Part shown: positions 1 to 64,000 of the stretch, one piece after another | Numbering within the stretch: the first letter of the stretch is position 1 | How the letters are laid out: every line of letters starts with the position of its first letter | NCBI RefSeq assembly: GCF_001005725.1 | Contig: NZ_LBIC01000006.1 | Location: 1 to 64,000 of the forward strand | DNA from: Sphingobium chungbukense | Lineage (GTDB): Bacteria > Pseudomonadota > Alphaproteobacteria > Sphingomonadales > Sphingomonadaceae | Direction of reading: 5' to 3' | Length of the DNA: 64,000 bases | Program-made: the position numbers and the translations under genes | Notes under the pieces: generated by a model | Database searches by the model: none | The model's input: the letters and a program-made list of their open reading frames with translations, nothing else | Told to the model about the DNA's origin: nothing

Positions 1-90
1 GATATTCACCCTGCCGTTGAGATGATGGCATTAGGAGACGACCACTTCCACGGCTTTCCCCTTGCACATCGTCGATCCGCGGGGTAATAC

Positions 91-106
91 TGAACCATAT
101 GGTTCA
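91..106. promoter_or_regulatory. Palindromic operator over the arsR start codon
   Basis: TGAACCATATGGTTCA is a perfect 16-bp palindrome. The ATG of the ArsR-family gene lies inside it at 99-101. An autorepressor binding here would block both transcription and ribosome entry. ArsR proteins bind such palindromes as dimers; that this site belongs to this protein is an inference from position. Confidence 0.55.
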
Positions 107-464
107 TCTTCCTTCGGCTCGGCTGGACGCCTCTTTCGCAGCCCTGTCGGATGCCACCCGACGCGGCGTTCTGGAACAGCTTGGGTATGCGGACTCTTCG
201 ATCACGGACCTGGCCACGAAGTTCCACATGACACTCACGGGCATGCAGAAGCATGTCGGCATCCTGGAGCAAACCGGATTCGTGGTCACGGAGAAGATTG
301 GGCGAGTGAGGACGTGCAAGCTCGGCCCGCGGGGGCTGGCCGAAGAGATGGCCTGGATCGAAGAATATCGCCAGCGGTGGGCTTCACGCTTCGACGAGTT
401 GGACAAGCTTGTCGAGGAACTGAAACAGAAGGAGAAGGTCGATGGACGCCAACGGACAGGGTGA
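99..464 (+). CDS. ArsR-family transcriptional regulator
   Basis: This is a 121-residue winged-helix regulator of the ArsR type. The N-terminus carries the family pattern LDASFAALSDATRRGVLEQL, followed by a helix-turn-helix at about residues 25-75 (FHMTLTGMQKHVGILEQTG). No cysteine pair typical of metal sensing is visible, so it probably belongs to the non-metal branch that is paired with AHSA1/SRPBCC proteins. Its end overlaps the next gene by 23 bp, so the two are translationally coupled. The start at 99 is supported by the conserved N-terminus, although the ribosome-binding site is weak. The palindrome over the start suggests autoregulation. The effector is unknown. Confidence 0.85.
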   Translation: MVHLPSARLDASFAALSDATRRGVLEQLGYADSSITDLATKFHMTLTGMQKHVGILEQTGFVVTEKIGRVRTCKLGPRGLAEEMAWIEEYRQRWASRFDELDKLVEELKQKEKVDGRQRTG

Positions 465-969
465 TCCCATCTCTGAGAGGAACCCTATAACGGTAGAACG
501 AAAGTCCGAGCGCGAACTGATCGTCAGACGGACCTTCAACGCCCCACCCAACATCCTGTTCGAGGCCTGGACCAAACCTGAATTGCTCAAACGCTGGTGG
601 GCACCAAAGTCGTTTGGCGTGTCCTTCATTTCCTGCGAGGCCGATGTCCGCACCGGGGGCGCATATCGCTTCATATTTGGGCACGCGGCATCGGAAGAAC
701 CGATGGAATTCTTCGGAAGATATATCGAAGTCTTCCCATATTCCCGTCTCGTCTGGACCAATGATGAAGGCGGCGAAAACGGGGCCGTTACCACGGTGAC
801 CTTTGAAGAAAGGGATGGCCGGACACTGGTCGTCATGCACGATCTCTATCCGTCGAAGGAGGCCTGCGATGAGGCCATAGCTTCCGGCAGCACGAGTGGG
901 TTCGGCGAGACGTTCGCGCAATTGGACGAGCTTCTCGCGATCGGCGATATGGGCGAATCGCAGGCATGA
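442..969 (+). CDS. SRPBCC/AHSA1-family lipid-binding-fold protein
   Basis: This is a 175-residue cytoplasmic protein with the START-like SRPBCC fold of the AHSA1 (activator of Hsp90 ATPase homologue) group. Typical features are RTFNAPPNILFEAWTKPELLKRWW near the N-terminus, GGAYRF in the middle, and a C-terminal helix (GFGETFAQLDELLA) that closes the hydrophobic cavity. It overlaps the ArsR gene by 23 bp. ArsR-AHSA1 pairs are common in proteobacteria and actinobacteria, usually with unknown ligand. No catalytic residues can be assigned. It is more likely a small-molecule binding or stress protein than an Hsp90 partner. Confidence 0.85.
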   Translation: MDANGQGDPISERNPITVERKSERELIVRRTFNAPPNILFEAWTKPELLKRWWAPKSFGVSFISCEADVRTGGAYRFIFGHAASEEPMEFFGRYIEVFPYSRLVWTNDEGGENGAVTTVTFEERDGRTLVVMHDLYPSKEACDEAIASGSTSGFGETFAQLDELLAIGDMGESQA

Positions 970-988
970 TGACTGCGGCGACCGGATT

Positions 989-1573
989 CTACCGGCCTTC
1001 GCGCGACAATATCCGCCTTGCCTCTTCTGTGATCGTATATACCGCCTCCCGTTGAGCACCGCGATTGGGATGGTCGACCCGATAGCCCTGATAGTGCCTT
1101 CTGAGCAGGCCGGCCTTGACAAGATCGGACACCGCCCGGCTTACGCTCGTCCGCCCCGATCGGGTGATCCGGGCTTGCAACTGCGCGTCGATTTCCCGTT
1201 CCAGATCATGAGGATCGGCTGCCTCGCCCGCTTTCGACGTCACTTCGGACCTGACCGCCTCTATAAGTGCCAGACGGCGGCAATCGCGCTTCGCCAGAGG
1301 AGAGAGCGCAGAACATAGCCAATCGCGCACAGCCACCCTCCCCTGGTCGGTTGGGACATGCGGTCCAACTCTTCCATCCGTGCCTGCCTGCCGTGCTATC
1401 AAATCCAGCACCAGAAGCGCGTATCGTGGTCGCCTGCTGATAGCGGAAATCCGATCCACCAACTCCGCCAAGCTGGTCAGTGGCGCCGTGATCCGTGTCG
1501 GCCGCGCGGGTGAACGTGGTTGTGAATGCGCCTGGCAACGCGATTGTTCGAAGAGATCGGCCTGATAGAACAT
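989..1573 (-). CDS. Winged-helix DNA-binding protein of unknown family
   Basis: This 194-residue basic protein has no signal peptide. The C-terminal third reads like a winged helix: TSVSRAVSDLVKAGLLRRHY as the recognition region, then GYRVDHP and EAVYTITEEARRIL as the wing and last helix. The middle is helical and rich in Arg, Asp and Ala. I do not recognise the N-terminal 80 residues. The layout resembles MarR-like regulators or small plasmid or element-borne replication and control proteins. It converges with the SRPBCC gene (19-bp gap). A 7-bp inverted repeat lies exactly over its start codon, and two copies of a GTGTCACTTTACC element lie upstream. Function is not assigned. Confidence 0.55.
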   Translation of the reverse strand: MFYQADLFEQSRCQAHSQPRSPARPTRITAPLTSLAELVDRISAISRRPRYALLVLDLIARQAGTDGRVGPHVPTDQGRVAVRDWLCSALSPLAKRDCRRLALIEAVRSEVTSKAGEAADPHDLEREIDAQLQARITRSGRTSVSRAVSDLVKAGLLRRHYQGYRVDHPNRGAQREAVYTITEEARRILSREGR

Positions 1574-1579
1574 ATCAGG
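1561..1579. promoter_or_regulatory. Inverted repeat over the start codon of the winged-helix gene
   Basis: CCTGATA-GAACA-TATCAGG is a perfect 7-bp inverted repeat with a 5-nt spacer. The ATG of the minus-strand gene (1573-1571) lies inside it. It is a candidate autoregulatory operator, or an RNA hairpin hiding the start. This is inferred from position only. Confidence 0.35.
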
Positions 1580-1738
1580 AATCTAGCATATACTGAGTCG
1601 GTGTGAATCCCTTTCCTTTCCTGCGCAACAGATAAAACCCAAGTGTCACTTTACCAGTGGGCCGCAATCTCAGGCCTAGGCAGATACCCAAATCATGTCG
1701 GAAACCTTCAGGTTGCTGCGACACCTCTCTTCGTTCAA

Positions 1739-1786
1739 CCTCCCGTGTCACTTTACCGTCGTTTCACGGTAAAGTGACACGGGAGG
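1739..1786. repeat. Perfect 21-bp inverted repeat, GTGTCACTTTACC family
   Basis: Positions 1739-1759 and 1766-1786 are exact reverse complements (21 bp each) with a 6-nt spacer (CGTTTC). The core GTGTCACTTTACC occurs a third time at 1643-1655 in direct orientation. No T-run follows either arm, so a transcription terminator is unlikely. A binding site for the upstream winged-helix protein, an element end, or a replication/transfer site are all possible. The stretch 1574-1861 holds nothing else that I can recognise. Confidence 0.7.
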
Positions 1787-1861
1787 CACTTAATCGTCTT
1801 CATGGTCAATCTTCAGCGACGGCCGAACATGCCAGGTCGATCATATCGCAGCGGTCGGGCG

Positions 1862-2350
1862 TCACGCCGCCAGCGGTTCGAACTTCTCAAATTGTTGAGT
1901 GCTCGGACAATCGGCGCAGTCCCCGGCCGGATGAGCACGTTGATGCATCCTCAATTGCCGTGGCAAGGCGTCCAGATCTCCCGGATCGTGAAGATCATCG
2001 ATCGAAATGTCGAAATGGTCCGGAATGAAACTGCATGGCGCGATGCGCCCAGCCTCATCGATGAACAAGAAGGTTTCCGCCACCCGGCAATCGGCGATGG
2101 GGAGCGATCGCCCAGCCACCATATCCGCGATCCGTTCGAAATAACTCGTCCCTCCGACGAGGACCGTGCCGACGCGGTGAAGTTCCGTACGCAGCGGCGG
2201 CACCAGCCTGGTCAGCAGAGCGACATCGTCGGGACGGAGGCGATGGCCAGGGTAGAATTCGGGCCGGTCCCGCCCACCCAATTGATTGAAGAAGCTGTCC
2301 GACAATCCGGAAAAGGCGACCGGGACCACGGAAGAAATCGCACGCTATAT
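1862..2350 (-). pseudogene. Decayed C-terminal fragment of a radical SAM/SPASM-type protein
   Basis: The readable minus-strand frame (about 155-160 residues) looks like the tail of a radical SAM enzyme. It has FLFIDEAGRIAPCSF followed by DCADCPST near the C-terminus, the spacing of cysteines expected for an auxiliary Fe-S cluster. The CxxxCxxC cluster that defines the catalytic half is absent. A TAG stop lies in the frame at about 2345-2347, and only GTG (2329) is available as a start. No matching upstream frame continues into the TonB receptor region. I read it as a remnant left by deletion or rearrangement. A short real protein is possible but less likely. Confidence 0.5.
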
Positions 2351-2442
2351 GCGCATTTTCGGGAATGCGGACAGAAATGCCGAGCCGGTCAAGGTCTGAG
2401 GGCAATCGGCCATCAAGGGCACGAAAAACTGTCGCTGATGCG

Positions 2443-2471
2443 CGGGCCTGCTCAGTAAGGGAGCAGGCCCG
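2443..2471 (-). terminator. Hairpin after the first TonB receptor gene
   Basis: CGGGCCTGCT and AGCAGGCCCG form a 10-bp perfect stem with a 9-nt loop. It starts 10 bp past the stop codon of the TonB receptor gene. No clear T-tract follows on the minus strand, so termination strength is uncertain. Confidence 0.45.
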
Positions 2472-2480
2472 TCGATCAGG

Positions 2481-5444
2481 TCACATACGGACGCGCAGGC
2501 CCACCGACACCATGCGGCCGATCGGGTTCGACACAAAGCCGTTATAGCCCCATGCGCCGCCCAAAATGCCGTTGGTGTTGCCGTTGTAGAAGGGCGGATT
2601 CTTGTCGAAGATGTTCTGGGCGTCGATGTAGACCTGCCACCCCCTGGCGAAGCTGTCGCCCTGGAATTCATATTGCAGATGCAGGTCGAACAGGTCGTTG
2701 GCCTTCACCTTGTCGCCGCCGCCGACCGGATTGCCGATGGAACTGACCGTGATCGGTATGACCGACGTGCTGATCCAGTTGTGGTAGGACCCGGTATGAT
2801 TCCAGAACAGATCGGCTGACAATCCACCCTTTGTCCAACCGAACTGCGCGCGGTTCTTGAACTGGACCGACGGGAAGGTGGTGTTGTAACCGGATGTATT
2901 GAGGATGCTGAAGTCCGTACCGCCACCGAAATTCTGCCGGAACTTCGTGAAATAGGTGAATCCGGTGCCGATGACGAAGCTGCCCAGTTCACCGATGTCG
3001 GAACGGTAACTGAACTGGCCGTCAATACCTTCGACCGTCAGGTTGAGTGCGTTGCGGCTGCTCTGGTCGATCAGGAAATAGACCTGCGGTGGGATCGCGC
3101 CGGAGACTGTCGCGCCATTGGCGATGTTGGCGAATTCATCGATCTGTGCCTGCGAACAGGTTTGCGGACAAATGGTCAGCAGATTGCGCAGCCCCGCCGA
3201 GTTCACGATCGCGCTCGGGCTGGGCGAGGAGACGCCCCCGATGAACTTGTTGTGGAAATAGGTGAAGGCGGCGGTGAAACCAGGCAGGAAGCGCGGTGCA
3301 AGATCGATGCCCGCGGACCAGCTCCGTCCCTTTTGCGGGGTCATGTTGGAAAAGCCGCCGCCAAGCTGCCGGCGCATCCCCTGGATCGCGGGCGTGCCGA
3401 TGGTGCAGGTCGTGCTATTGCACTGGACGCCGGGAATATTCACCACGTCGGGATAATTGGCGATCGGCACGGCGATCTGCGTACCGTTCACGCCCACGCT
3501 GCCCGATGCATAGAGATAACCCTGGGTCGGATCGCCGATGACCGCTGTCGGCGGCGCCACGAAGGCACGGGAATAGTTGCCGCGCAACTTGACGCCTTCC
3601 ACCGGCTCCCAGTTCGCTGCGAACTTCGGATTGGTGGTCGAGCCGACATCGCTGTAGCTGTCGTAGCGGCCCGAGATGCTGAGATCGAAGCTATGGACCA
3701 GCGGTACGCCCATATCCGGAGAGATGACCGGAATATAAAGTTCGGCATAGAGCGACTTCACATCGCGCTTGTAATTATAGACGCGGAAGTTGGAGCCTGT
3801 GGTGGTCGGTCCGGTATTGTTGGAGCCTGTGATCTTCTGCGTCTGTTCATACCAGAGATATTCGCCGCCGACCGCGATCTTGAGCTTGCCTGCGGGAAGA
3901 TTGAACAGCGATCCGTTGAGGTCAAGCTTCATCTGGTTGAACGTGTTGTAGTTCGTATTCTCGCTGTTGTTCCGGTAAAGCGAGCGGATGACGGCTTCCG
4001 AACTGCGGTTGGTGCCGTCGAACGCTCTCCAGACGTCGAGCGCATTGGCCGCTGTCAGAGGCAGGTTGAGGGCGATGACATTCTGGCCTGGAATGTCCGT
4101 CGCCGTGGTGCTGCCGCTGAGCTGCGCGGTGCCGTTCAGCGCCAGCAGGGCGCAGGCCGAGCAGAAGCCGTTGACGGTATTGAGCGCCGAACGGTTCCAG
4201 CCGAAGGCATCGCTGAACGTCAGCGTCCAGTCGTCATTGACATGATATTCGGCAACCGCCGTCGAGTAGATCGAATCCGATTGCGATTCCTGTTCGCCAT
4301 AATTGCCGTCGGGCAGCAGGGCAAGCCAGGTGACCGTCTGCTGGGTAGCGCCGGGCGCTCCGGCGGGAGCCTGATAGAAGGGATTGATCTGTCCACCACG
4401 GCCCGATCCGGGACCGAAGACGGTCGCATTGGTCAGGCCGCCTGGGCCTGAGGCATTATGCGTTTCCTGGCGGTTATAATTCAGCATCGCCGTGACGGTG
4501 AACTTGTCCGAAAAATCGTTCGTGACCTTGATCATCGCATTTGCGCGGAACTGCGACGGCAGCAGATTGGCGTAGACCGAATTATTGCACGGCGCATTGG
4601 CCTGCGTATTGGCGACGGTCGTGGTCGCACTGGGCGACAGGAACACACCGCTCACACCTGGCGCGATGATGGTCGCGGGGCTGCACTGATAGCTGTTCGT
4701 GTTGGTGCCGCCGACCGGACGGTAATCGCCCAGGCTGGAAAAACCGCGGTCCTTGTTCTTCAGTTCCGACTGGTCGGAATAGGAACCGGCGACATAGACG
4801 CCGCCCGTGTCCCACTTCTTGCCCCAGATGAAGTTGAAATTCTTATTGTGATAGCTGTCGGCAAAGCCCGCCTGCACATTCGCCTCGAAACCGTCGAAGG
4901 TCCGCCGGGTGATGAAGTTGACCACACCAGCGACCGCGTCGGAACCGTACACGGACGATGCGCCGTCGGCGAGAACCTCGACCCGCTGGATCGCGCTTAC
5001 CGGGATGATATTGGGGTCGGTCTGGGCGAATTGCGTGCCGCCGCCGGGCAGGCGCAGACCATCGAGGATCACCAGCGTGGTATTGGACGAAGAGCCCGCG
5101 AGGCTGTGGATCTGGGGCGAATAATAGGAATAGGCATTCTCACCCTGCGCTACCGAACCGGCGGTGGAAATGGACGGTACAGTGTTCACGAGCTGCGACA
5201 CGTTGACCGGGGCGGTCTTCTCGATCGTGTCCTGGCCGACGGAAATCAGGTTCGACCCGACCGGCGCGACGCCGCGAATGGCGGAACCGGTGACGACGAT
5301 GTCGGTATCGGTAACGGGTTGCGCGCTGCGCGGCGACGCGATCGTGGGGTTGTCCTGAGCGAGTACCGGCTGGCCGGCCACCATCACGGCGGCGATGGCA
5401 ATAAGCGAACTGTTCAACCTTGCGGGCAGAATATCTCCCAACAT
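2481..5444 (-). CDS. TonB-dependent outer-membrane receptor (catabolic locus)
   Basis: This is a 987-residue outer-membrane receptor. A signal peptide ends near AGQPVLAQ (residues 1-29). A plug domain follows, with DTDIVVTGSAIRG, the NVSQLVNTVPSIS segment and the conserved VEVLADGASSVYGSDAVAGVVNFITRR block at about residues 150-185. A long beta-barrel runs to an aromatic-ended C-terminus (VSVGLRVRM). It should bind the locus substrate or an oligomer of it and import it with TonB/ExbBD energy. It reads in the same direction as the cupin gene upstream but has its own promoter region containing one of the six shared palindromes (5468-5484). The substrate cannot be read from the sequence. Confidence 0.93.
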   Translation of the reverse strand: MLGDILPARLNSSLIAIAAVMVAGQPVLAQDNPTIASPRSAQPVTDTDIVVTGSAIRGVAPVGSNLISVGQDTIEKTAPVNVSQLVNTVPSISTAGSVAQGENAYSYYSPQIHSLAGSSSNTTLVILDGLRLPGGGTQFAQTDPNIIPVSAIQRVEVLADGASSVYGSDAVAGVVNFITRRTFDGFEANVQAGFADSYHNKNFNFIWGKKWDTGGVYVAGSYSDQSELKNKDRGFSSLGDYRPVGGTNTNSYQCSPATIIAPGVSGVFLSPSATTTVANTQANAPCNNSVYANLLPSQFRANAMIKVTNDFSDKFTVTAMLNYNRQETHNASGPGGLTNATVFGPGSGRGGQINPFYQAPAGAPGATQQTVTWLALLPDGNYGEQESQSDSIYSTAVAEYHVNDDWTLTFSDAFGWNRSALNTVNGFCSACALLALNGTAQLSGSTTATDIPGQNVIALNLPLTAANALDVWRAFDGTNRSSEAVIRSLYRNNSENTNYNTFNQMKLDLNGSLFNLPAGKLKIAVGGEYLWYEQTQKITGSNNTGPTTTGSNFRVYNYKRDVKSLYAELYIPVISPDMGVPLVHSFDLSISGRYDSYSDVGSTTNPKFAANWEPVEGVKLRGNYSRAFVAPPTAVIGDPTQGYLYASGSVGVNGTQIAVPIANYPDVVNIPGVQCNSTTCTIGTPAIQGMRRQLGGGFSNMTPQKGRSWSAGIDLAPRFLPGFTAAFTYFHNKFIGGVSSPSPSAIVNSAGLRNLLTICPQTCSQAQIDEFANIANGATVSGAIPPQVYFLIDQSSRNALNLTVEGIDGQFSYRSDIGELGSFVIGTGFTYFTKFRQNFGGGTDFSILNTSGYNTTFPSVQFKNRAQFGWTKGGLSADLFWNHTGSYHNWISTSVIPITVSSIGNPVGGGDKVKANDLFDLHLQYEFQGDSFARGWQVYIDAQNIFDKNPPFYNGNTNGILGGAWGYNGFVSNPIGRMVSVGLRVRM

Positions 5445-5467
5445 CGTTCCTCTCCCTTTATGTAGTG

Positions 5468-5484
5468 ATTATATACTATATGAT
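5468..5484. promoter_or_regulatory. GntR-regulon operator 1 (TonB receptor promoter)
   Basis: ATTATAT-ACT-ATATGAT matches the local consensus ATCATAT-N3-ATATGAT with one change. It lies 24 bp upstream of the TonB receptor start. It is one of six copies in front of all transcription units between 2.5 and 24.8 kb. Confidence 0.65.
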
Positions 5485-5559
5485 TTTTCATTCAATTTAT
5501 GGCATCCCGGAGGCTGAATCTCGCTCCGGGGGTCGGTATGCATTCCGCGGAATGCTGGA

Positions 5560-6510
5560 TCAGTGCGGTTGGAAGCTGTGCAGTCCGCGCGGATAGGGAT
5601 TGATGGCGACCCGCGTGGCCATCTGGCCCGGCTGTCCGCCGAAGCTGGCCCTGTGCCAACGGCCTTGCGCAGCGGTCACCACATCGCCGGGCGACGCCGT
5701 GAAGAAGGGGATACCCTCTATCTGATAATCAATCTTGCCTTCCATGACGAACCAGAATTCGTCATAGCCGAAATGGAAATGGCCTAGATCGCTCGCGGGC
5801 GGCGTCTTCGTCGCAGGCCCCCGGATATTGTTCACGAACATATGATCGCCGGCGATGAACGCACCGGCCCGCTCCCCGCCGTTCACCACATCCTTGTAAT
5901 AGTCGAGATAAGGGCGATCGGCCGGGCCATAACGGCCGTCCCCGCCCATCAGGGCAGCCTTCACATAGGTGAAGCCCGGTACATCCCTGGGTTTGTCCGG
6001 CGTCGTCGCGGTGAGATAGAGCGGCACGTCGCCAGCGCCATGTACCTCCAGCCACAGCGCCGGTTCATCCCCCACACTCTCCAGCGTGAAGGGTAACCGA
6101 TAGGGGATATGGACCTCCCCCCCCTTGACCGCGACGAACGGCTCCTGCCCCTTGATGCTCACGCGAAGCTGCCCGCCCCATATGATCAGTGCCGTGGCAT
6201 TGTCGGCGTACATCAACGGTTCGGTTCGTTGGCCGGCCGCCATCTGGTGCCAGTCGGCCTCCAGATTATGGTTGCGGACAATCGGATGTATCCAGCTTTT
6301 CTGGCCTTTGTGCGCCGCAAGAATGTCGGCGAGTTTCCACCAGGAACGGTTCGGCGCCTCGTAAGCACGCGGCGGCGTCCGCTTGGGCGACCAGGCGCTT
6401 TCCATGGGAAGACGGGCCGGCGGCCCGGGGAGCGACGCCGTCTGCGCAGCGGCGCCCCATATGAGCAAAGCAGGCGAACACAGACAGAATGCGGCCTTGA
6501 TGAGCACCAT
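5560..6510 (-). CDS. Secreted bicupin protein
   Basis: The 316-residue product starts at the ATG at 6510, which has a good ribosome-binding site (GGGGAGG). A longer in-frame reading would run through the operator. A signal peptide (VLIKAAFCLCSPALLIWGAAAQ) predicts export. Two cupin modules follow: an N-terminal one around residues 85-150 (GGEVHIPYRLPF) and a C-terminal one around 215-300, with HFHFGYDEFWFVMEGKI and PGDVVTAAQGRWHRASF. The second module keeps the His-x-His, Glu and distal His pattern of a metal-binding cupin. The fold fits a dioxygenase, isomerase or lyase acting on the locus substrate, but the reaction is not known. Confidence 0.8.
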   Translation of the reverse strand: MVLIKAAFCLCSPALLIWGAAAQTASLPGPPARLPMESAWSPKRTPPRAYEAPNRSWWKLADILAAHKGQKSWIHPIVRNHNLEADWHQMAAGQRTEPLMYADNATALIIWGGQLRVSIKGQEPFVAVKGGEVHIPYRLPFTLESVGDEPALWLEVHGAGDVPLYLTATTPDKPRDVPGFTYVKAALMGGDGRYGPADRPYLDYYKDVVNGGERAGAFIAGDHMFVNNIRGPATKTPPASDLGHFHFGYDEFWFVMEGKIDYQIEGIPFFTASPGDVVTAAQGRWHRASFGGQPGQMATRVAINPYPRGLHSFQPH

Positions 6511-6549
6511 CAATCCTCCCCTCGAGCAGACTTTTGTGTCTTGTAATTT

Positions 6550-6566
6550 ATCATATAGGATATGAT
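6550..6566. promoter_or_regulatory. GntR-regulon operator 2 (bicupin / small secreted protein)
   Basis: ATCATAT-AGG-ATATGAT is a perfect 7+7 palindrome. It lies between the divergent starts at 6510 and 6614 and can control both genes. Confidence 0.7.
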
Positions 6567-6613
6567 ATGAGAGCATTAGTCAAACAAATTATGACGAGAA
6601 AAAGGAGAAGGGC

Positions 6614-7075
6614 GTGAAAAGCATATGGAAACTGGCCGTGACCGGCACGATCGCGTTGTTTCCACATCATGTCGCTCATGCCCAGGATGACCGGTGCGCA
6701 CGCATAGACGAACCCTCCGCGCGCCTCGCCTGTTATGACAGGCAGTCGGGGCGCACCGCACCGGACAGTCGACCGATTCCCCTTCCCGCCCCTGCGAGTG
6801 CCGCGTCGGCGGTTACGATCGATGGCTATCAGGATCACCACGACGCTCTCAAAAGCCGCACCGATTTCGACAGCCGGTTGAAGACGGCGATCCTTCTGCG
6901 TCACGGCTATTACCGGTTGGAGCTGGAGGATGGCACCGCCTACAACACGACAACGGTGGGGCCGCCGCCATCGGTGGGCGCTGAGATTCACGTCCGCCGC
7001 ACCCCTTTCGGCACCACCTTCTTCGACCTTGAGGGGCGCAAGCCCCTGACCGTCAGGCTGTCGCGCCGCCAATAG
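6614..7075 (+). CDS. Small secreted protein of unknown function
   Basis: This 153-residue protein has a clear signal peptide (MKSIWKLAVTGTIALF...HVAHAQ). The mature N-terminus DDRCARIDEPSARLACYDR holds two cysteines in a pattern seen in many short periplasmic proteins and probably forms a disulphide. The rest is predicted beta-rich (YYRLELEDGTAYN). I do not recognise the family. It is divergent from the secreted bicupin across a shared operator, so it belongs to the catabolic regulon. It ends 22 bp past the stop codon of the convergent MFS gene, so the two 3' ends overlap. Confidence 0.65.
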   Translation: MKSIWKLAVTGTIALFPHHVAHAQDDRCARIDEPSARLACYDRQSGRTAPDSRPIPLPAPASAASAVTIDGYQDHHDALKSRTDFDSRLKTAILLRHGYYRLELEDGTAYNTTTVGPPPSVGAEIHVRRTPFGTTFFDLEGRKPLTVRLSRRQ

Positions 7076-8372
7076 GCGTCATGCCGCCCTCGTCCACCGA
7101 CTGTTCAAGCAGCCGGTTCGGATCGACCACCATCCAGGCGAGCACCCCCGTCAACACCACCGCCGCACCAGCGATGAAAGCGGCGGTCCAGCCGAATTGC
7201 GCGGCGATCATCGGCGTCAACGTGGAGGTCAGCGCCCCGCCGATCTGGCAGCCCATGTTCATGAAGCCGGACACGACGCCGCTATGCGGGCCGGCAATGT
7301 CAGCCGTTACCGACCAGAAGGAGCTTTGCGAGAGGTAGATCGCGCCCGCGCCCCCAGCCAGGATCAGCACGGCGAGCGGCGCATTGTCGACCATCGATCC
7401 GCTGGCCAGAAACAGGCCGGTGAGGATGAAGGACAGGATGCCAAGGCCGGAACGGCCCCAGTAGAGGCCGTAACGCGCGGACACCCGGTCGTTGATGACG
7501 CCGCCGAGGAGACAGCCGAAGGTCATGCACAGAAAAGGCAGCATGGAGAAGACGGCGCTCGATTTGACATCAAGCTGCCGCGCTTCGGCAAGATAGATGA
7601 AGAACCAGCTGAAGAAGATCCAGATCACATAGCCGAACGCGAAATAGCTGATGAACAGACCCCAGACGTTGCGGCTGGAAAATATGGTGCTCCATGGGAT
7701 AGGCCCGGCGGAAACCGCCTTGGCCGACGGCAGGCCCGCCTCGATATGCGCCAGTTCTGCGGCGTTTACGGAGGGATGCTCCTGCGGCCGGTCCCGAGCC
7801 AGCAAGTACCAGATGGCGGCGGCGGCAAGGCCCACGGCTGCGCAGACATAGAAGGATGCGCGCCAGCCGCCCCACAGGATGATGGCGGTGATCAGCGGCG
7901 GCGTGATGCCGGAACCCGCACCCACGCCCGCGAATATCCATCCATTCGCCTTCCCCCTTTCCTGGGCGGGAATCCAGCGCGACAGGAATTGGTTGCCGCA
8001 TGGATAGACGACCGATTCGCCAATGCCGAGCGCGAAGCGGGTCAGTGCCAGCAGCAGCAGCGCGCTGCGGCCCTCCGGATGGATGATCGCCGTCGCCGCG
8101 GTGAACAGGCCCCACCAGAGCAACGCACCGGTCAGGACGATGCGAGGACCATAGCGCGCCGCAAGCCAGCCCGCCGGCACCTGGAACAAGGCATAGCCGA
8201 TCAGGAAGGCGCTGAAGACCCAGCCCAGCTCGATCTGGTCGATGCCGTATTCCTTCCGCATCTCGACACCCGCGACCGAAATGTTCGTGCGATCGAGAAA
8301 GGCGATGGCGCTGATGATGAACAACAGAAAGATCAGGCCCAGCCTGACCCTGGAACGTGCGGTCCCCTTCAT
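7053..8372 (-). CDS. MFS transporter, anion:cation symporter type
   Basis: The 439-residue, 12-helix carrier starts at the ATG at 8372, preceded by GGAGGG. A longer frame to 8846 has no support. Features are the N-terminal helix with FLDRTNISVAG, the loop 2-3 motif (GWLAARYGPRIVLTG) and a central charged loop (PQEHPSVNAAELAHIEAGLP) typical of the ACS family, which imports organic anions such as sugar acids and aromatic carboxylates. It shares a divergent promoter and operator (8401-8417) with the second cupin gene. It probably carries the product of periplasmic oxidation into the cytoplasm. Confidence 0.88.
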   Translation of the reverse strand: MKGTARSRVRLGLIFLLFIISAIAFLDRTNISVAGVEMRKEYGIDQIELGWVFSAFLIGYALFQVPAGWLAARYGPRIVLTGALLWWGLFTAATAIIHPEGRSALLLLALTRFALGIGESVVYPCGNQFLSRWIPAQERGKANGWIFAGVGAGSGITPPLITAIILWGGWRASFYVCAAVGLAAAAIWYLLARDRPQEHPSVNAAELAHIEAGLPSAKAVSAGPIPWSTIFSSRNVWGLFISYFAFGYVIWIFFSWFFIYLAEARQLDVKSSAVFSMLPFLCMTFGCLLGGVINDRVSARYGLYWGRSGLGILSFILTGLFLASGSMVDNAPLAVLILAGGAGAIYLSQSSFWSVTADIAGPHSGVVSGFMNMGCQIGGALTSTLTPMIAAQFGWTAAFIAGAAVVLTGVLAWMVVDPNRLLEQSVDEGGMTPIGGATA

Positions 8373-8400
8373 GACATCCCTCCGCTTTGGTGATCCACCA

Positions 8401-8417
8401 ACAATATAGTATATGAT
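8401..8417. promoter_or_regulatory. GntR-regulon operator 3 (MFS carrier / bicupin-lactonase operon)
   Basis: ACAATAT-AGT-ATATGAT is a variant of the six-copy palindrome; the right arm is exact. It lies between the divergent genes starting at 8372 and 8479. Confidence 0.6.
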
Positions 8418-8478
8418 TCTTGATGGGATGGATGTATGTGCGCATAAACAGACAAGAGCAAGCGTCGGAGAGGATGGG

Positions 8479-9399
8479 ATGAGCAGGGGTTCGCCGCGTG
8501 CCGGACTGGCCGCAGCACTGATGGCCTTTTTAATGGCCGCCGCCGCGCAGGCCGCGCCGTCGCTGGCGGATCGCATCGGCCGCAGCGACCCCGACCACAT
8601 GCGGGTGGCGACCGGCGTGCATGGCGGCGCAGGCACGATGCAATTCGGCCCGCTGCTTGGCGCAAACGCGCTCAGCACCAACCTCATCTTCCTGCACCGG
8701 GGCACCATCGCGCCGAAAAGCGGCATCGGCCAGCATTTCCACAATGATTGCGAGGAGATGTTCGTCATCCTCGACGGCGAGGCGGAATTCACGATCGACG
8801 GCCGGACTTCGCCTCTGGCCGGACCCGTCGGCGTGCCTGACCGCATGGGTCATGCCCATGGCATCTACAATCCGACCGACAAGCCACTGCAATGGCTGAA
8901 CATCAACGTCGGCATGACGAAGAGCTACGATAATTTCGATCTGGGCGACCCGCGCACCGGCGTGACGCTCGATCCCGTGCCGCAATTCATCACGATGCGA
9001 CTGGACCGCTCTCTTCTGAGGCCGGCGGCAAACATTCTGCCCGATGCTGCGGGTGCCGTCCTCTATCGCCGTGCCCTCGGCCCGACCGTCTTTTCCACGC
9101 CCTGGTCCTATGTGGACCATATCCTGTTGCCCGCAGGATCAAGCCTGGGTCGCCGGACGCAGGCCGATATGAGCGAGGTCTATTATATCATGTCCGGTTC
9201 CGGCGAAGTGTCGTTGGGCGAGGAGACGGTTCCGATCAAGGCGGGCGATGCCGTGCCCGTCGATCTGGGAGAGGCGCGAGCGATCCGCCAGACGGGCCGG
9301 CAGCCCCTTGAACTGATGGTCATCGGTGTCGCCCGCGATCTGGCGGCAAAGGCCCGTTACCGTGCGGAGACCGACGCGCGCATCCAGCAACGCCGATAA
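8479..9399 (+). CDS. Secreted bicupin protein, second copy
   Basis: The 306-residue protein starts at the ATG at 8479, after GGAGAGG. The signal peptide (GLAAALMAFLMAAAAQA) is clear. The first cupin, about residues 70-150, has GQHFHNDCEEMFVILDGEAEF and GRTSPLAGPVGV. The second, about 215-290, has HILLPAGSSLGRRTQADMSEVYYIMSGSGEV and IKAGDAVPVDLGEARAI. Metal ligands look better kept in the first domain (HxH, Glu, His) than in the second. It leads an operon with the Tat-exported ABM-like protein and the SMP-30 lactonase. It is only distantly similar to the bicupin at 5.5-6.5 kb, so two different exported cupins serve the same locus. Confidence 0.8.
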   Translation: MSRGSPRAGLAAALMAFLMAAAAQAAPSLADRIGRSDPDHMRVATGVHGGAGTMQFGPLLGANALSTNLIFLHRGTIAPKSGIGQHFHNDCEEMFVILDGEAEFTIDGRTSPLAGPVGVPDRMGHAHGIYNPTDKPLQWLNINVGMTKSYDNFDLGDPRTGVTLDPVPQFITMRLDRSLLRPAANILPDAAGAVLYRRALGPTVFSTPWSYVDHILLPAGSSLGRRTQADMSEVYYIMSGSGEVSLGEETVPIKAGDAVPVDLGEARAIRQTGRQPLELMVIGVARDLAAKARYRAETDARIQQRR

Positions 9400-9456
9400 G
9401 CTCGGGCCACGCACTTCCCCGCCAGTGGCGAGGCATCACAACGAGGAGAAAAAGCC

Positions 9457-9885
9457 ATGAACAGGCGTCATTTGCTGAAAGGTCTCGCCCTGCTGGGCAT
9501 CGGCACGAGCGTGGGGACGATCCGTGCCGGTGCGCAGGCCGCAACGCCCCCCGCACGCAAGCCCATCGTCCTTTATTGCGACCTCTCCGTCGATCCGGCG
9601 CGCGAACGGGAAATGCTGGATGCGTTCCACAATCACTTCAAGCCCGCCGCCGAAAGCTTCCGCGGACGCGGCTATATCGACCTCAAGATGCTGAAACTGC
9701 GGTCCGTGATTCAAGGTGGCCCCGCCCCCGCCTCCAGCATCAACTACCGCTTCCAGCTCACTTATGAGAGTGAGGAGCAGCGGCAGGTCTGGATCAGGTC
9801 CGATGTGCATGAAAAGAACTGGCCGCTGATCGAGAATACCGTGCTCAACAAGGATTATCTCGTCCTGCTGACCGACAGCGTCTGA
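9457..9885 (+). CDS. Tat-exported protein with ABM-like ferredoxin fold
   Basis: This is a 142-residue protein. The N-terminus MNRRHLLKGLALLGIGTSVG is a twin-arginine type signal (NRRHLLKG). The mature part (KPIVLYCDLSVDPAREREMLDAFHNHFKPAAESFRGRGYIDLK, split here by a Tyr/Ile-rich strand) fits the antibiotic-biosynthesis-monooxygenase-like dimeric alpha-beta barrel. These small proteins act as cofactor-free oxygenases, isomerases or ligand binders. It sits 57 bp after the bicupin gene and 54 bp before the lactonase gene. Export through Tat suggests that it folds in the cytoplasm first. Function is not assigned. Confidence 0.65.
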   Translation: MNRRHLLKGLALLGIGTSVGTIRAGAQAATPPARKPIVLYCDLSVDPAREREMLDAFHNHFKPAAESFRGRGYIDLKMLKLRSVIQGGPAPASSINYRFQLTYESEEQRQVWIRSDVHEKNWPLIENTVLNKDYLVLLTDSV

Positions 9886-9939
9886 CGCATCCCAAGCGCC
9901 CATCCTCTATCTGCAACCCATTCATCAAAGGACCAGCCC

Positions 9940-10950
9940 ATGTCGTCCCGTCTTCGCGCCACCCTGCTTGCGGCAGCGCTCTGTCATCTGAGTTGCGCCC
10001 CGCTGCTGGCGCAAAGCCCTGTTCCAGCCGCTTCGATCGAACGGCTCGACCCCGCACTCGACACCATCATCGCGCCGGGCACGTCGATCGAGCGCGTGGC
10101 GACAGGCTTCGGTTTCACCGAGGGGCCGCTATGGCATGAGGGGCGCCTCTGGTTTTCCGATGTGACCGGGGACAAGATGCGGGCCGTGGCCCCGGACGGA
10201 AAGGTCGAGGAACTGATCGCCAATTCGGGCGGCCTTCCCAATCCGCCCGCCGGGGCCAGCATCGGCTCCAACGGCATGGCCCCCGCACCCGATGGCACGG
10301 TGCTGATGACCCAAATGGGTGCCCGCCGTATCGTGAAGGTCGGCAGGGACGGACGCCTGCACCCCTTTCTGTCGGAATATGACGGCAAGAGGCTGAACAG
10401 CCCCAACGACCTCGTCTATGATAAAAGCGGCGCATTGTGGTTCACCGACCCGCCCTTCGGCCTGTTCAACGGCATGGACAAGGACCCGGCCAAGGAACTG
10501 CCGTTCAACGGCGTGTTCCGCTATGCGGACGGCAAGCTGACGCCCGTCATCACGGATATGAGCCTGCCCAACGGCATCGGCTTCTCGCCCGATTTCAAGA
10601 CCCTCTATGTCGGCAATTACGGGCCGGAGATGGTCGTCCGCGCCTATGATGTGGGTCCGGACGGCGCCTTGTCCGCGCCGCGCGAATTGATCCGTTTTAC
10701 CAGCGGTCGTGGCGGCCCGGACGGGCTGAAGGTCGATACGGCCGGCAATATCTGGATGACGGGGCCTGGGGGCATCCGCATCGTCACGCCGAAGGGCAAG
10801 ATACTGGGGCAGATCAAGCTGCCGGAAACGGCCGCCAACCTCGCCTTCGCGGATGACGGCCACAGCGTTTACATCACCGGCAGCACCAGCATCTACCGCC
10901 TGCGCAGCATGGTGAAGGGCATGCTGCCGCTCTACGCCGATGGGAAGTGA
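9940..10950 (+). CDS. Periplasmic SMP-30/gluconolactonase-type lactonase
   Basis: This is a 336-residue six-bladed propeller protein with a signal peptide (MSSRLRATLLAAALCHLSCA...LAQ). Metal-binding signature residues are visible: Glu in GFTEGPLW, Asn in NSPNDLVYD and Asp in GGPDGLKVD. These are the family's calcium or zinc ligands and general base. It should hydrolyse a sugar lactone or similar ester ring in the periplasm, which fits downstream of PQQ-dependent oxidation that makes lactones. It is third in the operon after the bicupin and the ABM-like protein. Confidence 0.85.
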   Translation: MSSRLRATLLAAALCHLSCAPLLAQSPVPAASIERLDPALDTIIAPGTSIERVATGFGFTEGPLWHEGRLWFSDVTGDKMRAVAPDGKVEELIANSGGLPNPPAGASIGSNGMAPAPDGTVLMTQMGARRIVKVGRDGRLHPFLSEYDGKRLNSPNDLVYDKSGALWFTDPPFGLFNGMDKDPAKELPFNGVFRYADGKLTPVITDMSLPNGIGFSPDFKTLYVGNYGPEMVVRAYDVGPDGALSAPRELIRFTSGRGGPDGLKVDTAGNIWMTGPGGIRIVTPKGKILGQIKLPETAANLAFADDGHSVYITGSTSIYRLRSMVKGMLPLYADGK

Positions 10951-11017
10951 AGGCGCGGGAAACCCGGTATCGAAGGGTTGAGCGCGACCTCAGCCCTTGG
11001 ATGTGCCATGTGCCCTT

Positions 11018-11347
11018 TCAACGGCCGCCTGCACTCGGCCCTGCGCCGGGTGCCGTGGCATAATATTTCGTCAGATAGGCGGTGATCGTCTTGATCTCTT
11101 CGGGTGACACCTCGGCCCCGCGATCCGCCATGCCCTGCACGGTCGTCGCCCACTCCGCGTCGCTCCGCCGCTTCTGGAAGACTTGCCCGATCGTGTGGCA
11201 GAAACCGCAGCGTTCGTTGATGAGGTCCAGCCCAAGGCCAGGCGGCGGCGTGGCCGTAGCGACTGGCGCAGGTGCCTGCTGGGCCAGCGCGCCGGCCCCG
11301 ATCAGGGGCAGGGCGAACGCCATGATCGTCAGTCCGATTTTGTGCAT
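11018..11347 (-). CDS. Small periplasmic cytochrome c, partner of the 641-aa PQQ dehydrogenase
   Basis: This is a 109-residue protein with a signal peptide (MHKIGLTIMAFALPLIGAGALAQ). A single haem c site, CGFCH, lies at about residues 48-52. The MADRGAEVSPEEIKTITAYLTKYY tail is typical of short class I cytochromes. The gene lies 9 bp after the PQQ dehydrogenase gene on the same strand, so it should take electrons from that enzyme and pass them to a terminal oxidase. A Met ligand is probably in QGMADRG. Confidence 0.85.
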   Translation of the reverse strand: MHKIGLTIMAFALPLIGAGALAQQAPAPVATATPPPGLGLDLINERCGFCHTIGQVFQKRRSDAEWATTVQGMADRGAEVSPEEIKTITAYLTKYYATAPGAGPSAGGR

Positions 11348-11356
11348 GTCATGTCC

Positions 11357-13282
11357 TCAAGGAAGCGCATAAGCCACAACCTCGTCGCTGGTGGCGGCTG
11401 AAAAGGCGAAGCCCCCTGTCGCCACGACGGCGACCATCTGCCGTTTACCCGCAGCATAGGTCATGGGTGTCCCGTAGCTCGAACCGGGCAGTTCGGTGGT
11501 CCAGAGCAGCCTGCCGGTCTTCGTTTCGAACGCGCGCAGGCGCTGATCCTTGGTCGCGCCGATGAAGGTCAGGCCGCCGGATGTCGTGAACGGCCCGCCT
11601 GCGCTGGTGATGCCCGCATCCTTGAGCGCCGGGTGGCCGGTATCGCCCAGCGGACGGCGCCACGCCACCGTGCCCTTCACCACATCCACCGCCACCAGTT
11701 CGCCCCATGGCGGCTTGTGGCAGGGAAATCCGCTCTCCATGTCCGCGAAATAAGCATAGCCGCCCTTCATGCCCCAGCTTCCGTCGGGCTGCTGTTCCAA
11801 TTGCTGGGGGCTGGCGAGTTCGTTGAGGTTGATGATGTAGAGTCCCAGGCTGGGGTCGAACGCGCCCCCGCCCCAGTCGACGCCACCCAGGCTGCCGGGA
11901 AAGAAGTTGATCGCGCTGTCCGCGCGCAGCGGCTGGAACGGCTTGCTGGGGGTGATGTTCAGTCTCTTCACCAGCGCCTCGCACCGGGCCTTCAGTTCCG
12001 GCGTGACATCCAGAATGTCCTCGGCGTTGTAGGACAGGCGAGTCAGCGGCGGCGGCGCGACCGGCATCGGCTGGGTCGGCCAGGGCTGCTCGCCCGGAAC
12101 GTCGGTCTCGGTCGGAACCGGCATTTCGTGCACATCGAATAGCGGCTTGCCCGTCACGCGGTCGAGGATGAACATGATCGCGGTCTTGTTCATCGCCACC
12201 AATGCCGGGACCACCCGGCCGCCGCGCCTGATGTCGATCAGCGTCAGCGTCGGCAGGTCGAGGTCCCAAATGTCGTGATGGACCGTCTGGAAATGCCAGA
12301 GATATTTACCGGTCGCGGCTTCCACCGCGACCACCGAATTGGAATAGAGGTTGGTGCCCCTGCGGTCGGCACCCCAGCGGTCGAAGGTCGGTGCGCCGAC
12401 AGGCAGATAGGCGATACCGCGTTTTTCATCGACCTGGACGAAGGTCCAGACATTGGTGCCCGACCGCGCTTTCGCGCTGTCCCCTTCCCATGTCTCTGCG
12501 CCCTTCTCTCCCGTCTGGGGGATGGTGTGGAAGGTCCAGACCAGCTTGCCTGTACGCGCGTCCCAGGCGCGCACATCGCCCGCAGCGCCCTTGACCGGCA
12601 TTTCCTGAACCCGCGACCCGGTGATGACCAGATCCTTGTAGATGGCGGGCGGACTGCTCATACCGAGCGGCGCGGCCTTCAGGCCGTTCATCACCTCGGG
12701 CGTCTTCATGTTGACGATCCCGGCCTCGCCGAAATCGGCGGCAGGCTGGCCGGTGGCGGCATCCAGCGCGATCAGCTTGCCCGATCGGGTGCCGAAGAAG
12801 ATGCGCGCCCCCTTCCCCTTGCTGCCCGGCCAATAGGCGACGCCGCGCGTGGAGGGCTGGTCCCTGTTCGCCAGCGTATAGACCCAGCGCTCCTTACCCG
12901 TTGCCGCATCGAGCGCGACGACACGATTATAGGGAGTGGCAAGATACATGATGCCGCCGATCACCAGCGGCGTCGCCTCCGACGCGGAAAATCCCGTGGC
13001 GAATTTGGCGCGCATGCCGTCGGGCATCGGCCCTGTATCGACAGTCACCCCGGGCGGCCGCATATGATATACCCATGCCTGCTGTAATGTGCCCACATTC
13101 GCCGTCGTGATCTGCCTGAGCGGCGAGTGACGCGCACCGCCGGGATCGCGGCCATAGGCGGCCCAGTCGGCCTCGGTGGACGGCGCGGCCGTGGCTCCGC
13201 CGCCAAGCGTGCCTGCGGCGATAGAGATCATGGATGCCAGTGCCATGGACCGGCGGAACGAGGATGGAATTTTCAACGACAT
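11357..13282 (-). CDS. PQQ-dependent dehydrogenase (quinoprotein)
   Basis: The 641-residue periplasmic eight-bladed propeller enzyme has a signal peptide that ends near GGGATAAPS. The entry motif DWAAYGRDPGGARHSPL and the core motif TVHHDIWDLDLP are those of the glucose/quinate/polyol branch of membrane-type PQQ enzymes, but the membrane helices of those enzymes are missing. This one is therefore soluble and needs the cytochrome c gene that follows. It oxidises an alcohol, polyol or aldose-like substrate with PQQ. It is divergent from the CoA-transferase operon across operator 4. No PQQ biosynthesis genes are in the window. Confidence 0.88.
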   Translation of the reverse strand: MSLKIPSSFRRSMALASMISIAAGTLGGGATAAPSTEADWAAYGRDPGGARHSPLRQITTANVGTLQQAWVYHMRPPGVTVDTGPMPDGMRAKFATGFSASEATPLVIGGIMYLATPYNRVVALDAATGKERWVYTLANRDQPSTRGVAYWPGSKGKGARIFFGTRSGKLIALDAATGQPAADFGEAGIVNMKTPEVMNGLKAAPLGMSSPPAIYKDLVITGSRVQEMPVKGAAGDVRAWDARTGKLVWTFHTIPQTGEKGAETWEGDSAKARSGTNVWTFVQVDEKRGIAYLPVGAPTFDRWGADRRGTNLYSNSVVAVEAATGKYLWHFQTVHHDIWDLDLPTLTLIDIRRGGRVVPALVAMNKTAIMFILDRVTGKPLFDVHEMPVPTETDVPGEQPWPTQPMPVAPPPLTRLSYNAEDILDVTPELKARCEALVKRLNITPSKPFQPLRADSAINFFPGSLGGVDWGGGAFDPSLGLYIINLNELASPQQLEQQPDGSWGMKGGYAYFADMESGFPCHKPPWGELVAVDVVKGTVAWRRPLGDTGHPALKDAGITSAGGPFTTSGGLTFIGATKDQRLRAFETKTGRLLWTTELPGSSYGTPMTYAAGKRQMVAVVATGGFAFSAATSDEVVAYALP

Positions 13283-13362
13283 GCCTCTCCTGAAGGCGGG
13301 TCCGACCTTTCATCGACAAGCCCGGTTGTTCTTTTGTGACGAGGATGCTAGCAGAGGGTTAA

Positions 13363-13379
13363 ATCATATACAATATGAT
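13363..13379. promoter_or_regulatory. GntR-regulon operator 4 (PQQ dehydrogenase / CoA-transferase)
   Basis: ATCATAT-ACA-ATATGAT is a perfect 7+7 palindrome. It is placed between the divergent starts at 13282 and 13428, so it can control both operons. Confidence 0.7.
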
Positions 13380-13427
13380 CTGAGAGCGAAAATTGGCGCC
13401 GCCTGAGGCGCATGAGGGAGAAGGAAT

Positions 13428-14615
13428 ATGGCGACGCTGCCGTTGGCCGGCATAAGGGTACTCGACATTTCGCAGGTCATGGCGGGCCCGTTCTGCTGCA
13501 TGCTGCTGGGCGACATGGGCGCCGACGTCATCAAGATCGAGCCGCCGCAAACCGGCGATTCGACCCGCCATTCGATGGGTTTTCGCCTCAAGGGGGAAGA
13601 TAGTCCCGGTTTCCTGGCGCTCAATCGCAACAAACGGAGCATTGCCCTGAACCTGAAGGACGAGGCCGACCGCGACGTGCTCTACGCGCTGGTGAAAAGC
13701 GCCGACGTGCTGGTGGAAAACGCCCGCCCCGGCGTCGCGGCGCGGCTCGGCATCGACTATGACAGGCTGGCGAAGATCAATCCGCGCCTCGTCTATGCCA
13801 GCATCTCCGGCTTCGGCCAGACCGGCCCGTGGGCGCAACGCCCCGGCTTCGACCTGATCGCGCAGGCGATGTCGGGCATTTTGAGCTCCAACGGCTTTCC
13901 CGGCATGGAGCCGGCCAAGAACAGCATCGCGGTTGCGGATCTGGGGGCGGGTCTTTTCTCGGCCTATGCCATCCTTTCGGCCATCATCGGCCGGGAGAAA
14001 AGCGGGCAGGGCCAGTATATCGACGCCTCGCTGCTCGAAGCCGCGCTCGGCCTTTCGATCTGGGAGACGACGGAACTCTGGGGCACGGGCAAGCCCCCCG
14101 CCCCGATCGGTTCGGCCAACCGCATGTCCGCCCCCTATCAGGCGATGCAGGCTTCGGACGGCTGGTTCGTCATCGGCGCCGCCAATCAGGGGCTGTGGCT
14201 CACCTTCCTCAATGTCATCGGCCGGCCGGAGCTTCAGGACGATCCGCGCTATTCGACCAACGCCGCGCGCGTCGTCAACCGGGTCGCGCTGATCGAAGAT
14301 CTGGTGCCGACCTTCCTCACCCGCACCCGGCAGCAATGGATCGACGCCCTGCTCTCGGCAGGCGTTCCCGCCGCACCGATCCTCGATTATGGCGAGGCGG
14401 TGACCAGCGAGCAGGCGGTCGCCCGCGACATGGTGATGCAGGTGCCACATCCGGTGGAGGGCGAATTCAAGGCGCTCGGTTTCCCGGTGAAGATGCGCGG
14501 CACGCCGCAGGAAGTTCGCCTGCCCCCTCCTCTGCTCAACGAGCATAGCGACCTGATCCGGCGGGAACTGGTGGAGAGGGGTCTGCTCGCCCCGCAAAAG
14601 GAAGCCGCGAAATGA
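13428..14615 (+). CDS. CaiB/BaiF family CoA transferase (class III)
   Basis: This 395-residue cytoplasmic enzyme begins LPLAGIRVLDISQVMAGPFCCMLLGDMGADVIKIE, the standard class III CoA-transferase opening. Family positions seen include ALNRNKRSIALNLKD, the catalytic Asp region VAVADLGAGLFSAYAI at about residue 165-180, and SAPYQAMQASDGWFVIG. It moves CoA from one carboxylic acid to another and so activates the acid made by periplasmic oxidation. It is coupled to the hydratase gene by a 4-bp overlap (ATGA). The start follows a good ribosome-binding site (GGGAGAAGG). Confidence 0.9.
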   Translation: MATLPLAGIRVLDISQVMAGPFCCMLLGDMGADVIKIEPPQTGDSTRHSMGFRLKGEDSPGFLALNRNKRSIALNLKDEADRDVLYALVKSADVLVENARPGVAARLGIDYDRLAKINPRLVYASISGFGQTGPWAQRPGFDLIAQAMSGILSSNGFPGMEPAKNSIAVADLGAGLFSAYAILSAIIGREKSGQGQYIDASLLEAALGLSIWETTELWGTGKPPAPIGSANRMSAPYQAMQASDGWFVIGAANQGLWLTFLNVIGRPELQDDPRYSTNAARVVNRVALIEDLVPTFLTRTRQQWIDALLSAGVPAAPILDYGEAVTSEQAVARDMVMQVPHPVEGEFKALGFPVKMRGTPQEVRLPPPLLNEHSDLIRRELVERGLLAPQKEAAK

Positions 14616-15394
14616 CCGAGGCGCGTCTGATCTACGAGAAGCGGGGAAACCAGGCCCATGTCCGCTTCGACAACCCCGCCGCGCATAATGCGCTGACCGG
14701 CGCGATGTGGCACGGCCTGCGCGACGCCGCGCGGGACATTGCGTCCGACCCCGCCATTCGCGTCGCCATATTCCGCGGCGTCGGCGGCAAGGCGTTCATA
14801 TCCGGCACTGATATTTCCAAGTTCGCGGACTATGAGACCGGGCAACAGGGCGTCGATTATGAGCGCGACATCGATGAATGCATGGGCGCCATCGACGCCA
14901 TCCCCTGCACCACCATCGCGGTGGTGGAGGGATGGGCCGTGGGCGGCGGCATCAACATCTCTTCCGCCTGCGATTTCCGCATCGCGACGCGCGATGCGCG
15001 CTTCGGATCGCCGATCGGACGGACGATCGGCAATTGCCTGTCTGCCGCCAGCCTGACCAGGATCGGCGCCGCCGTCGGCCTACAGCGGGCGAAACGGATG
15101 ATATTGCTGGGCGAGATGCTGACGGCGGAGGAATTGCTTGCCAGCGGCTTCCTGTTGCGGATCGTGGAACGTGAGACGCTCGATGCGGAGGCCGGCGCGC
15201 TGACGCAGCGGGCCGCCGAAAACGCGCCGCTCACCACCCGCGCGACCAAGGAAATGATCCGCCGCATGACCTTCGGCACGCTGCCCGATGTGGAGGATCT
15301 GATCGCAGAGGTTTATGGCAGCGCCGATTTCCGGCAGGGCGTGGCCGATTTCCTGGTACGGACGAAGAAGGTGCCGGACTGGACCGGCGCCTGA
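14612..15394 (+). CDS. Enoyl-CoA hydratase/isomerase family protein
   Basis: This is a 260-residue crotonase-fold enzyme. RFDNPAAHNALTGAMW and the oxyanion-hole segments KAFISGTDIS (about residue 65) and EGWAVGGGINISSACDFRIA (about 105-125) are clear. The usual second catalytic Glu region reads RFGSPIGRTIGNC, without the common Glu, so isomerase, lyase or hydrolase activity on a CoA ester is as likely as hydration. Paired with the CoA transferase, it should process the CoA-activated intermediate. It ends 26 bp before the convergent cytochrome c gene. Confidence 0.87.
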   Translation: MTEARLIYEKRGNQAHVRFDNPAAHNALTGAMWHGLRDAARDIASDPAIRVAIFRGVGGKAFISGTDISKFADYETGQQGVDYERDIDECMGAIDAIPCTTIAVVEGWAVGGGINISSACDFRIATRDARFGSPIGRTIGNCLSAASLTRIGAAVGLQRAKRMILLGEMLTAEELLASGFLLRIVERETLDAEAGALTQRAAENAPLTTRATKEMIRRMTFGTLPDVEDLIAEVYGSADFRQGVADFLVRTKKVPDWTGA

Positions 15395-15398
15395 GTCG

Positions 15399-15415
15399 GG
15401 GCGGTCTCGCCGCCC
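15399..15415 (+). terminator. Hairpin after the CoA-transferase/hydratase operon
   Basis: GGGCGG-TCTCG-CCGCCC forms a 6-bp GC stem just past the stop codon and is followed by a T-rich stretch (TGCTTCATTC). It is a plausible Rho-independent terminator between two convergent operons. Confidence 0.4.
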
Positions 15416-15419
15416 TGCT

Positions 15420-15899
15420 TCATTCACCACATTTGCATGCTGGACCCGCCACGGATGGTTCGGGTTTTTGCGCCACGATCCTGACATTGGGCATCAGCGC
15501 CGCGTTCGGCGGCAGTGCCAGATCGCCGGCCGGAAAGCCGTTGGCTTCGAACATATAGGCTTCGATGTCCGCGACCTTTCGCCCGCCCAAACTTCCCGGC
15601 GCATTGAGCGGCATGGTCGTCTGGATGCGCGCGAACAGGTCGCCCGCGGACGTGTTGTTCCAATTGTTGAGGAAGGTCGGCCCGACCAGCGCCGGCGCGA
15701 CATCGATCCCGGCGAGCGTGTCGCCATGGCAGGCCGCGCAATTTTCCGCATAGGCGATCTTGCCGCGTTCCGCCTGCTCCTGGCTATAGACGCCGGTCCA
15801 GACATGGCGCTCGGGCGCCTGCGCACGCGTCATGACCGCGCCGCCCAGAAGCAGCATCGCACCCGCCAGCCCATATCCCCGCTTCACCTTGCCCATCAA
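15420..15899 (-). CDS. Periplasmic cytochrome c, partner of the 689-aa PQQ dehydrogenase
   Basis: The 159-residue protein has a signal peptide (GLAGAMLLLGGAVMTRAQA) and one haem c motif, CAACH, at about residue 56-60 within GKIAYAENCAACHGDTLAG. The C-terminus is unusual: it ends in PACKCGE with two further cysteines. The start codon overlaps the end of the PQQ dehydrogenase gene by 4 bp, so the two are made together. It is the last gene of the long minus-strand operon that begins at 23.9 kb. Confidence 0.85.
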   Translation of the reverse strand: MMGKVKRGYGLAGAMLLLGGAVMTRAQAPERHVWTGVYSQEQAERGKIAYAENCAACHGDTLAGIDVAPALVGPTFLNNWNNTSAGDLFARIQTTMPLNAPGSLGGRKVADIEAYMFEANGFPAGDLALPPNAALMPNVRIVAQKPEPSVAGPACKCGE

Positions 15900-17965
15900 G
15901 CCACTCCCGGAAGTCGGAACGCCACCAGTTCGGCGCTGTAATTGCCGCCGCCGATGGCGACGACGATATATTGGCGGTTGTTCAGCATATAGGTCATCGG
16001 CGATCCGCTCTGCGGCGCGGGCATGTAGACCGCCCCTTTCTCCTCGCCGGTCGCCTTGTCATAGGCACGCAGCATCGCGCCCCTGATGCCATATTCATTG
16101 GTGTAGAAACCCGCCTCGCCACAGATCACCAAGCTCTTGGTGCAGAGCGGTCCCAGATTGCCCGCCCGGCCGGTGCGCGGAATCTTCAGTCCCTTCAACG
16201 CGGGATGGTTGCGGACATTGTCCGGCGTCTCGCCATGTGCGACCTGCCATTTGAGATCGCCCTTGCTGAGGTCGATCGCGGTGATGCGGCCATAGGGGGG
16301 CTTCAGCAGCGGCAGGCCCTGCACGAACAGGAATCCCGGGGGTGGGCCCGAACCCGGCTTCGCCGCGGGGGGCCGCATGAAAGGCGTGGGTGCGGTCGCG
16401 CCCATCGCCACCTGCGGGCGCACTTCGGAGCCTGCAATACCGTGCACCTGCGGAAATTCGGAGACGCTGGTGTCTTCGTTCGGGATGATCCCGATAACGG
16501 AAGGCTGGGTCTTCGAATAGACGAAGACGGTATGGCTTTCAGGATCGTAGCAGCCGCCGGGCCAGTTGGTCCCACCCTGGATCCCCGGGACGGAGATGGT
16601 GCCCCAACGCCCCGGCTTGCTGACCACAGGCGGCGTGTAGAGCGGTCCGATCTTATACTGTTTCACCAGCTCCACCGCCTGCTTGCGCAGTTCCGGCGTG
16701 AAGTCGATGAGGTCGTCGATGCCGACGCCCTGTACGTCATAGGCGGGCGGCTTGGTCGGGAAGGGCTGGGTCCTGGCATACCATTCGCCCGGCACGTCGC
16801 CCGCCTCCACAGGGCGCTCGACGATAGGCCAGATCGGCTGTCCATTGGTGCGGTCGAGCACATAAAGGAAGCTTTGCTTGGTCGGCTGGGCCAGCGCCTT
16901 CACCGTCTTCCCGTTCACCGGAATATCGCACAGGATCGGCGCGCAGGGGATGTCGCGGTCCCACAGGCCATGGTGGACGAGTTGATAATGCCAGCGCCGT
17001 ACGCCCGTCTCCAGGTCGAGGGCGACGAGCGACTCCCCGAACAGGGCGTTGCCGCGACGGAACATGCCCATCTCATCCCCGGTTGGCAGTTCCACCGGCA
17101 CATAGACCAGTCCCAGTTCCTCGTCGGCCGACATTTCCGCCCAGACGCCGCCATTGCCCGCTTCGTCGGCATCGCCGTTCAGCCAGCTATCATAGCCATA
17201 TTCGCCCTTTTTCGGGATGGTATGGAAGATCCACTTGCGCTTCCCCGTGCGGACATCGAAACCGCGCACATAGCCCTTCACATTCTTGCGCACCGCCGGC
17301 ACGTCACCCGCCGTATGCGCCGCGCCGACCACGACGACATCACGGGCGATGAGGGGCGTCGCATGCAGGCCGACATCGGCGGTTTCGGGATCGATCTCCT
17401 GATCGAAATCCTTCTTGAGATCGACCACCCCGTCCACGCCGAAAGCGGGATCGGGAAGCCCGGTCGCCGCATCGAGCGAAACCAGCTGATAGCCGATGGT
17501 CACGAACAGGATGCGCTCCTGCTTACCGTCGGTCCAGTAGGAGCAGCCATGGCCCGAAAGCTGGCGCGGGGAGTTGAGTGCGCGTTGCCCCTCGTCCTTG
17601 CGGTACATCCAGAGCAGTTCGCCAGTCGCAGCGTCGATCGCCACGCAATCGCGGCGCGACCCGGCAGTCAGGAAGAGCCGTCCCTTGATCAGCAGCGGCG
17701 TCGGTTCGAACTGATATTCCTTGCGCGCGCCCAATATATCGGTCTTGAAGCTCCACGCGACCTGGAGGTCGCCGAAATTCTCGGCATTGATCTGATCGAG
17801 CGGCGAATAGCGCGTATTGGCCTGGTCGGCCGCATAATGGCGCCATTCGGTATCCGGCCCACCGGGCAGTTCCTGCGCCATCGCGCGCCGAACCGGGGCT
17901 GTCCCGATGGTCGCGGCGACCGCGACGGTCCCGCCCAACAGCCTGCGTCGGGTGATCTTGAACAT
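15896..17965 (-). CDS. PQQ-dependent dehydrogenase, Tat-exported
   Basis: This is a 689-residue quinoprotein. The N-terminus MFKITRRRLLGGTVAVAATIG is a twin-arginine signal, so the enzyme may be exported folded. The propeller starts EWRHYAADQANTRYSPLDQI, and the core motif LVHHGLWDRDIPCAPIL aligns with the same branch as the 641-residue enzyme. A Pro/Gly-rich insert (KPGSGPPPGF) lies in the last third. It is paired with the overlapping cytochrome c gene. It probably performs a different oxidation step (alcohol, aldehyde or lactol) from the first PQQ enzyme, as the two are clearly diverged. Confidence 0.88.
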   Translation of the reverse strand: MFKITRRRLLGGTVAVAATIGTAPVRRAMAQELPGGPDTEWRHYAADQANTRYSPLDQINAENFGDLQVAWSFKTDILGARKEYQFEPTPLLIKGRLFLTAGSRRDCVAIDAATGELLWMYRKDEGQRALNSPRQLSGHGCSYWTDGKQERILFVTIGYQLVSLDAATGLPDPAFGVDGVVDLKKDFDQEIDPETADVGLHATPLIARDVVVVGAAHTAGDVPAVRKNVKGYVRGFDVRTGKRKWIFHTIPKKGEYGYDSWLNGDADEAGNGGVWAEMSADEELGLVYVPVELPTGDEMGMFRRGNALFGESLVALDLETGVRRWHYQLVHHGLWDRDIPCAPILCDIPVNGKTVKALAQPTKQSFLYVLDRTNGQPIWPIVERPVEAGDVPGEWYARTQPFPTKPPAYDVQGVGIDDLIDFTPELRKQAVELVKQYKIGPLYTPPVVSKPGRWGTISVPGIQGGTNWPGGCYDPESHTVFVYSKTQPSVIGIIPNEDTSVSEFPQVHGIAGSEVRPQVAMGATAPTPFMRPPAAKPGSGPPPGFLFVQGLPLLKPPYGRITAIDLSKGDLKWQVAHGETPDNVRNHPALKGLKIPRTGRAGNLGPLCTKSLVICGEAGFYTNEYGIRGAMLRAYDKATGEEKGAVYMPAPQSGSPMTYMLNNRQYIVVAIGGGNYSAELVAFRLPGVA

Positions 17966-18018
17966 CGCGCTTTCGGCCCCTTCCCTTTATCTTTTCCGCG
18001 CTGTCGAATGGCCGCGGC

Positions 18019-19503
18019 TTACCAGCTCACCGCGATATATTTGGCCTCGCAATATTCGAGCAGGCCATGATGTCCGCCTTCCCGACCAAGACCGCTTTGC
18101 TTGACCCCGCCGAAGGGGGCGGCCGCGTCGGACACGAGACCGCGATTGATCGCTACCATACCCGCCTCGATACGCTCGGCCATTTGCAGGCCGCGTTTGA
18201 GATCGTCGGTGTAGACATAGGCGGCAAGGCCATATTCGGTCGCATTGGCGAGCGCCACCGCCTCCCCCGGGTCATCGAACGGGATCACCGCGGCGACCGG
18301 GCCGAACACTTCGGTCGTCAGTATCTCCGAACCGGGCTGGACATTCGCGATGACGGACGGCGGATAGAAGAAACCCACGCCAGCCGGTGCCTTTCCGCCC
18401 AGCTTCACCTGGGCTCCACGTCGAACCGCATCCGCCACCAGATGCTCGATCTTCTCGATCGCCCGCCTGTTGATCATCGCACCGCACTGGGTCGCGCCCT
18501 CGATCCCGGGGCCTATCTTCATTGCGCCCATGCGTTCCACCAGCTTCGCGACGAACGCGTCATGGATGCCGCGCTGGACATAGAAGCGGTTGGCCGCCGT
18601 ACAGGCTTCCCCGGCATTGCGCATCTTGGCGATCATCGCGCCTTCGATCGCTTCGTCGATGTTCGCATCGTCCAGCACCAGGAAGGGCGCGTTGCCGCCC
18701 AGTTCCATGGACGAGCTGATGACCTGATCCGCCGCCTGGCGCAGCAGGATGCGCCCGACCTCGGTGGAGCCGGTGAAGGACAATTTGCGCACGCGCGGGT
18801 CATGCAGGATGTCGTTGCAGAGCGGCCCCGGATCGCTGGCGTTGACGACGTTGACGACGCCCGCCGGCACCCCGGCCCGGCGCATGATCTCCGCGACGGC
18901 CAGCGCCGTCAGCGGGGTTTCCTCGGCGGGCTTCAGAATGCAGGTGCAGCCTGCCGCCAGCGCCGGGGCGATCTTGCGCGTCGCCATGGCGGCCGGGAAG
19001 TTCCAGGGGGTGATCAGCAAGGCGATGCCGATCGGCTGATATTGCACCATGATCCGATTGGCCCCCGATGGGGAGACGGCCAGCTCACCATTGATGCGCA
19101 CCGCCTCCTCCGCATACCAGCGGAAGAATTCGGCGGCATAGGCCACCTCGCCCCGGGCGTCGGACAGCGCCTTGCCGTTTTCCAGCGCGATGAGCTGCGC
19201 CAGCCATTCCTGCTCCGCCATCATGGCATGAAAGCAGGCGAGCAGGATGTCGGCGCGCTTGCGTGGCGCGGTCGCCGCCCATGCCGCTGACGCTGCAGCC
19301 GCGGCGTCCACGGCGGCCCTGCCCTCGGCGGAGCTTGCGTCCGCCACCGAAGTCAGCACCGTTTCGGTCGCCGGGTTGAGAATATCGATGCGCTTTCCGC
19401 TGGTGGCGGGCACCCATACCTCACCGATCAGCAGGTCGGTCGGAATGGCGAAAGGACCGGCATGGCCGTCCGTCGTCGTGCAGGTGAAGCTTTCGGTTGT
19501 CAT
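18019..19503 (-). CDS. NAD(P)-dependent aldehyde dehydrogenase (succinate-semialdehyde type)
   Basis: The 494-residue cytoplasmic enzyme belongs to the aldehyde dehydrogenase superfamily. Seen are the Rossmann segment ITPWNFPAAMATRKIAPALAAG, the catalytic Glu region SSMELGGNAPFLVLDD (about residue 265) and the nucleophile Cys in NAGEACTAANRFYV (about 300). The C-terminus AAPFGGVKQSGLGREGGHHGLLEYCE is that of the GabD-like subgroup. It turns an aldehyde into the acid that the CoA transferase could use. It lies between the Fe-type alcohol dehydrogenase and the PQQ dehydrogenase genes in the same operon. Confidence 0.92.
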   Translation of the reverse strand: MTTESFTCTTTDGHAGPFAIPTDLLIGEVWVPATSGKRIDILNPATETVLTSVADASSAEGRAAVDAAAAASAAWAATAPRKRADILLACFHAMMAEQEWLAQLIALENGKALSDARGEVAYAAEFFRWYAEEAVRINGELAVSPSGANRIMVQYQPIGIALLITPWNFPAAMATRKIAPALAAGCTCILKPAEETPLTALAVAEIMRRAGVPAGVVNVVNASDPGPLCNDILHDPRVRKLSFTGSTEVGRILLRQAADQVISSSMELGGNAPFLVLDDANIDEAIEGAMIAKMRNAGEACTAANRFYVQRGIHDAFVAKLVERMGAMKIGPGIEGATQCGAMINRRAIEKIEHLVADAVRRGAQVKLGGKAPAGVGFFYPPSVIANVQPGSEILTTEVFGPVAAVIPFDDPGEAVALANATEYGLAAYVYTDDLKRGLQMAERIEAGMVAINRGLVSDAAAPFGGVKQSGLGREGGHHGLLEYCEAKYIAVSW

Positions 19504-19523
19504 GATGAGCCTTGTTCGAAAAG

Positions 19524-20759
19524 TCAGACTGATTTGAGCGCAGCCCGCTCGCCCGCGAAGGCGGCGCGCGTGATGCTCTGCATCGCCGGGAGATCGAGGG
19601 GACGAGGGTTGTTTTTGACCAGACGGGCGGCATTCAGCGCATTTTCCGCGACGAAATCCTGTTGGTCGGCCTTCAGGCCCAGCGCAGCAAGCGAGCGGGG
19701 AATGCCAACGCGACCGAGCAGGCCGGCGACCGCGTCGATGAAGGCCTGCGACATCTCTGCTTCCGGCGCGTCGGACAATTTGACGGCCCGCGCCAGTTCG
19801 GCAAAGGCCGGAATGCAGAAAGGCTGATTGAACTGCATGACATAGGGCAGCAGCGTCGCCACCCCATCGCCATGGGCAGTATGTGTCAGGTTGCCGACAG
19901 GATATTGCAAGGCGTGCGCTGCCGCGGTGCCTGCGGTACCAAAGGCGCAGCCCGCCGCCAGCGCGGCCAGCATCAGCCCTTCGCGCGCCTCGACATCACC
20001 GCCGTCACGATAGGCCCGTTCCAGGAACAGGAAGATATTGGCGACGGCAAGCCGGGCAAAATGGTCGGACAGCAGATTCTTGCCGACGAACACATGATCC
20101 TGCGTCAGCATGGGGTCGGCGGCGCGCGCCAGGGTGGTATAGGCCTCCACCGCGTGCGTCAGTGCGTCGGCGCCCGAACAGGCGGTCAGGGCGGGCGGAC
20201 AGGTGATGGTCAGTTCCGGGTCGCAAATTGCGATCAGGGGGATGAGATGAGGGCTGGCGATACCGACCTTGGCGCCGCGTTCCTCGTCGGACACCACGGC
20301 GACGGGCGTCACTTCCGATCCTGTACCGGCGGTCGTCGGCATGGCGATCAGCGGCATGACCGGCCCGGGCACCGCGAATTCGCCATAATAGGACCGGATA
20401 TCCCCACCGTGGGTCATCAGGACCGCAACCACCTTCGCCATGTCCATGGAACTGCCGCCGCCTATGCCGACCAAAAGATCGGGCGCGAAGCCGCGTACTT
20501 CCTCGACGCAGGCCTCGATCGATCCAAGCGGCAGGTCCGGGATCGTCCGGTCGAAGACATGGACATCCATGCCGTGGGCGTGCAGATCGGCCACCATGGC
20601 GTGGAATTCGGGCTGCGCCGCCTGCCGCTCGTCGGTGCAAAGCAGGGCGCGCTTGCCCAATGGGCTGGCAGCAGCGCCCAGCGCGTGGCGCTGTCCGCGC
20701 CCGAACAGGACGGAACGAGGGAGGCGAAGAGCGCCGAAAGCGGGAGGGGCGTCGCTCAC
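19524..20759 (-). CDS. Iron-containing alcohol dehydrogenase
   Basis: This is a 411-residue group III alcohol dehydrogenase. The NAD-binding motif GGGSSMDMAK (about residues 98-107) and TTAGTGSEVTP are present. Metal ligands are present as Asp/His in ADALTHAVEAY, His in GTAAAHALQYP and His in NLTHTAHGDG. It interconverts an alcohol and an aldehyde with NAD(P), and could also be a maleylacetate reductase-like enzyme. The start overlaps the end of the preceding cytochrome c gene by 4 bp. It is followed after 20 bp by the aldehyde dehydrogenase gene, so alcohol to aldehyde to acid is the natural reading. Confidence 0.9.
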   Translation of the reverse strand: MSDAPPAFGALRLPRSVLFGRGQRHALGAAASPLGKRALLCTDERQAAQPEFHAMVADLHAHGMDVHVFDRTIPDLPLGSIEACVEEVRGFAPDLLVGIGGGSSMDMAKVVAVLMTHGGDIRSYYGEFAVPGPVMPLIAMPTTAGTGSEVTPVAVVSDEERGAKVGIASPHLIPLIAICDPELTITCPPALTACSGADALTHAVEAYTTLARAADPMLTQDHVFVGKNLLSDHFARLAVANIFLFLERAYRDGGDVEAREGLMLAALAAGCAFGTAGTAAAHALQYPVGNLTHTAHGDGVATLLPYVMQFNQPFCIPAFAELARAVKLSDAPEAEMSQAFIDAVAGLLGRVGIPRSLAALGLKADQQDFVAENALNAARLVKNNPRPLDLPAMQSITRAAFAGERAALKSV

Positions 20760-21154
20760 TTCCTGCTACCATCCGCGCCATATTGTTTCAGATAGGCTAT
20801 GATGTCAGCGCGATCCTGAGGCGCAGCCATGCCGGGGAAGACCATCTTCGTGCCGGGCACCAGCTTCGAGGGGCCCTGCAACAATTTGTCGATGCTGGCT
20901 TCGTCCCATTTGATACCGGATGCCTTGATCGCCGGAGAATAGCGATACCCCGCCTCCCCTCCTGCCATGCGGCCGACAACGCCGTTGAGCGCGGGACCAA
21001 TCGAACCTGTCGGGTTCGGACCGACCTTGTGACAAACCGCACAACGCGCAAAAAGCTGCTGCCCGTGCGCCGGATTCCCCTTCGGCGCTGGGGCGGCGAT
21101 CGCCGTGCCGGCAATGGCGGCACCGACGCCCATAGTGAATATCCAAGTCTTCAC
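20756..21154 (-). CDS. Periplasmic class I cytochrome c
   Basis: The 132-residue protein has a signal peptide (MKTWIFTMGVGAAIAGTAIA) and the haem motif CAVCH at about residue 38-42, followed by KVGPNPTGSIGPALNGVVGR. The axial Met is in KLVPGTKMVFPGM. This is the c2/c550-like mitochondrial-type pattern and differs from the other two cytochromes of the locus. It may be a general electron carrier shared by the PQQ enzymes. It overlaps the alcohol dehydrogenase gene by 4 bp. Confidence 0.87.
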   Translation of the reverse strand: MKTWIFTMGVGAAIAGTAIAAPAPKGNPAHGQQLFARCAVCHKVGPNPTGSIGPALNGVVGRMAGGEAGYRYSPAIKASGIKWDEASIDKLLQGPSKLVPGTKMVFPGMAAPQDRADIIAYLKQYGADGSRK

Positions 21155-21239
21155 CTAAACAATCTCCTATCGAGCCCTGGAGCCGCAATGTTCCGCAAAA
21201 ATCATGAGTATGTTCGTCCTTGGAAACTGCCGCGCGACA

Positions 21240-22556
21240 TCACGCCTGCATTCCCTTCCCGTCGCGAAGCTTTCGCGAAGCATCGATCCGCAGGAACAAT
21301 GCCGCCGCGATCAGGCACAGGACGGACAACACCGCAAAGGCCGCGAACCATCCGCTCATGCTGACGATATAACCGGTCACCGCGGCGGCCACCGCTGCGC
21401 CCATATTACCGAGCGTGTTCATGACCGCCGACACCGATCCCGCATATTCGCCGCCGATATCGAGCGTCACGGCCCAGGACACGCCGACGGTCAATTCCAG
21501 TCCGAACAAGGCTATGCAGAAGCACAATATGCTCGGCACCGGCTGGTCGATCGCCGCCGCCAGCGGGATCATCGCCGCCGCCATCAGGAAACCGACCACC
21601 GCCACGCCCCTGCGCGCCATCTTCAACCCGGCGCCGCGCTTCACCAGCAGGTCGGACACCCATCCACCCATCAGGTCGCCGACCACGCCCGCCATCAGCG
21701 GCAGGCTGGCGAACAGGCCCATCACGGCGATGTCGAACCCGCGCGCATCGTGCAGATATTTGGGAAACCAGGTCAGGAAGATGTTGATGCAATAGGCGTA
21801 GCAGAAATACATGGCCGACAGCACCCAGAGTTGCGAATTGGCGAGCAGGTGGCGCCACGGCACATTGACCCGCGCCCGCCCTTGACCAAGCGCGCCCTCG
21901 ATCATGGCGAGCTCCGCCCCGTTTACCGAGGGATGCTCGCGCGGCGTGTCGCGATAGTAGCAGAACCACAAAGCCGCCCAGGCGATGCCGATCAGCGCGA
22001 ACGCCAGAAACGGCATGCGCCAGCCGAACTGGACGATCAGCAGTGCGACGAAAACCGGCGTCACCGCCCCACCCAGCCGCGCACCCGCATGGGTGACGCC
22101 CTGCGCCCAGCCGCGTTCCGACGGCAGCATCCAGCGCGACAGCGACCGCGTCGCGATCGGAAACGCACCCGCCTCTCCCATGCCGAAGAGGAAGCGGCAG
22201 ACCATCATCGATCCGGCCGACCAGGTCAGCGCCGTGGCGGCCGTGAAGGTCGACCACCACAAGACCACGCCGGTCAAGGCGCGACGCGGCCCGAACCTGT
22301 CGCCCAGCCAGCCGCCCGGAATCTGGAACAGCGCATAGGCGATCGAGAAGGACGCGAAAATCCAGCCCATCGTCACCGGCGAGAAGCCATATTCCTTCTC
22401 GATCACCGGCGCCGCCGTGGCGATCACGACACGGTCCATATAGGTGATGAGATAGGCCAGCACCGTCAGCCAAAGGACGGCATGGCGAGCACGCGTGGGA
22501 CGCGCCACCCCGGCGGCCGTGTCGCGCCGTTCCATGAGGCTTGCCTCGCCGGTCAC
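21240..22556 (-). CDS. MFS transporter, anion:cation symporter type, second copy
   Basis: The 438-residue carrier has 12 helices. ITYMDRVVIATAAPVIEKEYGF is helix 1 and GGWLGDRFGPRRALTG is the loop 2-3 motif. The central charged loop (REHPSVNGAELAMIEGAL) matches the ACS family. The start GTG overlaps the end of the amidohydrolase gene by 4 bp; an ATG eight codons in (22535) is an alternative start. It is related to, but different from, the carrier at 7-8.4 kb. Two organic-anion carriers in one regulon suggest two import products, or uptake of both the substrate and its oxidised form. Confidence 0.88.
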   Translation of the reverse strand: MTGEASLMERRDTAAGVARPTRARHAVLWLTVLAYLITYMDRVVIATAAPVIEKEYGFSPVTMGWIFASFSIAYALFQIPGGWLGDRFGPRRALTGVVLWWSTFTAATALTWSAGSMMVCRFLFGMGEAGAFPIATRSLSRWMLPSERGWAQGVTHAGARLGGAVTPVFVALLIVQFGWRMPFLAFALIGIAWAALWFCYYRDTPREHPSVNGAELAMIEGALGQGRARVNVPWRHLLANSQLWVLSAMYFCYAYCINIFLTWFPKYLHDARGFDIAVMGLFASLPLMAGVVGDLMGGWVSDLLVKRGAGLKMARRGVAVVGFLMAAAMIPLAAAIDQPVPSILCFCIALFGLELTVGVSWAVTLDIGGEYAGSVSAVMNTLGNMGAAVAAAVTGYIVSMSGWFAAFAVLSVLCLIAAALFLRIDASRKLRDGKGMQA

Positions 22557-23932
22557 GGACGGCCTCCACAGGCATCATCCGCGCGGCCGATACAGGTCTG
22601 CCAGATCGTCGACACCTTGTTGCCCGCTATATAGACGGCATCGATGGCACGGCTATTGCGGATATCCGCAGTCGGATCACGACCCAGCACCAGCAGGTCG
22701 GCCCATTTGCCCGGCGCGACCGTGCCGATATCGTTGGCGCCCATGAACTCCGCATTGGCGCTGGTGGCGGCGGTGAGCGCCTGCATCGGCGTCAGGCCCG
22801 CCTTGACCATCAGTTCCAGCTCCCAATGCGCGAAATAGCCGGGAAAACGGGCCGTGGGACCACTGTCCGTACCCATGCCGTAGCGGATGCCAGCCTTCAC
22901 CTCGCGCGCGAAATTGTCCATCGCATGTTGCAGGGTCGGCGCATATTTGGGGAAGTTCGGCGCCGCCGCCAGCTTCGCCGCCCGCTCCGGACTGGCCAGT
23001 TCCTTCAACACCGCGGGAGTCACCCCGCGCGCGAAAAACGGATCGTCCAGGAAAGGCAGCGTCTTGTAGGTGAAGGACGCTTCGCGGCTCAAGGTGGCGG
23101 CCATCTGCCACACGCCCTTCGCCTTCATCTGGCTGAGCAGCGCGTCGTCCACGGCACGGTCGCGCACCGAATGGGCAAAGGCATCCACCCCTTCCCGCGC
23201 CAGTTCGGCTGCATTGTCATAATAGAAGATATGGGCGACGGTCTTCTTACCCTTCCTATGCGCCTCATCGATCACCGCGCTGCTGATCTGCGGCGGCATG
23301 CGCTCTTCCAGCATGCCGAACTCGTCGTCGACCCACAGCTTGATAAGGTCGGCGCCATGGGAGGCTTCCTTGTCGACCATCGCCCGCGCTTCGCCGGGTG
23401 TCGCAACCGACTGGTCGAGGCCGGGGACACCGCCGTAGCTGCCCTTGAACACCACGCCCTGCCCCACGGTATAGACCCGCGACATCGCCGTACGGCCCTT
23501 GCGCATCTGCTGGATCGGGAAGATCAGGTCCTTCTCGGTGCCCAGCGTCTGGACGGCGGTGACACCATAGGCGGCATAGATGCCGAGCTGCTTCTCGATA
23601 TTCTCGGGCGTCTGATATTGGAGATTCTGGGTTATGCCGTCGACCAGCCCCAGATGGACATGGCTATCGATCAGGCCGGGCATCAGATATTTGCCCTTCA
23701 GCCTTTCGACCTTCGCGCCCGCCGGCACCTTGAGCTTCGCGGATGGCCCGACCCAGCTAATCCGCCCATCCGTCATGACGAGCGCCTGGTTTGTCGCCGG
23801 CGCCTTCCCCGTCCCATCGATCAGCGTGAAATCACGCAGCACCGTCGTTTCCGCGACCGCCGCCGGAAGTCCGGCAAGCATGGCGACGGTCAAACTGACG
23901 ATTGAGAATCCGGCTTTCATGGCAGACCGCAT
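22553..23932 (-). CDS. Secreted metal-dependent amidohydrolase
   Basis: The protein has about 459 residues. The ATG at 23932 has a ribosome-binding site (GGGAGAGG) at proper distance; the ATG at 23938 is too close to it. A signal peptide (MKAGFSIVSLTVAMLAGLPAAVAE) predicts periplasmic location. Amidohydrolase signatures are DSHVHLG at about residue 90-95, a possible carboxylated Lys in LIKLWVDDE, His in KKTVAHIFYYD and Asp in GMGTDSGPT. It hydrolyses an amide, ester or cyclic bond of the incoming compound. It heads the 8.5-kb operon running down to 15.4 kb, under operator 5. Confidence 0.88.
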   Translation of the reverse strand: MRSAMKAGFSIVSLTVAMLAGLPAAVAETTVLRDFTLIDGTGKAPATNQALVMTDGRISWVGPSAKLKVPAGAKVERLKGKYLMPGLIDSHVHLGLVDGITQNLQYQTPENIEKQLGIYAAYGVTAVQTLGTEKDLIFPIQQMRKGRTAMSRVYTVGQGVVFKGSYGGVPGLDQSVATPGEARAMVDKEASHGADLIKLWVDDEFGMLEERMPPQISSAVIDEAHRKGKKTVAHIFYYDNAAELAREGVDAFAHSVRDRAVDDALLSQMKAKGVWQMAATLSREASFTYKTLPFLDDPFFARGVTPAVLKELASPERAAKLAAAPNFPKYAPTLQHAMDNFAREVKAGIRYGMGTDSGPTARFPGYFAHWELELMVKAGLTPMQALTAATSANAEFMGANDIGTVAPGKWADLLVLGRDPTADIRNSRAIDAVYIAGNKVSTIWQTCIGRADDACGGRP

Positions 23933-23954
23933 ATCCATCCTCTCCCAGATCTAT

Positions 23955-23971
23955 TTCATATCCTATATGAT
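23955..23971. promoter_or_regulatory. GntR-regulon operator 5 (amidohydrolase operon)
   Basis: TTCATAT-CCT-ATATGAT has one mismatch to the palindrome. On the minus strand it reads ATCATAT-AGG-ATATGAA, with the same spacer as operator 2. It lies 23 bp upstream of the amidohydrolase start. The rest of 23972-24078 holds a loose 8-bp inverted repeat (24007-24014 and 24044-24051) and nothing else. Confidence 0.65.
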
Positions 23972-24078
23972 CTGGTAAAATGGTGGTAAGTGGTCGACGC
24001 GGGTACGTCAAGTGACTTTCCCGCCTTCCCGAAACTCCGCAGACACTTGACTCGCGCGCCCCGTGCCAGGCCGCGCGT

Positions 24079-24804
24079 TCAGCCGCGAGACGTGCCGTTC
24101 GCCCTGTCCATCCGCTGTTGCGAACATGTCAGATGATCGCGCACCGACTGTTCGGCCGCGGCGGGATCATGCGCCAGCAAAGCGGCGATGATGCGCTGGT
24201 GTTCCCGCGCCGCCACCTCGGGCGCATTGGGCTGCGCACTGTTCTGATAGAGCGAGCGGAAAATCTGGAGATGCGCGTGCAGCCGCTCAATCGTCTCCTC
24301 GATCAGGCGGTTTCCGCTACCCTTCGCGATCAGCCGATGGAGTTGAGCATCCGCCTCCGCGAAACGGGCATAGGCCTGCTCGTCGCGCTCGACGACCGCG
24401 TCCATGTCGGCCTGGATCGCCTGGAGGATGGACAGCGCCTCATCATCCATATGCTCGGCCGCGCACGCGGCGGCATAGGGCTCGATCAGCAAGCGCAGCG
24501 TATAGAGGTCGTGCACCTCCTCCGGCGTCATCTGCGGACTGGCGCGGTAGCCGACATTGGTCGTCTTGTAGACGAGCTTCTCCGCTTCGAGCTGACTGAG
24601 CGCTTCGCGAATCGGCGTCTGCGAAATACCCAGTTGCCGGGCGACAGTGTCGATCGGAATGCGCTCTCCCGGCGCGATCTTCACGGTCATCAACAAGGAG
24701 AGAAGATGGTCATAGGCGCGCTCCACCAGCGTAGGTCCTGAAGTGGAACGAGCCGGGAGAGCGTTGGCGCCCAGGGGCTGGGACATGTTTTGCAGATCGG
24801 ACAT
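24079..24804 (-). CDS. GntR-family regulator with FCD ligand domain
   Basis: The protein has 241 residues. The winged helix spans about residues 27-92, with ERAYDHLLSLLMTVKIAPGERI and the recognition helix QLGISQTPIREALSQLEAEKL. The FCD effector domain follows (DLYTLRLLIEPYAAACAAEH), with candidate metal ligands in EADAQLHRLI, REHQRIIAAL and VRDHLTCS. FCD regulators are usually repressors released by organic acids. It is the only regulator in the catabolic locus. A half-conserved copy of the six-site palindrome sits upstream of its own start, which supports autoregulation and makes it the best candidate to bind all six sites. Confidence 0.9.
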   Translation of the reverse strand: MSDLQNMSQPLGANALPARSTSGPTLVERAYDHLLSLLMTVKIAPGERIPIDTVARQLGISQTPIREALSQLEAEKLVYKTTNVGYRASPQMTPEEVHDLYTLRLLIEPYAAACAAEHMDDEALSILQAIQADMDAVVERDEQAYARFAEADAQLHRLIAKGSGNRLIEETIERLHAHLQIFRSLYQNSAQPNAPEVAAREHQRIIAALLAHDPAAAEQSVRDHLTCSQQRMDRANGTSRG

Positions 24805-24831
24805 CGTCTCGGCTTATAATGGAGAATGCAA

Positions 24832-24848
24832 AACATATAGGATATTTT
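24832..24848. promoter_or_regulatory. GntR-regulon operator 6 (gntR promoter)
   Basis: AACATAT-AGG-ATATTTT keeps the core CATAT-AGG-ATAT of the palindrome and lies 28 bp upstream of the regulator gene. It is the weakest copy, as expected for an autoregulated gene. The stretch 24849-24972 shows nothing else. Confidence 0.5.
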
Positions 24849-24972
24849 CGTCCCCATTGCGACGACGCTGTTGCATAGGCGAGCATGACCGTTTCCGAGG
24901 CGCCGACCGTCGCCTGGAGGGTATGCATGCGGGAATGCCGCGGAACATGGTTCAGCGGCCTGTCCGGCAAGA

Positions 24973-26322
24973 TCAGGTCGCGGTGCTGAGGCGCCCCAAT
25001 TCTCCTTCCGCCCTCGCCTGCCGGCCATAGACTATTTCGAACAGTGGCCCCGCCATCATGGTGGTGACGATGGCCATCAGGACCAGCATCGAAAACAAGG
25101 CCGGTTCGATGATCCCCTTCTGTATTCCGATATTGATGATGATCAATTCCATCAGGCCGCGCGAGTTCATCAATGCGCCGATGCCCAGCGCCGTGCGATT
25201 GTCTTCGCCGGACATACGGGCGGCCGCATAGCAGGCCCCGAACTTGGCGAGGATGGAGGCGACCAATATGCCCAGCGCGATAAGCAGGAACGGCATGGAG
25301 TTGACCATGTCGAGGCGCGTGTTCAGGCCCGAATAAGTGAAGAACATGGGCAGCAATATGACCACCGCGATCGGCTCTACCTTCTTCTTCAACTCTTCGA
25401 CGAACAGGCCTCGCGGCATGAACACACCCAGGATGAAGCCACCGAATATGCCGTGAATGCCGATCGCGTCCATGACGAAGGCCGACAGGCAGAAGAGCGC
25501 CAGGGTGATGGCCAGGATCGTCGTGCTCATCTCGCCCCGCGCCTCGACCGCGTGTCCCAGCGGAGCGAGCAGGCGCCGCCCGAACAGGATCAGGAAGGCG
25601 GCGTAGAGAAAAGCCCCGACGATCGCCACCACAGCGACCCCGCTGCCACCCCCGAACAGGGCGAGAACCACCGCCAGCACGCACCAGGAGGCAGCATCGT
25701 CGAACGCGCCGGCCGTCAGCGACAGCGTGCCCAGCGGACTGTCGGCAAGCCCCCGTTCGTTGATGATCCGCGCCAGCATCGGAAAAGCGGTCAGGGCGAT
25801 GCAGGCGCCCATGAAAAGCGTCGCGCTGCCCTGGCCCAGGCCGTCCGCGAAGAGGCCCGGTATCTTCACCAGCCAGGGTGTGATCAGTATCGCTATGAGG
25901 AAGGGCGCAAGCAGCCCTGCCCCCGACACCATGGCCGCGTTCCGGACCTTCGACTGGAAATGATCGAGCCTCAATGTCAGCCCTACCAGGAACATGTAGA
26001 GCGCCACGCCGAATTGCGCGCCGGCATAGAGCAGATTGCCGGTTTCCTTCGGAAAGATCGCCCCCTGGAGACCGGGGGCGATCAGCCCGAAGAGGGACGG
26101 CCCCAGGATCACGCCGGCGATCATCTCCCCCACCACCTGTGGTTGCGCGAGGAATTTCCGGCACAGCCAACCCACCCCCCTGCACGCCACGAGAATGAGC
26201 GCGAGTTGCAGGAAGAAATGGACGCTGAAATCGCCCGGAGAATAGCTGGACAGTTTCGCGCCGACCGGCGGCCCATGGGGCGCCAATATGTTCGTCAGCG
26301 AAGAAATAATGTCTCCAGCCAT
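24973..26322 (-). CDS. Kef/CPA2-type cation:proton antiporter
   Basis: This is a 449-residue membrane protein with about 12-13 helices. The N-terminal region QPQVVGEMIAGVILGPSLFG is the CPA2 signature. GAFDDAASWCVLAVV near residue 180 holds the ion-binding Asp, and FGGFILGVFMPRG and GIGALMNSRGLMELIIINIG are further family blocks. No TrkA-N (KTN) domain is attached, so it is the short form. The start at 26322 follows GGGAGGG. It is not obviously linked to either neighbouring catabolic locus. A xyl-box-like site (26345-26356) lies between it and the glycosidase operon. Confidence 0.88.
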   Translation of the reverse strand: MAGDIISSLTNILAPHGPPVGAKLSSYSPGDFSVHFFLQLALILVACRGVGWLCRKFLAQPQVVGEMIAGVILGPSLFGLIAPGLQGAIFPKETGNLLYAGAQFGVALYMFLVGLTLRLDHFQSKVRNAAMVSGAGLLAPFLIAILITPWLVKIPGLFADGLGQGSATLFMGACIALTAFPMLARIINERGLADSPLGTLSLTAGAFDDAASWCVLAVVLALFGGGSGVAVVAIVGAFLYAAFLILFGRRLLAPLGHAVEARGEMSTTILAITLALFCLSAFVMDAIGIHGIFGGFILGVFMPRGLFVEELKKKVEPIAVVILLPMFFTYSGLNTRLDMVNSMPFLLIALGILVASILAKFGACYAAARMSGEDNRTALGIGALMNSRGLMELIIINIGIQKGIIEPALFSMLVLMAIVTTMMAGPLFEIVYGRQARAEGELGRLSTAT

Positions 26323-26344
26323 CCAGCCCTCCCATATTTATGAT

Positions 26345-26356
26345 GGGAGCGCTACC
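26345..26356. promoter_or_regulatory. LacI-type operator (xyl-box-like) 1
   Basis: GGGAGCGCTACC carries the AGCGCT core and one full arm of the TGGTAGCGCTACCA consensus seen at three other places in the polysaccharide locus. It lies between the antiporter start (26322) and the GH43-GH43-GH95-GH27 operon (first start 26564). A half-copy of the GntR operator (26511-26517) is nearby but is not convincing. Confidence 0.5.
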
Positions 26357-26563
26357 ACATTTGGATGGGATAGAGAAGCCTGTCGTCCATCCGATCGCAT
26401 ATTGGCCCGGACATGGGCGGGGTATTTCGACTTTGGCGCTCCTGTTCCACACGCTGTCCCAGGGGAAATTTATTTGTGGGAGTTATTGACGGCCATGAGA
26501 GATCATATACGATCGTTGCGCCAACCAAATGCCATGGCGCACAACAGAATGAGGGGATTGAGA

Positions 26564-28243
26564 ATGACCGGCACGGCGACGCATCGGGCATCGCGTTTGC
26601 GGCCGATCGCCCTGATTCTGCTGCCCCTGTGCGGCGCGGTACAGGCCCATGCGGCGCCCGCGCGATTCGAGCAGTTCACTTATCAGGGGAAGGCCGCAGA
26701 ACAGGCTCCGGTGCAGGCGGGTCAATATCGCAATCCGATCTTGTCGGGCTATTATCCCGACCCCTCGCTGACCCGCGTGGGTGACGACTATTATCTGGTC
26801 AATTCCTCCTTCGCTCACTTCCCCGGCCTGCCGGTCTTCAAATCGAAAGACCTGGTCCATTGGACCCAGATCGCCAACGCCATCAACCGCCCCGAACAAC
26901 TCGACTTCACCGGCCGAAGGATATCGCAAGCGGTATTCGCGCCTGATATCAGCTGGCATGACGGCGTCTTCTACATCGTCAATACATGCGTCGAATGCGG
27001 AGGTAATTTCGTCATCACCGCGAAGGACCCCGCAGGACCATGGTCCAATCCGATCTGGCTGCCCTTCGAAGGTATCGACCCCTCCCTTTATTGGGAAGGC
27101 GACAAGGCCTATATCGTAAACAACCGCGCGCCAGAGGAAACACCCCGTTATGACGGACGCCGCGCCATCTGGATTCAGGAATATGACTGGCGTGCCGGCA
27201 AGATGGTCGGGCCGAGCACGCAGATCGTCAATGGCGGCGTCGACATCGGGAAAAAGCCGGTCTGGATCGAGGGGCCGCATATCTTCCGCAAGGACGGCTA
27301 TTATTATCTGACCGCGGCCGAAGGCGGGACAAGCGTCAATCATTCACAGGTCGTGTTCCGCGCGAAGGAATTGCGCGGCCCCTATCAGCCGTTCGAGGGC
27401 AATCCGATCCTTACCCAACGCGATCTGGACCCCGCCCGGCCCGATCCGATCGGCTCGGCGGGACATGCGAAACTCGTTCAGACCCGCAATGGCGACTGGT
27501 GGGCGAGCTTCCTGGCAGTGCGCCCCTATGCCGGGGATTTCTACAATATCGGACGGGAAACCTTCCTGCTGCCGGTCAAGTGGAAGGATGGCTGGCCAGT
27601 CATCCTGCCCAAAGGGGAGGCGATCCCGCATGTCGCCGAGGCGCCACGCCTGCCCGCCGGGCCGCTGCCGGCGCTGCCCACCAGCGGCGACTTTTCCTAT
27701 ACCGACGAATTTGACGGCAAGACCCTCTCCATGCAGTGGATCGGCATCCGCACGCCGCACCACCCCTTTTATCGCCTGAGCGGCGGTGCGCTGGAACTGG
27801 AAAGCGGCGCGCCCATCGGCGACCTCAACGGCGTCCCGGCCTTCATCGGACGTCGGCAGCAACATGCCAATGCCACCATCTCCACCACCCTGCGCTACAC
27901 GCCCGCCGGCAATGGCGACCGTGCCGGCCTCGCCGCCGTGCAAAGCGATCGCAACAACCTTTTCTTCGGGCTCACCCGGATCGAAGGGAGGCCGGTCGTC
28001 GCCCTTTACACGCGCGATCAGTCCGACACCGACAGCCTCATCGCATCCGCCCCTGTCGCCACGAGCCGACCTGTGACCCTGACCATCCGCATCACGGGCG
28101 GCACCATGGCCTTCGACTATGCCGTCGACGGGAAGGCCCGGACGCTCAAGACCGACCTCGACGCAACCCTGCTCAGCACGGAAAAGGCGGGCGGGTTCGT
28201 CGGCACCGTCATCGGCCCTTATCATTACACGCCCGCCTCCTGA
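26564..28243 (+). CDS. Glycoside hydrolase family 43, exported (xylosidase/arabinofuranosidase)
   Basis: The 559-residue product starts at the ATG at 26564, after GAGGGG; longer readings lack support. A signal peptide (RPIALILLPLCGAVQAHA) is followed by the five-bladed propeller. The catalytic triad can be placed as Asp in GYYPDPSLTRVG (base), Asp in EGIDPSLYW (pKa modulator) and Glu in VWIEGPHIF (acid). A C-terminal beta-sandwich of about 190 residues (from DFSYTDEFDGKTLSMQW) is the GH43_C2 type. This layout fits an exo-acting beta-xylosidase or alpha-L-arabinofuranosidase on xylo-oligosaccharides. It is the first gene of a four-enzyme operon. Confidence 0.9.
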   Translation: MTGTATHRASRLRPIALILLPLCGAVQAHAAPARFEQFTYQGKAAEQAPVQAGQYRNPILSGYYPDPSLTRVGDDYYLVNSSFAHFPGLPVFKSKDLVHWTQIANAINRPEQLDFTGRRISQAVFAPDISWHDGVFYIVNTCVECGGNFVITAKDPAGPWSNPIWLPFEGIDPSLYWEGDKAYIVNNRAPEETPRYDGRRAIWIQEYDWRAGKMVGPSTQIVNGGVDIGKKPVWIEGPHIFRKDGYYYLTAAEGGTSVNHSQVVFRAKELRGPYQPFEGNPILTQRDLDPARPDPIGSAGHAKLVQTRNGDWWASFLAVRPYAGDFYNIGRETFLLPVKWKDGWPVILPKGEAIPHVAEAPRLPAGPLPALPTSGDFSYTDEFDGKTLSMQWIGIRTPHHPFYRLSGGALELESGAPIGDLNGVPAFIGRRQQHANATISTTLRYTPAGNGDRAGLAAVQSDRNNLFFGLTRIEGRPVVALYTRDQSDTDSLIASAPVATSRPVTLTIRITGGTMAFDYAVDGKARTLKTDLDATLLSTEKAGGFVGTVIGPYHYTPAS

Positions 28244-28259
28244 TCCGGAGAGACCATCC

Positions 28260-29834
28260 ATGTCCGGCTCTTTAGTGCTCCGCACCGGCCTTGCCATCGC
28301 GGCCCTGGCAGTCGCTTCCGCCCTGCCCGCCCAGGTCTGGCGATCGGATCAGGGCGACGGCACCTATCGCAATCCGGTCCTGTTCGCCGACTATCCCGAC
28401 CCGGATATCATCCGCGTGGGCGAGGATTTCTACTTCGTCACGACCACCTTCGCCAATGCACCCGGCATCACCATCCTGCATTCGAAGGACCTGGTGAACT
28501 GGCGGATCGCCAGCCATGTGATCAAACGGCTGGACGGCGATCCCCGCTATGATCTCAAGGAGGGCGGCGCCTATCGCCACGGCTTCTACGCGGCGAGCCT
28601 GCGCCACCATGACGGCCTCTTCGCCATCGCGGTGACGCCGGTGGGGCACAAGACGCGCATCTACCGTTCGGCGCGGATCGAAGGACCCTGGACCTACAAG
28701 GAACTGGACATCGAGGCCTTCGACCCCGCGCTGTTCTTCGACGATGACGGGACGGCCTATCTGGGCACCTCGGTCGGCACTGACGGGACGCTGACCCTGC
28801 TCACCCTCAACAAGGATCTGAGCGCCATCGCCGCCACGCGGCAGGCCTATTACAACAAGGGCGCTGAAGGATCGAAGATCATCCGGCACAATGGCTGGTA
28901 TTATCTCTTCAATGCGATCCCGTCCAAGCTGGCGATGACCGTGTCCCGCTCCCGCAGCCTCTGGGGGCCGTGGGAAACCCGCCCCTCGATCGACGACAAG
29001 ACCGGCGGACACCAGGGCGCGATCGTCGATCTGCCCGACGGGAGCTGGTACGGCTTCGTCATGGTCGATGCGGGCGCGATCGGCCGGATGACCAACATCA
29101 GCCCGATTTTCTGGAAGGACGAATGGCCGGTCTGGGGCACGCCGGACGCACCAGACCAGGTACCCGACCGATCGCCCAAGCCGATCCAGGGGCTCCCCTT
29201 CGCCGAACCGGATTCGTCCGACGACTTTTCCGGCCCGAGGCTCGGCCTGCAATGGCAATGGAACCATAATCCCGACGACAGCCGTTGGTCGCTGACGCAG
29301 CATCCCGGTTTCCTACGCCTGCACGCGACGCAGGCCGACGGCATCTGGACCGCGCGCAACACGCTGACGCAGAAGGCGCAGGGGCCACGCGCCCGAGCTG
29401 TGGTGAAGCTCGACACCAGCGGTATCAGACCGGGTGATGTCTGCGGCTTCGGAAGCTTCGGCAAATATAGTGCGCAGCTTTCGGTCGTCGGCGGCCCGAA
29501 GGGCACCCGGGGCTTGCAGATGCAATTGACCGAATCCACCAGCGACGCCCCCCGCACGCAGCTTCGCGTACCAGCCCGGCCGATCGAGGGACGCACGCTC
29601 TGGCTGCGCACCGACATGGATTTCGGAGCCCGGGAAGGACGGGTTGCGTACAGTCTCGATAACCGCCGCTGGAGCGAATTGGGCGGGGCCTTCCCGCTCG
29701 CCTTCGACTGGCGCACCGGCACCTTCCAGGGGCAGCAACTCGCCTTATCCTGCTATAATCCGGAGCCGGGAGGCGGCTATCTGGATGTAGACAGCTTCAC
29801 CCTCTCCGCCCTCCCCACAGGAGAAGGATCTTGA
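28260..29834 (+). CDS. Glycoside hydrolase family 43, second copy in the operon
   Basis: The 524-residue product starts at 28260, 16 bp after the previous stop, with GGAGAG upstream. The signal peptide is GLAIAALAVASALPAQ. The propeller shows ADYPDPDIIRVGEDFYFV (base), IEAFDPALFFDDDG (modulator) and KGAEGSKIIRHNGWYYLF (acid Glu). A C-terminal lectin-like sandwich (DDFSGPRLGLQWQWNHNPDD) follows. It resembles the beta-xylosidase side of GH43 (XylB-like plus sandwich). It is only distantly similar to the first enzyme, so the two probably remove different decorations or linkages. Confidence 0.9.
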   Translation: MSGSLVLRTGLAIAALAVASALPAQVWRSDQGDGTYRNPVLFADYPDPDIIRVGEDFYFVTTTFANAPGITILHSKDLVNWRIASHVIKRLDGDPRYDLKEGGAYRHGFYAASLRHHDGLFAIAVTPVGHKTRIYRSARIEGPWTYKELDIEAFDPALFFDDDGTAYLGTSVGTDGTLTLLTLNKDLSAIAATRQAYYNKGAEGSKIIRHNGWYYLFNAIPSKLAMTVSRSRSLWGPWETRPSIDDKTGGHQGAIVDLPDGSWYGFVMVDAGAIGRMTNISPIFWKDEWPVWGTPDAPDQVPDRSPKPIQGLPFAEPDSSDDFSGPRLGLQWQWNHNPDDSRWSLTQHPGFLRLHATQADGIWTARNTLTQKAQGPRARAVVKLDTSGIRPGDVCGFGSFGKYSAQLSVVGGPKGTRGLQMQLTESTSDAPRTQLRVPARPIEGRTLWLRTDMDFGAREGRVAYSLDNRRWSELGGAFPLAFDWRTGTFQGQQLALSCYNPEPGGGYLDVDSFTLSALPTGEGS

Positions 29835-32176
29835 GCATCAGCCGTCGCGAAGCCGCCGCGGCCCTTGCCACCGGCACACTCGCGCTCGCCGCCCCGCCCG
29901 GGCGCGGCAACGCCAGGAGCACGGCGTCCGCGTACCCCCTCACCCTCTGGTATCGCCAACCCGCCGGGCAATGGACCGAGGCACTGCCCATCGGCAACGG
30001 TCGCCTGGGCGCGATGCTGTTCGGCGGACCGGCGCAGGAGCGATTGCAACTCAACGAGAGCAGCCTCTGGGCCGGCCAGCCCTATGATCCCGTCAACCCG
30101 CAGGCTGCGGCGATGCTGCCCAAGGTCCGCGCGCTCATCTTCGAGGGAAAAATCGCGGAGGCCGAAGCCTTGGCCAACGAAACGCTGATGGCCCGGCCGC
30201 TTGCGCAGATGCCCTATCAGACGCTGGGCGACCTGATGCTCGACTTTCCAGGCATCGGCGCCATCAGCGGTTACCGGCGCGACCTCGACCTCGACAAGGC
30301 CATGGCCACCGTCCGGTTCGCGGCGGGCAAGGTCCGGCATATGCGGCAGGTCGTGGCGTCCGCCGACGATCAGCTTATCGCCGTGCATCTGAGTGCGTCC
30401 GGGTCCGGCAGGCTCGATGTCGATATCGGCCTTCATTCTCCGCAGCGGGATGTGAATGTGGTGGCGGACGGGCCTTCCGGCCTGCTGATGACCGGGCGCA
30501 ACGGCGCATCGAGCGGCATCGAGGGCGGTCTCCATTTTGCCGCACGCCTCTCCGCACGGTGGGAAGGCGGACGAGCCAGCCACTTGCCGGATGGAAGGCT
30601 GGGCCTGCGGGGAGCGAGCGCGGTGACGCTGCTGATCGCCATGGCCACCAGCTACCGGCGGTTCGATGACATTGGCGGCGATCCCATCGCCGCCACAGCC
30701 GCCACCATCTCCAGGGCGCACGGCCATGACTTCGCGCGCATCGCCGCCGACACCGCGGCAACGCATCAAAGGCTGTTTCGCCGCGTCGCCATCAACCTCG
30801 GCACATCGGCCGCCGCCGCCCGTCCCACGGACGAGCGCATTGCCGCATCACAGACGAACGACGATCCGGCGCTCGCCGCGCTCTATTTCCAATATGCCCG
30901 TTACCTGCTGATTTCATCTTCGCGACCGGGCGGTCAACCCGCCAATCTCCAGGGATTGTGGAATGACAGTCTGAACCCGCCCTGGGGTTCCAAATATACC
31001 ATCAACATCAACAGCGAGATGAATTATTGGCCCGCTGAACCGACAGGACTTGCCGAATGCGTGACGCCGCTGATCGAAATGGTGCGGGAACTGGCCGTCA
31101 CAGGTGCCAGGACTGCCCGGACCATGTATGGCGCGCGCGGCTGGGTCGTACATCACAATAGCGACCTCTGGCGCGCGACCGCACCGATCGACGGCGCGCA
31201 GTTCGGCCTGTGGCCCACGGGCGGCGCATGGTTGTGTACCCATTTATGGGACCATTATGATTATGGCCGGGACCGCGCTTATCTCGCCAGCATCTATCCG
31301 CTGATGGCGGGCGCGGCGCAATTTTTCCTCGACACGCTGCAACGCGACCCGGCAACCGGATGTCTCGTTACCAACCCGTCCATGAGCCCTGAAAATCCGC
31401 ACGGCCATGGCGGCACCATCTGCGCCGGCCCGACGATGGACATGGCCATATTGCGCGACCTGTTCGGCCAGACGATCGAAGCCGCCACGATCCTTGGCAT
31501 TGACGCAGCGCTGATCGGCGAAATGCGTGCGGCGCGCGAACGGCTGGCCCCCTACAGGATCGGCCGGCAGGGGCAGCTTCAGGAATGGCAGCGGGATTGG
31601 GATGCCGATGCACCGGAACAGAACCACCGGCACGTTTCGCACCTCTACGGCCTCCACCCTTCCCATCAGATCACGCCGGACGACACGCCCGAACTGGCAG
31701 CGGCGGCGCGTAGGACGCTGGAAATCCGCGGCGACCGGGCGACCGGCTGGGCCACCGCCTGGCGCATCAACCTCTGGGCGCGGCTGCGGGAGGGGGATCA
31801 TGCCCATGCCATATTGCGCTTCCTGCTGGGACAGGAACGCACCTATCCCAATATGTTCGACGCCCATCCGCCCTTCCAGATCGACGGCAATTTCGGCGGC
31901 GCGGCGGGGATCGTCGAAATGTTGATGACCAGCCGTGGCGACCGTATCGACCTGCTGCCCGCCCTGCCGAGGGCCTGGCCCGACGGGCATATCCTCGGCC
32001 TGCGCGCACGAGGACGCTGCGGCGTCGACCTGCACTGGCTGGGCGGCCGACTGGACCGCGCAACGTTGCGCCCGGACCTGGATGGGGAAAGGACCATCCA
32101 CCTCGGCGAACGCCACCGCACCTTCCAACTCAGGGCCGGAACCCCGCTCACCGTGACCGCGAAGGATCTTGCATGA
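29831..32176 (+). CDS. Glycoside hydrolase family 95 (alpha-L-fucosidase / alpha-L-galactosidase)
   Basis: This is a 781-residue enzyme. The start is a TTG overlapping the previous stop (TTGA), after GGAGAAGG. The N-terminus MSISRREAAAALATGTLALA is a Tat-like signal. Family blocks include LPIGNGRLGAMLFGG and LQLNESSLWAG near the front, QGLWNDSLNPPWGSKYTININSEMNYW in the middle, VTNPSMSPENPHG (probable acid Glu) and PPFQIDGNFGGAAGIVEML (probable base Asp). GH95 members cleave terminal alpha-1,2-L-fucose (xyloglucan) or the related L-galactose (complex xylan). Context with GH43 and GH51 favours xylan side chains, but this is inference. Confidence 0.92.
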   Translation: MSISRREAAAALATGTLALAAPPGRGNARSTASAYPLTLWYRQPAGQWTEALPIGNGRLGAMLFGGPAQERLQLNESSLWAGQPYDPVNPQAAAMLPKVRALIFEGKIAEAEALANETLMARPLAQMPYQTLGDLMLDFPGIGAISGYRRDLDLDKAMATVRFAAGKVRHMRQVVASADDQLIAVHLSASGSGRLDVDIGLHSPQRDVNVVADGPSGLLMTGRNGASSGIEGGLHFAARLSARWEGGRASHLPDGRLGLRGASAVTLLIAMATSYRRFDDIGGDPIAATAATISRAHGHDFARIAADTAATHQRLFRRVAINLGTSAAAARPTDERIAASQTNDDPALAALYFQYARYLLISSSRPGGQPANLQGLWNDSLNPPWGSKYTININSEMNYWPAEPTGLAECVTPLIEMVRELAVTGARTARTMYGARGWVVHHNSDLWRATAPIDGAQFGLWPTGGAWLCTHLWDHYDYGRDRAYLASIYPLMAGAAQFFLDTLQRDPATGCLVTNPSMSPENPHGHGGTICAGPTMDMAILRDLFGQTIEAATILGIDAALIGEMRAARERLAPYRIGRQGQLQEWQRDWDADAPEQNHRHVSHLYGLHPSHQITPDDTPELAAAARRTLEIRGDRATGWATAWRINLWARLREGDHAHAILRFLLGQERTYPNMFDAHPPFQIDGNFGGAAGIVEMLMTSRGDRIDLLPALPRAWPDGHILGLRARGRCGVDLHWLGGRLDRATLRPDLDGERTIHLGERHRTFQLRAGTPLTVTAKDLA

Positions 32177-34071
32177 CGCCGCGCCGCCTTTTCCTTACCC
32201 TTGCCATGCTCTGCGCCGGCACCACCTTGTCCGCGCAGACCGTCGATCCGCTCGCGCCCACCGGCCGGTGGAGCGCCTATCAGGGCGGACGTGCCGAATT
32301 GCCACCCATGGGCTGGAACAGCTGGAACGCCTTCTTCACCGAGATCGACGAAGAAAAGCTGATGGGTTCGGCGCAGCGCATCCTCGACAGCGGCCTCGCC
32401 CGAAAGGGATATCGCTACATCAATATCGATGACGGCTGGTGGCTCAGGCGCCGGACCAGCGACGGCAGGCTGATGATCCGGTCGGAAAAATTCCCCTCCT
32501 CGCTGACGGCGCGTGGCGATCCCTCCTTCCGCCCCCTGACAGACCGGCTCCATGCCATGGGCTTCAAGGCGGGCATCTATTCCGACCTCGGCCGCAACAT
32601 ATGCTCGCAGGCCTATTCGAACGGGGAGGCTCAACTGCCCGAAGGCACGATGGCGGAACGGGAGGTCGGGCTTTACGGCCACAGCGATCAGGATATCCGT
32701 CTCTTTTTCGCCGATTGGGGCTTCGACGCGATCAAGGTCGACGGCTGCGGCATCCGCGCTTTCGCTGCCGATGCCGAGCGGGTCCGTAATGGGCAATATC
32801 GCGCCTTGTCGCCATTGATCGACCAGGCATCCACCACCCGGTCCGATATTCCGGCCGTCAAGGCGCTGTTCGCGGACATCAACCGGTCGCTTGCCCGTCA
32901 CAATCCGGACGGCGACTATCTGCTTTCGCTCTGCATCTGGGGCAGCGCCGATGTCCGCGCCTGGGGCAAGGATGTCGGCAACATCTCGCGCACCAGCGAC
33001 GACATCTCGCCCGACTGGAGCCGGATGCTCACCAATTATGACAGCGCCGTGCGACGGGCACTCTATGCCCATCCCGGCTCGTGGAACGACCCCGACATGT
33101 TGTTCATCGGTGCCGGAGACTTTGACGAACGGCATCTCACCGAAGCGCGATCGCATTTCACGCTCTGGGCGATGATGAACGCACCCCTGCTGATCGGCGC
33201 CGACCTGCGCAAGACGCCGCAACCGCTGCTCGATATCTTCGGCAATACCGGTCTTATCGCGATCAATCAGGACCCCGCGGGCAATCAGGCGGTCATCGCC
33301 TTCGACAGTGACAGCCTCCAGATACTCGTCAAGACATTGGCCAATGGGGACAAGGCGGTTGCTCTGTTCAACCGGGGAATCGCATCGGTGGATGCCGTGC
33401 TGACGGCCGATCATCTCAAATTGCGTCCGGACCGCCCAATCGCGCTCCTGGACCTTTGGACCGGGGCCACAAGCGGCTTCACGAAGGAAGTGAAGCTTCG
33501 CGTCGAGCCGCGTCAGACACAGGTTTTCCGTGCCTCGGGCGACCATGCGCTGGCTGATGGCCTCTATCTGTCGGAGCAGCCGGGCAGCGTCAATCCGGCG
33601 ATCGATGGCGTCGTCCAGCCTCAGGCCGATCCCACCATCTATCGCTCCATCCCCGGCTGGCGCAGCACGCGCGGCATCGGGGAGCGGCCCATCTATGCGG
33701 GCTGGGGCGGCGCCATGGCGGACGCGACGCCCTATAACCAGCCGCTCATGATCGCAGGCCGGTCCTTCACCGCGGGCATCGGCATTCTCGCCAATTCGCG
33801 GCTGGAGGTGCGGAACACGGGTTTTGCGCGCTTCACTGCCCAGGTCGGGGTGGACGACAGCGCGGGGGACGGCGGTCAGTCCGTCCGCTTCTTCCTCTAC
33901 GGCGACGGTCGGCCGCTGGCGAGCACGCCGCCCCTGCGCCGCGGTTCGGCCGCCTATGCCATGTCGGCCCCGGTGAAGGGAGTGGCGATCCTGGAACTGG
34001 TCGCCCGCGCAGAGGGCGTCACGGGCAATGCGGTGCCCGTGACCTGGGGGGAGGCTGCGCTGCGCCGCTGA
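32173..34071 (+). CDS. Glycoside hydrolase family 27 with C-terminal NPCBM domain
   Basis: The 632-residue enzyme has a signal peptide (MTPRRLFLTLAMLCAGTTLSAQ). The GH27 core begins LPPMGWNSWNAFF, continues YINIDDGWW and has the nucleophile Asp in AIKVDGCGI (about residue 195). The acid Asp is probably in ISRTSDDISPDW (about 275). A beta-sandwich follows, and the last 150 residues (GWGGAMADATPYN ... TVTWGEA-like end) form an NPCBM carbohydrate-binding module. Activity is alpha-D-galactosidase or beta-L-arabinopyranosidase. The start overlaps the GH95 stop by 4 bp. The tail converges on the O-acetylesterase gene with 15 bp between the stop codons. Confidence 0.92.
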   Translation: MTPRRLFLTLAMLCAGTTLSAQTVDPLAPTGRWSAYQGGRAELPPMGWNSWNAFFTEIDEEKLMGSAQRILDSGLARKGYRYINIDDGWWLRRRTSDGRLMIRSEKFPSSLTARGDPSFRPLTDRLHAMGFKAGIYSDLGRNICSQAYSNGEAQLPEGTMAEREVGLYGHSDQDIRLFFADWGFDAIKVDGCGIRAFAADAERVRNGQYRALSPLIDQASTTRSDIPAVKALFADINRSLARHNPDGDYLLSLCIWGSADVRAWGKDVGNISRTSDDISPDWSRMLTNYDSAVRRALYAHPGSWNDPDMLFIGAGDFDERHLTEARSHFTLWAMMNAPLLIGADLRKTPQPLLDIFGNTGLIAINQDPAGNQAVIAFDSDSLQILVKTLANGDKAVALFNRGIASVDAVLTADHLKLRPDRPIALLDLWTGATSGFTKEVKLRVEPRQTQVFRASGDHALADGLYLSEQPGSVNPAIDGVVQPQADPTIYRSIPGWRSTRGIGERPIYAGWGGAMADATPYNQPLMIAGRSFTAGIGILANSRLEVRNTGFARFTAQVGVDDSAGDGGQSVRFFLYGDGRPLASTPPLRRGSAAYAMSAPVKGVAILELVARAEGVTGNAVPVTWGEAALRR

Positions 34072-34086
34072 CCCTCGCCTCTTCCG

Positions 34087-36050
34087 TCAGTGTGCCGGTA
34101 TGACCGGCAGTTCGAAGGAGCCGACCGGCAGGGGCGCCTCGTCATAAAGGTTGATGACCGGCGACTCCGCCCAGGCATGGCGTACCCGTACCGCCGGACG
34201 GCCGTCGCCAGCCAGCAGCACGCGATTTCCTTCCGCCCGGCCGGGAACGAAACGGCAGCTTCCCGCCGCGTCGCCGCACAATTCAAAGGCAATAGCCTGA
34301 TCCGCACCGCGCGTGTGCAGACCGCCGGTGAGGCCGTAAACTCGATCGCGATACCGCCATCCTTCATCGCGACCGCGCGCGCCGCCTGCGGCCCGGTGCG
34401 CGACACCGAATCGCCATAGGCAACCGCGCGCATGGCCCTCGCCAGACGGCGCCCCACCTCCTGCTTCTCGCCCGGATGGATGTCGAACGGATCGCCCAGA
34501 TCGATGGCCGTGGCGAGACCGCCATGCGCGTCCCGCGCCATCGCCTGATATTGCACATGGCGCATCGCCGCCCAGCCACTTTCCCCCGGCGCCGTCACAG
34601 GGGGCCCGTAAGCTGCAAGTTGCACCGCGACGAAGGGAAGATCAGGCGAGCCGAACTGGCGCCGCCAATCCGTCATCATCGCCTTCATGCGATCCGCATA
34701 GCCGGGCAGGTCGACGTCGGACTCGCCCTGATACCAGGCGACCCCCTTCAACCCGATCGCCCCCAATGGCGCGATCATGCCGTTATAGAGCGTGCCGGAA
34801 CCCGTCGTGTCACCCCACGGCACACGCGGCGCACCCGCAGGCGACCTGGCCGCCACCGCATAGCGCCACCCGCCGCCCAGCGGCAGCTCCCCGCTTTGCC
34901 CCAACGCCAATTTCATGACATCGGCCGGGCCGGACAGTCCGCCATTGGCATAATTGTCCTGCACAGTGACGATCAGCACGTTGCGCCCCGGCTTCAGCAC
35001 GCCGGGCGGCACGTCGAACATGCTCGGCTGCCAGCTTCGCGCGCTCATCGCCACGGGCTTGCCGTTGATCCACACCCGCCCGACATCGTCCAGCAACCCG
35101 AGCGAGAGCGTAGCCGCCTGCTTCGCCTGTGCCGCCGTCAGGTCGATTTCGCGGCGGAACCAGACCATCCCGTTATAGTCTGCCAGCGCGGGCAAACCCC
35201 ATTCTTCCCACGGGCCGATGCGGGGGACATCCTGCCAAGCGATGTCGCTATCGGGTTGCCACGGTTCCTTGCCGAAGGCGTCGCCCGTCTCCCTGCGCCA
35301 CCATTTTTCCCATTCGGCGTTGGCCGCGCGCTCCGCCGCGAAAGGATCGCGTCCGTGGAGCGAGACCAGAGCCGATTGCGCCGATTGCCCGACGGCGGCC
35401 TGCGCCCGTGCGCCCATCCACGGGCTGATCCGCGAACCGCCCCAACTGCTGGCGATGGCGCCGATCGGGACGCCCGCCGTCTTGCGCAATTCACGCGCCA
35501 TATAATAGCAGGTGGCGGAGAAATCCGGTACGCTGTCCGGCCCCGCTCGCCGCCAGGAGGGGGCCTGTTTGAAGTCACGCAACGGATCGTCCGCGACCGC
35601 GCGCGGCACCAGCATCAGGCGCAACTGATCGTCGGCAGACGCTCTGATCTGTCCCACGGCATCCTGCGCATTCCGTACCTCCAGCTCCATATTGGACTGG
35701 CCCGAGCAGAGGAACACGTCGCCCACCGCAACATCCTGCGCGACGATGTTACCCGATGGCGCCTGCGCCTCCAGCAGCACCGGCCCCGCTGTGGCGAGCG
35801 GTTCGAACCGCGCTTCGAACCTCCCCTCCTTGTCTGCTCGGACCTGACGAACCTGACCGGCCAATGTCACCGTGACCGTTTCCCCCGAATCCGCTCGTCC
35901 CGTCACCGTCACCGGATGATCGCGCTGGATCACCGCATGATCCCCGAACATCGGGTCCAGACGCGGCGCTGCCAAGGCGGGCGGCGCGCTCAAAGCCAGG
36001 AGGCTTGCTGTCAGGCCAAGCTGGCAGGCTATCCGATGATGCGAAAACAT
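34087..36050 (-). pseudogene. Sialate O-acetylesterase-type carbohydrate esterase, with apparent frameshift
   Basis: The exported SGNH-type esterase has about 654 residues. It starts at the ATG at 36050 with a signal peptide (LGLTASLLALSAPPALAAP). Key blocks are FLCSGQSNMELEVRNA (nucleophile Ser), GVPIGAIASSWGGSRI, a jelly-roll insert and GVAWYQGESDVDLPGY. It should remove acetyl groups from sugars, here most likely from xylan. Near 34332-34336 the frame breaks. The expected tail (TGGLHTRGADQAIAFEL ... VGSFELPVIPAH) continues in another frame to a stop at 34087, while the original frame runs on nonsensically to 33954 inside the GH27 gene. One missing G in ACGGCC explains it, either as a real mutation or a sequence error. 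Confidence 0.8.
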
Positions 36051-36141
36051 GGGCCGTTCGTTCCTCCCTGTTGATGAGCAATCCTGTCCCGGACCGTTGG
36101 AAGCAGGGATAATCACTTTTGCGCATGCGACAACCGATTTT

Positions 36142-36155
36142 TGGTATCGCTACCA
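36142..36155. promoter_or_regulatory. LacI-type operator (xyl-box-like) 2
   Basis: TGGTATCGCTACCA is a 14-bp palindrome with one mismatch. It lies 92 bp upstream of the O-acetylesterase start, in the 190-bp gap after the JmjC gene. It matches the sites at 38070-38083 and 42788-42801. Confidence 0.6.
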
Positions 36156-36240
36156 TCGTCGGCGCAGAATGAATCTGCGCGCCGCCTCGCAATCGAGACC
36201 ATCCTGAAATCGCGATGGAGCCCGGCTGGCGCGTTCACGC

Positions 36241-37257
36241 TCAGCCACCACGCAGGAGCCGCATCACCAATGTTCGGATCCGACCATAATTGCCTTGCGC
36301 CAGCGGCCCCAGGACGCCGCGCTGCTCCGCCGGCAGATGCGCGAGCGGATGCCCGTTCGGACGGAACACATAATGATCGAAATAAGCGCGCCAGGCGGCC
36401 CGTTCAGGCTCCGGGCGCTCGGCCACGGCGATCATCGCCAGCAGCATGGCGGTATAGGGAGAATCGGGCCCTGCCGCGAATCCGTCCCACCAATAGTTGA
36501 CGAGGATGTTGACGGGATCGAGTGCCTCCACCTGATGCCACCAGAGCTTGGGCAGGTATAGCGCGTCACCCGGTTCGAGATCGACGACGATCGCGCTCTC
36601 CCGTGCCGCCGCGAAACGGGGATAGGCCCGCTCGTCGGGCGCTCCGGCCGCCATCGAAACGGGCTGGCCGGAAAGCGTATGGTCGATCGGCCCCACATAA
36701 AGATCGCCGATAGCGGCAGGCGGATAAAGGGTGAAGCGCCGCCGCCCCGCGACCACGCAGGCCAGATTGTCATAGCTGTCATAATGGCAGGCAACCGTCG
36801 ATCGGTTGCCGACCCATAGGCGCGGACGGACGTCGGCGCCTAGCAGAGCGCAGGGGTTTGCCTCCGCAAAGCCAGGAAAATAGGCATCTGTGGGCAATGA
36901 TCCCAGATAGGCGGTTTCATCCCCGCTTCGCGCATTGCGCGTGATGCGGTTCAACGCATCGCCTATACTCGCCGTTTCCCGCGCGAAATTGAAGCCGCCC
37001 GGTCCTGTGCCATAATGATAGCGGCCGCCCAGTTCCGGCCCGCCGGAAAAATATTCGGCGCTCAAGCCAGCATCGAACCGGGCGATATAGGCAAGGGCCT
37101 CAGTTCCGCCCTGACCGCTTGCCGTCACCGCCGGCCATGAGCCGACACATTCCCGGATAACAGCCGGCCTGCACGATTCCGCGAACAGGCGCAGATCGTC
37201 GGCGACCGCCATATCCCGCGCGGTAAATTCCTCGACCCGTCTTTCGATGGCCGACAT
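36241..37257 (-). CDS. Cupin-like JmjC-type protein (2-oxoglutarate/Fe oxygenase fold)
   Basis: This 338-residue protein has no signal peptide. The cupin_8/JmjC core has PRLWVGNRSTVACHYDSYDNLACVVAGRRRFTLYPP (split), whose HYD gives the first Fe ligands. YLPKLWWHQVEAL gives the distal His, and ILVNYWWDG closes the barrel. Such proteins hydroxylate proteins or peptides with 2-oxoglutarate. This type is regularly found beside TonB receptors, SapC-like proteins and flavin halogenases in Caulobacterales and Sphingomonadales, with no known substrate. It lies 3 bp after the SapC gene and is clearly co-expressed with it. Confidence 0.85.
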   Translation of the reverse strand: MSAIERRVEEFTARDMAVADDLRLFAESCRPAVIRECVGSWPAVTASGQGGTEALAYIARFDAGLSAEYFSGGPELGGRYHYGTGPGGFNFARETASIGDALNRITRNARSGDETAYLGSLPTDAYFPGFAEANPCALLGADVRPRLWVGNRSTVACHYDSYDNLACVVAGRRRFTLYPPAAIGDLYVGPIDHTLSGQPVSMAAGAPDERAYPRFAAARESAIVVDLEPGDALYLPKLWWHQVEALDPVNILVNYWWDGFAAGPDSPYTAMLLAMIAVAERPEPERAAWRAYFDHYVFRPNGHPLAHLPAEQRGVLGPLAQGNYGRIRTLVMRLLRGG

Positions 37258-37260
37258 GGT

Positions 37261-37944
37261 TCAAACCGGCAATGCCAGCCGCTCATTCCGGCGGCGCGCC
37301 ATCAGTGCAATATGCTGGAGCGATCCGACCATCGCATAGGCGCATCGCATATGCCCTGCGCGAAACAGGTCAAGCGCGGTCGCATCGTCCAGATCGCCCA
37401 GGGCATCGAGGCTGATCGTGTAAAGCCCGTCGAGTCGCAGCCGCTCCCCATCGTCGAAGTTGAGCGTGATGTCGATCGGCTCGATCAGGCGGTGGGCCAG
37501 CATGGCCGCGATGAACTGGTCCGTAGCCTCCGCGCCGACCATCAAGCGGCCAAGCGCGTTCTGCACGGCCTTCAAAGACGCCGTCGGTGCGCCTTGCGCA
37601 TCGAACAGCGATTCGCCCTCGCGGCCTGCAAAGCGGTCATGGGCGGAGTCGAAGGCGAGGTTCTCGCCCATGGCGAAAAAGCCCTCGCGATCCACCTCCA
37701 GCGGTCGGAATGCGGGACGGCCATCGGGCGAATCGATCAGGCATTCGCCCGTCTTGAAACCCATCAGGGCGCCCGCATAGAAGGCGCCTGTTTCCGAATG
37801 TTTGGAAAACAGCATCGGGCAGGCGACGGCGGCCGCCGCGAATTCGCTGGTCACGATCCGGACGAAAGGCCCGATCTCCCGGTTGGAGCGCCGCATCCGC
37901 AATGCTGCGTGAATCTCCCCGTTCAGCAGTTCAACCCTTTCCAT
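37261..37944 (-). CDS. SapC-family protein
   Basis: The 227-residue product starts at the ATG at 37944, right after GGAGAGGAA; the longer frame lacks a better site. The pattern VELLNGEIHAALRMRR, VTSEFAAAAVACPMLFSKH and GAFYAGALMGFKTGECLI is that of the SapC family, first noted beside Campylobacter S-layer genes. No signal peptide or membrane helix is visible. In alphaproteobacteria it travels with JmjC cupins and halogenases near TonB receptors. Its biochemical role is not known. It is divergent from the TonB receptor across operator 3 of the LacI type. Confidence 0.87.
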   Translation of the reverse strand: MERVELLNGEIHAALRMRRSNREIGPFVRIVTSEFAAAAVACPMLFSKHSETGAFYAGALMGFKTGECLIDSPDGRPAFRPLEVDREGFFAMGENLAFDSAHDRFAGREGESLFDAQGAPTASLKAVQNALGRLMVGAEATDQFIAAMLAHRLIEPIDITLNFDDGERLRLDGLYTISLDALGDLDDATALDLFRAGHMRCAYAMVGSLQHIALMARRRNERLALPV

Positions 37945-38069
37945 TTCCTCTCCTCTTCCGTCTTTTTCCTCCGGCCGCATCGCCCGCGTAACGGCTCGGC
38001 TTTTCTCCTGCAGGCGCCCCATCCTGACGGATATGGATTACACCTACAATTCCGCTTGATCATGCGTTT

Positions 38070-38083
38070 AGATAGCGCTACCA
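38070..38083. promoter_or_regulatory. LacI-type operator (xyl-box-like) 3
   Basis: AGATAGCGCTACCA holds the AGCGCT core and one perfect arm. It lies between the divergent SapC (37944) and TonB receptor (38233) starts. Apart from it, the 288-bp gap 37945-38232 shows only AT-rich promoter-like sequence. Confidence 0.6.
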
Positions 38084-38232
38084 TTTTCACCAGAAAAAAA
38101 GAAGAGCTGGGTGAGGATGATGAAATCCGCAGAAAAAATGCGGAGCAGATCACCCTGATCAAGAAAACATGATCGCCGCGGCAATGGTGCCGGGGCGTTC
38201 GGGCGAGATATTGTCTGAACAAGGGGAGGATC

Positions 38233-41121
38233 ATGACGTATAGAGTGACCAAAGCCGACCGGGCGCGTGGCCGTGCCACGCTTGCCGCGACGGCAAGCCT
38301 GCTTGTCCTGGCGATTGCCGTTCCGGCTAGCGCCCAGGACGCCTCACAAGGCAGTCCCGCATCGCGGACCAGTGAAGCCGACATCATCGTCACGGGCATT
38401 CGCGGATCCTTGCAACGCAACCTCGACATCAAGCGCGAGTCCTCAGGCGTCGTCGACGTCATTTCTTCGGAAGATATCGGCAAGTTTCCGGACTCCAACG
38501 TTGCCGCATCGCTCCAGCGCCTGCCTGGCGTATCGATCCAGCGTTCGGGTTCGCGCGGTGAACCGCAGGGTATTTCCGTTCGTGGTTTCGCCGGGGACTT
38601 CAACGAGACTCTGATCGACGGCCGCCGCATCTCGACGGCTTCGGGTGGTCGTTCGGTCGACTTCACCACGGTCGGCGCCGACTTTGTCGGCCAGCTCGCC
38701 GTATTCAAGACGCCCGACGTTTCGCTGTCCAGCAGTTCGATCGGCGCGACGCTGAACATTTCCTATCCCAAGCCCTTCGACAAGCCGGGCACCCGAATCG
38801 CGATGAGCGCCTCGGGTTCGGTACAGGATGAATCGGGCAAGATCGTCCCGACGATCGGGGGCCTGTTCAGCACGACCTTCGCCGACGACACGATGGGAAT
38901 CTTGGTCGACGCCATCTACACGCGCCGCGACACGCAGACCAACCGTGTCTATGTGTCGGGCTGGCAGGGCGGCAAGTTCGCGCCATGTCAGTTGGCCGGC
39001 ACGACAGCGACGATTTGCAATCCGGCCGATTCCGGCACCGATCCCACGCAGGTCAAGAGCGTGAACGGCTGGTATCAGCAGCAATATGGCGCCGACCAGC
39101 GCTATACCAAGGATGAGCGCATCGACGGCCGTATTGCCTTCCAGTGGCAGCCGTCCGACGACGTCCTGCTGACGATCGACGACAATTATTCCCGTCAGAA
39201 GGTCGTGACCGACATTGCGGGCTTCGGCATCTGGTTCAACCAGGGCGACCTGCGCAATGTCGAACTGGACTCGAACGGCACGACCGTCAACTTCCTCCAG
39301 GCGGGGTCCCCCACCGACTTCACGGCGGGCACAGACAAGAACATCCTCGAAACCAACCAGGTCGGCGCGAACATCAAATGGGACGCGACCGAAAATCTGA
39401 CGATCGACGCCGACGCCAGCTACTCCAAGAGCCGGCTCAATCCCAACGGCCAGGTCAGCAGCGAAAATGCCGACATCGGCTATGGCGGCCTGCTCGGCAC
39501 ATCCCTGGGCGTGCGGGTGACGGGCAACAGCAGCAACGCGTTCCCCGAATTGACTACCTATGGCCCCAATGGCGTCCAGTCGCGCTGGACCGATCAGGCC
39601 ATTCTCGGCTCCCACGTCACCGTCCGGCAAGCGCAGAAGAACAGCGACGAAATCAAGCAGTTCCGCCTGGGCGCGACCTGGAAGCAGGACGACCTGACGG
39701 TCAAGATCGGCGCGCGCTATATGGAGGATGAGTTCTCGCTGGAGAACCGGAACACCTTCGCCAACAATTTCTGGCAGGCCTATGCCGGTTACGGCGCGCC
39801 TTCAGGCAGGATCAGCGGTGTGCCCATTCCGGCCAGCCTGATCCAGGGCACGATCGGCACCGGAAGCTGGATTCCCGGCTTCAAGGGCAACCTGCCGCCC
39901 GTGTTGCTCAACTATGATGCACGCGCCTATCAGCAATATCTGGAAGGGCTGTGGCAAGGGCCCGGAACGCCGGGATATAATAATGGTTGCTGCACCGGCT
40001 TCAACGGGACGATCGATCTCGCGCTCGATCCGGGTTCAGTTCAGAATATTCTGGAAAAGACCTGGTCCGCCTGGGTCAGCGTGAACTTCAAGACCGAAAT
40101 CGCGGGCATGCCCTTCCACTTCAATGCCGGTGGCCGCGAAGAAATCACGAAGGTCATTTCAACCGGCATCGGCCGCCTGCCGACATCGATCGTAGGCAGC
40201 ACGGCCGACCCGACGCTGTTGACGGTCGCCTTTACTGACGCGCAGCCCGTATCGACCAGCAGCAGCTATTCCTACTTCCTGCCTGCGCTGGACATGAAGC
40301 TGGAACTGACGCCCAATCTCCACCTGCGCTTCGACGCCTCGCGCACGTTGACCCGTCCGGCGCTCAACACGCTGACCCCGGTCCTCAACGTGGGCAGCGG
40401 CCAGCGCGTGGGCGCCCTGACCGCCACCGGCGGCAACCCGGCGCTCAAGCCTTATCTGGCGGACAATTTCGACCTCGCGGCCGAATGGTATTATCAGCGC
40501 AACTCCTATGCCGCGGTGAACTTCTTCATCAAGGACGTGTCGAACTTCATCGTCGCGGGTACGCAGCGCCAGACGATCAACAATGTGATCGATCCGTCGA
40601 CGGGACAGCCGGCCGTGTTCACCGTGTCGCAGCGGGTCAATGGCCCCGAAGCGACGGTCAAGGGGGTCGAACTGGCATGGCAGCATGTGTTCGGCGACAG
40701 CGGTTTCGGCTTCAACGCCAACGCCACCTTCGTCGAAACCAACAAGCCCTATGACCGCAGCGACCTGTCGACCAGCGGCTTCGCCGTGACCGGCCTTGCG
40801 AATTCGGCGAACCTCGTGGCCTTCTATGACAAGAACGGCTTCGAGTTCCGGACGGCGGTCAACTGGCGCGACAAATATCTGCTTCAGTTCGGCCAGGCGC
40901 AGAACAACTCGGCCTTTGGAGCGGAGCCGACCTTCGTCAACTCCAGTCTTCAGATCGACCTCAGCACCAATATCAGGCTGACCGATCAGTTCAGCGTGTT
41001 CGGCGAAGCGCTCAACATCACCAACGAGACGTTGAGTACCCATGGCCGCTTCAGCAACCAGTTGCTGGACGTCTATGGATATGGCCGCCGCTTTACCGCC
41101 GGTGTTCGTTACCGCTTCTAG
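38233..41121 (+). CDS. TonB-dependent outer-membrane receptor (polysaccharide locus)
   Basis: The 962-residue receptor has a signal peptide that ends near AVPASAQ. The plug domain has EADIIVTGIRGSLQRNLDIKR, the block EDIGKFPDSNVAASLQRLPGVSIQR at about residues 80-105 and RGFAGDFNETLIDGRRISTA. This is the Caulobacter/Xanthomonas/sphingomonad subfamily that imports oligosaccharides. The barrel ends in the required aromatic residue (FTAGVRYRF). It should take up xylo-oligosaccharides released outside the cell. The start follows GGGGAGG. A strong terminator-like hairpin sits just after the stop, so the receptor can be made in excess of the enzymes downstream. Confidence 0.94.
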   Translation: MTYRVTKADRARGRATLAATASLLVLAIAVPASAQDASQGSPASRTSEADIIVTGIRGSLQRNLDIKRESSGVVDVISSEDIGKFPDSNVAASLQRLPGVSIQRSGSRGEPQGISVRGFAGDFNETLIDGRRISTASGGRSVDFTTVGADFVGQLAVFKTPDVSLSSSSIGATLNISYPKPFDKPGTRIAMSASGSVQDESGKIVPTIGGLFSTTFADDTMGILVDAIYTRRDTQTNRVYVSGWQGGKFAPCQLAGTTATICNPADSGTDPTQVKSVNGWYQQQYGADQRYTKDERIDGRIAFQWQPSDDVLLTIDDNYSRQKVVTDIAGFGIWFNQGDLRNVELDSNGTTVNFLQAGSPTDFTAGTDKNILETNQVGANIKWDATENLTIDADASYSKSRLNPNGQVSSENADIGYGGLLGTSLGVRVTGNSSNAFPELTTYGPNGVQSRWTDQAILGSHVTVRQAQKNSDEIKQFRLGATWKQDDLTVKIGARYMEDEFSLENRNTFANNFWQAYAGYGAPSGRISGVPIPASLIQGTIGTGSWIPGFKGNLPPVLLNYDARAYQQYLEGLWQGPGTPGYNNGCCTGFNGTIDLALDPGSVQNILEKTWSAWVSVNFKTEIAGMPFHFNAGGREEITKVISTGIGRLPTSIVGSTADPTLLTVAFTDAQPVSTSSSYSYFLPALDMKLELTPNLHLRFDASRTLTRPALNTLTPVLNVGSGQRVGALTATGGNPALKPYLADNFDLAAEWYYQRNSYAAVNFFIKDVSNFIVAGTQRQTINNVIDPSTGQPAVFTVSQRVNGPEATVKGVELAWQHVFGDSGFGFNANATFVETNKPYDRSDLSTSGFAVTGLANSANLVAFYDKNGFEFRTAVNWRDKYLLQFGQAQNNSAFGAEPTFVNSSLQIDLSTNIRLTDQFSVFGEALNITNETLSTHGRFSNQLLDVYGYGRRFTAGVRYRF

Positions 41122-41133
41122 ACTTCTCGCCCT

Positions 41134-41167
41134 GGAAGGGATGTCGGTTGACATCCCTTCCCTTTTC
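41134..41167 (+). terminator. Intrinsic terminator/attenuator between receptor and halogenase
   Basis: GGAAGGGATGTC and GACATCCCTTCC form a perfect 12-bp stem with a GGTT loop, followed by CTTTTC. It lies 12 bp after the TonB receptor stop. As the halogenase gene begins at once after it, partial termination is likely to set the receptor to enzyme ratio. Confidence 0.8.
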
Positions 41168-41182
41168 ATGGGTAGTTTCTTC

Positions 41183-42727
41183 ATGGTTCATCCCGTCCGT
41201 AACATCGTGATCGTCGGCGGCGGGACCGCCGGATGGCTGACCGCGGGGGTGATTGCCGCCCGTCATGGCAGCCGCCTCGGCAACGACTTCACCGTAACGC
41301 TGGTCGAGTCCCCCAACACGCCGATCATCGGGGTGGGCGAAGGGACTTGGCCGACGCTGCGGACCACCCTGTCGCGCATGGGGATTTCCGAAACCGACCT
41401 TTTCCGCGAATGCGACGCCGCCTTCAAGCAAGGGGCCCGCTTCGCCCGCTGGACGACGGGGGAGCGGGACGACGGCTATTATCACCCCCTCATGCTGCCC
41501 CAGAATTTCGGGCAGGTGAACCTTGCCCCCCATTGGTTGGCGGGCGCAGGGGACGAAAGTTTCTGCGACAGCGTCTGTTCGCAGGGGCGCATCTGCGACG
41601 ACGGCCTGGCCCCCAAGACCATCGCCACCGCCGAATATGATGCGCTCGCCAACTATGCCTATCATCTGGACGCGGGCAAGTTCGCGCCCTTCCTCCAACG
41701 CCATTGCTGCGAAAAGCTGGGCGTGCGCCATGTCCTGGCCGATGTCGAACAGGTGCTGATGAAGGAGGATGGCGACATCCGTGCCATCCGCACCACCCAG
41801 GCCGGAGAGATCGAGGGCGATCTGTTCGTTGATTGCACCGGATTCAAGGCGCTGCTGATCGAAGGCGCGATGAAGGTGCCCTTCAAGGATCGCAACGACA
41901 TACTGTTTTGCGACACCGCGCTCGCGATGCAGGTGCCCTATGAGCGGCCCAACAGCCCGATGGCATCACACACCATCTCCACGGCGCAGAGCGCGGGCTG
42001 GATCTGGGACATCGGCCTGCCGACCCGGCGCGGCATCGGCCATGTCTATTCCAGCAACCATATTTCGGACGAAGAAGCGGAGCGCGAATTGCGCGCCTAT
42101 ATCGGTCCGCTGGCCGAGGGGCTCAGCGCACGGAAGATCGCGATCCGGTCCGGCCATCGCGAAACATTCTGGAAGGGCAATTGCGTTGCGGTGGGCCTGG
42201 CCGCCGGATTCCTGGAACCGCTCGAAGCCTCCGCCATCGTCCTCATCGAACTGTCGGCCAAGATCATCGCGGAGCAGATGCCCGCCTGCCGCGAGGTGAT
42301 GGACATCATCGCCTCCCGCTTCAACGCGACGACTCATTATCGCTGGGGCCGCATCATCGATTTCCTGAAGCTCCATTATGCACTGACGAAGCGCACCGAC
42401 AGCGATTTCTGGCGCGACAATGTGCGCGACGAGACCATGCCGGACCGGTTGAAGGAATTGAGGCTGCTCTGGCGCTACCAGTCGCCCTGGTTCCTCGACG
42501 AGTTCGACCGGGTGGAGGAAGTGTTCCCCGCGGCAAGCTACCAATATGTGCTGTACGGCATGGGCTTCCGCACGGAGGTCGACCGCTCTGCCCTGGCGCG
42601 CGACACGCATCTGGCCGATCGCGCCCGGCGGGAGAACAGGAATATGACCGCGAAGCTTCGCGCGGGCCTGCCGCGCCATCGCGACCTGATCGACAAGATC
42701 GTGACCCACGGATTGCAGCCGGTCTGA
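41183..42727 (+). CDS. Flavin-dependent tryptophan halogenase-family protein
   Basis: The product has 514 residues from the ATG at 41183; ATGs at 41168 and 41141 overlap the terminator and are less likely. The FAD-binding motif VIVGGGTAGWLTAGVIA opens the protein. VGEGTWPTL and the following DAAFKQGARFARW hold the lysine that forms lysine chloramine in true halogenases. The usual WxWxIP motif is present as GWIWDIGLPT, with Gly in place of Pro. The rest (GFLEPLEASAIVLIE) is standard. Members beside TonB receptors in this group have no proven substrate, and halogenation is not shown. It may modify a surface protein or peptide together with SapC and the JmjC protein. Confidence 0.88.
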   Translation: MVHPVRNIVIVGGGTAGWLTAGVIAARHGSRLGNDFTVTLVESPNTPIIGVGEGTWPTLRTTLSRMGISETDLFRECDAAFKQGARFARWTTGERDDGYYHPLMLPQNFGQVNLAPHWLAGAGDESFCDSVCSQGRICDDGLAPKTIATAEYDALANYAYHLDAGKFAPFLQRHCCEKLGVRHVLADVEQVLMKEDGDIRAIRTTQAGEIEGDLFVDCTGFKALLIEGAMKVPFKDRNDILFCDTALAMQVPYERPNSPMASHTISTAQSAGWIWDIGLPTRRGIGHVYSSNHISDEEAERELRAYIGPLAEGLSARKIAIRSGHRETFWKGNCVAVGLAAGFLEPLEASAIVLIELSAKIIAEQMPACREVMDIIASRFNATTHYRWGRIIDFLKLHYALTKRTDSDFWRDNVRDETMPDRLKELRLLWRYQSPWFLDEFDRVEEVFPAASYQYVLYGMGFRTEVDRSALARDTHLADRARRENRNMTAKLRAGLPRHRDLIDKIVTHGLQPV

Positions 42728-42787
42728 CTGCCGCGATTTCATCTGCCTTCAGGCCAAGCCATTGGTCGCACGCGATTGCGCATTATA

Positions 42788-42801
42788 TGGTAGCGCTATC
42801 T
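42788..42801. promoter_or_regulatory. LacI-type operator (xyl-box-like) 4
   Basis: TGGTAGCGCTATCT keeps the core and one perfect arm of the palindrome. It lies 27 bp upstream of the GH43 lipoprotein gene at 42829, so the downstream enzyme set has its own regulated promoter. Confidence 0.6.
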
Positions 42802-42828
42802 AAACGTGAATAACCAGAGAGGATCAGC

Positions 42829-43959
42829 ATGCCCATGAAGTTGCGCGCATTGGAAACCCTGCCGCTTGCCATCGCATTGCTCACCGCGGGATGCCAGCAG
42901 TCGCAGCCGGCAAACGAGGCCCGACCGGCGAAGGAAACGAAACGCGACGCGTCCGAATATCTTTCGCAGCCGCTGGTGAAGGACATCTACACCGCCGACC
43001 CGTCCGCCCATGTTTGGAACGGGAAGATCTACGTTTATCCCAGCCATGACATTGACGGCCCGACGCCGGAGGACGATCTGGGCAGCCATTTCGAGATGCA
43101 CGACTATCGCACCCTGGCGATGGACAGGATCGGCGGCCCCGTGACCATCGGCCCGGTGGCGCTCGACGTCAAGGACGTGCCTTGGGCGGACAAGCAGATG
43201 TGGGCGCCCGACGCCGCCTACAGGAACGGCACCTATTATCTCTATTTCCCGGCCAAGGACAAGGCGGGCGCCTTCCGCATCGGCGTCGCCACGTCGAAGG
43301 ACCCGATGGGCCCGTTCAAGGCGCAGCCGCAGCCGATCAAGGGCAGCTATTCGATCGACCCCGCCGTCTTCACCGATGACGACGGGTCGAGCTATATGTA
43401 TTTCGGCGGCATCTGGGGCGGCCAGCTTCAGCGCAATATCGACGGCAAATATGATCCCGATGGATCGAAGACCGACCTGGGCCAGGACGACAAGCCCGCG
43501 CTGGCGCCGCGCGTGGCGAAGCTGACCGGCGACATGCTGGAATTCACCGAAACGCCGCGGGCGGTCCAGATCCTCGATGAAAAGGGCAAGCCTTTGCTGG
43601 GCGGCGATCACGACCGCCGCTTCTTCGAGGCATCGTGGATGCACAAATATAAGGGCAAATATTATTTCAGCTATTCGACCGGCGACACCCATTATCTCGC
43701 CTATGCCGTCGGTGATTCTCCCTATGGGCCCTTCACCTATAAAGGCCGCATCCTGGAGCCGGTGGAAGGCTGGACCACGCATCATTCGATCGTCGAGTGG
43801 AACGGGAAATGGTGGCTCTTCTATGCCGACAGCCAATTGTCGGGCCAGACCCGCCTGCGCAACGTCAAGGTGACCGAGCTTCATTATAATCCAGACGGCA
43901 CGATCCGCACCATCAATCCCTTCGTCGCCAAGGGCGCGAAGGACGGCGCCGCCCATTGA
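42829..43959 (+). CDS. Glycoside hydrolase family 43 lipoprotein
   Basis: This is a 376-residue enzyme. The lipobox LLTAGC at about residue 20-25 predicts a lipid anchor. A single five-bladed propeller follows: IYTADPSAHVWNGKIYVYPSHD (base Asp), SYSIDPAVFTDDDGSSYMYFGG (modulator Asp) and DRRFFEASWMHKYKGKYYFSYS (acid Glu). No C-terminal sandwich is present. This short form is typical of arabinofuranosidase or xylosidase subfamilies acting on short oligosaccharides. It is the third GH43 of the locus and the only one anchored to a membrane. A hairpin separates it from the GH3 gene. Confidence 0.9.
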   Translation: MPMKLRALETLPLAIALLTAGCQQSQPANEARPAKETKRDASEYLSQPLVKDIYTADPSAHVWNGKIYVYPSHDIDGPTPEDDLGSHFEMHDYRTLAMDRIGGPVTIGPVALDVKDVPWADKQMWAPDAAYRNGTYYLYFPAKDKAGAFRIGVATSKDPMGPFKAQPQPIKGSYSIDPAVFTDDDGSSYMYFGGIWGGQLQRNIDGKYDPDGSKTDLGQDDKPALAPRVAKLTGDMLEFTETPRAVQILDEKGKPLLGGDHDRRFFEASWMHKYKGKYYFSYSTGDTHYLAYAVGDSPYGPFTYKGRILEPVEGWTTHHSIVEWNGKWWLFYADSQLSGQTRLRNVKVTELHYNPDGTIRTINPFVAKGAKDGAAH

Positions 43960-43966
43960 GCGCGCC

Positions 43967-43997
43967 GGGCGCGGGGGAAGTGCCATCCCCCGCGCCC
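43967..43997 (+). terminator. GC-rich hairpin between GH43 and GH3 genes
   Basis: GGGCGCGGGGGA and TCCCCCGCGCCC form a perfect 12-bp stem with a 7-nt loop, beginning 7 bp past the GH43 stop. No T-run follows. It may be a partial terminator or an mRNA stability element. Confidence 0.5.
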
Positions 43998-44058
43998 TAC
44001 CAACCCAGCATAAGAGAATAGGCGACGCCGAAACCGGCGTGCCGTTGGGGAGACAGAC

Positions 44059-46683
44059 ATGAAAACCGCTTCCGCCCTGCGCATGGCCGGCGCGATATTG
44101 TGCCTCACGACATCCGCGATCGCCCATGCGCAGGCCATGGATGTGTGGACGGAGGCGAACGGCAAGGCACGCGCCATCGTCGACAGGCTGACGCTGGACG
44201 AAAAGGTCGCGCAACTTTTGAACGTCGCGCCCGCCATTCCGCGCCTCGACATCCCGGCCTATAATTGGTGGACAGAATCCCTGCACGGCGCGATCGGCGC
44301 GGTCCCCACCACCAATTTCCCCGAACCCATCGGCCTTGCCGCCACCTTCGACGCGCCGCTGATCGAACGGGTCGCCGCCACCATCAGCACCGAAGTCCGC
44401 GCATTGCACAGCCTGGGGCGGCAGACCGGACATATCGGCCGGATCGGCACCGGCCTCGACACCTGGTCGCCCAATATCAACATCTTCCGCGATCCGCGCT
44501 GGGGCCGAGGACAGGAAACCTATGGCGAAGACCCTTATCTGACCGCACGGATCGGCGTCGCCTTCATCCGGGGCATGCAGGGGGACAATCCCGACCTGCC
44601 CCACGTGGTCGCCACGCCGAAGCATTTCGCGGTCCATAGCGGTCCGGAACCCAGCCGCCATACGGACAATATCTTCGCCACCCCGCACGATCTGGAGGAT
44701 AGCTATCTCCCCGCCTTCCGCGCCGCCATAGTGGAGGGCAAGGCCGGATCGATCATGTGCGCCTATAACCGGGTCGACGGACAACCGGCGTGCGGCAGTC
44801 ATATGCTGCTCCAGGATTATCTGCGCGGCGCCTGGGGCTTCAAGGGCTATGTCGTGTCCGATTGCGATGCCGTCGTCGATATTTACGACCATCATAAATA
44901 TGCGCCCGACGCCGCGACCGGGGTCGCGGTGGCATTGCGCTATGGCGTCGACAACGAATGCAACAATGCGACGCTGGGTGGTCGTACCGATCTTGGCGAC
45001 AGGTACAAGGATTCGCTGGCGCGCGGTCATATCAGCATGAATGACATCGACACGGCGCTCGTCCGGCTCTTTTCCGCGCGATACCGCAATGGCGACCTGG
45101 CAGGCCTGTCCTCCCGCAAACCCAATGCGACGCCGCCCGACGCGATCGGTACGCCCGATCATCAGGCCCTGGCTCTGACTACGGCGGAAAAGAGCCTTGT
45201 CCTGCTCAAGAATGACGGCATCCTGCCGCTGAAGCCAGGCACGAAGATCGCCCTCGCCGGTCCGTTGGCGGATGCGACCCGCGTGCTGCGCGGCAATTAT
45301 TCCTCCGCCAAGAGCGCGCCGCCCATTTCGGTCGCTGACGGCCTGAAGCAGGTGATGGGCGGGGGCGCCGTGACCGTCATCCCCTTCACCCCGTCGATCA
45401 CCGACGGCGATCTCGTCCCCGGCACCGCGCTGCTGACGCCGGACGGGAAGCCCGGCATCAAGGCCGAATATTTCAACGTAGCGGGCAAGGACCGCTTCGC
45501 CACCAGGCCGGTGCTGACCCGCACTGAAACCAGCATCGTCTCACGCGCGGCCGAATTCAGACAGGTATCGGATCGCCATCAGGTCCGCTGGAGCGGCTAT
45601 CTGGTCGCACCGGAAACCGGCCTCTATCGCCTGGCCCTGACCGGGGTGACGGGCGATGTCTCGATCAACGGCAGACCGATCGTCTCCGCCAGTGAATATT
45701 CGCGCTGGGCCGAACCGCTCAAGCTGGTCGACGTCCGCATGACGAAGGGCGAACGCTTCGCCATCCGCCTCCAGGGCGAAAGCGGCGTCGCCGCTAGCCC
45801 GGCGATCTTCTGGAAACGTGTCACCGACGATCTGGACCGCGATCTGGCGGCGGGGACGAAGGACGCCGATGTCGTCGTGGCGGTAGTCGGCCTGACCTCC
45901 GACCTGGAGGGCGAGGAAATGCCCGTCAAGGTCGAGGGCTTCGATGGCGGCGACAAGACCACGCTGGACCTGCCCGCTGACCAGCGCGCCTTTCTGGAAA
46001 AGGCCAGGGCGCTCGGCAAGCCGCTGGTCGTCGTCGCCATAAACGGCAGCGCCATCGACCTGTCCTGGGCGAAGGACAATGCCGCCGCCATCGTCGAGGC
46101 CTGGTATCCCGGCCAGTCCGGCGGGCTTGCCGTCGGCAACGTCCTGTCGGGCAAGGCCGATCCGGGCGGGCGCCTGCCCGTCACCTTCTACCGGAGCGTG
46201 AACGACCTGCCGCCCTTCACCGACTATGGGATGGAAGGGCGCACCTATCGCTATTTCAAGGGCAAGCCGGTCTATCCCTTCGGCCATGGCCTCAGCTACA
46301 CCAGCTTCCGCTATGCGCCGCTGGCGGTCGAGCCGGTGAACGGCTCGGTCGAAAACGGACTGCGGGTTCGCACCGCCGTCACGAACACGGGCGCGCGGGC
46401 GGGCGATGACATCGCGCAACTCTACATCACGCCACCGCGCTTCGAGAGCGCGCCGCGTATCGCCCTGCGCGGCTTCCAGCGGATAACGCTGAAGCCCGGA
46501 GAGACGAGGAATGTCGAGTTCACACTCAGTCCGCGCGACCTCAGCTTCGTCACCATGGCGGGTGAGCGGGGACTGATACCGGGCGACTATAGCCTGAGCG
46601 TCGGCAGCGGCCAGCCGGACGATGCCGTGCAGAGCCAGCAGGCCCGCTACAGCGTCGTCCGGATGGTCTCCCTCCCCAAATAA
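44059..46683 (+). CDS. Glycoside hydrolase family 3 with PA14 insert (beta-xylosidase type)
   Basis: The 874-residue enzyme has a signal peptide (MKTASALRMAGAILCLTTSAIAHA). The TIM barrel reads KVAQLLNVAPAIPRL, GRGQETYGEDPYLTARIGVAFIRGMQG and KHFAVHSGPE. The nucleophile Asp is in YVVSDCDAVVDI at about residue 278. The C-terminal domains contain a PA14 module (about residues 465-590, GKPGIKAEYFNVAG onward) and end with a fibronectin III-like domain. The order fits beta-xylosidases of the XynB/BxlB kind that release xylose from oligosaccharide ends. It has its own ribosome-binding site (GGGGAGA). Confidence 0.92.
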   Translation: MKTASALRMAGAILCLTTSAIAHAQAMDVWTEANGKARAIVDRLTLDEKVAQLLNVAPAIPRLDIPAYNWWTESLHGAIGAVPTTNFPEPIGLAATFDAPLIERVAATISTEVRALHSLGRQTGHIGRIGTGLDTWSPNINIFRDPRWGRGQETYGEDPYLTARIGVAFIRGMQGDNPDLPHVVATPKHFAVHSGPEPSRHTDNIFATPHDLEDSYLPAFRAAIVEGKAGSIMCAYNRVDGQPACGSHMLLQDYLRGAWGFKGYVVSDCDAVVDIYDHHKYAPDAATGVAVALRYGVDNECNNATLGGRTDLGDRYKDSLARGHISMNDIDTALVRLFSARYRNGDLAGLSSRKPNATPPDAIGTPDHQALALTTAEKSLVLLKNDGILPLKPGTKIALAGPLADATRVLRGNYSSAKSAPPISVADGLKQVMGGGAVTVIPFTPSITDGDLVPGTALLTPDGKPGIKAEYFNVAGKDRFATRPVLTRTETSIVSRAAEFRQVSDRHQVRWSGYLVAPETGLYRLALTGVTGDVSINGRPIVSASEYSRWAEPLKLVDVRMTKGERFAIRLQGESGVAASPAIFWKRVTDDLDRDLAAGTKDADVVVAVVGLTSDLEGEEMPVKVEGFDGGDKTTLDLPADQRAFLEKARALGKPLVVVAINGSAIDLSWAKDNAAAIVEAWYPGQSGGLAVGNVLSGKADPGGRLPVTFYRSVNDLPPFTDYGMEGRTYRYFKGKPVYPFGHGLSYTSFRYAPLAVEPVNGSVENGLRVRTAVTNTGARAGDDIAQLYITPPRFESAPRIALRGFQRITLKPGETRNVEFTLSPRDLSFVTMAGERGLIPGDYSLSVGSGQPDDAVQSQQARYSVVRMVSLPK

Positions 46684-46723
46684 ATTTCGCCCATTCTCCC
46701 GCCATTTTCCGAAGAGGACGGAC

Positions 46724-48292
46724 ATGATCAAGACCCTGCGCCGCACGACCGCCGCGCTGCTTCTATGCGCCAGCGCATGGGCGGCGACCACGGCCAACGC
46801 CGATACCGATGGCCGGCCGACCGCCGTCACCATCCATGCCGACAGGCCCGGCCCGGTCTATGACCGCCGTATCTTCACGCAATTTGCCGAGCATCTGGGC
46901 CATGGCATCTATGGCGGCCTGTGGGTCGGCAATGACCGGTCGATCCCCAACACCAACGGCTTCCGCAATGACGTCGTGGCGGCGCTGCGCAATCTGTCCG
47001 TGCCGGTCATCCGCTGGCCCGGCGGATGTTTCGCCGACGAATATCATTGGCGCGAGGGGATCGGGCCAAAGGCCCGGCGCCCCGTCAAGGTCAACACCAA
47101 CTGGGGCGGCGTGACCGAGCCCAATAGCGTGGGCACCCACGAATATTTCGAACTGCTGCGGCAGGTGGGTGCCGAAGCCTATATCTCCGGCAATGTCGGT
47201 AACGGCACACCGCAGGAAATGGCGGAGTGGGTGGAATATATCACCGCGCCCGCGGGCAGCCTGGCCGATGAGCGCGCGAAGAACGGGCACAAGCAACCCT
47301 GGGCGCTCCCAGCCTTCGGCATCGGCAACGAGTTGTGGGGATGCGGCGGCAATATGCGGCCCGAATATGCCGCCGACGTCACCAAGCGTTACGCCACCTT
47401 CATCAAGGTCCCCGCCGGCACCAAGACGGTGAAGATCGCGTCGGGCGCGAACGGAGACGATTATAACTGGACCGAGGTGATGATGCGCGAAGCGGGCAAG
47501 CATCTCGATGCGCTGTCGCTCCATTATTACACCCTGCCCCAGGGCGGATGGCCTCCCAAGGCCGATCCGGTCGATTTCGACGAGACCGGCTGGGCGGACA
47601 CGCTGGCGGCGACGTGGCGGATGGACGATCTGATTGCCGGTCACAGCAAGGTGATGGACAAATATGATCCGGCCAAGCGCGTGTTCCTCGCCGTCGACGA
47701 ATGGGGCACCTGGTACGCGCCCGACCCCGGCACCAATCCCGGCTTCCTGCGTCAGCAGAATACGCTGCGCGATGCGATGGTGGCTTCGGTCAATCTCGAC
47801 ATTTTCGCCAAACATGCCGACCGCGTCCGCATGACCGCCATCGCGCAGATGGTGAACGTGCTCCAGGCGATGATCCTGACCGAAGGCAGGAAGATGGTGC
47901 TGACCCCCACCTACCATGTCTTCGAGATGTACAAGCCCTGGCAGGACGCGACGGTGCTGCCGATCGACATCGACACGCCCTGGTACAACAAGGACAGATT
48001 CGTGATGCCCGCCGTCAGCGGATCGGCGGTCCGGGCGAAGGACGGCAAGGTCCATGTCGGCCTGTCGAACCTAGACCCGAACCAGAGCAACATGGTCACG
48101 GTGAAGCTGGATGGGTTGAACGCGGCGAACGTGTCGGGCCGCATCCTGACGGCCTCGGCGATCAATGCGCACAACTCATTCGACGCGCCGCAAGTGGTGA
48201 AACCCGCCGCCTTCACCGGCGCGCAGATTGCAAACGGCGTGTTGACCGTCGCCCTGCCGCCCAAATCGGTGGTGGTGCTCGAACTGCGATAA
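46724..48292 (+). CDS. Glycoside hydrolase family 51 alpha-L-arabinofuranosidase, exported
   Basis: The 522-residue product starts at the ATG at 46724, 40 bp after the GH3 stop. A signal peptide (RTTAALLLCASAWAATTANA) is present; many GH51 enzymes are cytoplasmic, so export is notable. Family marks are FAEHLGHGIYGGLWVG, IRWPGGCFADEYHWREGIG, the acid Glu in FGIGNELWGCGG (about residue 205) and the nucleophile Glu in FLAVDEWGTWY (about 325). It removes terminal arabinofuranose from arabinoxylan fragments. It works with the GH43 and GH3 enzymes around it. Confidence 0.93.
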   Translation: MIKTLRRTTAALLLCASAWAATTANADTDGRPTAVTIHADRPGPVYDRRIFTQFAEHLGHGIYGGLWVGNDRSIPNTNGFRNDVVAALRNLSVPVIRWPGGCFADEYHWREGIGPKARRPVKVNTNWGGVTEPNSVGTHEYFELLRQVGAEAYISGNVGNGTPQEMAEWVEYITAPAGSLADERAKNGHKQPWALPAFGIGNELWGCGGNMRPEYAADVTKRYATFIKVPAGTKTVKIASGANGDDYNWTEVMMREAGKHLDALSLHYYTLPQGGWPPKADPVDFDETGWADTLAATWRMDDLIAGHSKVMDKYDPAKRVFLAVDEWGTWYAPDPGTNPGFLRQQNTLRDAMVASVNLDIFAKHADRVRMTAIAQMVNVLQAMILTEGRKMVLTPTYHVFEMYKPWQDATVLPIDIDTPWYNKDRFVMPAVSGSAVRAKDGKVHVGLSNLDPNQSNMVTVKLDGLNAANVSGRILTASAINAHNSFDAPQVVKPAAFTGAQIANGVLTVALPPKSVVVLELR

Positions 48293-48317
48293 CGACCGAC
48301 AATAACCGGAGGATGAC

Positions 48318-49286
48318 ATGAAGGATCTGTCTGCACGCAAGAGAGTATGGCGTTTCCCGGCCGCGCATATGATCGCGCTCGGTCTCGCCACCTGCACCCT
48401 CTCCCTGTCCGCACAGGGATGGGCACAGGACGACAGGATGACTCCCATCGCCGTTCCGGCCCAGCCCGACGCGATCGAACTGGGCACCGGCGCACTCCCC
48501 GGCGCCACAGCGAAGGAATCCTGGCACACCCAATATGGCAGCCGGTTCGCACGGAACGTGACGGTTGCGACGCTGACGCCTTTCCTGCCCGATCCGGCCA
48601 AGGCGTCGGGCGCGGCGGTCGTCGTGGCGCCGGGCGGCGGTTTCCGCACCCTTTCCATGGACAATGAGGGCTATGACGTCGCACGGGCGCTGGCCGCGCG
48701 GGGTGTCGCCGCCTTCGTACTCAAATATCGGTTGCGCCAGACACCCGCCGACATGGCGGGCTTCGAGCGGTCCATGAAGGAAATGTTCTCCGGCGCCGCA
48801 CGCGCGCCCCTGCCCGCACCCGGTGCGGCGGCGAACGACCTTGCCCCGCAACTCGCCGATTCCACTGCCGCCTTCCGCCTGATCCGCACCCGTGCGGCGC
48901 AATGGCATGTCGACCCCGACCGGATCGGCATGATCGGCTTTTCCGCAGGCGCCATGTTGACCATGGCGACGACCCTGTCGACCAAGGAGGCGAAACCCGC
49001 CTTCATCGGAAATATCTATGGACCGCTGGGCAGCATGACGGTGCCGCAGGACGCGCCACCGATGTTCGCCGCGATCGCCGCCGACGATCCGCTGTTCGGC
49101 AATCGCGACTTCAAGCTGATCGACGACTGGCGCACGGCGCATCGGCCCGTGGAGTTCCACCTCTATGAGCAGGGTGGCCATGGTTTCGGCATGTATCCAA
49201 AGTCCACCACCAGCACCGGCTGGTTCGACGCCTTCGTGCGTTGGATCGACATGCACGGCATGCTTGGCCGCAAGCATCAACCGTGA
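48318..49286 (+). CDS. Alpha/beta-hydrolase, probable acetyl-xylan esterase
   Basis: The 322-residue exported protein has a signal segment (LGLATCTLSLSAQGWAQ). The fold marks are VVVAPGGGFRTLSMDNEGYDVARALAARG (oxyanion region GGG), the nucleophile Ser in IGMIGFSAGAM at about residue 215, Asp in AIAADDPLFG and His in EQGGHGFGMYP. It resembles BD-FAE/axe-like esterases that strip acetyl or feruloyl groups from xylan. It is the last gene of the enzyme operon, 25 bp after GH51. Released acetate would be handled by the next module. Confidence 0.83.
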   Translation: MKDLSARKRVWRFPAAHMIALGLATCTLSLSAQGWAQDDRMTPIAVPAQPDAIELGTGALPGATAKESWHTQYGSRFARNVTVATLTPFLPDPAKASGAAVVVAPGGGFRTLSMDNEGYDVARALAARGVAAFVLKYRLRQTPADMAGFERSMKEMFSGAARAPLPAPGAAANDLAPQLADSTAAFRLIRTRAAQWHVDPDRIGMIGFSAGAMLTMATTLSTKEAKPAFIGNIYGPLGSMTVPQDAPPMFAAIAADDPLFGNRDFKLIDDWRTAHRPVEFHLYEQGGHGFGMYPKSTTSTGWFDAFVRWIDMHGMLGRKHQP

Positions 49287-49392
49287 TGGGGGACAGGCCC
49301 TAACCCACAGCGGATAACATTCCTCCGTTGCTCGCCGGAACATCCTCCAACCATCCATTGTTCCGGCGGGTGGGAGCCAGTAGAGATGGGCC

Positions 49393-52300
49393 ATGAGTTT
49401 GCTCTCGGCAGCCCTTCTCGCGCTCGCGATCGTCCTGCTGCTGTTCGGAATCGCGACCGTCGTGGAAAGACGCGGTGGCCTGCCGCTCGGCCGCTATGAT
49501 CTGCGCCACGGCGCCTATGCGCTCGCGCTGGGAGTCTATTGTTCGAGCTGGACCTTCTACGGCGCGGTCGGAAGCGCGGTACGCGACGGATGGCACTATC
49601 TGCCCATCTATCTCGCGCCCATCTGCCTGCTGATCGTCGCCCCCCGCTTCCTGCGCCGGCTTGCCGAGGCGGTCGCGCAAGAGCAGGCAACGACCGTATC
49701 CGACTTCATCGCCGCGCGCTTCGGTCATGATGTGGTCGTGGCGCGCCTCGTCACGGTCATCGCCTTGCTGGGAACGGTCCCCTATGTCGCGTTGCAATTC
49801 CGATCCATCGGGGCAGCGATCTCGATCGTGACGGGCCGTCCCGTCGCGACCCTGGCCATGCTGACCGCCGCCTGGCTATTGTCCCTGTTCGCCATGCTGT
49901 TCGGCGCCCGGCGGTTCGAACTGGCCGGGCGCAGCGAAGGCTTGGTCTATGCGATCGGCATCGAATCGCTGCTCAAGATCATTGCCCTGACGACGGTCGC
50001 GGTCTTCGCCCTCGTCCTGCTGGGTCAGGCAGACGCCACAGGCCTCACGCGGGGCATCGCCATTCTCTCGGCCAATTTTCGGCCGGAACGGCTCTCGATC
50101 GAGGTCGGCATCATCTTTCTCATCTCGCTCATGGCGGTGGTTGTCCTGCCGAGACAATTCTACATGGGCCTGGTCGAGGCCCGCGAGCCGGGCGATCTCG
50201 TCGGTGCCCGCTGGGGACTGGCCGCCTATCTGGGCGCGATGGCGGTCATGGTGCTGCCGGTCGCGCTGGCGGGCGCAAGCCTGCTGCACAACGCACAGCC
50301 CGATCTCTACATGCTCCAACTGCCCGAAATGAAGGGACAGGGCATCATCCTTGCGCTCGCATTGCTGGGCGGGATCGCCGCGGCGGCATCGATGGTCGTC
50401 GTCGATTCGACCGCGCTTGCGACCATGGTTTCGAACGACCTCCTCTTTCCCACGTTGCTGGCGCGAGAGAATGGCGCGGAGGCCGGCGCAGGAACGCTCG
50501 GCCGCCGGATGCTTCTGGTGCGCCGCTTCTCGATCGTCGCCATCATCGCGGCGGCGCTCGCCTGGGCGCTGCTCGTTTCGGCCGAACAGTCGCTCGCCTC
50601 GATCGGGCTCGTCGCCTTCGCGGCCATGGCGCAGTTCACGCCGCACCTGGTCCTCGCCACTTATGCGCCTGGGCGCGATGCCCTCGCGGCGCGGGCCAGC
50701 CTTGCCGTAGGGCTCATCATCTGGTTCTACACCCTCGCCCTGCCGCCCATCCTGCCTTCCGCCGGGCTGGCCGCGCTCGCGGGAAGCGCGCTCGACCCCC
50801 TGCGCCTGTTCGGCATCGGAGCCGCCTCTCCACTGGTCCATGGCGTGGCATGGAGCCTCGGCGCCAACCTTCTCGTCTTCGCGCTTGTCGCGGCACGCAA
50901 GGTGAAGGCGCCTGTCCTTCCGCGCCTCGGCAGCCAGCGTCCGATCACCGACCTTGCCGAACTCGCGCAGCTTGCCGCCAGCTTCATCGGTGAAGAGGAG
51001 GCGGCCCGGGAATTTCCGGCAGCGGCGCGCGGCACGCCGATCGACAGGCGTTCGGCGCAACGTGCACGCACGCTGATCGCCCGCGTAGTCGGCGCCTCAT
51101 CGGCGCGCGCGCTCGTGACCTCGGCATTGGCGGGCGGGCAGATCAGCCTGTCCGACGTCACCCGGCTGCTCGGGGAACGCGGGCAATCGCTTCGCTTTTC
51201 GCGCGAGTTGCTGGCCGCGACCTTCGAGCATATCGATGCCGGCATCAGCGTCGTCGATGCCGACATGAACCTGATCGCCTGGAACAGCCAATATCTCGAC
51301 CTGTTCGACTTTCCACCGGGCTTTCTTCGGGTGGGCGTGCCGATCGCGGAACTGATCCGCTATAATGGGAGACTGGGCGATTTCGGGACCGAGGATATCG
51401 AATTCCACGTCAGGAAGCGCTTGCGCCATATGCGCCGGGGGCTGCCGCACAGTTTCGAACGGCGGCGCAAGGACGGCCGCGTCATCAAGACGATTGGCGG
51501 CCCGATGCCGGGCGGCGGCTATGTGACCAGCTTCATCGACATTACCGAGGACGCGCGCATTCGCGATGAACTGGGCCGGACGCTGGCGGAACTGGAAACG
51601 CGCGTCGCGGACCGCACGCGGGAGCTTAGCGACACCAATTCGCGGCTCGCCGAAGCGACGCGGGACAAGACCCGTTTCCTTGCCGCCGCTAGCCACGATC
51701 TGCTCCAGCCGCTTCACGCCGCACGCCTGTTCACGGCCGCCCTGCAACGCGAGGTTGACGGAACGCCGCATATGCTGGCCAATCGCATCGAGGGTGCGAT
51801 CATCGCGGCGGAGGCCCTGCTTCGCGCGCTTCTCGACATCAGCAAACTGGACGCTGGCGGGGTCGAACCCAAGCCTGAGCCGATCGATCTTCGCCCTTTT
51901 CTCACCAGCCTCGCGGACGGGTTCGCTCCCATGGCGAAGGAAAAGGGACTACGCCTGCGGACCGGCCCGTTGAGCGGTCATCTCGATACGGATCCCGGCC
52001 TGCTGCGATCGGTATTGCAGAATTTCGTGTCCAACGCCCTGCGCTACACGCAGCATGGCGGGGTCTTGATCGGCGTCAGACGCAAAGGCGGCATGGTCAG
52101 GATCGACATCGTCGACACCGGCATCGGCATAGCCGCCGACCAGATCGAAGCGATCTTCGGCGAGTTCACCCGCCTCGGCGCGCTGGATGTCGATGGATTG
52201 GGCCTTGGCCTGGCCCTCTCCCGCCGGATCGTCCGACTGATCGGCGGCAGCATCGAAGTGCATTCCGTTCCCGGAAAGGGCAGCCGGTTCAGCCTGCTCA

Positions 52301-52722
52301 TGCCGGCCGGCACGGGGCAGGCCGCGCCGGAATCCGCGCCCATCCTGGAGGTCCCCATACCGAAGGAAAGAAATCTGGCCGTGCTTGTGGTCGATGACGA
52401 TCCGATGATCGTGGCGGCGACGCAGGCGCTGCTTTCCAGTCTCGGCCACCGGACCATGACTGCCGGAGATGGCGAGACCGCCCGACATTTGGCGCACGAA
52501 GCAGACGCCGCTTTGGTGGACTTCCAGCTTGGCGCGGACGAAGATGGCCTTGCCCTCATCGCGGCGTTACGCCGCGAACATCCGGGATTGCCCGCGGCGC
52601 TTGTCACGGCGGAGGATGAGGCGAACCTTGCCCCGCGGGCCGCCATGCTCGACATCGCCTTCATCGCCAAGCCCGCCGCGCCCGAAGCCATTTCGGCCTT
52701 CCTCGCCCGCGTCAGTGGTTGA
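49393..52722 (+). CDS. crbS: CrbS-like sodium-symporter / hybrid histidine kinase
   Basis: The 1109-residue membrane sensor kinase has an N-terminal half (about residues 1-480) that is a sodium:solute symporter-like domain with about 12-13 helices (YDLRHGAYALALGVYCSSWTFYG). A linker, a PAS domain (about 605-730, EHIDAGISVVDADMNLIAWN), HisKA with FLAAASHDLLQPLHAARLF (His near 768), HATPase (VLQNFVSNALRYT, DTGIGIA, GLGLGLALSRR) and a receiver (LVVDDDPMIVA, Asp in ALVDFQLG near 1042) follow. This order is that of CrbS/CbrA kinases. The adjacent NarL-type regulator and acetyl-CoA synthetase make CrbS the better name. Its end overlaps the convergent regulator gene by 11 bp. Confidence 0.85.
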   Translation: MSLLSAALLALAIVLLLFGIATVVERRGGLPLGRYDLRHGAYALALGVYCSSWTFYGAVGSAVRDGWHYLPIYLAPICLLIVAPRFLRRLAEAVAQEQATTVSDFIAARFGHDVVVARLVTVIALLGTVPYVALQFRSIGAAISIVTGRPVATLAMLTAAWLLSLFAMLFGARRFELAGRSEGLVYAIGIESLLKIIALTTVAVFALVLLGQADATGLTRGIAILSANFRPERLSIEVGIIFLISLMAVVVLPRQFYMGLVEAREPGDLVGARWGLAAYLGAMAVMVLPVALAGASLLHNAQPDLYMLQLPEMKGQGIILALALLGGIAAAASMVVVDSTALATMVSNDLLFPTLLARENGAEAGAGTLGRRMLLVRRFSIVAIIAAALAWALLVSAEQSLASIGLVAFAAMAQFTPHLVLATYAPGRDALAARASLAVGLIIWFYTLALPPILPSAGLAALAGSALDPLRLFGIGAASPLVHGVAWSLGANLLVFALVAARKVKAPVLPRLGSQRPITDLAELAQLAASFIGEEEAAREFPAAARGTPIDRRSAQRARTLIARVVGASSARALVTSALAGGQISLSDVTRLLGERGQSLRFSRELLAATFEHIDAGISVVDADMNLIAWNSQYLDLFDFPPGFLRVGVPIAELIRYNGRLGDFGTEDIEFHVRKRLRHMRRGLPHSFERRRKDGRVIKTIGGPMPGGGYVTSFIDITEDARIRDELGRTLAELETRVADRTRELSDTNSRLAEATRDKTRFLAAASHDLLQPLHAARLFTAALQREVDGTPHMLANRIEGAIIAAEALLRALLDISKLDAGGVEPKPEPIDLRPFLTSLADGFAPMAKEKGLRLRTGPLSGHLDTDPGLLRSVLQNFVSNALRYTQHGGVLIGVRRKGGMVRIDIVDTGIGIAADQIEAIFGEFTRLGALDVDGLGLGLALSRRIVRLIGGSIEVHSVPGKGSRFSLLMPAGTGQAAPESAPILEVPIPKERNLAVLVVDDDPMIVAATQALLSSLGHRTMTAGDGETARHLAHEADAALVDFQLGADEDGLALIAALRREHPGLPAALVTAEDEANLAPRAAMLDIAFIAKPAAPEAISAFLARVSG

Positions 52723-53332
52723 GATCGAGCCCCAGCGAACGTGCCACCAACGCGGCCTGGGTGCGGTTCTGCACATTCAGCTTGCGCATAATCGTCGTCA
52801 TATGCGCCTTGACCGTCGCCTCGCTGATCATGAGATTATGCGCGATCTCCTTGTTCAGCTTGCCGTTCAGCACTTCCAGAAGGACCTTTAACTGGGTCGG
52901 CGTCAGTGACGCGACCTCCTTCTGAACGGCATCTTCCGGCCGTTCAGGCGGAGCCGGAAGCCGGTGGCCGCCCATGGCGCGCGTGATCGCCGTCTCGATC
53001 GCAGGCAGGTCGCTATCCTTGGAGAGAAAGCCGACCGCGCCCAGCGCCCGCGCTTCCTCCGCCGCCTTCGCGCCGTCGGCGCTCGAAACGACGAGGATCG
53101 GCACATCGGGCTGCTCGGCATGCAGGAGTGCAATGCCCGAATAACCCACCGCGCCCGGCATCTTGAGGTCGAGCAGGATGAGGCGCAGGCCCGCCGCGCC
53201 GCCCGCCGCTCCCACGGCGGCGGCGAGCGTGCCCGCTTCGATGATGCTGGCTTGCGGAGCGACCTTCATCACCGCCACCGCCAGAGCCTGGCGGAAAAGC
53301 GGGTGGTCGTCCGCGATGAGAATCGTCTCTAT
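52712..53332 (-). CDS. crbR: CrbR-like NarL/LuxR-type response regulator (start codon unclear)
   Basis: The receiver opens [24 protein letters not shown], which requires translation from about 53332, although the first GTG is only at 53278 and the first ATG at 53269. Upstream, the frame has only an ATA (53332-53330) or ATT before an in-frame stop near 53372. Phospho-acceptor Asp is in [10 protein letters not shown]. The C-terminal helix-turn-helix is [45 protein letters not shown] (split by the usual linker). The first codon overlaps the end of acs, so the two are coupled. CrbR activates acs in gammaproteobacteria, and the same role is inferred here. The start is either non-canonical or hit by a sequence error. 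Confidence 0.8.
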
Positions 53333-55280
53333 TGCGCCTCTTCCATCCGTGGTCTGTTTGCCAGCAGATTATCGACCACGGCGGGATCGGCAAGCGTAGA
53401 CGTGTCGCCGAGGTTGGAGACGTCGTTTTCCGCGATCTTCCGCAGGATGCGTCGCATGATCTTGCCAGACCGCGTCTTGGGCAGACCGGGTGCGAACTGC
53501 ACCACGTCCGGCGAGGCGATCGGGCCGATTTCGCTGCGTACCCAGCGGATCAGTTCGCCACGCAGAGCATCGTCCGGCTCGACATCGGCATTGGTCGTGA
53601 CATAGGCATAGATGCCCTGCCCCTTGACGTCGTGCGGCATGCCGACGACGGCGGCTTCGGCCACCTTGGGATGCGCGACCAAGGCGCTCTCGATTTCCGC
53701 CGTGCCCATGCGATGGCCGGACACGTTGATGACGTCGTCGATGCGGCCGGTGATCCAATAATAGCCATCCTCGTCCCGCCGGCATCCGTCGCCGGTGAAA
53801 TAGCGTCCCGGAAAGGTCGTGAAATAGGTCTGGAAGAAGCGGTCATGGTCGCCCCAGACGGTGCGCATCTGTCCCGGCCAGCTATCCGCGAGCACAAGAC
53901 AGCCTTCCCCCGCCCCTCGATCAGCCGCCCGTCGCCATCGACCAGTTCGGGCTTCACGCCGAACATGGGCAGCGTCGCGGAGCCGGGCTTCAATGCCGTG
54001 GCCCCCGGCAGCGGGCTGATCATCGCGCCGCCCGTCTCAGTCTGCCACCAGGTATCGACGATGGGGCAGCGGCCCTCGCCCACGACATGATGATACCATT
54101 CCCATGCCTCAGGGTTTATCGGTTCGCCGACGCTGCCGAGCAGCCGCAACGTCTTGCGGCTGGTCTTGCGCACCCATTCGTCCCCCTCCCGCATCAACGC
54201 GCGCAGGGCCGTGGGGGCGCCGTAGAAAATCTCCACGCCGAACTTGTCGACCACCTGCCAGAAGCGGGAGGCATCGGGGAAATTGGGCACGCCCTCGAAC
54301 ATCACGCTGGTCGCGCCGTTCATCAGCGGCCCATAGACGACATAGCTGTGACCCGTGACCCATCCGATATCGGCGGCGCACCAGTAGATCTGGCCGGGCC
54401 GGTAATCGAACACATATTCATGCGTCATCGCCGCCCACACGGCATAGCCGCCGGTCGTATGCAGCACGCCCTTGGGTTTGCCGGTCGAACCCGATGTGTA
54501 CAGGATGAAAAGCGGGTCCTCGGCGCCCATTTCCTCCGGCTCGCACGTCGAAGGCTGGTCCTCGACCGCCGTGGCCCAGTCGATGTCGCGGCCTTCGACC
54601 ATCGCCACCTCGGCCCCTGTACGCCGCAGCATGATGACCGTCTCGACATCGGGGCAATGGGCGAGTGCGGCATCGACATTGGCCTTGAGGGGAACCTTCT
54701 TGCCACCGCGCAACCCCTCATCGGCGGTCACGACGATGCGGCTCGAACAATCCTCGATACGCCCGGCGAGCGCTTCGGGAGAGAAACCGGCGAAGACGAT
54801 CGAGTGGATGGCGCCGATGCGCGCGCAAGCCAGCATCGCCACCGCCGCTTCGGGCACCATGGGGAGGTAGAGGGTGACGCGATCCCCCCGCTTCACGCCC
54901 CGCGCCTTGAGCAGATTGGCGAAACGGCATACCGCTTCATGCAATTCGCGATAGCTGATGCGCCGTTCCGGTTCCGCCGGATCGTCGGGTTCCCAGAGGA
55001 TCGCGATGGCATCGCCACGCTCAGCCAGATGACGATCCAGGCAATTGGCGGACAGATTGAGCGTACCGTCCGCGAACCAGCTTATACCGAAATCCTCCTC
55101 CGAAAAGCTCGTCGCCTTGACCTGGCTGAACGGCTGCATCCAGTCGAGACGCTGCGCCTCCTCCGCCCAAAAACGCTCCGGATCGGTGATCGAATGCGCA
55201 TACATCTGCTGGTATCGCGCGGCGTCGACCAGCGCGTCGTTCGCCCACGGGTTGGGAACGGGATAAATGCCCTGGTCCAT
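53329..55280 (-). pseudogene. acs: Acetyl-CoA synthetase, with apparent frameshift
   Basis: The enzyme has about 650 residues. It starts at the ATG at 55280 after GGAGAGG. It makes acetyl-CoA from acetate, CoA and ATP. Blocks seen are [17 protein letters not shown], the P-loop-like [50 protein letters not shown] and, in the last part, [24 protein letters not shown] with the acetylatable Lys in [14 protein letters not shown]. Near 53905-53918 the frame breaks within GAGGGGCGGGGGAAGG. One missing G there restores [16 protein letters not shown] and the rest to the stop at 53329. The C-terminus is fully conserved, so this is either a recent lesion or an error. Confidence 0.88.
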
Positions 55281-55353
55281 AATATAGCACTCCTCTCCTT
55301 GATCGCCACCGATCCGTGGGCGGCATTCTAGACGCCGCGCGATCGCATCGGAC

Positions 55354-55382
55354 CCCCGACCAAAGTCGAATATCCCCGACCA
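55354..55382. promoter_or_regulatory. Direct repeats in the acs / porin divergent promoter
   Basis: CCCCGACCA occurs at 55354-55362 and 55374-55382, spaced exactly 20 bp, about two helical turns. The first copy continues to AAGTCG, the second to TGGTTCGG, so each is a weak dyad. They lie in the 179-bp gap between the divergent acs (55280) and porin (55460) starts and are candidate binding sites for the CrbR-like regulator. Confidence 0.4.
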
Positions 55383-55459
55383 TGGTTCGGCTGTCGCATC
55401 GCCGCGGCATGCGCGATCCTCTCCCCAGCCGGAAAACAAACCGGTCCATGGAGAGGACA

Positions 55460-56902
55460 ATGCCAAAGCCAAACGGACCATTTTTTCGCGTCCTGCTGGG
55501 AGCGACGGCACTCGCCGCACCCCAACTGGCCGGCGCGCAAGCCACGAAGGAGACGGAACTGGCGGCGCGTCTTGAGCGGCTGGAGAGCGAAGTCACCCAG
55601 CTTCGGACCGAACTCGCCGCCGCGCGCAACCAGCAGGACGAAACCGCGGCCACCGCCGCAAACGCCGTCCGCAAGAGCGACGAGACGTCCGCCCAAGTGA
55701 CCAGGCTGGCGGATAGCACGCCCAAGCTCGGCTTCCGCTCGGGCAATACCAATGTCGTCCTGTCCGGCTATGTGAAGCTGCTCGCCAGCAGCGCGCGATA
55801 CAGCGGCGGCGACGACCCGAGCAACACGCTCGGCCGCGACCTCTATCTGCCCCAGTCGGTCCCGGTCTTCAATCCCGCATTCCCGACGTCGCCTACCCGC
55901 GTCACCGACTTTTCCGCAAAGCAGACCCGCTTCTGGGTGGACGCCACCACAAAGCTCGGCAAGCATGCGCTCAAGGCCTATATCGAATTCGACTTCCAGG
56001 CCGCCCCCGGCACCCCGCAGGCGCTGGGCCAGGGGACGCAGCGCACGACCAACGCCTATGACCTCGCCATGCGGCGCGCCCTCATCCAGTTCGACCGCTG
56101 GACGTTCGGCCAGGATTTCACCAATTTCTCCAACCCGGCGGTTTTCCCCGAGAGCACGGATTATGTCGGCGGCGTCGACGGCCTGATCTTCGTGCGTCAG
56201 CCGATGGTGCGCTACAGCCTGCCGCTGAGCCACGGCCTGACCCTCCACCTGGCCGCCGAAAACCCGGAAACCGCTTCAGCGACGGTCGGAGCGCCCGCAC
56301 TCATCGAAAATGGCCAGGACCATGCACCTGACATGACCGGCCGCCTCGAATATGCTGGTGCATTCGGCTTCCTCGACCTCGCTGTGCTGGGCCGCCAGTT
56401 GCGCGTCGACAATGCGAAGGCGGGCGCCGCCCACATCGTCGATTCCCGCGTCGGATGGGGCATCAGCACCTCCGGCAAGATTTTCCTGGATGACAAGCAT
56501 GGCAGCGACATTCGCTTCCAGGCGACCTATGGTGAAGGGATCGGGCGCTATCTCGGCCTGAACTTCGGGCCCGATGCGGTCCTCCAGACCAACGGGCAGC
56601 TTGCGGGCGTCCGCAACCTCGCGCTGTTCGGCGCGGGCCGCTATGCGCTGAACGATCAGTGGCGCGTCAATCTGATCGCCAGCTATCAGCGCATCTTCTA
56701 CGCCGACACGCTCGACCCGGCGACGACTGCGGGTATCGCCATGTTCAATCGTCAGGCATGGAGTGTCGCGGGCAACCTCTTCTATTCCCCGGTGAAGAAT
56801 GTGGACCTCGGCATCGAGTACCGCCACGGCGAGCGCCGGCTCGTCAACGATCTCAACGGCCACGTCGATCGCTTCGACGTCGCGGCGAAATATAATTTCT
56901 GA
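55460..56902 (+). CDS. DcaP-like outer-membrane porin
   Basis: The 480-residue product starts at the ATG at 55460 after GGAGAGG. A signal peptide ends near AAPQLAGAQ. It is followed by a coiled coil of about 60 residues ([25 protein letters not shown]), which is typical of trimeric DcaP porins. The barrel carries [38 protein letters not shown] and [15 protein letters not shown] and ends in aromatic VAAKYNF. DcaP porins pass small carboxylates. Divergence from acs and the following MHS carrier suggest acetate or short organic acids as cargo. Confidence 0.88.
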
Positions 56903-56916
56903 CAGGAGGGACTGTT

Positions 56917-58665
56917 ATGGCTTCGACATATGACGGACTGCCAAAACATCACGAGGCGACACGAAGCGAGAAGCTGATCATCACCGCCAGCTCGCTCGGC
57001 ACCGTGTTCGAATGGTATGATTTCTATCTCTACGGCCTGCTGACCGCGATCATCGCGGCGCAGTTCCTGACGGGTCTCAACCCGACGACCTCCTTCATCA
57101 TGGCGCTGCTGATCTTCGCGTCGGGGTTCATCGTCCGCCCCTTCGGCGCGATCGTCTTCGGCCGCATCGGGGACCTGTTCGGGCGGCGATACACGTTCAT
57201 CATCACGCTGCTCGTCATGGGCCTCTCCACCTTCCTGGTGGGTTGCCTTCCCACCTACAAGTCGGTCGGCGTCGCCGCGCCGATCATGCTGGTGGTGCTG
57301 CGCATGTTCCAGGGCCTGGCGCTGGGCGGCGAATATGGCGGCGCGGCGACCTATGTCGCGGAGCATGCGCCCCACAACAGACGCGGCTTCTACACGAGCT
57401 GGATTCAGATCACCGCGACCGCCGGCCTCGCCATGGCGCTGCTGATCGTCATCGGCGTCCGTTCGCCCATCACCGGCGTAGGCGAGGAAGCGTTCAAGGA
57501 CTGGGGCTGGCGCATTCCCTATCTGGTCTCCGGCCTGTTCCTGATCGTCGGCCTGTGGCTGCGGCTGAAGCTGCATGAATCGCCCGTCTTCCAGAAGATG
57601 AAGGCGGAGGGCACCGGCTCCAAATCCCCGATCAAGGAAGCGTTCGGCCAGTGGAAGAACCTGAAGATCGTGTTCATCGCCTTTTTCGGCGCGATCGCGG
57701 GTCAGGCGGTGGTCTGGTATTGCGGCCAGCTCTATGCGCTGTTCTTCCTTGAAAAGATGCTGAAGATCGACGGCCTGACCGCCAACACGCTCATCATCGT
57801 CGCGCTGCTGATGGCCGCCCCCTTCTTCCTCTTCTTCGGCTGGCTGTCCGACCGGATCGGCCGCAAGCCCATTATCCTTTCGGGCTGCGCACTGGCCGCG
57901 CTGACGTTGTTCCCGGTCTTCCACATGCTCACCGACGCCGCCAATCCTGCGCTCGCCCGGGCACAGGCGGCCGCGCCTGTGACCGTGACCGCCAATCCGA
58001 CGGAATGTTCCTCGCAGTTCGATCCGGTCGGCGCGAACAAGTTCGACAAGACAAGCTGCGACATCGTCAAGAACGCCCTGGCCAAGGCGGGCGTGAACTA
58101 CACCAATGTCGCCGCCGCGCCCGGTACCGTCGCGACGGTCGCCGTCGGTGATAAAAACTTCACCGCCCCCGATCCGTCCCGGCTTTCGGGCGAGGAGAAG
58201 AAAGCGGCCATCGCGGCCTTCACCGCCCAACTGATCGGCGCGCCCGCCACCCCGGCAAAGGCGGCCGAGGGCGACAAGCCCGCCGTCGCCGCCCAGCCGG
58301 CGGTCGAGGGGGAACTCGCCAGGGTCGGCTATCCCGGCAAGGCAAACCCGGCCGAGATCAACAAGCCGCTCGTCGTCGCCCTGCTCTTCTACCTCGTACT
58401 GCTGGTGACGATGGTTTACGGTCCGATCGCCGCGATGCTCGTGGAATTGTTCCCCAGCCGCATCCGCTACTCCTCCATGTCGCTGCCCTATCATATCGGC
58501 AACGGGTGGCTGGGCGGGCTGCTGCCGGCCATCGGCTTCGCGATGGTCGCGGCCACCGGCGACATCTATTACGGCCTCTGGTACCCGGTCATCGTGGCGG
58601 CAGGGACCGTCGTCCTGGGGCTGATCTTCCTGCCTGAAACCTTCCGGCGGAATATCGACGCCTGA
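56917..58665 (+). CDS. MHS-family MFS carrier with long internal insert
   Basis: The 582-residue carrier lies 14 bp after the porin gene. The metabolite:H+ symporter pattern is clear: GTVFEWYDFYLYGLL in helix 1, RPFGAIVFGRIGDLFGRRYTF in loop 2-3, GLALGGEYGGAATYVAEHAP and FPSRIRYSSMSLPYHIGNG near the C-terminal end. Between helices 9 and 10 an extra segment of about 130 residues (roughly 345-480) is inserted. It is Ala/Pro-rich, has two cysteines, and should lie in the periplasm. Likely cargo is acetate or another monocarboxylate, judged by the acs, porin and CrbSR neighbours. Confidence 0.87.
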   Translation: MASTYDGLPKHHEATRSEKLIITASSLGTVFEWYDFYLYGLLTAIIAAQFLTGLNPTTSFIMALLIFASGFIVRPFGAIVFGRIGDLFGRRYTFIITLLVMGLSTFLVGCLPTYKSVGVAAPIMLVVLRMFQGLALGGEYGGAATYVAEHAPHNRRGFYTSWIQITATAGLAMALLIVIGVRSPITGVGEEAFKDWGWRIPYLVSGLFLIVGLWLRLKLHESPVFQKMKAEGTGSKSPIKEAFGQWKNLKIVFIAFFGAIAGQAVVWYCGQLYALFFLEKMLKIDGLTANTLIIVALLMAAPFFLFFGWLSDRIGRKPIILSGCALAALTLFPVFHMLTDAANPALARAQAAAPVTVTANPTECSSQFDPVGANKFDKTSCDIVKNALAKAGVNYTNVAAAPGTVATVAVGDKNFTAPDPSRLSGEEKKAAIAAFTAQLIGAPATPAKAAEGDKPAVAAQPAVEGELARVGYPGKANPAEINKPLVVALLFYLVLLVTMVYGPIAAMLVELFPSRIRYSSMSLPYHIGNGWLGGLLPAIGFAMVAATGDIYYGLWYPVIVAAGTVVLGLIFLPETFRRNIDA

Positions 58666-58675
58666 AGCAAGCCCG

Positions 58676-58721
58676 GCCGGCGCGTCTCATCCCCCGCAGA
58701 CACGGGATGGGACACGCCGGC
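58676..58721. terminator. Long hairpin between convergent MHS and lysR genes
   Basis: GCCGGCGCGTCTCATCCC pairs with GGGATGGGACACGCCGGC (18 positions, two mismatched or wobble) with a 10-nt loop. It fills the 62-bp gap between two convergent stop codons and probably works as a bidirectional terminator. Confidence 0.6.
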
Positions 58722-58727
58722 GACAGG

Positions 58728-59669
58728 TCATGATGCTCCAGCGCGAACCACTTCGAGCAGATCAGCGCGCGGCGGCCTTTCCCAATAGGGAGGGTCGCCA
58801 AAGCTTGTGCGCAGACTTTCGGCCAGAGCGCGGATCTTGGCCGTGGCTCCATGATCGCGCGGATAGGTAAGAAACAGTTCGGCGCCCTCGGCTTGCACGC
58901 CACAATCAATCTCGACCAGCGATCCGTTCGCGATCGCGTCATGCACGAAGAATGTCGGCAGCAGCGCTATGCCAAGCCCGGCGGCGGCGGCATCGCGCAT
59001 GACCAGACCATTATTGACCCTCAGACTCGCTCGCGGGCGAACCACGGTCCAACCGGAAGGACCGCCAAAACGCCAATCACCGGCCCTGTTCGCGTATAAT
59101 ATACCCGCATGATATTCCAGTTCCGCCAGCGAGGCCGGACGCCCCGCCCGCTCAAGATATTCAGGAGCGGCCACGAGCAGGCGGCGGCTCGTCGCGAGGC
59201 GACGGGCAATGAGGCGGCCATCCCCGATCGCACCATGCCGCAACACAGCATCGAACCCCCCGGTGGCGGCGTCGACGAAGCTGTCATCCAGTTCCAGCGA
59301 AACCTCTATCTCGGGATGACCGCGAAGGAAGCTGGTCAAGGCGGGCGTGAGATGCAGGATACCGAAACCGACGGGAGCGGAAAGTCTGAGCGGTCCCGCC
59401 AATTTTCCGCTGGATGCCGCCAGTTCGGCCGAAGCCTCCTCCGCCTCGCGCAGGAGGCGCTGCGCCCGCGGCAGGAAGGTCTGGCCACTATTCGTCAGGG
59501 TCAGCTTGCGCGTCGAGCGCTGGATCAAGGTCGCGCCCAGCGTTCGTTCGAGTTCTGCCAGCCGTTCGCTCACCACTGATTTTGCGAGGCCCAACCGCCG
59601 CGATGCCGCACTGATGGACCCCGCCTCAACGGTGGCGAAGAATGCAGCAACGCCGTCCAGCTTCATCAT
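58728..59669 (-). CDS. LysR-family transcriptional regulator
   Basis: The protein has 313 residues. The N-terminal helix-turn-helix is FFATVEAGSISAASRRLGLAKSVVSERLAELERTLG, followed by the linker helix and a two-lobed ligand domain (GPLRLSAPVGFGILHLTPALTSFLRGHPEIEVSLELDD). It reads away from the SDR gene across a 118-bp shared promoter, the usual LysR layout. It should sense a small molecule and control the SDR gene and itself. The ligand is unknown. Confidence 0.92.
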   Translation of the reverse strand: MMKLDGVAAFFATVEAGSISAASRRLGLAKSVVSERLAELERTLGATLIQRSTRKLTLTNSGQTFLPRAQRLLREAEEASAELAASSGKLAGPLRLSAPVGFGILHLTPALTSFLRGHPEIEVSLELDDSFVDAATGGFDAVLRHGAIGDGRLIARRLATSRRLLVAAPEYLERAGRPASLAELEYHAGILYANRAGDWRFGGPSGWTVVRPRASLRVNNGLVMRDAAAAGLGIALLPTFFVHDAIANGSLVEIDCGVQAEGAELFLTYPRDHGATAKIRALAESLRTSFGDPPYWERPPRADLLEVVRAGAS

Positions 59670-59787
59670 CGTTCGGGTTTTCCGTCTTCTACTTCCAGGA
59701 TTTGCCGTCTAGTCCGAACGATGCGCTCACGTCATCTACAAGTCCAGAGAGCAACCGACTCTATCATCCTGATCGAAGGAGGCATGT

Positions 59788-60501
59788 ATGAATGACTTCA
59801 CCGGAAAGAATATCCTGATCCTCGGCGGTAGCCGGGGGATCGGCGCCGCCATCGTCCACCGCTTCGCCGCTGGCGGCGGCGGTGTGGCCTTCACCTATGC
59901 CGGTTCCCGCGATGCTGCCGAAGCACTCGCCGCGGAAACGGGGGCTGAAGCGATCCGGACGGACAGTGCCGATCGCGACGCGCTGATCGCCACCATCGCC
60001 GGTCGCGGCGCGCTGGATGTCATCGTCATCAACGCCGGGACGCTTGTGCTTGGCGATCCGCTGACGCTCGACCCGGACGATATCGACCGTATGATCGACA
60101 TCAATGTGCGGGCCCCCTATCACGCGGCGGTTGAAGCCGCCCGGCACATGAACGCCAATGGCCGCATCATCGTCATCGGTTCGGTGAACGGCGACCGGAT
60201 GCCCTTTGCGGGCGGGGCCGCCTACGCCCTCACCAAAGCGGCGATGCAGGGCATGGTCCGCGGATTGGCACGGGATTTCGGTGATCGCGGCATTACCGTG
60301 AACAGCATCCAGCCGGGGCCGACCGACAGCGAGATGAACCCCGCGGAAGGGCCGATGGCCGCCACCATGCACGGTTTCATGGCGATCAAGCGCCATGCAC
60401 GGCCGCAAGAGATCGCGGAACTTGCCGCCTATATCGCCGGGCCGAACGGCGCCATGATCACCGGTTCCATGCAGACGATCGACGGTGGTTTCGGCGCGTG
60501 A
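59788..60501 (+). CDS. bdcA: Short-chain dehydrogenase, BdcA-like
   Basis: This is a 237-residue SDR. The cofactor motif is GGSRGIGAA with an Arg/Thr-type NADP pocket (TYAGSRDAAEAL). NAG is present in INAGTLVLG, the catalytic Ser is in GSVNGDRM and the Tyr/Lys pair is AYALTKAAMQG. From memory the whole chain (FTGKNILILGGSRGIGAAIV, FTYAGSRDAAE, IDINVRAPYHAAVEAAR, AIKRHARPQEIA, MQTIDGGFGA) tracks E. coli BdcA closely. BdcA is a biofilm-dispersal protein reported to bind cyclic-di-GMP. In E. coli its regulator is TetR-like (BdcR), whereas here a LysR gene sits next to it. Confidence 0.85.
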   Translation: MNDFTGKNILILGGSRGIGAAIVHRFAAGGGGVAFTYAGSRDAAEALAAETGAEAIRTDSADRDALIATIAGRGALDVIVINAGTLVLGDPLTLDPDDIDRMIDINVRAPYHAAVEAARHMNANGRIIVIGSVNGDRMPFAGGAAYALTKAAMQGMVRGLARDFGDRGITVNSIQPGPTDSEMNPAEGPMAATMHGFMAIKRHARPQEIAELAAYIAGPNGAMITGSMQTIDGGFGA

Positions 60502-60535
60502 CACGATAGCTGTCGCTTCGTCGGGCAAAGCAGGC

Positions 60536-60578
60536 AGAGAGCCGCAGGGGCATATCGAACAGGCCGTTGCGGCTCTCT
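60536..60578. terminator. Stem-loop after bdcA
   Basis: AGAGAGCCGCA and TGCGGCTCTCT form a perfect 11-bp stem with a 21-nt loop, 35 bp past the SDR stop. No strong T-run follows. The remaining bases to 60642 show no gene. Confidence 0.45.
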
Positions 60579-60642
60579 GAAACAACAGTTCTCGGAGAAT
60601 GGCGTCGTAATGGAGTAGGATGAAAGTCCGTCGACCGCTCAG

Positions 60643-61056
60643 TCACTCGAAAGTCGCGATGCACTCCACTTCCAATGGCGCGCCCAGCGCCAGACCATCC
60701 GCCCCGAAGGCGCTGCGCGCCGGCAGGCGCTTGCCCTCGAAATAGGGGACGTACACGGCATTGAAGCGCGGCCAGTCTGCCATGTCATCCAGCATGACCG
60801 TGCACTTGACCACCTTGCCGAAATCGAGGCCATTATCCGCCAATATCTTGCCGATGGAATCCATCGCGTTTCTCACCGCCGCGTCGAAGCCTTCCTTGTG
60901 CGGGTCCATCCCGGCCGGAACCTGGCCGATCTGGCCGGACATGTAGAGCGTGTTGCCGACGCGCACCGACGGCGAAAAGGGCAGTTTGGCGGGAAGTGTC
61001 TGGGCAATGGCCGGCCCGGCGACGAGGAGGGCCAAAAGCGTGGCGATTTTCATCAT
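60643..61056 (-). CDS. Exported RidA-family protein A
   Basis: The 137-residue product starts at ATGATG (61056), after GGAGACACGCC. A signal peptide (MMKIATLLALLVAGPAIAQ) is present, which is unusual since RidA proteins are normally cytoplasmic. The RidA fold is clear: SVRVGNTLYMSGQIGQVPAG, AVRNAMDSIGKILADNGLDFGKVVKCTVMLDDM and FNAVYVPYF. The catalytic Arg is kept in LPARSAFG and the Glu in LEVECIATF, so imine/enamine hydrolysis is plausible. It lies 49 bp after the cytochrome c gene of the amine oxidase module. Confidence 0.88.
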   Translation of the reverse strand: MMKIATLLALLVAGPAIAQTLPAKLPFSPSVRVGNTLYMSGQIGQVPAGMDPHKEGFDAAVRNAMDSIGKILADNGLDFGKVVKCTVMLDDMADWPRFNAVYVPYFEGKRLPARSAFGADGLALGAPLEVECIATFE

Positions 61057-61105
61057 GGCGTGTCTCCAATGGCGGGTCGTTCGAAAAGAAAGGCATCGTC
61101 TCGTA

Positions 61106-61513
61106 TCATTCCGCGCTGCCCCCCGCTTTGGCGACGCGCTTGACGTCCGCTTCCGTAACCGGCTGGGCATAGCTGTTACCGAAATGAGTCCGGACATAGG
61201 TGATGACTGCCGCCATCTGCGCTGAGGAAAGCATGTCGCCCATCGGTGGCATCGCACCCTTGCCTTTCGTCACCACCGCGATCGGATAGGCGGGGTCGGC
61301 CAGCTTCTTGTCCTTCGCCAGGGCGGGAATGGCGCCGCCCCCACTGCCCATGGCATCTGGCATATGACAGGCGGCACAAATCTGCTTGTAGACCTTCTCG
61401 CCATCGGCCGCCTTGTTCTTTGCCTGCACGCCACCCGGCGTATCGGCATGCCCCGGCGCGGCGAGGAGGGCCAATAGCGGCGGGATGAGGATCAAGGCGC
61501 GGCGCAGGCTCAT
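61106..61513 (-). CDS. Periplasmic cytochrome c, partner of the amine oxidase
   Basis: The 135-residue protein has a signal peptide (RRALILIPPLLALLAAPGHA) and one haem c site, CAACH, in VYKQICAACHMPDAMG at about residue 46-50. The axial Met is probably in KGKGAMPPMGDML. The start codon overlaps the stop of the amine oxidase gene by 4 bp, so the two are made together. This points to a cytochrome, not oxygen, as electron acceptor of the flavoenzyme, as known for the nicotine-oxidising enzyme NicA2 and its cytochrome CycN. Confidence 0.87.
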   Translation of the reverse strand: MSLRRALILIPPLLALLAAPGHADTPGGVQAKNKAADGEKVYKQICAACHMPDAMGSGGGAIPALAKDKKLADPAYPIAVVTKGKGAMPPMGDMLSSAQMAAVITYVRTHFGNSYAQPVTEADVKRVAKAGGSAE

Positions 61514-63096
61514 GCCGCCTGCGTCCGCTGGTGGATGCGCGTGATCGCGTCGAGGCCGGAGAGCAGCGATCCTTCCATCCAGCCGCCATAATAGCTGGCA
61601 TGTTCGCCCGCCAGAACCACGCGGCCGTCAATGGCGACCAGATTCTGGTAATGCGCTGCCCGGTTCTCCTCGCTCCAGCGCGAAGTGCATCCCAATATCC
61701 AGGGCACGCGGCTCCAGGGGACGGAAACGCCGTTCAGAAACTCCTTGCGATATTGCGGATGGAAGATTTCACCCTGGGCCAGCGCCGCCTCGATCCGCTC
61801 CTGCGGGGTCATGCCGGTCAGTTCGAACGCCCCGGCATCGCGCGCGAAGGCACCCAGCAATACCGCCGGCCCGCTGGAGAAGAAGCGGTCATTGGGATAG
61901 GATAGCTGTGCGATCGGCTGGTCGGTGAAGCTGTGACCGCCATAGATATTATCGTCCTCCTCCCAGAATCGGCGCTTGAACTCCAGCCCCATCTTGAGCT
62001 GTCCCGCATAGGGCACCGCCTTCATCGCCGCCGCCAGTTTCGGCCCCACCTGCATCTCGACCTGGCTGATGATCGAGAGCGGAATGGTGCACACGCACCA
62101 ATCGGCACTGACGCTGTTCATCTTGCCGCTGGGCACGTCCTTGTAGCTGACGGTCACGCCCTTTCCGTTCTGAGCGACCTTCGTGACTTTCGCATTATAG
62201 GTGATGAGCTTGCCGACCTGGGCAGCGAAGGCCTTGCCGATCATGTCCATGCCGCCCACAGGCTGGAACATCGTCGTCTGCATCACATAGTTGAAATAGA
62301 AGCTCATGGCCGTCCACACCTGCGGGTCGAGCACGTCGCCGAGCTTCGCAATCTGCGACGGCACGGGGGCGCCATCCACGCCACCGCCCGGCGGGCGATC
62401 ATATCCGCGCTGGGCGGAGACGGCGACGCTGCTGGTATAGGCCATATTGTCGTCGAGCACACCCCAATGCCGCAAAGCCTCCAGCAGCTTTTCCTTGTCC
62501 TCCGCGCTCACGCTGCCGTCCAGCACCTTGGCATTCGCCGCCTTCGCCAGCAGTTCGGAGGTATGTCCGCGGAAGTCGGTCGCCACCGCCTTGTAACGCT
62601 GCGGCTTGCCTCCGAAGGCCTCGCTCGAATGGATGAAGCCGTTATGATTGAGCTGAATGAACGGTTCGAGCGCGACGCCGAACTGCCTGCAATAATGCAG
62701 CAAGCAATTGTGATGGTGCGGAATGCGCCAGGGACCGGGGTTGATGTAATTGCCAGGTCCGAACTGTACCTTTTGAACGGCGCCGCTGCTTTCGGTGAAA
62801 GTGTCTCCGCCGCGCAATGTATAGTTGCGACCGCCCGGACGATCCTGAAACTCCAATATCTTGACCTGATACCCGGCCTTCTCCAGTTCATAGGCTGCGA
62901 CCATGCCGGCCAAGCCCGCGCCCAGCACGACGACCGAGGCGCCGGGTCTTGCACCGGACAGGACAGGCGGGCCGCTAAATTGCGTTTCGGCGGCATGGCC
63001 CAGCGTGGTCATCGCCTGATACATGGCCGCGGCGCCGCCCATCTTTCCGATCAGGGTCAATAGCTGGCGGCGGCTAGGCTGCGTGACATCCTTCAT
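61510..63096 (-). CDS. Exported flavin monoamine oxidase-family dehydrogenase
   Basis: The 528-residue product starts at the ATG at 63096 after a GGGGG-rich site. The N-terminus PSRRQLLTLIGKMGGAAAM is a Tat signal, fitting a folded flavoprotein. FAD binding is seen in SVVVLGAGLAGMVAAYELEKAGYQVKILE and DRPGGRNYT. The substrate half has PVGGMDMIGKAFA, and the C-terminus has VVLAGEHASYYGGWMEGSLLSG, the second FAD block. It oxidises an amine to an imine. Gene order (RidA, amine oxidase, cytochrome c, RidA) suggests a periplasmic pathway in which RidA hydrolyses the imine. The amine is unknown. Confidence 0.9.
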   Translation of the reverse strand: MKDVTQPSRRQLLTLIGKMGGAAAMYQAMTTLGHAAETQFSGPPVLSGARPGASVVVLGAGLAGMVAAYELEKAGYQVKILEFQDRPGGRNYTLRGGDTFTESSGAVQKVQFGPGNYINPGPWRIPHHHNCLLHYCRQFGVALEPFIQLNHNGFIHSSEAFGGKPQRYKAVATDFRGHTSELLAKAANAKVLDGSVSAEDKEKLLEALRHWGVLDDNMAYTSSVAVSAQRGYDRPPGGGVDGAPVPSQIAKLGDVLDPQVWTAMSFYFNYVMQTTMFQPVGGMDMIGKAFAAQVGKLITYNAKVTKVAQNGKGVTVSYKDVPSGKMNSVSADWCVCTIPLSIISQVEMQVGPKLAAAMKAVPYAGQLKMGLEFKRRFWEEDDNIYGGHSFTDQPIAQLSYPNDRFFSSGPAVLLGAFARDAGAFELTGMTPQERIEAALAQGEIFHPQYRKEFLNGVSVPWSRVPWILGCTSRWSEENRAAHYQNLVAIDGRVVLAGEHASYYGGWMEGSLLSGLDAITRIHQRTQAA

Positions 63097-63170
63097 GAAA
63101 ACCCCCTGTAGACGGGAAGGAAATCGGACTGCGGTCGTTTCACCCATGGACCGCCATCCCGTGAACAGGC

Positions 63171-63680
63171 TCAGGGAGCCTTGGCGGCAATCGCCTCGAT
63201 CTCGATCAGTTGCTGCGGCCGTGCGAGACCCGCGATCTGGAAGGCCGATCGCGTGGGAAGATTGGGTTGTTCGGCTGTGCCGAAGAACTTCTTATAGGCC
63301 CGCGTCATGCCGTCCCGGTCCATCTTCCCGCCGAGCACCGGATCGCCCACTAGGAAGACGGTCAGCTTAACGACATCGCCCATGCCCAGCCCCATCTCCG
63401 CAAGCTGCGCTTTCATCTTGGTGAAGATGGACATCGCCTGCGCTTCAGTGTCGCCGAAAGCGCCGGGGCTTTCCACGTCCTTCGGATCGATCGGCGCACC
63501 GGTTGCACCCGACAGAAAATAGATGCTGCTGCCGGGCGGGACGACGGCAGCGCTGGCAATCATGGCACCAGGAGCCTGCTTGTGTTCGACCGTCGCCGCA
63601 TGGGCAGCAAGAGGGAAAGACGTCAAAGCCGCCATCGCAATCCCGAAATGAGAAAATCTCAAAACCGACAAAGTCGTCAT
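63171..63680 (-). CDS. Exported RidA-family protein B
   Basis: The 169-residue protein has a signal peptide (FSHFGIAMAALTSFPLAAHA). RidA marks are SSIYFLSGATGAPID, GDTEAQAMSIFTKMKAQLAEMGLGMGDVVKLTVFLVGD, the catalytic Arg in LPTRSAFQIAGL and Glu in LIEIEAIAAK. It is longer than RidA A by about 30 residues and clearly a different subgroup. It lies 74 bp upstream of the amine oxidase gene on the same strand and is probably the first gene of the operon. Two exported RidA paralogues flank the oxidase and cytochrome pair. Confidence 0.88.
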   Translation of the reverse strand: MTTLSVLRFSHFGIAMAALTSFPLAAHAATVEHKQAPGAMIASAAVVPPGSSIYFLSGATGAPIDPKDVESPGAFGDTEAQAMSIFTKMKAQLAEMGLGMGDVVKLTVFLVGDPVLGGKMDRDGMTRAYKKFFGTAEQPNLPTRSAFQIAGLARPQQLIEIEAIAAKAP

Positions 63681-63920
63681 GACGTCCCCCTATTTCCCAA
63701 AGTGCCAATATTTGTACAAGGGAACGAGGAAGAGAGGGAAATCCGCCATTGCCGGGCAGGACAGGGGAGTTGGATGGAACCGATATTCCATCGGCCCAGG
63801 CCGAGGGCGAAACCCCAGCCTTCCATTGCCCCAATTCCATCGCCTGGAAGGAACTTTCCCGATCCTAAAGCGTAACGCCCCCGTCGCATGCGGAAAAATC
63901 CGTGCGAAGGGGGGCTATCA

Positions 63921-64000
63921 ATGATGTCACGGACTTGGGTTTCCGGGAGAGCGGCTTGTGTCGCCATCATCCTGCTGCCTCTGTCCGTGGGTCCAGCACT
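63921..64000 (+). CDS. Start of an exported protein, cut by the window edge
   Basis: An ATGATG at 63921 follows a strong ribosome-binding site (AAGGGGGG). The reading gives MMSRTWVSGRAACVAIILLP and then LSVGPA, a typical signal peptide, and is open to the edge. It is divergent from the RidA/amine oxidase operon across a 240-bp gap (63681-63920) that shows no other gene. It could be a receptor or porin for the amine, but only the signal peptide is visible. Confidence 0.55.
   Translation, partial: MMSRTWVSGRAACVAIILLPLSVGPA

Follow-up and report, generated by a model that had tools for sequence, protein, structure and literature searches.

The window, a stretch of 64,000 nucleotides of Sphingobium chungbukense, carries four minus-strand genes that probably encode an L-amino-acid dehydrogenase of the periplasm together with an electron carrier of its own and imine hydrolases. 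This reading is based on gene order, export signals, catalytic residues and conservation. Three of the genes (coding for a Rid3-type protein, a flavoprotein and a cytochrome c) form a core trio that is already known, and flavoproteins with a Tat signal and a cytochrome are established dehydrogenases elsewhere. The fourth, a RidA-like gene, seems to have been recruited from a different pathway, one linked to a receptor. Judged from the neighbourhoods of relatives, the window appears to hold a split, pruned version of a seven-gene operon.

Gene order in the window

All four genes are present in the order Rid-1, flavoprotein, cytochrome c, Rid-2 (open reading frames and Pfam), with the following features:

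63171..63680, minus strand: Rid-1, Rid3-type, predicted imine deaminase, 169 aa (PF01042; solved relatives; Arg144/Glu162)
63597..63680, minus strand: predicted Sec-type signal peptide of Rid-1, 28 residues, ends AHA (crude rule, score 2.9)
61510..63096, minus strand: Tat-type LAAO-like flavoprotein, predicted exported, 528 aa (PF01593; 2jae; conserved Arg124/Arg230/Trp506)
62992..63096, minus strand: Tat signal region of the flavoprotein, SRRQLL at residues 8-13 (by eye; RR motif in relatives)
61106..61513, minus strand: mono-haem cytochrome c with signal-like N-terminus, 135 aa (PF13442; neighbour conservation)
61510..61513, minus strand: overlap of flavoprotein stop and cytochrome c start, 4 bp (sequence)
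61364..61378, minus strand: haem-binding CAACH of the cytochrome c, residues 46-50, single CxxCH (sequence)
60643..61056, minus strand: Rid-2, RidA-like, predicted exported, 137 aa (PF01042; TIGR00004 below cut-off; Arg114/Glu131)
61003..61056, minus strand: predicted Sec-type signal peptide of Rid-2, 18 residues, ends AIA (crude rule, score 4.0)
61097..63749, minus strand: Rid-1/LAAO/cytochrome c block common to the window and genome G008 (blastn)

The arrangement described in the original prediction is confirmed, including the 4-bp overlap and the two flanking Rids with signal peptides (by the crude rule) and catalytic Arg and Glu. The listed reading frame of the flavoprotein opens at 63147, and the ATG at 63096 begins a Tat-like signal. 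A gap of 49 bp lies between the cytochrome c stop and the Rid-2 start. The genes are probably co-transcribed.

The flavoprotein resembles L-amino acid oxidases

The flavoprotein scores 191.5 bits against Pfam Amino_oxidase (PF01593, cut-off 19.8). Its best solved relative is 2jae, an L-amino acid oxidase (LAAO) that we take to be of the R. opacus type (E 2e-86, residues 50-525), and all near-full-length solved matches are named LAAO except 5ts5 ('Amine oxidase'). A NicA2 or monoamine-oxidase type of enzyme was judged less likely and dropped, since the best matches of known structure that span most of the protein are LAAOs and monoamine oxidase B matches 44 residues only. Arg124, Arg230 and Trp506 are kept in 85 of 85 rows (the window protein and 84 relatives). 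Arg124 and Trp506 align to what are presumably the substrate-side Arg and Trp of 2jae, both of which are kept in the flavoprotein. Two other pocket residues of 2jae are changed in the alignment, Tyr to Phe417 and Trp to Thr471, at positions that we assume to be the substrate-side Tyr and the second Trp; the substrate scope may therefore differ from that of 2jae.

An RR motif occurs in 75 of the 84 oxidase reading frames tested, Tat signals being assigned by motif and eye. The description of the enzyme as a Tat-exported flavin amine oxidase thus holds for the Tat-like signal (SRRQLL), but 'amine oxidase' is too loose for so LAAO-like a protein. Because the enzyme is LAAO-like, its likely product would be an imino acid, then an alpha-keto acid.

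Two different Rid proteins

Both Rids match Ribonuc_L-PSP (PF01042, cut-off 27.3), with 49.7 bits for Rid-1 and 88.1 bits for Rid-2. The best solved relatives of Rid-1 are PFL1385 (5e-34) and PSPTO3006 (2e-28), both classed as Rid3 and reported to hydrolyse the imines that L-amino acid oxidase makes from Leu, Gln, Phe, Met and His (PMC5619798). Besides keeping Arg144 and Glu162, Rid-1 has Ile at the Tyr17 position, and Ile replacing Tyr is the mark of Rid3 (PMC4433059). Rid-2 keeps Arg114 and Glu131 and has Phe at the same position, as expected of RidA residues; its score against TIGR00004 (89.4 bits) stays below the cut-off of 106.25, and we therefore call it RidA-like.

The trio is conserved across relatives

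A single pattern-based scan found 95 relatives of the oxidase, of which the best 80 were kept; they gave 77 loci, a non-random sample in which several loci are clipped by contig ends. The cytochrome c itself is clearly recognised (Cytochrome_CBB3, PF13442, 58.6 bits against a cut-off of 27). A cytochrome c lies on the oxidase strand within 400 bp in 69/77 of these loci, and in 52/77 it is joined by a Rid3 gene on the same strand within 3.5 kb. Given only 7 Rid-family matches in the 5.5 Mb of the window genome, the proximity of Rid3 and oxidase exceeds chance. Nonetheless, 25 of the 77 loci lack a Rid3 gene in that range and eight lack an adjacent cytochrome c (some of these loci end at a contig edge), so neither is strictly required. 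The proposed pairing of oxidase and cytochrome c is supported by the overlap and by these counts from the best 80 of 95 relatives.

The block 61097..63749 is 84% identical at the DNA level to G008, 85% to G012 and 83% to G027 (over 2.5 kb, blastn), and its fetched flanks gave no blastn match. All four genes are under purifying selection, with pairwise dN/dS values of 0.04-0.13 for the LAAO, 0.08-0.21 for Rid-1, 0.12-0.26 for the cytochrome c and 0.10-0.18 for Rid-2.

Rid-2 follows the TonB receptor

Of the 14 nearest loci, 9 have the trio embedded in an operon that runs from a TonB receptor gene through Rid3, LAAO and cytochrome c to the genes of two Tat-type PLP enzymes (PLP-1 and PLP-2) and a RidA-like gene. 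We found no description of this seven-gene operon in the open-access literature searched. Across 61 genomes of the genus, each of the 37 Rid-2 orthologues is accompanied by the TonB receptor (Fisher p 2e-8), whereas Rid-2 is present in 12/17 genomes with the oxidase against 25/44 without it (Fisher p 0.39); these tests ignore relatedness. Rid-2 is also found wherever each PLP enzyme occurs (15/15 and 17/17). Presence was called at the search thresholds used. For the receptor, 46 of 47 genomes were kept (G021, at 40% identity, was left out, as were secondary paralogue matches), and 7 of the 46 lie at 49-58% identity and may be other than strict orthologues; for the oxidase, one of several copies was kept in G028, G065 and G083. 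Rid-2 is within 9 kb of the receptor in 34/37 genomes, the exceptions being the window genome (G000), G007 and G069. In a separate comparison, 15 Rid-2 loci were chosen by hand from 34 genomes. Rid-2 tracks the receptor and not detectably the oxidase; it is therefore no dedicated partner of the latter.

The claim that the four genes form one unit consequently stands in part: all four carry export signals, oxidase and cytochrome c are paired and Rid-1 is conserved beside the oxidase, but Rid-2 drops out as a dedicated half. The idea that the two Rids arose as partners of a single amine oxidase is already weakened and, in our judgement, very unlikely. Rid-2 is on the same strand just past the cytochrome c, intact and under purifying selection, and it is within 9 kb of the oxidase in 8 of the 12 genus genomes that have both. 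However, 25 of the 37 Rid-2 genomes are without the oxidase at the threshold used, and in the four genomes with the most similar oxidases (G008, G012, G027 and G072) Rid-2 sits beside the receptor, away from the oxidase. We therefore dropped Rid-2 as a dedicated oxidase partner, its neighbourhood and co-occurrence following the receptor and the PLP enzymes.

Rid-2 as the inherited genus copy of the lineage was dropped as well: it falls outside the G008/G012/G027 clade (100/100) in a 25-row DNA tree, where its own placement is unsettled (11/22 inner branches open). In receptor and oxidase, the window genome shares 94-96% identity with these three genomes. A divergent TonB receptor beyond Rid-1 (63876 onward) was rejected as a receptor for the substrate, since it is a member of a different family (TOL_0244) and the 14 nearest loci yielded no copy of it.

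Proposed function and alternatives

In the reading that we favour, Tat would export the LAAO-like flavoprotein folded and with FAD bound. It would then act on an L-amino acid or an amino-acid-bearing molecule, oxidising the alpha-amino group to give an imino acid, and electrons would pass to the cytochrome c encoded alongside and on to the respiratory chain. Rid-1 would convert the released imino acid to an alpha-keto acid and ammonium in the periplasm. The window genome yielded no orthologues of the two PLP genes, and its receptor orthologue is on another contig; Rid-2, normally part of the TonB receptor/periplasmic PLP-enzyme operon, would therefore most likely now serve as a second imine hydrolase.

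An O2-using periplasmic LAAO that releases H2O2 for defence or competition, with the cytochrome incidental, seems unlikely to us. The nearest solved relatives are indeed named oxidases, and Chlamydomonas LAO1 is reported to form H2O2 (PMC10805672). On the other hand, the cytochrome c is beside the oxidase in 69/77 loci (best 80 of 95 relatives), with an overlapping start in the window, and among flavoproteins that others assayed, the presence of a cytochrome c in the operon was a predictor of slow reaction with O2 (PMC12224317). According to the same work, a Tat signal together with such a cytochrome c predicts dehydrogenase function well. Its main text never uses 'L-amino acid' or 'rid', so its NicA2-derived set may exclude the LAAO-like group.

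Also rather unlikely is the tailoring of an imported amino-acid-bearing compound (siderophore- or peptide-like) in place of free amino acid catabolism. Relatives of the receptor share the strand of the oxidase and lie no more than 4.5 kb from it in 30 of the 77 loci, those of PLP-1 do so in 11 and those of PLP-2 in 10 (best 80 of 95 relatives), and pyoverdine is described as being tailored in the periplasm by PtaA and PvdN (PMC6206403); the window genome, however, has its receptor elsewhere and gave no PLP orthologues. A more elaborate scheme, which we consider improbable, would make the trio a cassette in a receptor-coupled periplasmic amino-group pathway. Here the receptor would import an amino-acid-bearing compound, LAAO and Rid3 would convert amino acids to alpha-keto acids in the periplasm, these would serve as amino acceptors and so regenerate PLP on a Tat-exported transaminase, and the second Rid would clear imines or enamines of the PLP enzymes, the window being a pruned descendant of the seven-gene operon. 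PLP regeneration for PtaA is left open in the pyoverdine review (PMC6206403).

Comparison with known systems

The periplasmic dehydrogenase that we favour has a close counterpart in lao-cccA-ridA of Gluconacetobacter diazotrophicus PAL5 (GDI2456-2454), reported in 2016. There, lao Tn5 mutants made no IAA, which lends genetic support to clusters of this type, and all three transcripts dropped in the lao mutant (PMC5053998). As in that system, where the LAAO was modelled on that of R. opacus, the window has a Tat-signal LAAO-like flavoprotein, an adjacent cytochrome c on the same strand and an adjacent Rid, here on each side. The likeness is one of described features; one Rid is described for G. 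diazotrophicus, whereas the window has a Rid3-type upstream and a RidA-like protein downstream. The Tat signal and operonic cytochrome c are shared with cytochrome c-using FAO dehydrogenases such as NicA2, Pnao and others (PMC12224317; PMC9396064), unlike which the window flavoprotein is LAAO-like by its best solved relative and has Rid neighbours. Chlamydomonas LAO1 with LAO2/RIDA likewise pairs a periplasmic LAAO with a RidA protein, but it is eukaryotic and H2O2-forming, and the available text mentions no cytochrome c partner (PMC10805672). With clustering of RidA/Rid3 and FAD amine oxidases also published (PMC4433059), the suggestion that an exported Rid pair with an oxidase had not been described does not hold.

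PtaA and PvdN of pyoverdine maturation are Tat-exported PLP enzymes (PMC6206403), as in the operon of the relatives and not in the window. PLP-1 of the relatives scores 332.9 bits against the PtaA model, below its cut-off of 500, and PLP-2 may resemble PvdN, with which it shares a class V fold and a Tat signal. The cluster would link two lines of work, one on cytochrome c-using flavoprotein dehydrogenases and one on Tat-exported PLP enzymes, that we did not find connected in the open-access literature searched.

Predicted export of Rid3-type proteins

For one subfamily, Rid chemistry would leave the cytoplasm as a rule. Judged by a home-made, crude rule, signal peptides are predicted in 65/66 Rid3-type reading frames beside LAAO-like flavoproteins, from alpha-, beta- and gammaproteobacteria; the Tyr position holds Ile in 59 of the 66 and Val in 4, with 3 not aligned. 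Neither 'signal' nor 'periplasm' appears in the available text of the study in which two Rid3 proteins were assayed (PMC5619798). In a small control, one of five other Rid-family reading frames in the window genome also passed the rule (score 2.2, compared to 2.9 for Rid-1 and 4.0 for Rid-2). The sole Rid3 reading frame to fail (L011) starts MKAALGWTLALWALGMTTAAQAQ and is signal-like by eye.

A conserved oxidase cluster

Sequence and Pfam bear out four minus-strand genes of the families originally predicted:

63171..63680, minus strand: Rid-1, Rid3-type
61510..63096, minus strand: flavoprotein, LAAO-like (L-amino-acid oxidase)
61106..61513, minus strand: cytochrome c
60643..61056, minus strand: Rid-2, RidA-like

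The flavoprotein and cytochrome c genes share 4 bp where the first ends and the second begins, and Arg and Glu are kept in both Rids, again as predicted. The expected signal peptides on both Rids appear as putative Sec-type starts by a crude rule, which 1 of 5 other Rid-family ORFs of this genome also passed, weakly. For the flavoprotein the most likely start is 63096, which opens a twin-arginine signal. This start lies 74 bp past the end of Rid-1, the cytochrome c stop lies 49 bp from the Rid-2 start, and dN/dS is well under 1 for all four genes in the pairs compared.

Divergent from Rid-1, from 63876 onward (L115:3877-6389 in the fetched locus), lies a TonB receptor (TOL_0244, 654.7 bits against a cut-off of 645), followed by a small ORF that we take by eye to be YfiR-like. 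Elsewhere on the minus strand, an ORF at 53550-55520 looks acetyl-CoA-synthetase-like by eye; its final part is seemingly out of frame, possibly through a frameshift or sequencing error.

The gene cluster is real and conserved. One scan, keeping the best 80 of 95 oxidase relatives, yielded 77 separate loci in named records, with taxa including Sphingobium, Novosphingobium, Pseudomonas, Rhodobacteraceae, Massilia, Duganella and Pseudoxanthomonas. On the same strand as the oxidase, cytochrome c lies within 400 bp in 69 of these loci, Rid3 within 3.5 kb in 52, and both in 52. A Rid-2-type gene is found in 11/77 loci. Arg and Glu are each kept in 65/66 Rid3-type ORFs (one ORF is cut by a contig end), the crude signal rule is passed by 65/66, and 75/84 oxidase ORFs carry an RR motif. 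A relative also occurs in 37 plasmid records. Three were opened: those of Microvirga ossetica and Sulfitobacter indolifex carry oxidase, cytochrome c and RidA in this order, and that of Rhizobium tropici carries oxidase and cytochrome c (its gene table is known to be incomplete).

Variants were seen as well. Two oxidase genes are adjacent or flank one cytochrome c gene in L020, L022, L023, L025, L026, L027, L034, L036 and L071, and several loci (for example L019-L024) have a second, divergent signal-bearing Rid3 past the receptor. In L060-L064 and L066, which lack Rid3, the oxidase is immediately preceded by 1.5-2.1 kb stop-to-stop ORFs with a cytochrome c flag; these are possibly larger haem proteins.

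Enzyme identity and proposed mechanism

The top solved-structure match to the flavoprotein is an L-amino acid oxidase (2jae, from Rhodococcus opacus; E 2e-86, residues 50-525), followed by ancestral and snake-type L-amino acid oxidases; L-glutamate oxidase and amine oxidases match in part and far more weakly. Arg124, Arg230 and Trp506 are invariant in an alignment of the window protein with 84 relatives (85 rows); at position 417, 45 rows have Tyr, 38 Phe and 2 Asn, and position 471 is variable. By alignment, with a presumed offset of one, Arg124 and Trp506 match the substrate-side Arg and Trp of 2jae, whose substrate-side Tyr and second Trp are replaced here. Because of this match the substrate likely carries a carboxylate.

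Among solved relatives Rid-1 is closest to PFL1385 and PSPTO3006, and has Ile at RidA's Tyr position. This Ile is a Rid3 mark in the excerpted text of PMC4433059; that of PMC5619798 classes both relatives as Rid3 and shows that they act on imines generated by an L-amino acid oxidase and also hydrolyse iminoarginine, which RidA does not. Rid-2 is closest to RidA proteins and has Phe at the Tyr position. It is named RidA-like because it scores 89.4 bits on TIGR00004, below the cut-off of 106.25.

The folded flavoprotein would be exported via Tat and oxidise an alpha-amino group, electrons would pass to cytochrome c, and Rid-1 would hydrolyse the imine. Gene order and the kinetics of other Tat-plus-cytochrome flavoproteins (excerpts of PMC12224317) suggest the electron path, and assays on Rid3 relatives suggest the hydrolysis.

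An exported Rid pair dedicated to one oxidase had seemed undescribed; the core of the cluster is already known. As excerpted, PMC5053998 reports that lao, cccA and ridA form a cluster in G. diazotrophicus, with a Tat-signalled LAAO, cytochrome c and Rid together as in the window. A lao Tn5 mutant had all three transcripts down and made no IAA, joint action of the products was suggested, and the same order was noted for Caulobacter and Xanthomonas. A periplasmic LAO1 with LAO2/RIDA is likewise described for Chlamydomonas in excerpts of PMC10805672.

The second Rid probably belongs to a receptor context

Rid-2 is explained otherwise than by dedication to the oxidase. Among the 14 loci whose oxidases are most similar (81% identity or more), 11 have a ~880-residue TonB-dependent receptor (plug and barrel by Pfam) ahead of Rid-1; after cytochrome c, the PLP enzymes PLP-1 and PLP-2 are present in 10 loci each, and Rid-2 in 11. 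All seven genes are present in 9/14; L008-L010 have only the trio of Rid-1, LAAO and cytochrome c. PLP-1 is an aminotransferase nearest PRK09105 (425.7 bits, below the cut-off of 444; 332.9 against the PtaA model, below 500), PLP-2 is class V, and both N-termini look twin-arginine-like by eye. In the wider scan (best 80 of 95 relatives) 30/77 loci, including Massilia, Duganella and Pseudoxanthomonas, have a receptor relative on the oxidase strand no more than 4.5 kb from the oxidase; Pseudoxanthomonas also has a class I/II aminotransferase, a PLP-1 relative, after its Rid3.

At set thresholds, 61 genus genomes contain the receptor in 46, Rid-2 in 37, the oxidase in 17, PLP-2 in 17 and PLP-1 in 15. 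All 37 Rid-2 genomes have the receptor (Fisher p 2e-8), within 9 kb in 34, and Rid-2 is within 9 kb in 15/15 PLP-1 and 17/17 PLP-2 genomes. Rid-2 occurs in 12/17 oxidase genomes versus 25/44 others (p 0.39). Rid-2 tracks the receptor and not detectably the oxidase; relatedness is uncorrected in both tests.

We selected 15 further Rid-2 loci (L163-L177), 12 from oxidase-less genomes. Six read receptor, PLP-1, PLP-2, Rid-2 (for example L163:2-5252, oxidase not alongside), two receptor, PLP-2, Rid-2, six receptor, Rid-2, and one has neither receptor nor PLP genes. Receptor and Rid are together in 14/15, and PLP genes are partly or wholly absent in 9/15.

According to excerpts of PMC6206403, the PLP enzymes PtaA and PvdN are exported by Tat, and how PLP is regenerated in the periplasm is left open there. 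At the level of titles and abstract openings, and hence as weak negative evidence, we found neither the receptor-linked seven-gene arrangement nor an exported Rid3 subfamily described. It is the receptor/PLP context that deserves testing in the laboratory.

History in the window genome

This genome is one of three with Rid-2 not near the receptor, which lies on contig C1, with the trio and Rid-2 on C6. The match of the C1 receptor locus to relatives stops about where their Rid-2 starts. The trio has moved as one block: it matches G008, G012 and G027 at 83-85% DNA identity and its flanks (fetched up to ~6 kb per side, less at contig ends) give no match. Window Rid-2 shares 87% protein identity with that of G006, whose arrangement is without PLP-2, and 75-78% in one comparison, 77-82% in another, with those of G008, G012 and G027, outside whose clade it falls in a weakly resolved tree. 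No PLP-1 or PLP-2 orthologues were found in the window genome; PLP-1 paralogues exist at 31-39% identity. The simplest reading is that Rid-2 arrived with a trio-bearing operon and that the PLP genes were lost later. Away from the cluster in the window genome, at G000:C21:71203-73563, lie two tandem PLP-1 paralogues (38-39% identity).
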